From a virus: DNA of 23,724 nt. A model generated the notes under the pieces. The model saw only the letters and a list, made by a program, of their open reading frames with translations. It made no database searches and had not been told where the DNA came from. Where the stretch lies: positions 1 to 23,724 of IMG/VR virus record IMGVR_UViG_3300000956_000050; one strand, 5' to 3'. The position numbers were made by a program, and so were the translations under genes. Positions 1-23,724 of this stretch are shown here, piece after piece; position 1 is the first letter of the stretch, and each line of letters begins with the position of its first letter.

Positions 1-1
1 C

Positions 2-1837
2 GGCGGGCGCGATGTGATCAACGGTCCGATCGCCCAGCACAACTTCATAGTCGGGGACACGATTCAGATCAACGGCCAGAACCAAGGGTTCTACGTCGTC
101 AGCGCGGTATCCGCAACGACACTTGAACTGGACTATGAGGGTGGCGCGCCAGGTACCGGCCTCGTCACCGGTCCGGTCGTAATGTCCATGTCTTACAGGG
201 GCCTGCGCTTCCGGGTGCTCAGCTATTCCGCCCAAGCGCTGCAGGTCAAGCGGATCAAGTCCGGAGGCACCGATGACAACTCATGGCCGGGCTGGGACAG
301 CCTGTCGTCCAACGTAGGGCAAGTACTACTAGACAGTTCGAACCTGTCCGGCGGGTACCGCGGCCCTTTCCCGGCTTGCCCGGAGGGGGAGGTTATCACC
401 TCAGTGGAGTGGGACGTGTTTTACCCGAGCGGCTTAGTATTGCTCGGCTCGCAAGGCCAGTACATCAGCCGGACGTCGCCGCACGTATTCGAATATCGAG
501 ACATGGCTATCGGCGGCGCTTGGACTGCGGCAACCTACACACACGTCGCTGCGGACCTCGACGCCAAAGGGTTCACGCACCGTATTGATTTGCCGTACCC
601 AATGCGTCCTGAGTGCCGCGTAAAGAAAGTGTTCGTGTCGCAGGGCGGCTATCCGGCGAAGGACTACATCGACACTTTGATGTGGCTGAGGCTCAAGGGA
701 CTTATGACCTATTCGTCACCGACCAGTTACGCAGGCATGACGGTGATGACGTGCGATATCCGGGGCGGCGATCGTATTTCCTCGCAGAGCGAAAGCCTGA
801 TCAACCTGGCCTGCACGCGAATTCTCCCGGTACTGCGGGCAGGTGTGTGGCAAACCCCGCAACCAACTCGTGAGATATCGGCAGCGGTCGGGCACATCAT
901 CCGCAGCGTAGGGTATTCCGACACAACCGATATCGACTTGGCTGAACTCGACCGCTTGGAGAACACCCGGTGGACGCCACGCGGAGACACGTACGACCGC
1001 ACAGTCAGCGACTCGAAGACCGTCAAGTCCAACCTACTAGACGCATTGCAAGCCGGGTTCGCCGAACTGACGATCGACCGGGGGCTACTCGTACCGGTGC
1101 GCGACGAGCCGCGCGGCCCTGCGTTCGATCACGTATACAATCCCCAAGTGATGCTTGAACCCTTGTCCTACGATTTCACGATGCCCGATCAGCCGGACGA
1201 CTTCGACGGTGTGGACGTGGAATACTACGACCATGTCACCAAGCAGGACGAGACGGTAGAGTGCCGGCTCCCAGGCGACGCTGGCGAGCGGGTAGAGAAA
1301 ATCAAAGTGGAAGGTGTAGGCGTTCGCTATCGGGCATGGCGTATTGGCATGCGTCGCCGTCGAGCGCATTTGTACCGCCAACGCGAGTACAGCTTTCAGA
1401 CCGAACTGGACGCACTGAACAGCGCCTATTTCGATTACGTGGCCCTTGGCGTGTCTACACCGGGATACGGTCAGTCTGCGCAATTGACCGGCTACACCGC
1501 CGGCCCGCCTGTCACGCTCGAATCGTCCGAACCGCTAGATTGGTCGGTTGCCGGTACGTACAAAGTGCTGGTACGCCGTAAGGACGGCACCGCGTCGGGG
1601 ACGTATGTAGCAACTAGGGTCGATGACTACACGTTCACGATCCCCACCCTGGACTTCGTACCGGATCTGTCGGGGATGATCGACACTCCGCCGATCATCC
1701 AGTTTGGGCATGAATCCAAATGGTGTTTCCCGGCACTGATTACCGACGTATCCCCGAAAGGCACGAGGACGTGCAGCGTCAAGGCTGTGAACTACGACGT
1801 GCGGATGTACGCGGACGATGACAACTTTCCGCCGTAG
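2..1837 (+). CDS. Phage tail-tip (J/TipJ-like) protein, 3' part
   Basis: The reading frame is open to the left edge of the window, so the gene very likely begins upstream; the GTG at 14 is only the first possible start inside the window. About 611 residues are visible. The central part (the stretch with LPVLRAGVW, then a DALQAGFAEL segment and a DGVDVEYYDH motif) resembles the C-terminal half of tail-tip/central fibre proteins of siphoviruses, which close the tail tube and contact the host surface. The C-terminal 150 residues are beta-rich and end in VNYDVRMYADDDNFPP, the usual style of end for this family, which is known to occur just before lysis genes in many phages. The holin-like gene follows after 56 bases. 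The family assignment comes from recognised sequence style, not a search. A conventional baseplate protein is the alternative. Confidence 0.7.
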   Translation, partial: GGRDVINGPIAQHNFIVGDTIQINGQNQGFYVVSAVSATTLELDYEGGAPGTGLVTGPVVMSMSYRGLRFRVLSYSAQALQVKRIKSGGTDDNSWPGWDSLSSNVGQVLLDSSNLSGGYRGPFPACPEGEVITSVEWDVFYPSGLVLLGSQGQYISRTSPHVFEYRDMAIGGAWTAATYTHVAADLDAKGFTHRIDLPYPMRPECRVKKVFVSQGGYPAKDYIDTLMWLRLKGLMTYSSPTSYAGMTVMTCDIRGGDRISSQSESLINLACTRILPVLRAGVWQTPQPTREISAAVGHIIRSVGYSDTTDIDLAELDRLENTRWTPRGDTYDRTVSDSKTVKSNLLDALQAGFAELTIDRGLLVPVRDEPRGPAFDHVYNPQVMLEPLSYDFTMPDQPDDFDGVDVEYYDHVTKQDETVECRLPGDAGERVEKIKVEGVGVRYRAWRIGMRRRRAHLYRQREYSFQTELDALNSAYFDYVALGVSTPGYGQSAQLTGYTAGPPVTLESSEPLDWSVAGTYKVLVRRKDGTASGTYVATRVDDYTFTIPTLDFVPDLSGMIDTPPIIQFGHESKWCFPALITDVSPKGTRTCSVKAVNYDVRMYADDDNFPP

Positions 1838-1893
1838 TGGTTCAACCGTGATACACTGACGACCATCTTGAACCGACCTCACGAGGCGCCGCG

Positions 1894-2274
1894 ATGTTCG
1901 ACCAGTGTATCCGCGATTCGGCGCTTCTCTGCTTAATTGCAGCAGCGATCCACCCATGGGCAGCAACCGGAGCAGCATTCGGTTGCTGCTTTTTTCTGGC
2001 AGCGCCTATGGCGACGTCAGGTTGGCAGCGCCTAAAGCTGGGACTGTTCTCGTTCGGCCTTGGGTACGCCGGCGGTGTCTTCTGGTACGGCGGAGGTCCC
2101 CCATGGAGCGAGAAGGCCATGTTGGTATCTGCGGCACTTTCCGCTCTTGGCGCAGTCATATTTACAGCGTTCTACTATGTGATTGACAAGAGTGGCCCCT
2201 TGCCAGCTTGGCTGGAGTCTATCCTCGACCGCATCCCTTTGTTCAAACGCCGGAGTGATACCGATGGAGTTTGA
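1894..2274 (+). CDS. Putative holin (multi-TM membrane protein)
   Basis: This 126-residue protein has three hydrophobic segments at roughly residues 10-38, 48-66 and 74-94, and a charged C-terminal tail (FKRRSDTD). Position supports a lysis role: it follows the tail-tip gene and precedes a second small membrane protein, a GH19 endolysin and spanins. The ATG is preceded by GAGG seven bases upstream. Holins form lesions in the inner membrane that release the endolysin and set lysis time. An intrinsic-terminator hairpin (1960-1995) lies inside the coding sequence, encoding part of the first membrane segment. The end overlaps the next gene by 11 bases. Which of the two membrane proteins is the true holin and which is an antiholin or accessory cannot be told from sequence. 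Confidence 0.7.
   Translation: MFDQCIRDSALLCLIAAAIHPWAATGAAFGCCFFLAAPMATSGWQRLKLGLFSFGLGYAGGVFWYGGGPPWSEKAMLVSAALSALGAVIFTAFYYVIDKSGPLPAWLESILDRIPLFKRRSDTDGV
1960..1995 (+). terminator. Intrinsic terminator inside the holin-like gene
   Basis: A perfect 10-base-pair stem, GCAGCAACCG (1960-1969) with CGGTTGCTGC (1980-1989), has a 10-base loop and is followed directly by six T residues (1990-1995). It has the full form of a rho-independent terminator for rightward transcription. It lies about 65 bases inside the holin-like coding sequence, so it would either end the structural transcript or act as an attenuator ahead of the lysis genes. Confidence 0.7.
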
Positions 2275-2566
2275 TTCAATTCTTACGACCGCCCGCGTGG
2301 TAGTTCATCTGGGAATCGCGCTCGTCCTGCTGTCCTACCAGCCGCGCGGCGCCAGGCACCGATACGGCGTCTCTTTATTAGCAGCGCTACTAGCCGCTAG
2401 TAGCTTAGGTCAGGGTGTCGGCCTAATGGTTGGCGCCGTAGAGCCTAGGGCAATGGGCGGCCAGTGGCTAAATCTCGGTGTCTTCGGTACGCTCTTCTGC
2501 TTGATCCTTGCGTGCCGCGGTAACGTGGCAAAGATACTCCCTCGTTGCTCTCACGGAGCCCGCTGA
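2264..2566 (+). CDS. Putative 3-TM holin (Phage_holin_3-like)
   Basis: The ATG at 2264 gives a 100-residue protein with three hydrophobic stretches (about residues 10-27, 37-58 and 70-88). The frame is open further upstream to 2183, but that would add 27 residues lying wholly inside the previous gene. The motif RGARHRYGVSLLA between the first two segments and the RGNVAKI motif near the end are typical, as I recall, of small three-TM phage holins. The start overlaps the preceding gene by 11 bases and the stop overlaps the endolysin start by one base (TGATG), which suggests translational coupling within the lysis cassette. With two membrane proteins in tandem, a holin/antiholin pair is a reasonable inference. 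Confidence 0.72.
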   Translation: MEFDSILTTARVVVHLGIALVLLSYQPRGARHRYGVSLLAALLAASSLGQGVGLMVGAVEPRAMGGQWLNLGVFGTLFCLILACRGNVAKILPRCSHGAR

Positions 2567-3096
2567 TGGACGCCCCTACTCTCGCCGCAGTAATGAACAT
2601 TCCTTTAGCCCGTGCGCAGAAGTGGAGCGACGCTCTCACCGCAGCGATGGCCGGCGGTCAGATCAACACCAGATTGCGTATCGCCGCATTCCTAGCGCAG
2701 ATCGGGCACGAGAGCGGCTCACTGGTTTATTCGAAGGAACTCGGCGGCCCAAGCTACTTCGCTAAATACGACGGCCGTAAAGATCTCGGAAATACTCAGC
2801 CGGGTGACGGAGCACGATTCGCAGGGCGTGGGTTGATTCAAGTAACCGGCAGGGCGAACTACCTCAAAGCGAGCCAAGCGCTGTTCGGCGACGATCGTCT
2901 GTTGCGTAAACCCGATCTGCTGGAAGTTCCTGATTGGGCTGCGAAGTCCGCCGTCTGGTACTGGACGACTCGCAACTTGAATGCACTGGCGGATCAGGAT
3001 CGCTTCACCGACATTACGAAAGCGATCAACGGTGGAACGAACGGTCTTGAGGATCGCAAAGCGCGGTACAAGTTCGCTCTGACGGTGCTGAAGTGA
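2566..3096 (+). CDS. Endolysin, glycoside hydrolase family 19 (chitinase-like)
   Basis: A 176-residue muralytic enzyme that would cut the glycan strands of peptidoglycan. Family marks are FLAQIGHESGSL, with the likely catalytic Glu at residue 49 after His48, and FAGRGLIQVTGRANYL (residues 86-100), the substrate-cleft motif of GH19 lysozymes. No signal peptide or membrane anchor is visible, so export would depend on the holin upstream. I chose the ATG at 2566 over a TTG at 2545 because GGAG lies seven bases before it and it is coupled to the preceding stop by TGATG. The end overlaps the Rz start as GTGA. Confidence 0.92.
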   Translation: MDAPTLAAVMNIPLARAQKWSDALTAAMAGGQINTRLRIAAFLAQIGHESGSLVYSKELGGPSYFAKYDGRKDLGNTQPGDGARFAGRGLIQVTGRANYLKASQALFGDDRLLRKPDLLEVPDWAAKSAVWYWTTRNLNALADQDRFTDITKAINGGTNGLEDRKARYKFALTVLK

Positions 3097-3554
3097 ACTC
3101 CGCTTACGGCTACGCGCTGGCGCTTCTGGTAGGCGCTGGCGGCGCGTGGTACGTCCAGGGGTTGCGCTGGGAGACGGATGTACAGGAACGCAATCTGGCA
3201 ACCGCTACAGCGATCGGCGCGAACGTGGACGCGGTGAACCAACAGCTAATCGCGTCACGCGCACAGACGGAAGCCATCCGGCAAACCTTCATCGAGTACA
3301 AGGCGGGTAAAGAAAATGAGACAAGTGCTCTTGAGCGGGCTGTTGCTGATGGCTCTAAGCGGCTGCGGATCAAAGCCAGTTGTCCAGCAGTGCACGCCGA
3401 TGGAACCGTTTCCGGCGGAGCTATCAGCGGAACCGCAGAACTTACAGCCGAAGCTGGACGCGCTTATTGGGATCTGCGAAGAGGACTCGACCGGCAGTTC
3501 GCCGAGTTGCAGTTCTGCCGGTCGGAATTGAGGAAGCGATCAGCCCCGCGCTAA
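3093..3554 (+). CDS. Rz: Rz-like inner-membrane spanin (i-spanin)
   Basis: The GTG start overlaps the endolysin stop by four bases. The 153-residue product has an N-terminal membrane segment (about residues 4-22, YGYALALLVGAGGAWYV) followed by a long charged, largely helical periplasmic region, the normal design of an i-spanin. Position after the endolysin and the embedded lipoprotein gene in the +1 frame (3316-3531) support the call. Rz and Rz1 are known to span the periplasm and fuse inner and outer membranes in the last step of lysis, so the host is Gram-negative. The 3' end overlaps the convergent HD-domain gene by 15 bases. Confidence 0.87.
   Translation: MNSAYGYALALLVGAGGAWYVQGLRWETDVQERNLATATAIGANVDAVNQQLIASRAQTEAIRQTFIEYKAGKENETSALERAVADGSKRLRIKASCPAVHADGTVSGGAISGTAELTAEAGRAYWDLRRGLDRQFAELQFCRSELRKRSAPR
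3316..3531 (+). CDS. Rz1: Rz1-like outer-membrane spanin lipoprotein, embedded in Rz
   Basis: This 71-residue product lies entirely inside Rz in the +1 frame. It has a lipoprotein signal: MRQVLLSGLLLMALSGC, with lipobox LSGC and the modified Cys at residue 17. The mature part is short and relatively rich in proline (PVV, PMEPFP), as in known o-spanins. A ribosome binding site, AAAG, is visible just upstream (GGTAAAGAAA ATG). Fully embedded Rz1 is the classical lambda-type arrangement. Confidence 0.88.
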   Translation: MRQVLLSGLLLMALSGCGSKPVVQQCTPMEPFPAELSAEPQNLQPKLDALIGICEEDSTGSSPSCSSAGRN

Positions 3555-4061
3555 CTCCGAGGCGATCCTGTGCAATTCTGGATCGCCTTCTTTCAACACT
3601 TCTAACAGCGCTCTCTTCTCTGCTAAGTACGTCACCGCGAAAACCGGATCGCGCTCAATGATGCTTCGGCTGTTGCTGATCAAGTCTGCCAGTTTGATCG
3701 ACTTGGCTTCGGGTGAAGCTAAAGCGGTGTGCGCCAAGTCTAAGGCCTTACGCGCTGCGCGGTTCCCGTCTTCCGGTTTGGATACGTCGGTTAGCTGCTC
3801 GACATAGGCCGCTACCGTTTCGCCAAACAGGTCTTTAACCGTTTCCAAGGTTACGCCGGTATCCTCAACCACGTCATGAAGCAACGCCGCTACGTGCATA
3901 GCTTCAGACGCTCCGGGCACCACTTCGGAAAGGATCACCATAACTTCCACTGGATGGCGCCAATAGTCTTCACCCGTGTACTTACGCTTCTGGCCGACAG
4001 CGCAATGCGCGCCGACGCAGAAAGCCGCAGCCCTCTCAACCTCTAGCGTTAATTCACTCAC
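3540..4061 (-). CDS. RelA/SpoT-type HD-domain phosphohydrolase
   Basis: A GTG start at 4061 gives 173 residues; AGGAG seven bases upstream favours it over the longer open frame to 4166. The protein matches the hydrolase domain of SpoT/MESH1 enzymes: WRHP (His36), LLHDVVEDTG (His62-Asp63, Glu66-Asp67) and KLADLISN (Asp126) are the metal-binding and catalytic motifs. Known family members remove the 3'-diphosphate of (p)ppGpp. No synthetase, TGS or ACT domain is present, so this is a small hydrolase only. A likely role is to lower (p)ppGpp, or a related alarmone or modified nucleotide, during infection; that is inference. It is the last gene of the leftward operon and overlaps the preceding 50-residue ORF by eight bases. 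Confidence 0.85.
   Translation of the reverse strand: MSELTLEVERAAAFCVGAHCAVGQKRKYTGEDYWRHPVEVMVILSEVVPGASEAMHVAALLHDVVEDTGVTLETVKDLFGETVAAYVEQLTDVSKPEDGNRAARKALDLAHTALASPEAKSIKLADLISNSRSIIERDPVFAVTYLAEKRALLEVLKEGDPELHRIASELARG
3561..3593 (+). terminator. Possible terminator after the lysis cassette
   Basis: An inverted repeat GGCGATCC (3561-3568) / GGATCGCC (3580-3587) with an 11-base loop is followed by TTCTTTC, seven bases after the Rz stop codon. It also lies inside the 3' end of the convergent HD-domain gene, so the bases are constrained by coding as well. The stem is good but the T-tract is interrupted. Confidence 0.5.
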
Positions 4062-4206
4062 AGTAATACTCCTCTTCCTCAGTTGCATTTTGCGCAGCGG
4101 CTGTCGCCTGGCAGATAACCTGGGCGTCCTGCGTGAAGTACGCGGCCACTGGTTGGGGTGCCGCACCAGGGAACGCGATAACGTAGAGCATGGCTAGGAT
4201 TTTCAC
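4054..4206 (-). CDS. Small protein, 50 aa, hydrophobic N-terminus
   Basis: A short ORF begins at a GTG overlapping the stop of the upstream gene (GTGA); an internal ATG at 4191 is the alternative start. The product begins with a hydrophobic stretch (ILAMLYVIAFPGAA) and ends in a run of acidic residues (TEEEEYYCE). It ends within the start region of the HD hydrolase. The coupled overlaps at both ends support translation. I do not recognise a family. Confidence 0.5.
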   Translation of the reverse strand: MKILAMLYVIAFPGAAPQPVAAYFTQDAQVICQATAAAQNATEEEEYYCE

Positions 4207-4472
4207 GGCTTCAGATACTCTCGGAAAATGTCGGCCAGGGTTCTCTTAGGGCCTTGTGACCATTTTACGCCGGCTTTTTCGATAGCCCGCTGCGCTTCGA
4301 AATCTTGAAACATCCATCCGAAGTTGCCTTGATGAGGGCTCGGCAATTCGACGGTTACCGCCGCTCGGGAGGCTTTCCATGATTCTTCCCATAAGCTTTT
4401 TAAGTGGATCGCCGCATCCTCCCACGGTTCGCCTACAACTCTTTCGAACTCTTCACGCATTTTATCAGTCAT
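4203..4472 (-). CDS. Hypothetical phage protein, 89 aa
   Basis: The ATG overlaps the previous gene's stop region (4469-4472, ATGA). The product is acidic and helical in its first half, with a W..SW.ASR motif (SLWEESWKASRAAV) seen in many small phage proteins of unknown function, then a QDFEAQRAIEKAGVKW stretch. No catalytic motif is visible. It sits between a DUF3310-like gene and the HD hydrolase, so an accessory role in nucleotide or host control is possible but unproven. Confidence 0.7.
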   Translation of the reverse strand: MTDKMREEFERVVGEPWEDAAIHLKSLWEESWKASRAAVTVELPSPHQGNFGWMFQDFEAQRAIEKAGVKWSQGPKRTLADIFREYLKP

Positions 4473-4807
4473 TCCGCTTCACTCCTTTTCGCGGCCCGCA
4501 CCATGCGAGCGCCGAAGAATTCGACTTTCTCAGCGTTGTACAATGCTTTGTTGTCCGCCTTTACCGCGCCGCCCATCCGGCCAGTGCAGGTACGCCAGAT
4601 CGCTTTAAACGCTTCGCCTTCCGCAAAGGTCATGCCGAGCGCTTCGATAATGTCTATGCTCTCCGCGGTGTAGGCTGGGCCTCCGCTGATGGGGTCAGCG
4701 ACGTGGCATTTGTAATAGTCGACGCTGCCGCCGGTTTTCTGCGTTTTGGGTTTGCATCGGCTGCCGCTGTGATTAGCGCCGCACACTTCGCAGAATTCAT
4801 AGTTCAT
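4469..4807 (-). CDS. DUF3310-like protein with N-terminal zinc-binding cluster
   Basis: This 112-residue protein has an N-terminal Cys/His cluster (C6, C9, H13, C18) that could bind zinc. A domain follows with DYYKCHV, ESIDIIEALGMTF, EAFKAIWR and NAEKVEFFGARMV, which matches the layout of DUF3310 (YY...IE.ID.IE..., GNAIKYIWR, KA.WY). The best known relative is T7 gp1.7, reported as a nucleotide kinase; whether that activity applies here is inference. The start overlaps the stop of the SNF2 helicase gene as ATGA, so the two are probably co-translated. Confidence 0.65.
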   Translation of the reverse strand: MNYEFCEVCGANHSGSRCKPKTQKTGGSVDYYKCHVADPISGGPAYTAESIDIIEALGMTFAEGEAFKAIWRTCTGRMGGAVKADNKALYNAEKVEFFGARMVRAAKRSEAE

Positions 4808-6198
4808 GCTGCATCCTCTATAGGGTTGAATCCTTTATCACGCATTGCGCGTAACAGAATGTCTTGGATCTCTCGTTTGGTTTGCAGGCGCTCTAGCACC
4901 AGCTCGTCTACGGTGTCAGCGGCCAGGATGAAGTGGTGGAACACTGGGCGATTGTGGCCGGCCTGCAACTGACGCACAGGGCCGTTACGCTCGATGATTT
5001 GTTGGTGTTCTTCCAAGTTCCAATTCACGCTGAAGAATACGAGGATGTTGCCGCCGTCCTGCAGGTTCAGACCGTGACCCGCACTGGCCGGGTGGGCGAA
5101 CATGATCGGAATCTCGCCGCGGTTCCACGCGTCGATCGTCTCCGGCTTCTTGTCCAGGTGTCGGCCTTGGGGGAATCGCGCCAAAAGCCTTTCCAAGTCG
5201 CTCTTGAAGTGATACGCCACTAACACCGGCATACCGGCGGCTTCCTCCAAGATTTCCTCCAACGCATTAAGCTTCTCGTCATGGATCTTCTTCCATTGAG
5301 GGCCCCCTTCTACGTAGGCCGCTCCGCTGGCAATCTGCAAACATTTTTGCGTCTTGGCTGCCGCGTTCAATGCCTCGACCTGCGAACCCTCAAGGTCCAT
5401 GAACATCTGCTTTTCCATGTTCTTGTAGAGGACACGCGCGGCCGGCGGCAGATCTACGCGAATCACGTTCACGATCGGCTCTTTGAGGTCGAACCAATCC
5501 GCAGCGTCAATCGTGATACACACGTCGCCCAACGCTTTTTGGATCTGCTCCTGCGCCTGCTCCGTAGCCTCAACGCCGAACCCGGTATGCGAAGCCCTGA
5601 ACCAGCGTTGCTTGAAGGCGTCGTAGGTGCGGCCGAGGCGATCGCCCTTATCCACGAACCACATCTGACCCCAAAGGTCTTGAAGGCCGTTAGGGCTCGG
5701 CGTACCTGTCAGCAGAATGATCCGCTTGATCTTCGTATGCGCCACCCGGGCGAGCGCTTTGGCACGGCGCGTACCCTGGCGCAGCCGGAAACCTTTGAGC
5801 TTGGTCGCTTCGTCGACTACAACTGTGCGGAATGGCCATTTGTCGCCTAGCTGCTCAACCAACCATTCAAGCTGTTCGAAGTTGACCGTGTATATATCCG
5901 CCTTGGTGCGCAGCGCCCCTTGGCGTTCCTTGGCCGAACCGCAGATAGTCACGACGTTGCGATGCTTCAAGTGGTTCCACTTCCGGTACTCCTGCGGCCA
6001 GGTTGTACGTGCCACACGGAGCGGGGCGACGATCAAAACCGGATAGACATCCTCGGTAAGCGACAGGTCTTCCAGCGCCGTGGCCGTGCTTACGCTCTTG
6101 CCCAATCCCATGCCAGCCCAAACCGCTAAACGCTTGGTCGCGTGGATCGCCGACATAATCAATCCTTGGTAGACATGCGGCTTATAGTCAATTGCCAT
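4804..6198 (-). CDS. SNF2/DEAD-type superfamily 2 helicase
   Basis: The 464-residue protein is a DNA-dependent ATPase of the SNF2-like phage helicase group. Motif I (Walker A) is AGMGLGKS (residues 28-35), motif II is VVVDEAT (DEAT at 129-132) and motif III is LLTGTPSPNG (162-171). The second RecA domain has HPASAGHGLNLQ (motif V) and QQIIERNGPVRQLQAGH (motif VI). The ATG at 6198 is chosen over an upstream TTG because it is coupled to the VRR-NUC stop by TGATG and has AGGTG before it. This helicase next to a VRR-NUC nuclease and a family A polymerase is a known phage replication arrangement; the pair may remodel forks or recombination intermediates. Confidence 0.92.
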   Translation of the reverse strand: MAIDYKPHVYQGLIMSAIHATKRLAVWAGMGLGKSVSTATALEDLSLTEDVYPVLIVAPLRVARTTWPQEYRKWNHLKHRNVVTICGSAKERQGALRTKADIYTVNFEQLEWLVEQLGDKWPFRTVVVDEATKLKGFRLRQGTRRAKALARVAHTKIKRIILLTGTPSPNGLQDLWGQMWFVDKGDRLGRTYDAFKQRWFRASHTGFGVEATEQAQEQIQKALGDVCITIDAADWFDLKEPIVNVIRVDLPPAARVLYKNMEKQMFMDLEGSQVEALNAAAKTQKCLQIASGAAYVEGGPQWKKIHDEKLNALEEILEEAAGMPVLVAYHFKSDLERLLARFPQGRHLDKKPETIDAWNRGEIPIMFAHPASAGHGLNLQDGGNILVFFSVNWNLEEHQQIIERNGPVRQLQAGHNRPVFHHFILAADTVDELVLERLQTKREIQDILLRAMRDKGFNPIEDAA

Positions 6199-6515
6199 CA
6201 GCAAAGCACCTGATAATCAACGCCGACTTTAACCGGCTCATCCACTGTCAAAAACAGACAAACCCTATCCACTGCCTCTTTGCTATCCAGCCAAACCACT
6301 TCGGCGCCTGCAGCACGCCGACGCTCGTGGTCGCGCACCTGAGCTTCGGTAGGCTTTTCGCCGGTCGCTTTTAGCTCAACGAACAACACGCGACCGCCGA
6401 ACGTGATCAACCGATCAGGGACCGAACGTCGCTGGGGGCTGGTGAACTTGTCGCAAAGCGCGCCAATCTCTTTGCAGCGCTTGACGAGGTACGCTTCGAT
6501 ATCGCGTTCTAGCAT
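6198..6515 (-). CDS. VRR-NUC domain nuclease
   Basis: A 105-residue single-domain PD-(D/E)XK nuclease. Catalytic signature residues are visible: Glu near the N-terminus (MLERDIE), VPDR (Asp34), FVELK (Glu47, Lys49) and Gln59 in TEAQVRDH. VRR-NUC proteins are structure-specific nucleases, and stand-alone phage versions usually sit beside an SNF2 helicase, as here. I chose the ATG at 6515 because GGAG lies eight bases upstream; the open frame extends to 6578 but that part overlaps the previous gene. The start overlaps the preceding stop (ATGCTAG), and the stop overlaps the helicase start by one base. Confidence 0.9.
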   Translation of the reverse strand: MLERDIEAYLVKRCKEIGALCDKFTSPQRRSVPDRLITFGGRVLFVELKATGEKPTEAQVRDHERRRAAGAEVVWLDSKEAVDRVCLFLTVDEPVKVGVDYQVLC

Positions 6516-6946
6516 GGCATCAGCTCCGATGGGACTTTCACAATTGATCCGGACTTCGCGGATACAACAGCCCGACACATGGCGATAAGCAGGGAATCGC
6601 CACGTCCTTCATATCTTCCGGAATCGTGACCTAGCTTCACTGACCAACCGCGATACACCTCTGGGTCGGAGTTATACCAGTGCTCTAATTTTTCTATGCT
6701 GATATTTCTCACGACCTTATTGTTCTGAATTTTCATGCCCTCTAGCTTGGCTAGGATAGGGCCTCCAATTTCCCAATCTTCATCGGGCCAATATGCGCCG
6801 TGGTTATCGGTCCAAATGTTGCGGAACGATCCGTCTTCGTTAAAGCACCAGCGCAGTTCGTCACCAAGCCCATCTGCGACGGCTACTGCGTAACGCAACG
6901 CTGGTCCGATCAACTCTGCTGTTTTAACTTCTACAAATTCGCTCAT
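6509..6946 (-). CDS. NinX-like (DUF2591) phage protein
   Basis: A 145-residue protein resembling the P22 NinX/DUF2591 family: KTAELIGPALRYAVA near the N-terminus, an aromatic YWPDEDWEIGGPIL motif in the middle and a C-terminal SLLIAMCRAVVSAKSG block. The function of the family is unknown; members lie in early or nin-type regions. A good ribosome binding site (GGGAGAG) precedes the ATG. It follows the polymerase C-half by 52 bases and overlaps the VRR-NUC start. Confidence 0.8.
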   Translation of the reverse strand: MSEFVEVKTAELIGPALRYAVAVADGLGDELRWCFNEDGSFRNIWTDNHGAYWPDEDWEIGGPILAKLEGMKIQNNKVVRNISIEKLEHWYNSDPEVYRGWSVKLGHDSGRYEGRGDSLLIAMCRAVVSAKSGSIVKVPSELMPC

Positions 6947-6998
6947 GTGTCGGCTCTCCCGTATTTGTACGCAAGCTTATGCAAGATTCGACTTGTAG

Positions 6999-8903
6999 TC
7001 AACCTTTCCGGTAGCGATACGCTTCGAAGCCGGCGGCGGCGAGCGGTAGGCCTTCTGTCCAGTCGCAACCCGCAGACATGAGTTCGGCCAGGTGTTCATG
7101 CGTGTACTCGTCGGTGTCCGGCGCTTCGCTGATGATCTCGTCGTGTACCGTCAGCACGATCTCGTAACCGGCCTTCTCGATATCCGGCATGCGATACGCC
7201 AACACATCCCGTGCACTGGCCTGACAGCAGTTGTGGACGATAAGCGGCAAGCCGTCCGACCCTCTCACAACAAACCGAGAGCGGGGTCCGCAATTGACAA
7301 GGTCGAAGACCCTACGGGTATCAGCGCCTGTTCTACTGGCCATTCGTGATCCAATCGGTACATCAGCGTGGTGTACCCGACTCCGTAGAACTCCGAGGCT
7401 TCCATGAGCGTCATCTTTCCGTGAGGAGTTTCCAACCAGTGATTGCGGCGAGTGTTGTTGGCTTGGTGCTTCGCAGTTCGCCAGTCGCAGTTCGCCTTGA
7501 AATACCCCAAAGAGTTGTCCAAGCGCTCCAAGGTCAGCCCCGGTTTGTATCTGTCGCCCATGTCTTCCCAGAAGTTTTCGAACTTCTCCCGCCATCGTTC
7601 GCAGACGGCGATGCCCCTCGCACCATAGTTTTTGTACGCCTGATGTGTAGGCAGACGGCAGCGATCGTTCATAGACCGCCATACCCAATACGCCGGATGA
7701 CTCGTCATGCCGTGCCGGGTGTTCCTCTTGCCTATCGTCGCCTTGCGCATGCATCCGCACGACGAGACGTTGCCGCGTTTGCTCTGCTTCTTTAGCTCCG
7801 AAGGGTCCATAAGAATTACCTTGCCGCAGTCGCAGGCCACTTCCCATAACGACTTCTTGCCGTCCGACCCCTGGTATCGAATAGCCGTCAGGTAACCGAC
7901 ACGCAGCCCGGTTATGTCCTTCGCACGATGATGCATTACGCCAACCCTCTTCGGTCAAAACCAAATGATCCGGCGTCATTTGAACGCCGTAGGTTGTAAG
8001 TGTAGTTTGTTTACCGCTGTAATGACAATGCGAAAAGGATACCCATTCGTCGCCGTCCCAAACGCGCGTGTCCGGCGTTACGCGCTCAATAGCCCGCCAT
8101 CCGAATTTTTCCGTCAGGACTTCAGTACCTTCGGCGATGCAGTTTTCCGCCAGCTTCCCGGAATATGTGCGCAGCCTTTCCCATTTGCGGCTGTACTGGT
8201 TGATGCCCATGTACGTGATCTGACCGTCATCCTCGACACGCGGAGACGGGTAGCAGAGATAACGGCCGCTAGGCAGCATAACGCGCAGCCAAGCGCCGTC
8301 ACGGCGGATCTTGTGGCGACGGCACGTCAGCGTTTGGCCCGGGTTGTTGATCGCGTTGCGGCAAGCGTTCTCCAGATCCTTCCAGTAGGTTACGGTCTGC
8401 GGATGTGCTTCGCGCCAAAGTCGCTTAAAAGCTTCGCATACGATGAACGCCGAATCGCTAAGCCCGTATTGACTTTTGCCTTTGCTCAATTGCCATTCGA
8501 GGAAATCTTTAGCCTCGCGCAAAGTGTTGTCCGGAATGGCGTTGATCGCCTTATCGGCCATGGCTTCCAGGTCGATGTTAAAGGCGAGCGAGAAGGTGAT
8601 GAATGCGCCGACGCCACCGGCGTAACCCAAGGCGAGTTCCATTGTCTTGCCTATCTGCCGCATGTCGCCGTCCACGTCGGCAGGATCAATGCCGAACGCT
8701 TTCGCGTAGGCGAGTTTGTAAAGGTCGAACCCTTCACCGGCGTCGAAGTCGCGGAACGCTTGAAGCTTCCACTCCTCTCCGGCCAGCCACGCGAGCTTAC
8801 GCCCTTCGATGTTTGATAGGTCAGCTACGACCAGCTTCTTACCCTTGGGCGCAATCACGCAGCCTCGCGTGGCACTGCTGCAGGCTTCCATAACGGTGGT
8901 CAT
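6999..8903 (-). CDS. DNA polymerase I family, C-terminal (palm/fingers) half with intein
   Basis: This 634-codon ORF encodes the catalytic half of a family A DNA polymerase interrupted by an intein. Motif A is VVADLSNIEGR (Asp28, metal ligand), motif B is MRQIGKTMELALGYAGG (Arg82, Lys86, Tyr94) and motif C is VLTVHDEI (HDE, about residues 587-589). The intein occupies residues 255-558, between LAEN and CCQASARDVL, in the conserved segment between motifs B and C. Splicing would leave about 330 residues. There is no exonuclease domain; that and the thumb lie in a separate gene at 9822-10892, so together they would give about 686 residues, a normal length. The ATG is coupled to the methyltransferase-like gene (GTATGACC). 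Activity presumably needs protein splicing and assembly of two chains, which is inference. Confidence 0.92.
   Translation of the reverse strand: MTTVMEACSSATRGCVIAPKGKKLVVADLSNIEGRKLAWLAGEEWKLQAFRDFDAGEGFDLYKLAYAKAFGIDPADVDGDMRQIGKTMELALGYAGGVGAFITFSLAFNIDLEAMADKAINAIPDNTLREAKDFLEWQLSKGKSQYGLSDSAFIVCEAFKRLWREAHPQTVTYWKDLENACRNAINNPGQTLTCRRHKIRRDGAWLRVMLPSGRYLCYPSPRVEDDGQITYMGINQYSRKWERLRTYSGKLAENCIAEGTEVLTEKFGWRAIERVTPDTRVWDGDEWVSFSHCHYSGKQTTLTTYGVQMTPDHLVLTEEGWRNASSCEGHNRAACRLPDGYSIPGVGRQEVVMGSGLRLRQGNSYGPFGAKEAEQTRQRLVVRMHAQGDDRQEEHPARHDESSGVLGMAVYERSLPSAYTSGVQKLWCEGHRRLRTMAGEVRKLLGRHGRQIQTGADLGALGQLFGVFQGELRLANCEAPSQQHSPQSLVGNSSRKDDAHGSLGVLRSRVHHADVPIGSRMASRTGADTRRVFDLVNCGPRSRFVVRGSDGLPLIVHNCCQASARDVLAYRMPDIEKAGYEIVLTVHDEIISEAPDTDEYTHEHLAELMSAGCDWTEGLPLAAAGFEAYRYRKG
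7230..8141 (-). other. Intein in the DNA polymerase gene (304 codons)
   Basis: Block A is CIAEGTEVL, starting at Cys255 of the ORF. Block B is GVQMTPDHLVL, with the expected Thr310 and His313. Block F is RVFDLVNCGPRSRFVV (about 531-546), and the C-terminal splice site is LIVHN followed by Cys559, with the penultimate His and final Asn in place. All residues needed for standard cysteine-type splicing are visible. No LAGLIDADG or in-frame HNH domain is present: the region between blocks B and F in this frame is rich in Gly, Ser, Arg and Gln and looks unstructured. A separate HNH gene occupies that region in another frame. Confidence 0.9.
7265..7936 (-). CDS. HNH homing endonuclease nested out of frame inside the intein
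   Basis: A 223-residue HNH endonuclease encoded on the polymerase strand in the +1 frame, overlapping polymerase codons 323 to 546. N-terminal zinc-type cysteines are C35/C37 and C60/C62 (CDCG, SCGC). A THGM-like RHGM motif, VWRSMNDRC, NYGARGIAVCERW, LERLDNSLGY and NCDWRTAKHQANN (residues 149-161) make up the HNH nuclease core of this phage family. Residues 175-205 (MTLMEASEFYGV...) form a small HTH-like DNA-binding module usual for its C-terminus. AGAGG about nine bases before the ATG gives an internal translation start whose bases also encode intein block B residues. Family members cut DNA at intein-less or intron-less alleles; here the target would be the polymerase gene without the intein. 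Confidence 0.88.
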   Translation of the reverse strand: MHHRAKDITGLRVGYLTAIRYQGSDGKKSLWEVACDCGKVILMDPSELKKQSKRGNVSSCGCMRKATIGKRNTRHGMTSHPAYWVWRSMNDRCRLPTHQAYKNYGARGIAVCERWREKFENFWEDMGDRYKPGLTLERLDNSLGYFKANCDWRTAKHQANNTRRNHWLETPHGKMTLMEASEFYGVGYTTLMYRLDHEWPVEQALIPVGSSTLSIADPALGLL

Positions 8904-9610
8904 ACGAGATCCCTTAAATGCGGAGCATTGGCTTGGAAGTTGGCGATGCTAAAACCTCTCGGCGTAGCACTTCGAATGTTCTTCGTGCGCGTCGACTTAC
9001 CTCCGCATTTCTTCCACCCGGGATTGTCTTTGTACAGAGGTTCAAGCCGCATGAAAGGAGGTTTCCGATATCCTGGACCCTTCCAGATACCCGTCTTCTT
9101 GTTGTAGGCGTCCCGTGGCGGGTAAATTTGAGGATAAAGCGGGTGCTCATCATTAGCCGGCAAATACCGCCCGTAGTCACAGGGGTTGAACCAGAAGTCA
9201 GGCTTGCGCCACAGAGAAGACAGCAGACCTACAGGGTTCTCCGCAGCCCAGCAATCGCAACCCGTGGCCTCAGCTACTGCGGGAGCTAGTTTCGCGAGAG
9301 TCGACGCTTCAATTAGGAAATTTGGATTTTCCGCGTGTTTCCTCGCCCAGCTACCTGAGCCGGCATTTGTCATATCGGTGCATTCTGGGAAGGAGAAAAT
9401 GTGAACAACACCCGGGCCGACCATTTTGGCGATGTCGGCTGCGTGCTCTTCGATCTTGTCGTGGTAGAACCACATCCCGACCTTGACTAGGTTGCCTTCG
9501 CGGGTAATACCTTCCGGGTGCTGCCCGTCGAAAAGCCAGCATTCGTACCCTGCATCAAGCCACGGTTGGGCCATAAGGCCCGTGTAGTCGTAGAGGAAAA
9601 GCGCTTTCAT
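8900..9610 (-). CDS. DNA methyltransferase-like protein between polymerase halves
   Basis: A 236-residue protein resembling a phage group distantly related to cytosine-5 DNA methyltransferases. The N-terminus LFLYDYTGLMAQPWLDAGY fits a motif I SAM-binding loop followed by an acidic FDGQH segment. FSFPECTDM (near residue 95) is in the place of the PPCQ catalytic loop, with a Cys present but the usual Pro-Cys order changed. AENPVGLLSSLW matches the ENP motif IV region, and TPRGFSIANFQAN matches the C-terminal family motif. It ends in DLV-stop with GTATGA, coupled to the polymerase C-half. Real methylation activity is uncertain; a modified-nucleotide enzyme is possible. Confidence 0.65.
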   Translation of the reverse strand: MKALFLYDYTGLMAQPWLDAGYECWLFDGQHPEGITREGNLVKVGMWFYHDKIEEHAADIAKMVGPGVVHIFSFPECTDMTNAGSGSWARKHAENPNFLIEASTLAKLAPAVAEATGCDCWAAENPVGLLSSLWRKPDFWFNPCDYGRYLPANDEHPLYPQIYPPRDAYNKKTGIWKGPGYRKPPFMRLEPLYKDNPGWKKCGGKSTRTKNIRSATPRGFSIANFQANAPHLRDLV

Positions 9611-9825
9611 CGCATAGTCCCAAAATAGTTGAAGACGCGCCGCAGGCAGTAAGACCGGATAAAGCTGATCGCCGTATAGATGATCGTAATGGCAATGTTC
9701 TGGCTTAAAGAAGGCTCGAAGCCGAACAGTGGGAATATCAGATGGTTGGCGATAATCGAAATCACTAGACCTACGGCGATATTAACGAAAGCTTCAAACG
9801 CTGATCCTTTACGAGACTGACTCAT
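9607..9825 (-). CDS. Small two-TM membrane protein (DUF7220-like)
   Basis: A 72-residue protein with two hydrophobic segments (about 13-33 and 43-58) and positively charged ends (SQSRKG, SYCLRRVF). The pattern SQSRKGSAFEAFVN, FPLFGF and AISFIRSYCLRR matches a small widespread phage/prophage membrane protein family, DUF7220, of unknown function. Start and stop overlap both neighbours as ATGA. With the methyltransferase-like gene it forms the cassette that separates the two polymerase pieces. Confidence 0.75.
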   Translation of the reverse strand: MSQSRKGSAFEAFVNIAVGLVISIIANHLIFPLFGFEPSLSQNIAITIIYTAISFIRSYCLRRVFNYFGTMR

Positions 9826-9837
9826 ACCAAATCCTCG
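9821..9837 (-). repeat. 17-bp repeat at polymerase/cassette junction (copy 1)
   Basis: Reading leftward, CGAGGATTTGGTATGAG covers the last codons of the polymerase N-half (EDLV, stop) and the start of the next gene. The identical 17 bases occur at 16139-16155. A related 3' boundary sequence, GGGATCTCGTATGA, lies at the other end of the inserted cassette (about 8900-8913). Confidence 0.75.
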
Positions 9838-10892
9838 GCATCATTTTTTAAAGCCTCAATCCACAGTTCAATTTCTTTGTTCTTGATCGTAGGACGGGCA
9901 AGATTCTGCGGCTGCCATAGGCGACCCGCCCACCGCCCCGTGCGCAACGCACCACAGAACGCGAGAAGCCCCCGCAGCCTGCCGTCGGCGCTAACTCCAT
10001 TCAGAGCGCGTTTATACTTGCTGACAGACGTTTTGCTGGCCTGCGCGCGCACCACAAGAAGCTCTTTGAGCTCCCAAGGCAAATCCTCGTCCGCCAAAGC
10101 CTTTTCGATAGTGCTCCCTTTCATATCGGCCAGGGCGATGCCGTATTCTGCGAGGATGTGCTCAAGCATCCGATCTCGTTGGTTGGCACTGGTCACGGCG
10201 CCATCCGTCATTTCGTTGGCCTGACGCGACAGTTCCTTCTGCGCACGGTCTGAGGCGCGAATGGCGGCGTGCGCCAAGTCGAGATCCATCAGCACACCGC
10301 GCTCGTTAATACGCTGGTCGAGGTGCCACAGTTCCTTCTCCTCGCCTCGGTAATTCCACCGGGGCAGCTTCTTGTAAATCTCACGCATGGCCTCGATGTC
10401 GAGACGCCCGTACTCACGAAACGCTTCCCACTCGGCAGGATGTGTTTCGTGAGTAGCGCGCCGGAGTATCTGATTCTTCGGGCGCGGCTTGCAGAACAAC
10501 TGGATCAGAGCCTTGCCGGCCTTGTCCTTCGCCTTGTCCTTCGCGATCCCGAGGATATCCCCTAGCTTTTCCAAAGCGCCCGGCAACGAGTGCGCCATCG
10601 CGCACACCATCGTGTCGAATACTCGGCCCACAGGAAGAGCAATCCCGTTATGGGCCATGACCGTGCGATCAAACGCCGAATTGTGGATAACCACTTCATA
10701 TTCTTCATCCTCAAGCAACGCTAGCAAGTCGCTGATGTCTTCATCACCATCACGAATGATCACAGGCCCATCGCCGACCGCCCACTGCCACATGATGATC
10801 TCGGCGCCTTCTGCATAACGGTGCGTCCCGTTGTTGAGGGGCGTTTCGCAGAAGGTTTCCGTGTCGAGGAAAATGCATTTAGACAGATCCAT
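9822..10892 (-). CDS. DNA polymerase I family, N-terminal half (3'-5' exonuclease and thumb)
   Basis: A 356-residue protein with the proofreading exonuclease motifs in order: ExoI FLDTET (Asp10, Glu12), ExoII IHNSAFD (Asn71, Asp75) and ExoIII YGRLD (near residues 161-165). A helical thumb region follows, then LRTGRWAG with PQNLARP near residues 317-335, the first conserved polymerase-domain motif. It stops at EDLV, just before the point where an intact polymerase would continue to motif A, which is encoded at the start of the gene at 8903. The chain therefore lacks palm and fingers and cannot polymerise alone; it could proofread or pair with the C-half. It starts inside the end of the zinc-finger gene (14-base overlap). 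Confidence 0.92.
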   Translation of the reverse strand: MDLSKCIFLDTETFCETPLNNGTHRYAEGAEIIMWQWAVGDGPVIIRDGDEDISDLLALLEDEEYEVVIHNSAFDRTVMAHNGIALPVGRVFDTMVCAMAHSLPGALEKLGDILGIAKDKAKDKAGKALIQLFCKPRPKNQILRRATHETHPAEWEAFREYGRLDIEAMREIYKKLPRWNYRGEEKELWHLDQRINERGVLMDLDLAHAAIRASDRAQKELSRQANEMTDGAVTSANQRDRMLEHILAEYGIALADMKGSTIEKALADEDLPWELKELLVVRAQASKTSVSKYKRALNGVSADGRLRGLLAFCGALRTGRWAGRLWQPQNLARPTIKNKEIELWIEALKNDAEDLV

Positions 10893-11193
10893 GGTTCGCC
10901 TTATTCTTTTTGAGTCGGCACGACCTGCACCACGCGCCGCAGCCGGACGCCCGGTCCTGATCCGCCCAGTATTGTTCCAGCTCCCTGGCCGTACCGCAGA
11001 GGTTGCAGCGCTTAGCCAAGATGCCGCCGATGTTGATCATCTGCCCGGCTTGAAACCTGTCGACGTCCGTCACAGGGAACATGGTTCGGAGGGTGCAAAG
11101 GCGCATCCCGTACAATCGGGCCAGCCAACGCCGACTGCCGAGCCTGTACATGTGAAACTGCAGTTCAGCTAGCGGAATTTGCGGCCTTGACAT
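10879..11193 (-). CDS. Zinc-finger protein, 104 aa
   Basis: The ATG at 11193 is preferred over a TTG nine bases upstream because GGAGG lies ten bases before it. The C-terminal part has two Cys pairs, CNLCG and CGAWCRSC, separated by about 20 residues, a four-Cys zinc ribbon common in small phage proteins, followed by a basic tail (RLKKNKAN). The N-terminal half has a hydrophobic RWLARLYGMRL stretch. Placed immediately before the polymerase, it could be a DNA- or RNA-binding accessory factor; the specific role is unknown. Confidence 0.72.
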   Translation of the reverse strand: MSRPQIPLAELQFHMYRLGSRRWLARLYGMRLCTLRTMFPVTDVDRFQAGQMINIGGILAKRCNLCGTARELEQYWADQDRASGCGAWCRSCRLKKNKANHGSV

Positions 11194-11482
11194 AATTCTC
11201 AAGCCTCCTTGGATCGATTCCAGTGATACGGCCGAGTTCTTTCCACGTGGCGCCGGCCGCTTTCAGCCGCTTCATGCGCGCCAGTTGGAAATCAGAGAGC
11301 AGCCCCTTCGGTTTACGCGTTGGCGACTGATAGCGCGAGTCGCGATCTATGCCGGCTTTCGCCAAGGCGCGACGGACTAGGTGCAGCGTAGTACCGCACT
11401 TATCGGCCACTTCGTGCCACGGGAGCCCGGCGCCGCGCAAGCGCACTGCCAAGTCGGTGTCAACGGATACGAGGCTTGTCAT
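11165..11482 (-). CDS. Protein with two predicted helix-turn-helix segments, 105 aa
   Basis: Two segments have the spacing and residues of HTH motifs: LPWHEVADKCGTTLHLVRRAL (about 20-40) and ATWKELGRITGIDPRRLENYV (about 78-98). The repeated 'W.E.....G.....R' pattern suggests a duplicated DNA-binding unit. It may be a regulator or a small replication factor. The start overlaps the previous stop as ATGA and the stop lies 29 bases inside the zinc-finger gene. Confidence 0.7.
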   Translation of the reverse strand: MTSLVSVDTDLAVRLRGAGLPWHEVADKCGTTLHLVRRALAKAGIDRDSRYQSPTRKPKGLLSDFQLARMKRLKAAGATWKELGRITGIDPRRLENYVKAANSAS

Positions 11483-11673
11483 TGCACGACTCCTTCAATC
11501 GGCGAACCGACGACCGCGTTACCCTTCAGATCGTCAAGCAACGCCTGTGCGTGCTCGTCCGAGACCGCGTAGAAGTAAGCGCTGAACTTGCCGTCGACAG
11601 TATTGAACTCGATCGGATATAGGCGCCAGGTTATGCCAGCTACGACCGGCGAGAGGTTTAGGGAAAGGCTCAC
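11479..11673 (-). CDS. Hypothetical protein, 64 aa
   Basis: A GTG start overlaps the previous stop (GTGA) and the stop overlaps the next start (ATGA). The protein alternates short hydrophobic strands (GITWRLYPIEF, FSAYFYAV) with a helical SDEHAQALLDDLKG segment. I do not recognise a family. The coupled overlaps argue that it is translated. Confidence 0.65.
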   Translation of the reverse strand: MSLSLNLSPVVAGITWRLYPIEFNTVDGKFSAYFYAVSDEHAQALLDDLKGNAVVGSPIEGVVQ

Positions 11674-11891
11674 GCTGGCGCCCTCAAGAACTCAGAAACT
11701 TCTACCTGTCGGCCCCGGATCGAAACGGACTCCGGAGCCGCGCCAATCATCGCTTCGTAAACGTTTCGGTAGTCTTGCGGCTGATCTACCCCGTCGTCGT
11801 CCGTGTTCGCGCAAGGGGTAGCGATCCCTGCTTGAATCATTTCTTCAGTTGGCTCGATTGGGACCAATTTCCACTTAGTCGGGTCGTACAT
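11670..11891 (-). CDS. Hypothetical phage protein, 73 aa (WKLVPxEPTxEM family)
   Basis: It begins KWKLVPIEPTEEMIQAG and has a central YRNVYEAMIGAAPE motif. This combination is very common in small phage and prophage proteins and is recognisable, but no function is known. GAGGTGACGAA before the ATG is a good ribosome binding site. It overlaps the following GTG start by four bases. Confidence 0.75.
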   Translation of the reverse strand: MYDPTKWKLVPIEPTEEMIQAGIATPCANTDDDGVDQPQDYRNVYEAMIGAAPESVSIRGRQVEVSEFLRAPA

Positions 11892-11900
11892 TTCGTCACC

Positions 11901-12122
11901 TCAGATTGAACGTGCGGCTTCACGATTCAAGCGATCGCATTCGGCACGACTAGGAGTATTGCGGCGGCCGTCTTGCCAACTGCGCAAAGGTTGCTCGCCT
12001 TTGATCCGGCGGAAAACATTTTTGATCTTGCGGCGCACTAGGCGTTGCGCATGGCTCTGCCCGGTAACAGTTTCGTAGATAGAACCGACAGCGTGAAGCA
12101 TGAACATTTTGATAAAACCCAT
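11901..12122 (-). CDS. Hypothetical basic protein, 73 aa
   Basis: The N-terminal 15 residues are weakly hydrophobic (GFIKMFMLHAVGSIY) and the rest is strongly basic (RLVRRKIKNVFRRIKG). It could bind nucleic acid or membrane surfaces, but nothing specific is recognised. A GAGA sequence lies upstream of the ATG. Confidence 0.6.
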   Translation of the reverse strand: MGFIKMFMLHAVGSIYETVTGQSHAQRLVRRKIKNVFRRIKGEQPLRSWQDGRRNTPSRAECDRLNREAARSI

Positions 12123-12157
12123 TTTGGCGATCTCTTATAGTTGTGCGAGTAGGATGA

Positions 12158-12310
12158 TCACGTTTGCTTTTCCGCCCGAGCGCGGTACGCTTTGTTCCAG
12201 CCGTCTCGCCATTTCTTGCAGGAATGCGGCAACTTCTCCTCGTCAAAGGGGTTCTCGTCGCGCTGCAGACCTTTTAGGAAGGCCGCATAGCCTCGTTCAA
12301 ACGGAGTCAT
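12158..12310 (-). CDS. RMF/CrpP-like small protein, 50 aa
   Basis: The product starts MTPFERGYAAFLKGLQRDEN, contains NPFDEEKLPHSCKKW and then RDGWNKAYRARAEKQ. The pattern RGY.A...G...NPF.......W..GW..A is that of ribosome-modulation-factor-like small proteins, a group that also includes CrpP-type proteins of Pseudomonas and many phage members. RMF itself hibernates ribosomes as 100S dimers; whether this phage version touches ribosomes is unknown. Its start overlaps the preceding small gene by 14 bases. Confidence 0.65.
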   Translation of the reverse strand: MTPFERGYAAFLKGLQRDENPFDEEKLPHSCKKWRDGWNKAYRARAEKQT

Positions 12311-12446
12311 TGTGCACCTCGAATTGGATTGGGCAGTATGGAGAGCCGAAGAACTCGTCGTCCCATAGATAAACCGGCTGGCCCTGAGTCGCGCGCCATG
12401 GGCGGACCCACTGGACGTAACCGTTAAGAACGATCGGGGTTAGCAT
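12297..12446 (-). CDS. Hypothetical protein, 49 aa
   Basis: A short ORF with a strong ribosome binding site (GGAG, seven bases before the ATG). The sequence is rich in aromatic residues (GYVQWVRPWRA, VYLWDDEFFGSPY) and reads like a small folded beta protein. It ends inside the next gene. No family is recognised. Confidence 0.6.
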   Translation of the reverse strand: MLTPIVLNGYVQWVRPWRATQGQPVYLWDDEFFGSPYCPIQFEVHNDSV

Positions 12447-12456
12447 TTTAGATCTC

Positions 12457-12621
12457 CTAGTCAGTGGCAAAAGCTATGTACTGAGTCGTGCCCGGCAGAA
12501 CAAAGCTTTTCTTGAAACCGAAGATATTGATCAAGTCGTCGAGGTAGAGGTAAGCCTCGTAAAATGAATCAAAGCCCTTTGTGCGCAGAATCGCTTCATC
12601 CCGTCGGCTTAGCGGGTGCAT
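12457..12621 (-). CDS. Hypothetical protein, 54 aa
   Basis: A short ORF, MHPLSRRDEAILRTKGF..., continuing with YEAYLYLDDLINIFGFKK. GGGG lies eight bases upstream of the ATG. It fits the gap between its neighbours exactly (11 bases on each side), which supports a real gene. No family is recognised. Confidence 0.6.
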   Translation of the reverse strand: MHPLSRRDEAILRTKGFDSFYEAYLYLDDLINIFGFKKSFVLPGTTQYIAFATD

Positions 12622-12632
12622 TTCCTATACCC

Positions 12633-12749
12633 CTACTTGATGAATGGATAACGGGATTTGTAGAACCTGGCCACGTAGAGCGCGGCGGCGGGTTTGTACC
12701 CCTTGGCACGGAGCTTCTTGTAGCACTGGACGCTGAATGTGATGTTCAT
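12633..12749 (-). CDS. Hypothetical basic peptide, 38 aa
   Basis: The ATG at 12749 begins one base after the previous gene's stop and has GGGGA upstream. The frame is open further back, but that part lies within the preceding gene. The product is basic and aromatic (YKKLRAKGYKPAAALYVARFYKSRYPF) over its length of 38 residues, in a short helical form. Function unknown. Confidence 0.55.
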   Translation of the reverse strand: MNITFSVQCYKKLRAKGYKPAAALYVARFYKSRYPFIK

Positions 12750-12750
12750 T

Positions 12751-12954
12751 TCAGTTCCCCGGGAGGATGAGATAAGTTCTGGTTGGCATGTCGGGTCGCT
12801 TGTTCTGGACCCAGCCATCGGGCCTTGGCTCGCAGGCTTCTCCAAGATAAATCTCTTCTGCTTCGAGTACACAGCTTTCGCTGCAGCAGCGGTAAATCAC
12901 CGTCAGATCCTGAGGCTGGGTTTTTAAGAATTCGATTAGCTCAGATACGTTCAT
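12751..12954 (-). CDS. Hypothetical phage protein, 67 aa, first gene of leftward unit
   Basis: The ATG at 12954 has a near-ideal ribosome binding site (GGGAGAAGGGAA). The N-terminus MNVSELIEFLKTQPQD followed by LTVIYRC is typical of a common small phage protein family ('...SELI..L...P.D..V'), and the end TYLILPGN also recurs in such proteins. Function unknown. It is the first gene downstream of the operator-bearing promoter at 12991-13019, so it heads the operon that runs to the polymerase and helicase genes. Confidence 0.72.
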   Translation of the reverse strand: MNVSELIEFLKTQPQDLTVIYRCCSESCVLEAEEIYLGEACEPRPDGWVQNKRPDMPTRTYLILPGN

Positions 12955-12990
12955 TTCCCTTCTCCCTACGTGTTTGGTTTCGATAAGCCA

Positions 12991-13019
12991 ACTGTACAAT
13001 GCGTTACTTGTATTGTCTT
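12991..13019 (-). promoter_or_regulatory. Leftward promoter with operator-like inverted repeat (copy 3)
   Basis: Reading leftward: -35 AAGACA (13019-13014), a 17-base spacer and -10 TACAGT (12996-12991). The spacer holds an imperfect inverted repeat at 12994-13013, GTACAAT-N6-CTTGTAT on the plus strand, which matches the operators at 22962 and 22257 in arm sequence and spacing. It lies about 40 bases upstream of the 67-residue gene. Confidence 0.65.
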
Positions 13020-13056
13020 GCGTATCCCGACGAGCGGTCAACAAAAAGACGCGCGG

Positions 13057-13086
13057 TTGACCCTTGACGGGGTAAAGCCGCATACT
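13057..13086 (+). promoter_or_regulatory. Possible rightward promoter for tail-fibre island
   Basis: TTGACC (13057-13062), an 18-base spacer and CATACT (13081-13086) lie 30 bases upstream of the ATG at 13117. The -35 is near consensus and the -10 fair. It would allow the fibre genes to be transcribed on their own within a leftward region. Confidence 0.45.
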
Positions 13087-13116
13087 CGCGCGCAAGACCT
13101 ATAGAGCACAAAGCCC

Positions 13117-13428
13117 ATGGAACATAAGCGCGGCGCGACTTTCGACTACGTGGTTATCCTCCCGGATTGGCTGGAGTCCGGCACCTTCGTCGGTTTCGTT
13201 CCTACATGCCAGCTGAGGGACTTCGCCGGCCGGTTGATCGCCGCGGTGCCCGTCGAGTGGATAGACCCTCTGACTACGATGTCTCTGGCCCTTCAAGTCG
13301 AGGACACCAGCAACTGGCGGATCGGCCCCGCGGTGTTCGACATCAGTCTGCGCCGCGAAGACCCGGTCGCGGTTATCCCTACGTCAACTCTGCTTTTTAA
13401 TATCGTCGAAAAGGTTACGCGCCCATGA
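13117..13428 (+). CDS. Small tail-associated protein, 103 aa
   Basis: The N-terminus EHKRGATFDYVVILPDW matches the beginning of small beta-rich phage proteins found just before fibre genes ('KRGDTF...' pattern). The rest alternates beta strands (PVEWIDPLT, LALQVEDTSNW, WRIGPAVFDISLRREDPV) and reads like a small Ig-like or fibre-adaptor domain. It is coupled by ATGA to the next gene. A structural role at the fibre base is an inference from position. Confidence 0.6.
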   Translation: MEHKRGATFDYVVILPDWLESGTFVGFVPTCQLRDFAGRLIAAVPVEWIDPLTTMSLALQVEDTSNWRIGPAVFDISLRREDPVAVIPTSTLLFNIVEKVTRP

Positions 13429-13808
13429 ATATCGAGCTTATCCCCGGTACGCCCGGGGTAATTCCTGCAGAGGTCGCTGCGTTTATCAAAGGCGGCACGG
13501 GCGGGGAAGGTCCGCAGGGTCCTGTCGGTCTTCCAGGGGTTCAGTACAATTTGGAGACATGGGCGCTAACCTTGGCCTTCGCGTTGAGCGACGCCACCCG
13601 CGACGCGAATGACGCGATCACTACGGCTACCATCAAATGGCCTGACGGCGTTATCGGGACGTTTACCTCTGACGTTCTGTCCGTAGACTTCCCTGGTGCG
13701 ATTGATGCATGGCACGGAACGCACGGCGCCCAAACGGTTACCCAACCCCTGATGACCCGTAACGCCAATGGTGCTGTTATCGCGCAACCCGATCCTATTA
13801 TTTCTTAA
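13425..13808 (+). CDS. Tail-fibre/collar protein with short collagen-like stretch, 127 aa
   Basis: Residues about 28-38 contain GGTGGEGPQGPVGLPG, a short Gly-X-Y run common in phage fibre and neck proteins, where it forms a triple-stranded connector. The C-terminal region (ATIKWPDGVIGTFTSDVLS, DAWHGTHGAQTVTQP) looks like a compact beta domain. It lies between the small 103-residue protein and the SGNH fibre protein, with ATGA coupling upstream. A role as fibre adaptor is inferred. Confidence 0.62.
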   Translation: MNIELIPGTPGVIPAEVAAFIKGGTGGEGPQGPVGLPGVQYNLETWALTLAFALSDATRDANDAITTATIKWPDGVIGTFTSDVLSVDFPGAIDAWHGTHGAQTVTQPLMTRNANGAVIAQPDPIIS

Positions 13809-13817
13809 GGTGCCTCC

Positions 13818-15014
13818 ATGAGCTTCCTAGACCCGCCGGGCGTTACGAAAAACCAGCTTAATGCAGCAATTGCTTTGGCTGTGCCGTCGAAAACGTTGCG
13901 CAACATCGCTACTCGCTGCCGTACTTGCAACCAGAATAGCTCCACGCACAAGCAGATGAACACCCGCACGATGCATATCAATCGCGGGAATTCAATCAAT
14001 TTCCTACAGTTGGTTTTCGGCAACTGGTATGCCAGTACAACATCGGAAAACTCATTTGGCGTGGCCGCCACCATCACTGCATCAATTGAGTATCCGGCGG
14101 GGGTATTCACGCAGGTCAAATTCTCTGGCGTTGCTCAAGGCAGCATTGCTAACGGTGCGAACATCGTCAGCGATAAGGCATTTATTGGCATACCGCAAAA
14201 CGCTACTTTCTGGGTGCGGTCGTATTTTACTAGTACGGGGGGCGTCTTCGTATCCCCCAACAATGTCATGAACACTGGCGGGAATGCCGGTGAATACTGT
14301 ATGGCCGTTGCATCTGGTGGCGTTGATTACACCATGAGCGCAGGCGCGGCGAACACACCCCCCTTCACGGGATCCGCCTACTATCCGTTGGCAATTCTTG
14401 GCATGTCGAATGTGCCTAGCATCTGCTGTTTTGGCGATAGTCGCACGTCAGGCCAGGGCGACGATTCAACAACTGACTTAGGCATGTTCAACATCGGCGA
14501 ACTTGGCAGGACGCTCGGACGTGACTTCCCCTACACCCTAGTCGCGACTCCCGGCGATAAGCTGTCGGACTTTGTTACCCGGTACGCAAAACGCGGTGCG
14601 ATTGCGGTGTATCACACGCACGTCAACTGGGGTTACGGGATCAACGATCTCGGCAATGGTGCTACCGCCGCCGCTCTACAGGCTAACTGCGAAGCTATGT
14701 ATGCAGCGTTTTCGGCGTACAAGCAGAGTCAAACAACTCTCAGCGTGCAGACATCCTCAACCGACGGCTGGACTACGCAAGCAGGACAATTTCAAGTTAC
14801 GTCAAGTCAGCCGCGGCTCACATTCAATATATGGGTCCGTACCAAACCATCGCCGCTCTATGCGTTCTTTGACGTTGCCAAGGCTACGCAGTACCCATCA
14901 GATCAGTTGCGCTGGAAATTCCCCGGATACACCCTGGACGGGACGCACGCAACACCCCTTGGCTACGCATCGATCCCGGATTCTGGGTTTTTCGATACAT
15001 CAGTGATTGTTTGA
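13818..15014 (+). CDS. Tail-fibre protein with C-terminal SGNH hydrolase domain
   Basis: A 398-residue protein. The first 190 residues are a beta-rich, low-charge fibre region beginning MSFLDPPGVTKNQLNAAI, typical of fibre N-termini. From about residue 200 an SGNH/GDSL hydrolase domain begins: CFGDSRTSG (nucleophile Ser208), a block II Gly in TPGDKL, the block III motif GINDLG (Asn276) and the block V motif LDGTHATPLGY (Asp374, His377). All catalytic positions are present. Phage fibre proteins of this kind often de-acetylate capsule or O-antigen, so the expected substrate is an O-acetylated surface glycan of the host; that is inference. It is the last gene of the rightward island and overlaps a convergent leftward ORF by 52 bases. 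Confidence 0.82.
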   Translation: MSFLDPPGVTKNQLNAAIALAVPSKTLRNIATRCRTCNQNSSTHKQMNTRTMHINRGNSINFLQLVFGNWYASTTSENSFGVAATITASIEYPAGVFTQVKFSGVAQGSIANGANIVSDKAFIGIPQNATFWVRSYFTSTGGVFVSPNNVMNTGGNAGEYCMAVASGGVDYTMSAGAANTPPFTGSAYYPLAILGMSNVPSICCFGDSRTSGQGDDSTTDLGMFNIGELGRTLGRDFPYTLVATPGDKLSDFVTRYAKRGAIAVYHTHVNWGYGINDLGNGATAAALQANCEAMYAAFSAYKQSQTTLSVQTSSTDGWTTQAGQFQVTSSQPRLTFNIWVRTKPSPLYAFFDVAKATQYPSDQLRWKFPGYTLDGTHATPLGYASIPDSGFFDTSVIV

Positions 15015-15298
15015 TGCCAGTGATCCCAATCGTTAAGCGGCGGAGGGAAAGAGTATTTGGTGTGCTCGCTTCCGGCTAGCGCCATTGTGGCGATCTGCTC
15101 TAGCGGTTTCGACGGGCCTACGTATGAAAAATTGACGACAGGATCGATACCGTCAGATTTTCTCAACGTGTATTTTCCGCCGACAGTTTCAAAGACGCAG
15201 CCGAGTGGAACAGATTTCATGACCACAGATACGGAAACGAAATGCTCAGGGAGTGAGCACTCCGGATGAAAAATCGGCAACGGAAAAATTGGTTTCAT
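14963..15298 (-). CDS. Hypothetical protein, 111 aa
   Basis: The ATG at 15298 is preceded by GGGGGAATATT, a good ribosome binding site, and lies just after the terminator at 15312-15339. The frame fills an otherwise empty stretch of about 350 bases. The protein has plausible composition (LPEHFVSVSVVM, GCVFETVGGKYTLRK, ...FSYVGPSKPLEQIATMALAG) but no recognised family. Its last 52 bases overlap the end of the SGNH fibre gene on the other strand. Because it follows a terminator, it may depend on read-through or on a promoter I cannot identify. Confidence 0.6.
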   Translation of the reverse strand: MKPIFPLPIFHPECSLPEHFVSVSVVMKSVPLGCVFETVGGKYTLRKSDGIDPVVNFSYVGPSKPLEQIATMALAGSEHTKYSFPPPLNDWDHWHQTITDVSKNPESGIDA

Positions 15299-15311
15299 AA
15301 TATTCCCCCGA

Positions 15312-15339
15312 GAAAAGCCCGGCTTGCGGCGGGCTTTTC
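15312..15339 (-). terminator. Intrinsic terminator downstream of DUF2815 gene
   Basis: A 10-base stem, GAAAAGCCCG (15312-15321) with CGGGCTTTTC (15330-15339), and an eight-base loop. Read leftward, the right side ends in CTTTTC, giving the U-tract. It follows the DUF2815 stop by 22 bases and is separated from it by the palindrome at 15345-15358. Confidence 0.7.
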
Positions 15340-15344
15340 GAATG

Positions 15345-15358
15345 GTTATCCGGATAAC
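15345..15358. repeat. Palindrome GTTATCCGGATAAC, copy 1, next to stop codon
   Basis: A perfect 14-base palindrome immediately after the TAA stop of the DUF2815 gene. The same motif, extended to 16 bases, occurs at 22343-22358 in the same place relative to another gene's stop and terminator. The two copies share AATGGTTATCCGGATAAC. Confidence 0.75.
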
Positions 15359-15360
15359 TT

Positions 15361-15909
15361 TTAGGCCAGGTCTTCCGCGTCCGCGCCTTCGGCAATCTCT
15401 TCGAAGTCGCTGGCGTCTGCCGAGGTGCCGCCGCCGGAGAACGCTTCCCCGTCCTTGACGAACTGGATACCTTGAAGCTGGGCGTTGACGCGCTTCCCGT
15501 ACTTGTTCTCCTGCGCCCACACATCAATGATCACGTTCACGTAAGAGCCGGAGTATGGTTTGCCGTCTGCGGCTACCAGGGGGCTACGATCGCGATCTAC
15601 GACAGTAGGGCGCACAGTGTTGTAGGCGTTGAAGTACAGATTACCCTCGTAGCCGGCTAGGGAAGCTTTGCTGTCACCGTTGTGGGTCAGCAGCTTGTCG
15701 CCCGCCTTCAGTTCCTTCTTGACCGCGCCCCACTTGTCGCCCCACTTGGCTTTACCCACCTGGTCGATTACCGCGTCGAGGCCAGCTATACCTGGATGAT
15801 CAGGAGCGAACAGGAAAGCCGCGCTGAACTGCAGTGAGCCGCTTTCGGAAGCCTTCGGCTCGAAGATGTTCGGGAAGGAGATGCGGGCGTCGTTGAAAGT
15901 GTGTTTCAT
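15361..15909 (-). CDS. DUF2815-like single-stranded DNA-binding protein
   Basis: A 182-residue protein that starts KHTFNDARISFPNIFEPKA and contains AAFLFAPDHPG, KWGDKWGAVKKELKAGDK, the GYEGNLYFNA motif and a C-terminal acidic tail (DFEEIAEGADAEDLA). This is the DUF2815 family, often annotated as a phage ssDNA-binding protein; the acidic end fits the partner-binding tails of SSB proteins. It is followed upstream by a DUF7167-like gene and a DUF2800 nuclease, which often occur together with it. AGGATC before the ATG is a fair ribosome binding site. It is the last gene before a strong leftward terminator. Confidence 0.85.
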   Translation of the reverse strand: MKHTFNDARISFPNIFEPKASESGSLQFSAAFLFAPDHPGIAGLDAVIDQVGKAKWGDKWGAVKKELKAGDKLLTHNGDSKASLAGYEGNLYFNAYNTVRPTVVDRDRSPLVAADGKPYSGSYVNVIIDVWAQENKYGKRVNAQLQGIQFVKDGEAFSGGGTSADASDFEEIAEGADAEDLA

Positions 15910-15945
15910 GGTAGATCCTCAGTATCAGTTTAGGGTTTTGGTGAA

Positions 15946-16143
15946 TCAGTTTTCTTCGTCGACGTAAGCACCGTACTCGATGCAATTCGCCATGTAAGTT
16001 TGCGCAGCTTCTTCAAGCCATTCGTCGCGTTGCTTTTCACTCAGAGCTTCCCACTCTTCGCGGTCTACCTCTTCATAGTCCTCGTGTTTGGCCGAAGGGT
16101 AGCCGGTATTAACGTAAAGCTTGATGCGGATCTTGTCGCTCAT
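15946..16143 (-). CDS. DUF7167-like small acidic protein, 65 aa
   Basis: The protein MSDKIRIKLYVNTGYPSAKH continues with EEVDREEWEALSEKQRDEW, AQTYMANCIEYGAYV. This fits a common small phage family (DUF7167: short beta start, then 'E.DEWE.LSE...'), of unknown function. The start overlaps the DUF2800 stop as ATGA, and the join carries one copy of the 17-base repeat. Confidence 0.72.
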   Translation of the reverse strand: MSDKIRIKLYVNTGYPSAKHEDYEEVDREEWEALSEKQRDEWLEEAAQTYMANCIEYGAYVDEEN

Positions 16144-16155
16144 ACCAAATCCTCG
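16139..16155 (-). repeat. 17-bp repeat at DUF2800/DUF7167 junction (copy 2)
   Basis: The leftward sequence CGAGGATTTGGTATGAG is identical to 9821-9837, and covers the same coding position: the final EDLV codons, the stop and the next ATG. No match extends beyond the 17 bases on either side. Confidence 0.75.
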
Positions 16156-17552
16156 AAGGAGTCTTCGACAACGGTTACGGGTTGTTCCGCTGGCAGCTCT
16201 TCAAACTGCTCGGCAATCGCCATGCTCAACACAGGACGCTTATCGCTGGCCGGTGCTACAGATGGCTTGCCATCGCTACGGCCGATCAATGGCTGGAGCT
16301 TGTTCCACTTGCGTGGGTTGGCTTCCTTCAAGACTTTCTCCGCGGTTGTAGGACTGATCAGCTTGAAGTCGTACATTTGGTCGACCTTCAAGCGCATCGC
16401 CTTTAGCGCCGCTTCGGCTTCCGCCTCACTGGTCCAGCTACGCGCGCCTTGCCGACCTTCGACCAGCTTGTAGCGAGCATCAGTGAACTTGCCGGCCAGG
16501 AGGCGGCGCTCAACTTCAGCGCGTACCGCTTTGGCAAAGCCCTCGATCATGTCGGCGGCGTCCATCAGGGTAGCTAAACGCTCATCGTCTGCCGTGGCTA
16601 CCGCTTCTGTTGCTGCTTCCAACGACGGACGAATGCTCGGCTTCTTGATGGTGAAGTGCGCTAGGAAATAAGCGCCGTCTTCTCGGCTTTCCGTTTCGTT
16701 AAAGCTGATCGCCGCCGGCTTCACGCCGAACGACTGTGCCAGAAGCTTTTCAGCCTGCGGCATTTCGACCTTGACGAAACCCTTATCCAGATCAAGAAAT
16801 TCGCCCACGATTAGCTCCATGGTGTGATCGGTACGCTCGTTGCATGTCGCGGACGCTTTGCAGAACTTGCACTGCTTGTCGCCGGGAACAGCGGTCAATC
16901 CTTCAGGGCCGGCCAGGATGCGTTTAGCGGTCTGCCGAATCACTTCGATCCGCTCGTTCATCTCGGAAACGGAAAACTTCCAAACGTCGAAGTGGTTAAG
17001 ACGCGGTTGCAGGATATGAAGCTCGACATGCTCGATCTCGCCAAGCGCATCGAAGTCCGCTACAGCCGAAGCGCCGTAGATCAGCAACTGCTCGTTGCCT
17101 TCTGCGAAAACCTGGACGCCACGCCCATATTTCAAATCGGCAATAATTGCCGTGTCGCCTTTGATGATCACCGTATCGCTGGTACCGGTAGCGCCCTCCT
17201 CACCTGTGATGAACTCGATCGACAACACCTGCTCCGGGTAAACCGTAGCGCCATCGGCCAGGGAGTAAATGACGTCTAAGGTTTTCTGAATCTCGTGGAT
17301 CATGTCGAGCCCGACGGGATACTGGCCGCAGGTATGGAACTCGGCGTTGCCGTTCTCAACCTTGATCCGCAGACCCTGATAAGCCTTCGCTTCCTTCTGC
17401 TCGGTCAAGCATTGCTCAAGCAGGAAGTGTGCCGCTATACCTTCGTCGGAGGCTTCGTTACCCATATCAGGGAACTCCTTTTCCCGCCACGGCTTCACGT
17501 TACAAAGCATCGCGGCAGGCGCACCGGATGGCGCGAAGAATGCGTGGGCCAT
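16140..17552 (-). CDS. DUF2800 PD-(D/E)XK nuclease (RecB/Cas4-like)
   Basis: A 470-residue protein. The N-terminus HAFFAPSGAPAAMLCNVKPW and GIAAHFLLEQCL (His42) match the RecB-type start. The nuclease core is GTSDTVII (Asp126) with IADLKYGRG (Asp139, Lys141) and NEQLLIYG (Gln154). A later KQCKFCKASATC cluster, with the Cys near residue 17, fits an iron-sulfur site as in Cas4-type nucleases. Family members are thought to act in phage recombination, probably with the DUF2815 ssDNA-binding protein downstream. The ATG is eight bases after GGAGG. The C-terminal 60 residues are variable and acidic, ending in FEDLV. Confidence 0.87.
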   Translation of the reverse strand: MAHAFFAPSGAPAAMLCNVKPWREKEFPDMGNEASDEGIAAHFLLEQCLTEQKEAKAYQGLRIKVENGNAEFHTCGQYPVGLDMIHEIQKTLDVIYSLADGATVYPEQVLSIEFITGEEGATGTSDTVIIKGDTAIIADLKYGRGVQVFAEGNEQLLIYGASAVADFDALGEIEHVELHILQPRLNHFDVWKFSVSEMNERIEVIRQTAKRILAGPEGLTAVPGDKQCKFCKASATCNERTDHTMELIVGEFLDLDKGFVKVEMPQAEKLLAQSFGVKPAAISFNETESREDGAYFLAHFTIKKPSIRPSLEAATEAVATADDERLATLMDAADMIEGFAKAVRAEVERRLLAGKFTDARYKLVEGRQGARSWTSEAEAEAALKAMRLKVDQMYDFKLISPTTAEKVLKEANPRKWNKLQPLIGRSDGKPSVAPASDKRPVLSMAIAEQFEELPAEQPVTVVEDSFEDLV

Positions 17553-17555
17553 GGC

Positions 17556-17972
17556 TTACGCCTCCAGCGCCTGAAGGTCTGCGTAAACGGCTTCCAGCTT
17601 CTCCTGGTCGTTCACGGTGCTGAAGTCGTCTTCTTTGTCCAGAAGCACTTTGAGGTTCGCAATACCGTGCTTGGTGTTGAGCGCCTTGATTGCTTCACGC
17701 TGCGTCGGGGCCAGCTTCAGCACCAATGCGCGGACGGTCTCGTAGGGAACGGCTTCGTGATTAACGAGAATTGGCGGTTCTTCTTTTGATTCAAGTTCCT
17801 TCAGCTCTTTGACTTCCGGCTTTTTGTCCTCGACTTTTGCCGCGGTCTTCTGGGAGTTCGGCTTCTCCGCTGTAGGCGTACGACCGGCCAAGGACAGGGT
17901 CAGCAGCTTGACGGCTTCGGTGTTCGCGAGCAGCGCTTCAGTATGGGCTTGGATCAGAGCTTCGATCGACAT
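17556..17972 (-). CDS. Hypothetical phage protein, 138 aa, upstream of DUF2800 nuclease
   Basis: The ATG at 17972 is chosen over an earlier start because AAGGA lies upstream and the sequence MSIEALIQAHTEALLANTEAV is a typical helical start for this group. A charged low-complexity linker rich in Lys, Glu and Pro (about residues 35-70) leads to a C-terminal helical domain (YETVRALVLKLAPTQREAIKAL, ...LEAVYADLQALEA). Similar proteins lie beside phage ssDNA-binding and nuclease genes; a recombination accessory role is inferred. A consensus-like promoter is upstream. Confidence 0.72.
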   Translation of the reverse strand: MSIEALIQAHTEALLANTEAVKLLTLSLAGRTPTAEKPNSQKTAAKVEDKKPEVKELKELESKEEPPILVNHEAVPYETVRALVLKLAPTQREAIKALNTKHGIANLKVLLDKEDDFSTVNDQEKLEAVYADLQALEA

Positions 17973-18007
17973 GTTGCAAGTTCCTTTTCGGTTAAGGTGT
18001 GCCGCAG

Positions 18008-18036
18008 ATGGTAGAGAGCGGCACAAGGTATGTCAA
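18008..18036 (-). promoter_or_regulatory. Leftward promoter for the recombination genes
   Basis: Reading leftward: TTGACA (18036-18031), a 17-base spacer and TACCAT (18013-18008), 36 bases upstream of the ATG at 17972. The -35 is a perfect consensus. The operator repeat seen in other leftward promoters is not convincingly present, so this one may be constitutive. Confidence 0.6.
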
Positions 18037-18065
18037 GTGGATTAATTGCTATTGCTTGTAGCTAT

Positions 18066-18257
18066 TTACGATGCTGCATACAGCTTGAGGACTTCGGCCA
18101 GTTCGCCGGCTACCTCTTTGGAAAGCAGTACGCTCTCCATAACGCCGCCCTGTTCGAGTATCGCGATCCAGAGATCACCGTCTTCGTCTAGATGGGTACG
18201 CAGGCTTAGGCCGGTGCCGATCAGATCATCAGCGAAATACTGTTTAACGCCGCTCAT
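18066..18257 (-). CDS. Hypothetical protein, 63 aa
   Basis: Start overlaps the preceding CsrA-like gene as ATGA. The product has a small mixed alpha/beta pattern (FADDLIGTGLSLRTHLDED, DLWIAILEQGG, ELAEVLKLYAAS). I do not recognise a family. Confidence 0.62.
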   Translation of the reverse strand: MSGVKQYFADDLIGTGLSLRTHLDEDGDLWIAILEQGGVMESVLLSKEVAGELAEVLKLYAAS

Positions 18258-18538
18258 ACATCCTCCTTTATCAGTTCGGTACGCAGGATCTGTACTTCCC
18301 GCGGTGCGGTGAAATTGAGCTTTGCATGGCCTTTGGCAAGGTCCACAACCTGGACGCTGATCCCTTCCGCAATTTGCAGGGAGTCACGGAACCGGACGCG
18401 TTCTGTCTGGAGCGTTGACAAGATCCGCATTTTGCAGAACCCGCCGCACACATCGAGGATGTCAACGTATTCCGCTACACCGTCGATGATCAGCCGCACC
18501 GCTTGGCCAGCTTTGCGTGTCAATACGAGATTGGTCAT
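18254..18538 (-). CDS. CsrA/RsmA-like RNA-binding protein, apparent tandem-unit form
   Basis: The N-terminus LVLTRKAGQAVRLIIDG matches the first strands of CsrA (LILTRRVGETLMIGDE), including the conserved LTR. The C-terminus IAEGISVQVVDLAKGHAKLNFTAPREVQILRTELI follows the remaining CsrA strands, with APREV and Arg86 in the place of the RNA-contacting Arg44. At 94 residues it is longer than CsrA (about 60). The middle (VDILDVCGGFCKMRILSTLQ, then ERVRFRDSL) looks like a diverged copy of the same strand order, so it may be a fused pseudo-dimer. CsrA binds GGA motifs in mRNA leaders and is a dimer. ATGA overlaps occur at both ends. Confidence 0.7.
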   Translation of the reverse strand: MTNLVLTRKAGQAVRLIIDGVAEYVDILDVCGGFCKMRILSTLQTERVRFRDSLQIAEGISVQVVDLAKGHAKLNFTAPREVQILRTELIKEDV

Positions 18539-18834
18539 ACGTCTTCCTCGACGATTTCGAATTTGCGGTAGCCGGCGTCGTAGATAGCCAATGCAGCATC
18601 ATGGCTAATGCCCTGTTTGGTAAAAGGACCGGACATAGAAGCTTCTATTATGTCCTGTGCCGCTTGATCTCTATCCAAGCATTCCGATAGTTCTAAGGCA
18701 TTCGCGTCTAGCCAAGACTGCTCACAAGCCGTAGCGATCCACGCGTGGCCGCTCCCATACAGCTCCCAAATGCCGTTAACCCTACGGTAGAAATGTCCCG
18801 CGCTACGATGTGTCGCATCCTTCGGAATTTTCAT
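18535..18834 (-). CDS. Hypothetical protein, 99 aa
   Basis: Begins KIPKDATHRSAGHFYRRVNG, then IWELYGSGHAWIATACEQSW, a helical centre and FEIVEEDV at the end. The first half, with a 'YR..NG.WE.Y' motif, resembles small phage proteins with a short beta-sheet unit. Function unknown. Coupled by ATGA to both neighbours. Confidence 0.65.
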   Translation of the reverse strand: MKIPKDATHRSAGHFYRRVNGIWELYGSGHAWIATACEQSWLDANALELSECLDRDQAAQDIIEASMSGPFTKQGISHDAALAIYDAGYRKFEIVEEDV

Positions 18835-19013
18835 TTGCGCATCACCTTTCTAATTACAGCATCCGTATCGCTCACCGCCTTTAGCATCACAGCAGCGCGT
18901 TGATTGTCTTTAGTCCCTACCTCTACATCCCGTTCGTTCAGTGCGTACCCGGTTTGCGTGATCCAGTGGCCGGGCAGCCATGGGGTTAAGTCAGATACTG
19001 GCGGCTGAAGCAT
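18831..19013 (-). CDS. Hypothetical protein, 60 aa
   Basis: TAGGAGG directly before the ATG is a strong ribosome binding site that overlaps the stop of the upstream 22-residue ORF. The product begins LQPPVSDLTPWLPGHW and has a helical C-terminus (AVMLKAVSDTDAVIRKVM). No family is recognised. Confidence 0.6.
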   Translation of the reverse strand: MLQPPVSDLTPWLPGHWITQTGYALNERDVEVGTKDNQRAAVMLKAVSDTDAVIRKVMRK

Positions 19014-19021
19014 GGCGCCTC

Positions 19022-19090
19022 CTAGGCGAAGTAGAACGCGATTGCAATTAGGCAGAGCACGGTCAGGAACATGAAGTCGGCGTCGTCCAT
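19022..19090 (-). CDS. Tiny single-TM peptide, 22 aa
   Basis: The ORF reads MDDADF followed by MFLTVLCLIAIAFYFA, a single hydrophobic span. It starts one base after the preceding stop and has a good ribosome binding site (AGGAG, seven bases upstream). Its stop codon is part of the ribosome binding site of the next gene. It fits the gap exactly, so it is probably translated. A small membrane modulator is possible; function unknown. Confidence 0.5.
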   Translation of the reverse strand: MDDADFMFLTVLCLIAIAFYFA

Positions 19091-19091
19091 G

Positions 19092-19292
19092 TCAGGTCTC
19101 CTGCTTTGGGATCAGCGCGTTGACAGCGAGTCTGATAGACATACCGTCAACATCTTGAAGACGTTGGTAATCGTCGGCGAAACAGATATCGACGAAATCA
19201 TCGCCGGGCATCAATGTAACGCCGAGCTGCTCGCACGCTTCCAGCGACTCGGCCAGGGTCAATAACGCTTCAGCCTGTGCGCGGGTGATCAT
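19092..19292 (-). CDS. Hypothetical protein, 66 aa
   Basis: I chose the ATG at 19292 because it overlaps the preceding stop as ATGA with AGGT upstream; the frame extends six codons further. The product is acidic and mostly helical (AQAEALLTLAESLEACEQLG, then DDFVDICFADDYQRL). No family is recognised. Confidence 0.6.
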   Translation of the reverse strand: MITRAQAEALLTLAESLEACEQLGVTLMPGDDFVDICFADDYQRLQDVDGMSIRLAVNALIPKQET

Positions 19293-19423
19293 TTTGCGAT
19301 ACCTAACCATAGCGCCACAAAGTAGATGGCAAACCCTACGTCTACCGCTAAAAGAAATAACGTAACGATTAGCAGCGCTCCTAATGAATCTCTGTCGAGG
19401 CCCAATTCGTCTTCAATATTCAC
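19289..19423 (-). CDS. Small single-TM membrane protein, 44 aa
   Basis: A GTG start coupled to the preceding gene (GTGA) with AGGAG ten bases upstream. An acidic N-terminus (NIEDELGLDRDS) is followed by a long hydrophobic stretch (ALLIVTLFLLAVDVGFAIYF...). Function unknown. It is one of several small membrane proteins in this part of the operon. Confidence 0.6.
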   Translation of the reverse strand: MNIEDELGLDRDSLGALLIVTLFLLAVDVGFAIYFVALWLGIAK

Positions 19424-19590
19424 GGCTTGCGTACTCCTAGCAGTTGTTCGGGGACGACGCGCAGGCGGGTGGCACCTACCGTTACGTCGTAGCTCTTGAC
19501 ACCGACCTTCACGACACGCGCCAGGCACTTGTGGTACTCGCTCTGCGTGTCGTTAATTCGGACTGTCTGTTCGGGTTTGAAGCGGTTCAT
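19420..19590 (-). CDS. Small basic protein, 56 aa
   Basis: The ORF MNRFKPEQTVRINDTQSEYH continues with KCLARVVKVGVKSYDVTVG and RLRVVPEQLLGVRKP. The repeated short basic strands suggest a small beta-barrel, similar in style to SH3-like or KOW-type RNA- or DNA-binding folds. That is inference. ATGA and GTGA overlaps at both ends support it. Confidence 0.6.
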   Translation of the reverse strand: MNRFKPEQTVRINDTQSEYHKCLARVVKVGVKSYDVTVGATRLRVVPEQLLGVRKP

Positions 19591-19985
19591 GAGAAAAGGT
19601 ATCCGACGCCGGCGATGATCAAGCCGATCGCTATCAACGCCCCTGCACTACACGCAGCCCACATAACTGAGCCAAGGAATGCTCCTGAAAGATCGCGGAA
19701 TTCCCGGTAGCCGTACACCGCTCCTACGACCAGTGCGATCAGTACAACGACAATGCAACCCTTGATCAGATACGTTTCGCCTTGACTGGTCGGCATGGGG
19801 TAAAGCGTTTCTACACACGAGGCGTATTCCTGCTTCTCTGCTACCGAAGCCTTAGCGACCTCGAATCGGCTTTCAAACACTGTGCAACGGTCTACTCGGG
19901 CCCGGTGCGCAGCCTCTTGAGCCATCGCATTGTTTGCTGCACTTGCGGCTGTCAGGCCGGCGTTAACTGCGGTCATCGACATCAT
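19587..19985 (-). CDS. Membrane protein with two TM segments, 132 aa
   Basis: An N-terminal Ala-rich helical region (AVNAGLTAASAANNAMAQEAA) with two Cys residues (C34 and C57, possibly periplasmic) precedes two hydrophobic segments (about 74-92 and 106-131). The Ala-rich start with Cys residues looks like an exported or membrane-anchored helical domain. It is the first gene after the regulatory region at 20016-20044. Function unknown. Confidence 0.65.
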   Translation of the reverse strand: MMSMTAVNAGLTAASAANNAMAQEAAHRARVDRCTVFESRFEVAKASVAEKQEYASCVETLYPMPTSQGETYLIKGCIVVVLIALVVGAVYGYREFRDLSGAFLGSVMWAACSAGALIAIGLIIAGVGYLFS

Positions 19986-20015
19986 CCTTCTCCTATTCGT
20001 TTACTGTGTGATGCA

Positions 20016-20044
20016 ACTATACAACATGAAACTTGCGATTGCTT
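20016..20044 (-). promoter_or_regulatory. Possible leftward promoter with diverged operator (copy 4)
   Basis: Read leftward, AAGCAA (20044-20039), 17 bases, TATAGT (20021-20016). The spacer has ATACAAC-N6-CTTGCGA on the plus strand, with six of seven bases of the left operator arm and four of seven of the right arm at the same spacing as the other copies. The -35 is weak. Confidence 0.4.
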
Positions 20045-20061
20045 GTAGGTCCGACGAACGG

Positions 20062-20475
20062 TTAGGGTTTCTCGGTGAACGTAAATGCTCTACTGCCCGG
20101 TTGACCGAGATTCACTTCGCCTTCTGCTTCCAAGGTTTCTATCTTCAGCTCGTCCCAGTGGCCTAGAACCTGCTGGCACTTATCGAGGCGCGCTTGAATG
20201 TGGCGCAGCTCATGGCGCTTACGAATCGAGTAATGCTGCAGCGCTTCTGCTAGCGAAGGCTGGCAATACCGAGAGCCAAGCTTAGGCACCCACCGTTTGT
20301 TTTCCTCTACGAAGTCATTCCATACGCCAATGTAGTGCGCATAATATTCATGGATAACCCAATAGCCTTTCGGGGTTTCTCGCAGTATGTGAAATTTGGT
20401 CGCCGTCACCTCAACCGATCCGCTCTCAGTCCAGTTGTCGGCTAAACGGTAGTAGCATTTAGGTATTTTGTTCAT
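20062..20475 (-). CDS. Hypothetical phage protein, 137 aa
   Basis: N-terminal beta strands (YYRLADNW, ...FHILRETPKGYWVIHEY) with several aromatic residues, then KRWVPKLGSRYC, and a helical C-terminal part (AEALQHYSIRKRHELRHIQARL). The 'K.W....SRYC.PS..EAL..Y..RK' pattern recurs in phage hypotheticals with the 'HILRET' start. Function unknown. Its start overlaps the end of the zinc-ribbon gene by 17 bases. Confidence 0.7.
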   Translation of the reverse strand: MNKIPKCYYRLADNWTESGSVEVTATKFHILRETPKGYWVIHEYYAHYIGVWNDFVEENKRWVPKLGSRYCQPSLAEALQHYSIRKRHELRHIQARLDKCQQVLGHWDELKIETLEAEGEVNLGQPGSRAFTFTEKP

Positions 20476-20686
20476 TCTTTCTGTCGCTCCTGCTAGACGA
20501 GATCAATGGCTTCTGGCCGTCCTTCAACGGCCAGGGTGATTCGGTATGGCAATCCGGGCAGTGGATAATGCGTAGGCTGCTCATCCGTATCACGTCCGGG
20601 TTACCGCACTTTGGGCATCTAGTACCTGTAAGCGCTCTACGTCTCCAGCGGCGGAAAGCGTAGAGGAGGTTGGTAACGAATTTCAT
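20459..20686 (-). CDS. Zinc-ribbon protein, 75 aa
   Basis: Two CxxC pairs, CPKC and CPDC (separated by about 17 residues), form a classical zinc ribbon after a basic N-terminus (AFRRWRRRALTG). The final residues are charged and polar. Small zinc-ribbon proteins of this kind are often nucleic-acid-binding. The start is coupled to the preceding gene as ATGA. Confidence 0.7.
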   Translation of the reverse strand: MKFVTNLLYAFRRWRRRALTGTRCPKCGNPDVIRMSSLRIIHCPDCHTESPWPLKDGQKPLISSSRSDRKNEQNT

Positions 20687-20982
20687 TTACCGAGGGCCTT
20701 AGCTACAGCCGCTTCTGCTTCTTCGAAAAGCCAAAGTGGAATGTCGCCCTCGAAGTGATTGAGGAAATCGTTCACCGCTTTGAATAGCGCAGGCGACGCT
20801 GCGGCTAGTTGAATGTCCTCTACGTTGCAACCGTCGGTCGTGCCGTCCCGTGTGATGCCTTTAATTATCACTTCGCTACCGACTTCGACGACAGCCCCTA
20901 GGCCGATTGCATTACCGCCTTGGTCATAGTCAATATCGAAGACGTATTCCCATTCGCCTTGAGTTCCTTTGAATTCGTTCAC
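20683..20982 (-). CDS. Hypothetical phage protein, 99 aa
   Basis: The start EFKGTQGEWEYVFDIDYDQ and the centre NVEDIQLAAASPALFKAVND match a very common small phage family ('F.GTQG.W', then 'A.LIAAAPELLEAL'). A GTG start is used, with GGAGG nine bases upstream. Function unknown. Confidence 0.75.
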   Translation of the reverse strand: MNEFKGTQGEWEYVFDIDYDQGGNAIGLGAVVEVGSEVIIKGITRDGTTDGCNVEDIQLAAASPALFKAVNDFLNHFEGDIPLWLFEEAEAAVAKALGK

Positions 20983-21104
20983 GCTATAAATCCTCCTGGC
21001 ATGGTTCGCACAACCTTCAAAGCGACTGGGTCATGCATCTGGCCTTTGGCGCAGTCGCTGGTGTTGACTTTTGACATCTTGGGTTTAGCTGGGCGCTTTT
21101 TCAT
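20979..21104 (-). CDS. Small basic protein, 41 aa
   Basis: The ORF MKKRPAKPKMSKVNTSDCAK continues with GQMHDPVALKVVRTMPGG. It starts within the end of the upstream gene (20-base overlap) and its stop overlaps the next GTG start. The ribosome binding site of the next gene lies within its last codons. Function unknown. Confidence 0.5.
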   Translation of the reverse strand: MKKRPAKPKMSKVNTSDCAKGQMHDPVALKVVRTMPGGFIA

Positions 21105-21468
21105 TGGGTTGCTCCACGAAGAATTCTTCCGGGTTATGCGCCGGGTACACTACCCCTAAACGAACCATCAGTTCGGCGGCCATGGCGTAAAGGTGGACTT
21201 GCATGTCTCCGAAACGCTTTACGCCTGAGACACCGCAGTAATGCGCCATGCATTCGCCGGTCAGGTAATCCCAGTTGCTGCAGCCGTCCCATTTCACTTC
21301 GCCATTGAGGATAGGCTGCTCGTCGGCGATAACCCACTTGGTTTCGCCGCCTTCATAAGCGCCATTTACTTCGAAGACCTTGAAATCGACAACGTGTTCT
21401 TTGGCGTCGAATTCGACCCGGTATGTCGGGAATTCTGTTTCGTCGTAGAGGATCTTCTCGCCTTTCAT
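21085..21468 (-). CDS. Hypothetical protein, 127 aa
   Basis: Beta-rich N-terminal half (EFPTYRVEFDAKEHVVDFKVF, ...KWVIADEQPI), then GCSNWDYLTGECMAHYCG with four Cys residues and a helical C-terminal part. Possible metal site at the Cys/His cluster (C, C, H, C). No family is recognised. The start is coupled to the lipoprotein stop by ATGA. Confidence 0.65.
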   Translation of the reverse strand: MKGEKILYDETEFPTYRVEFDAKEHVVDFKVFEVNGAYEGGETKWVIADEQPILNGEVKWDGCSNWDYLTGECMAHYCGVSGVKRFGDMQVHLYAMAAELMVRLGVVYPAHNPEEFFVEQPNEKAPS

Positions 21469-21842
21469 CGCGCATTACTCACGCTATCAGGAAGCGAAAA
21501 CATATCGCCGGAGATAGGGTCGACGAGCATGGCCGACGTCACTGGCAGGATAATGAAACCCATCCAGTACCAGCCCGTGACGTGCGAGTCGAGTTCCACG
21601 GTCGGGCCTTTGTCGTACGCAACCTGGTAGGTCTGCCCGTCGAAGAAACCCGCTGCTGCGTCCAGGTTAACTTTAGCCGGCGTGACGCCTGTAGCGACGC
21701 GCTGACCATCTTCGTCGGTAATGCTGAAGTGCTGACCACTTGGCTCGGACGTGACCTGCACGTCGGTCATACGGTCGTTCATGATGGTCGAGCACCCGGA
21801 AAGGGTTGTGGAGAGAGCAAGGGCGATTAAAAGGCGTTTCAT
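21465..21842 (-). CDS. Putative lipoprotein, 125 aa
   Basis: A lipoprotein signal peptide is clear: MKRLLIALALSTTLSGC, with lipobox LSGC (Cys17) and Ser at +2, which favours the outer membrane. The mature part has strands VQVTSEPSGQHFSITDEDGQ and GVTPAKVNLDA, a PEGA-like pattern known in some bacterial and prophage lipoproteins, then a hydrophobic GFIILPVTSAMLVDP stretch. Phage lipoproteins in early operons can block superinfecting phages; that role here is an inference. Coupled by ATGA at both ends. Confidence 0.8.
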   Translation of the reverse strand: MKRLLIALALSTTLSGCSTIMNDRMTDVQVTSEPSGQHFSITDEDGQRVATGVTPAKVNLDAAAGFFDGQTYQVAYDKGPTVELDSHVTGWYWMGFIILPVTSAMLVDPISGDMFSLPDSVSNAR

Positions 21843-22042
21843 GGTTGGGGCTCCAATAGTGCGGTAAGGGGTTTCATGTTGCCGAGACGGGTTTCGTTAA
21901 GCGCGGCTCGTATTTCCTCTTTGCTAATGCCTCTTTGCATCAGATGGCGCGTTACGCAGAGCTCAAGGCGGAAAACTCTATTCGACTGAGTGCAGAGCTG
22001 GCGTACCAGCTCCTTTCGGTGTTTCGTCTCGGTGTCGTTCAC
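21839..22042 (-). CDS. Hypothetical protein, 67 aa
   Basis: Mostly helical and basic: KHRKELVRQLCTQSNRVFRL, then LMQRGISKEEIRAALNET. The last part has a small HTH-like look but too weak to claim. Coupled to both neighbours by ATGA. Confidence 0.62.
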   Translation of the reverse strand: MNDTETKHRKELVRQLCTQSNRVFRLELCVTRHLMQRGISKEEIRAALNETRLGNMKPLTALLEPQP

Positions 22043-22215
22043 CGGCTGAAGTCACAGCGATGGTTGAGGATCGCGTTGTCGGCGGCGTTAGCCTTCTCGC
22101 AGAGCTCACGAACAACCTGCATTGCCGCTTCCCATTCGGAGGTGCCGAAGGCCAGAGCGTTTACCGCTGCGCGGGCTGCTTTTAATGCTTTGTCAGAGGC
22201 TTTGAAGTTGTTCAT
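22039..22215 (-). CDS. Hypothetical protein, 58 aa, first gene of the long leftward operon
   Basis: ATG at 22215 has GGAG eight bases upstream; a GTG at 22224 is too close to it. The product is helical (ASDKALKAARAAVNALAFG, then AAMQVVRELCEKANAADNAIL), a pattern common in small phage proteins of unknown function. It lies directly after the operator-bearing promoter at 22254-22282. Confidence 0.65.
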   Translation of the reverse strand: MNNFKASDKALKAARAAVNALAFGTSEWEAAMQVVRELCEKANAADNAILNHRCDFSR

Positions 22216-22253
22216 GTCTGTCACTCCGTTGTGTTTTGCGTTTCAGTGGTTGT

Positions 22254-22282
22254 AGATTACAAGCAGTCACTTGTATTGTCTA
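22254..22282 (-). promoter_or_regulatory. Leftward promoter with operator-like inverted repeat (copy 2)
   Basis: Reading leftward: TAGACA (22282-22277), a 17-base spacer and TAATCT (22259-22254). The spacer holds TTACAAG-N6-CTTGTAT on the plus strand (22257-22276), with six of seven arm bases matching. It lies 39 bases before the ATG at 22215. Confidence 0.72.
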
Positions 22283-22310
22283 GTACTATTTTCACCGTTC
22301 GTCGGGCGAG

Positions 22311-22333
22311 AAAAACCCCACCGAAGTGGGGTT
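22311..22333 (-). terminator. Intrinsic terminator with UUCG loop
   Basis: An eight-base stem, AACCCCAC (22314-22321) and GTGGGGTT (22326-22333). Read leftward, the RNA has a C(UUCG)G loop, the extra-stable tetraloop, followed by a U run (AAAAA on the plus strand, 22311-22315). It ends the single-gene leftward unit of the 172-residue protein. Confidence 0.82.
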
Positions 22334-22342
22334 AGTTTTAAT

Positions 22343-22358
22343 GGTTATCCGGATAACC
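22343..22358. repeat. Palindrome GGTTATCCGGATAACC, copy 2, next to stop codon
   Basis: A perfect 16-base palindrome located between the TAA stop (22360-22362) and the terminator, the same position as copy 1 at 15345-15358. Such a conserved pair may be a protein-binding site or an RNA element. Confidence 0.78.
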
Positions 22359-22359
22359 T

Positions 22360-22878
22360 TTAGCCGGCGTCCAACAGCCCGTGCATCTTCTTGCCAAACC
22401 GCGCCAGGAGCTTCAGCACTTCGTTATCGAACTCGGCCTGCACATCCGGTGGCAAGTGCTCCCATAGGGCGCCAATCGCAACGCAGGTCGAACTCTTGGC
22501 GAAGGTAGGGCGATCGTGCTCTTCCTTCTTATCGGCGTCATTAGCAGCCACTTTCACCGGTGGCGCCGCGATCGCTTCCTTCAGTTTGTACATGGTCTCG
22601 TAGGACTTTACGTCCAGTTTGAGCGCGAAGCCTCGGCGAGCGTACGACAGGTACTGCTTGACGACATCCGGGGCAGGCTTCTCGGTTGCGCCTTCTGCAG
22701 GGCGGCCCCGGGTCATGCTCCACCCATTCGCCTGGTAGGCCTCGGCGGCGATCTTATTCAGATGCTCCACGTCGTTCACGTCTTCCTCACGCAGGACCTG
22801 GAAAAAGTCCCGAGAGACGTTTTCGACTGTGTTGGATGCTTCTTCAAGATCGATGAACACTACTGATAAGTTTTTCAT
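22360..22878 (-). CDS. Hypothetical protein, 172 aa, single-gene leftward unit
   Basis: Located at the control region with its own operator promoter and its own terminator. The N-terminal part (SVVFIDLEEASNTVENVSRDF) and middle (EEDVNDVEHLNKIAAEAYQANGW, then VVKQYLSYARRGFALKLDV) are helical. A KAPPVK-like linker and an AAND-ADKKEE segment precede a helical C-terminus (LPPDVQAEFDNEVLKLLARFGKK). No clear HTH or catalytic motif is visible, so a CI-type repressor is not supported. Position opposite the HTH gene suggests a regulatory or immunity-related role; that is inference. Function unknown. Confidence 0.7.
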   Translation of the reverse strand: MKNLSVVFIDLEEASNTVENVSRDFFQVLREEDVNDVEHLNKIAAEAYQANGWSMTRGRPAEGATEKPAPDVVKQYLSYARRGFALKLDVKSYETMYKLKEAIAAPPVKVAANDADKKEEHDRPTFAKSSTCVAIGALWEHLPPDVQAEFDNEVLKLLARFGKKMHGLLDAG

Positions 22879-22958
22879 TTTGGGCTACCTCAATTGATTA
22901 GGTTGGGTAGCGTCCGTGCTGTACATCACCGTCGTTATCATGTCTGTGCGGTAATTTC

Positions 22959-22987
22959 AATATACAAGCGGTTACTTGTATTGTCTA
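22959..22987 (-). promoter_or_regulatory. Leftward promoter with perfect operator (copy 1)
   Basis: Reading leftward: TAGACA (22987-22982), a 17-base spacer and TATATT (22964-22959). The spacer contains the perfect inverted repeat ATACAAG-N6-CTTGTAT (22962-22981), so a bound protein would block RNA polymerase. The leader to the ATG at 22878 is about 80 bases. A weak rightward pair, TTGCTT (23012) and TAGGCT (23035), may serve the HTH gene. Confidence 0.75.
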
Positions 22988-23073
22988 GTGGATCCGATGA
23001 ACGGTCATAAGTTGCTTTTTCTTGTGAATCGCCGTAGGCTGCGCACAAATACCCAACACACGAGAGCTACCCG

Positions 23074-23388
23074 ATGGACAAGAAACTGAAAGAGCTGAAC
23101 CAGTACGCGGCGAAGAACGGAGCCACCCTGGCCGTAATGAATGCTTTGCACGACTCCACTAAGTACAGCGGCATCCTTGATGCTGTCGTACGCGCCGGCA
23201 GCCTGCAGAACCTGTCCGACAAGCTCGGCGTCTCCTACCAGGCCGTCCAGCAGTGGCTGAAGATCGGTTACGTGCCTCTCGGCCGTATCCCCGAAATCGA
23301 AAGCCTTTATGGCGTACCCCGCGCTGACCTGATGAACCCGAAGTACGCAGCCGCATTGGCAGAGCCTAACTTCTCGTCCGACGTATAA
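23074..23388 (+). CDS. Cro/YdaS-like HTH transcription regulator
   Basis: A 104-residue protein whose middle part is a clear HTH: residues 43-64 (SLQNLSDKLGVSYQAVQQWLK), followed by GYVPLGRIPEIESLYGVPRADL, the arrangement of YdaS/Cro-type regulators ('G.ALA..LGV...AVS.W...G.VP..R...IE...GV.R..L'). The N-terminal 35 residues are charged and helical. GAGAG seven bases before the ATG is a ribosome binding site. It lies divergent to the 172-residue gene, with the perfect operator between them, so autoregulation and control of the three leftward promoters are likely. Confidence 0.85.
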   Translation: MDKKLKELNQYAAKNGATLAVMNALHDSTKYSGILDAVVRAGSLQNLSDKLGVSYQAVQQWLKIGYVPLGRIPEIESLYGVPRADLMNPKYAAALAEPNFSSDV

Positions 23389-23400
23389 GGATCTTCCTTC

Positions 23401-23619
23401 ATGGCAGATAAAAGAACAGACGAAGAAATGCGGGCTATGGACCGGTTCGCCGATACCGCTCTACGGTACTTTCTCAGCGAAACGCAACTAGGCGATTTGC
23501 TAGCGAAGGAATCGATCTTGCTCGTCGAGGTAAAAGCGAAGTACGCGCGTTTGGCCTACGACATGGCCGAAGCGATGCTAGACGAGCGCCAATTCCGGGA
23601 TGAGCTTGATGCCGATTAA
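23401..23619 (+). CDS. Hypothetical acidic helical protein, 72 aa
   Basis: The gene follows the HTH gene by 12 bases, with AAGGATC upstream. The protein is acidic and helical throughout (DEEMRAMDRFADTALRYFL, then LLVEVKAKYARLAYDMAEAML). No family is recognised. It is the second gene of the rightward early unit. Confidence 0.65.
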   Translation: MADKRTDEEMRAMDRFADTALRYFLSETQLGDLLAKESILLVEVKAKYARLAYDMAEAMLDERQFRDELDAD

Positions 23620-23642
23620 TACCCTTCCGCACGGGGTTTCAA

Positions 23643-23724
23643 ATGATGCCAGCCTCTGAGTCATCGAACCTGGATAAACTCCAGGCTCCTGCCGTATTAC
23701 GCGAGCTGAAACAGTGGCTCGTAT
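23643..23724 (+). CDS. Start of a possible phage primase/replication protein (truncated by window)
   Basis: The frame is open from the ATG at 23643 (a second ATG follows directly) to the window end. Only 27 residues are visible, MMPASESSNLDKLQAPAVLR then ELKQWLV. The 'L.ELKQWLVW' beginning is typical of D5-type and related primase/helicase proteins, but this is too short to prove. GGGG lies upstream. Confidence 0.5.
   Translation, partial: MMPASESSNLDKLQAPAVLRELKQWLV

Follow-up and report, generated by a model that had tools for sequence, protein, structure and literature searches.

An HNH endonuclease gene nested out of frame within a predicted phage DNA polymerase intein

The polymerase locus and its two reading frames

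The window, the whole stretch of viral DNA analysed here, comprises 23,724 nucleotides (IMG/VR record IMGVR_UViG_3300000956_000050). Its minus strand encodes a phage family-A DNA polymerase in a frame that, on translation, runs uninterrupted from 8903 to 6999 (634 codons). Residues 255–558 of this product constitute an intein of 304 residues, in which Cys255 is residue 1 and the terminal His-Asn is followed by Cys. In the +1 frame relative to the polymerase and intein, the same strand carries a complete ORF of 223 amino acids, with an ATG start and a TGA stop, for an HNH endonuclease. This second gene lies between intein blocks B and F, as do the endonuclease domains of conventional inteins. 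The features are as follows.

8142..8903, minus strand: N-terminal extein, the polymerase ORF up to ...SGKLAEN (translation; Pfam DNA_pol_A, 1.1e-12)
7230..8141, minus strand: intein, 304 residues, Cys1 to His-Asn (sequence, alignment, profile, fold model)
8103..8141, minus strand: intein block A with Cys1 (sequence; C1 invariant in 63 inteins)
7953..7991, minus strand: intein block B with TPDH at 7965-7976 (sequence; T56 and H59 invariant)
7946..7949, minus strand: Shine-Dalgarno-like GAGG ahead of the HNH ATG (duplex energy -6.3 kcal/mol)
7265..7936, minus strand: nested HNH endonuclease gene, 223 amino acids, +1 frame (PHROG HNH endonuclease, 1.6e-55)
7314..7936, minus strand: dual-coded stretch, predicted disordered intein linker in the polymerase frame and most of the HNH protein in the other
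7260..7313, minus strand: intein block F, including the HNH stop codon at 7265-7267 (sequence)
7227..7253, minus strand: intein block G (LIVHN) and the +1 Cys at 7227-7229 (N304 invariant, H303 and C305 nearly so)
6999..7229, minus strand: C-terminal extein of the polymerase (translation; PHROG DNA polymerase)
9822..10892, minus strand: separate ORF for the exonuclease portion of this split polymerase (Pfam DNA_pol_A_exo1, 2.1e-8)

A first-pass annotation of this DNA had claimed intact splice blocks (Cys255, TPDH, and HN followed by Cys), a complete HNH gene with its own ATG, a polymerase frame free of stops across that gene, and an HNH end overlapping block F. All four claims held. Its further claim, that the bases of the ribosome binding site also encode block B, failed: the GAGG lies in Glu-Gly codons just past the block.

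The sequence features of a cis-splicing intein are all present, namely Cys1, a TxxH motif in block B, a C-terminal His-Asn, and Cys at the +1 position. In an alignment of 63 inteins, Cys1, T56 and H59 of block B, and N304 are invariant, and H303 and C305 (the +1 Cys) nearly so. The Hint fold is supported for the window intein by three lines of evidence. The intein profile matches the solved inteins NEQ068 and PI-MtuI at about 6e-6; the AlphaFold model has a pLDDT of about 97 for residues 1–80 and about 280–305, and under 50 across most of the linker; and the top Foldseek matches of the model in the PDB are the RecA, DnaB, DnaX, and DnaE inteins. A Pfam search with the single intein sequence gave no intein match, a result superseded by the profile and the structure. 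The window contains a complete intein, modeled with a confident intein fold that a disordered linker interrupts. Splicing of the polymerase is inferred; there has been no experiment.

The HNH protein matches three HNH families in addition to the PHROG family listed above. Its profile match to I-HmuI (1u3e) is weak (E 0.034), and a Foldseek search with its model gave no significant fold match in the PDB, so that similarity to PHROG families is what supports the HNH label.

Some observations concern the neighboring junction. In the window and its relatives, separate ORFs encode the exonuclease and polymerase parts of the split enzyme; in five relatives (L010, L013, L015, L016, L020) the two abut, with the stop and start overlapping in GTATGA. 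Exactly at this junction an extra gene is found in the window (8900-9822, minus strand) and in L002, L008, L009, L012, L014, L018, L019, L022, and L062. These genes vary, being methyltransferase-like or HNH-like (an assignment made by eye except for the window) and 526-1154 bases long, and they often end in DLV and a stop codon, like the upstream ORF. That of the window matches phrog_757, DNA methyltransferase. The junction looks like a slot for cargo genes within a split gene whose parts are coupled.

Maintenance of both frames in related genes

With the polymerase and the HNH protein as queries, about 270 loci were gathered, among which profiles of the N-terminal and C-terminal intein halves were used to find HNH relatives flanked by an intein. 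Both halves flank 70 distinct HNH relatives. In all 70 the phase offset is that of the window and the intein frame is open from half to half; in none of these 70 loci is the HNH gene in frame with the intein. The 70 relatives and the window together form family I (n=71). HNH relatives without a surrounding intein (104) served as controls, and 100 of these free-standing genes entered the stop statistics.

A chance opening of the intein frame is ruled out by synonymous shuffling of the HNH codons, from which the expected numbers of stops were derived. For the window alone, the intein frame contains 0 stops against 5.8 expected, and none of 300 shuffles was free of stops. Over the 71 nested genes the count is 0 against 442 expected, whereas the third frame, with 820 stops against 770 expected, shows no avoidance. 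The equivalent frame of the 100 free-standing relatives has 1737 stops (1850 expected), and not one of these genes is stop-free. The same avoidance is visible at single bases. A T at a fourfold-degenerate third position of an HNH codon followed by AA, AG, or GA would create a stop in the intein frame; such a T occurs at 0 of 1348 positions in nested genes vs 563 of 2276 in free-standing controls.

The HNH frame is the better conserved of the two, with 67% identity vs 40% for the linker, and divergence at its codon positions 1, 2, and 3 is 0.27, 0.22, and 0.51 among the 71 members. Beyond stop avoidance, the linker gave no convincing signal of amino-acid constraint: the BLOSUM excess is 0.12 +/- 0.05 in nested genes and 0.09 +/- 0.10 in free-standing ones.

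An in-frame start codon is present in 71/71 nested genes (ATG in 48, GTG in 22, TTG in 1), near the conserved N-terminus of the family, and most of these starts have a Shine-Dalgarno-like site. The mean Shine-Dalgarno energy is -6.9 kcal/mol at the HNH starts vs -3.3 at internal NTG codons. Since the start of each gene was taken as the best-scoring candidate, there is a mild bias favoring this result. In one subgroup (L090-L093, L099) the HNH start lies further upstream, and an ATG accompanies it. HNH translation and cleavage of a target are inferences without experiment.

The arrangement is not peculiar to family I. A polymerase intein at another site is found in the Salmonella SETP3-like phages, Sodalis SO-1, and Pseudomonas MR14 (group II); here the HNH gene is in the opposite phase to family I, and 11 sequences have 0 stops against 55 expected. 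A third insertion site is used in Streptococcus Javan255-like and Gardnerella phages (group III), where 26 sequences have 0 stops against 307 expected. In Gardnerella phage AB1, of this group, AAAGGAGGT lies eight bases ahead of the ATG, within the intein coding sequence. In the HNH tree the nested family-I genes form nearly one group, with groups II and III apart on long branches. The existence of two phases implies at least two origins of nesting.

The double reading is therefore not limited to the phage of the window and extends to more than 100 related phage genes. Comparison of the two frames across homologues, the check proposed in the first-pass annotation, found the intein frame open in 71/71 family-I members, and the two other lineages are alike. 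The case that would have refuted the proposal, stops in the intein frame with an intact HNH gene, was not found among the homologues compared. The reverse, a shortened HNH gene within an open intein frame, is seen in a small number of group III members: L329 and L331 have lost most of the HNH gene, and the short intein is still open. Such shortening fits endonuclease loss in a homing cycle. In one group II record (L287) a frameshift, possibly a sequencing error, disrupts both frames.

Insertion sites and signs of transfer

The insertion is precise and in phase within a conserved host protein, and intein-less alleles exist. In three relatives with flanks 82-94% identical (L008, L011, L062), the empty site reads AAC|GTG vs AAC|intein|TGC in the window, so that the +1 Cys of the window intein is replaced by Val. 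Between the window and L002 the inteins are 82% identical and the flanks 72-75%. The insertion sites comprise two positions in the polymerase, separated by nine bases, three or more in SNF2 helicases, and one terminase-like gene. The window phage has a helicase gene of its own (around 5343) without an insertion at the site that is occupied by such an intein in L156, whose C-terminal part is 96% identical. The HNH tree groups by insertion site, with 15 changes vs 66 when shuffled; this clustering could partly reflect shared descent. The distribution is sporadic, empty sites occur, and there are signs of horizontal transfer; homing itself is inferred from sequence alone.

Two further observations touch on these sites. 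L160 (3299-4189) has a nested intein in an apparent large terminase gene, judged by extein sequence only, and in L152, L163, L181, and L206 two inteins are apparent in a single polymerase or helicase gene.

Interpretation and relation to known systems

The best explanation, and a very likely one, is a mini-intein that splices in cis and has its homing endonuclease encoded by a separate, overlapping gene. Sequence shows the two frames and their joint maintenance, the intein fold, empty sites, signs of horizontal transfer, and starts accompanied by Shine-Dalgarno-like sequences; splicing, HNH translation, cleavage, and homing are inferred. In this scheme two genes share one strand. The polymerase frame would encode a mini-intein whose blocks A-B and F-G fold as one splicing domain, excise themselves, and join the two parts of the polymerase. 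The roughly 200 residues between the halves would be a disordered linker with a sole detectable sequence requirement, the absence of stop codons. Read one base later, the same DNA would be an independent HNH endonuclease gene with its own start just past block B and its stop inside block F. Polymerase genes lacking the intein would be cleaved by the HNH protein at the insertion site or close to it, and the ensuing repair would copy in the whole intein together with its nested gene. The general reading of the first-pass annotation, an out-of-frame HNH gene inside a polymerase intein, is thus supported. Its suggestion that splicing and homing could be controlled separately goes further, and independent control of the two products has not been shown.

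A bolder reading, which seems likely, gives inteins three general routes to a homing endonuclease of their own: in-frame fusion, split or fractured genes, and, as the third, out-of-frame nesting. This last would have arisen at least twice, as the two phases indicate, in hosts that include polymerase, SNF2 helicase, and probably terminase; splicing and homing would be separately expressed and lost; and the arrangement would have been overlooked because a frame mismatch was taken to exclude inteins.

Of the alternatives, the one that survives best, though unlikely, accepts the intein and the nested gene and denies that the HNH protein is the homing enzyme: it might be a passenger with another target, or inactive. 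Cleavage data are lacking, and some group III members retain the intein with a shortened HNH gene. Against this, HNH clades track the insertion site, HNH coding is conserved in 71 members, and the sporadic distribution, empty sites, and signs of horizontal transfer point to mobility.

Two further alternatives are very unlikely. The insertion might remain in the polymerase as a tolerated loop without splicing, as proposed for the ShiLan methylase insertion, an out-of-frame HNH gene in an open insertion that lacks splicing motifs (PMC11855218). Such a loop would not explain the invariance of the catalytic intein residues, an intein fold modeled at pLDDT ~97, the +1 Cys where empty relatives carry Val, or the location within conserved polymerase sequence. 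Alternatively, the HNH protein might not be initiated at its own start but arise from the polymerase frame by ribosomal frameshifting, as its one fixed phase within family I would allow. This is countered by the start codon in every family-I gene, mostly with a Shine-Dalgarno-like sequence, by the joint upstream position of start and ATG in one subgroup, and by the other phase of group II.

A self-splicing RNA intron carrying an HNH gene, as stated in the SO-1 record for gp38/gp39 ("type I self-splicing intron") and in keeping with the frequency of HNH genes in group I introns, is all but excluded by an insertion that is codon-exact, open, and equipped with intein catalytic residues, and by the lack of any Rfam intron match in window positions 6500-11500 or nine related loci; group I and group II introns were rejected on the latter ground.

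Single members of the class have already been annotated. The GenBank records of APSE-1 (P45/P46), of the same family as the window, and of SO-1 (gp38/gp39), of group II, both list an HNH ORF that overlaps the polymerase ORF. For P46 the record gives a shorter protein beginning at an internal start, and the SO-1 pair is labeled a type I intron; these are individual annotations, and no class of overlapping inteins is described. The intron note at L115 (NC_013600 gp38/gp39), where no Rfam intron match was found, probably misnames an intein. An intein, but no HNH gene, is marked in the annotation of several Salmonella phage polymerases.

In the literature searched, no description of an intein with an overlapping endonuclease gene was found, and out-of-frame HNH genes in phage appear only in the ShiLan work and in a genome announcement (PMC12613952), in both cases in methylases. 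An earlier description is possible in a preprint on non-canonical intein architecture (Gosselin et al. 2025) cited there. The Felix O1 genome paper used an HNH frame mismatch to exclude inteins (PMC3185647); given the nested class, the customary rule that HNH in another frame excludes an intein would discard real cases.

The nested genes would represent a widespread class of mobile intein in which one DNA segment specifies two unrelated proteins under joint constraint, and they offer natural, highly conserved overlapping gene pairs for the study of dual coding. Separate regulation of splicing and homing, and the way in which endonucleases join inteins in evolution, become open to test. Mini-inteins with permissive linkers are also possible protein-splicing tools.

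Comparison with known systems sets the window apart from each. The ShiLan domain of mycobacteriophage methylases, the nearest published parallel, shares with it an HNH gene hidden out of frame, an insertion open in the host gene, sporadic spread, and proposed translation of the second frame. Its authors found neither an intein or intron splicing domain nor a ribosome binding site (PMC11855218), whereas the HNH gene of the window is surrounded by a complete intein and Shine-Dalgarno-like sites are present; the ShiLan type was rejected for this locus on account of that intein. Conventional large inteins, such as PI-SceI, have the same blocks A, B, F, and G, with the homing endonuclease likewise placed between B and F. 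In them the endonuclease is part of the intein protein, whereas the HNH protein here would be the separate product of another frame, and this assignment was rejected since none of the 70 loci is in frame. In fractured genes, reportedly, a free-standing endonuclease gene separates the two halves of a split intein (Dassa et al. 2009). They resemble the window in that the endonuclease gene is separate from the splicing domain and lies between its halves. In fractured genes, however, the host gene and its intein are divided between two ORFs whose products splice in trans, whereas the intein frame is uninterrupted in the window and open in all 70 other family-I loci, and the split-intein assignment was rejected on that basis.
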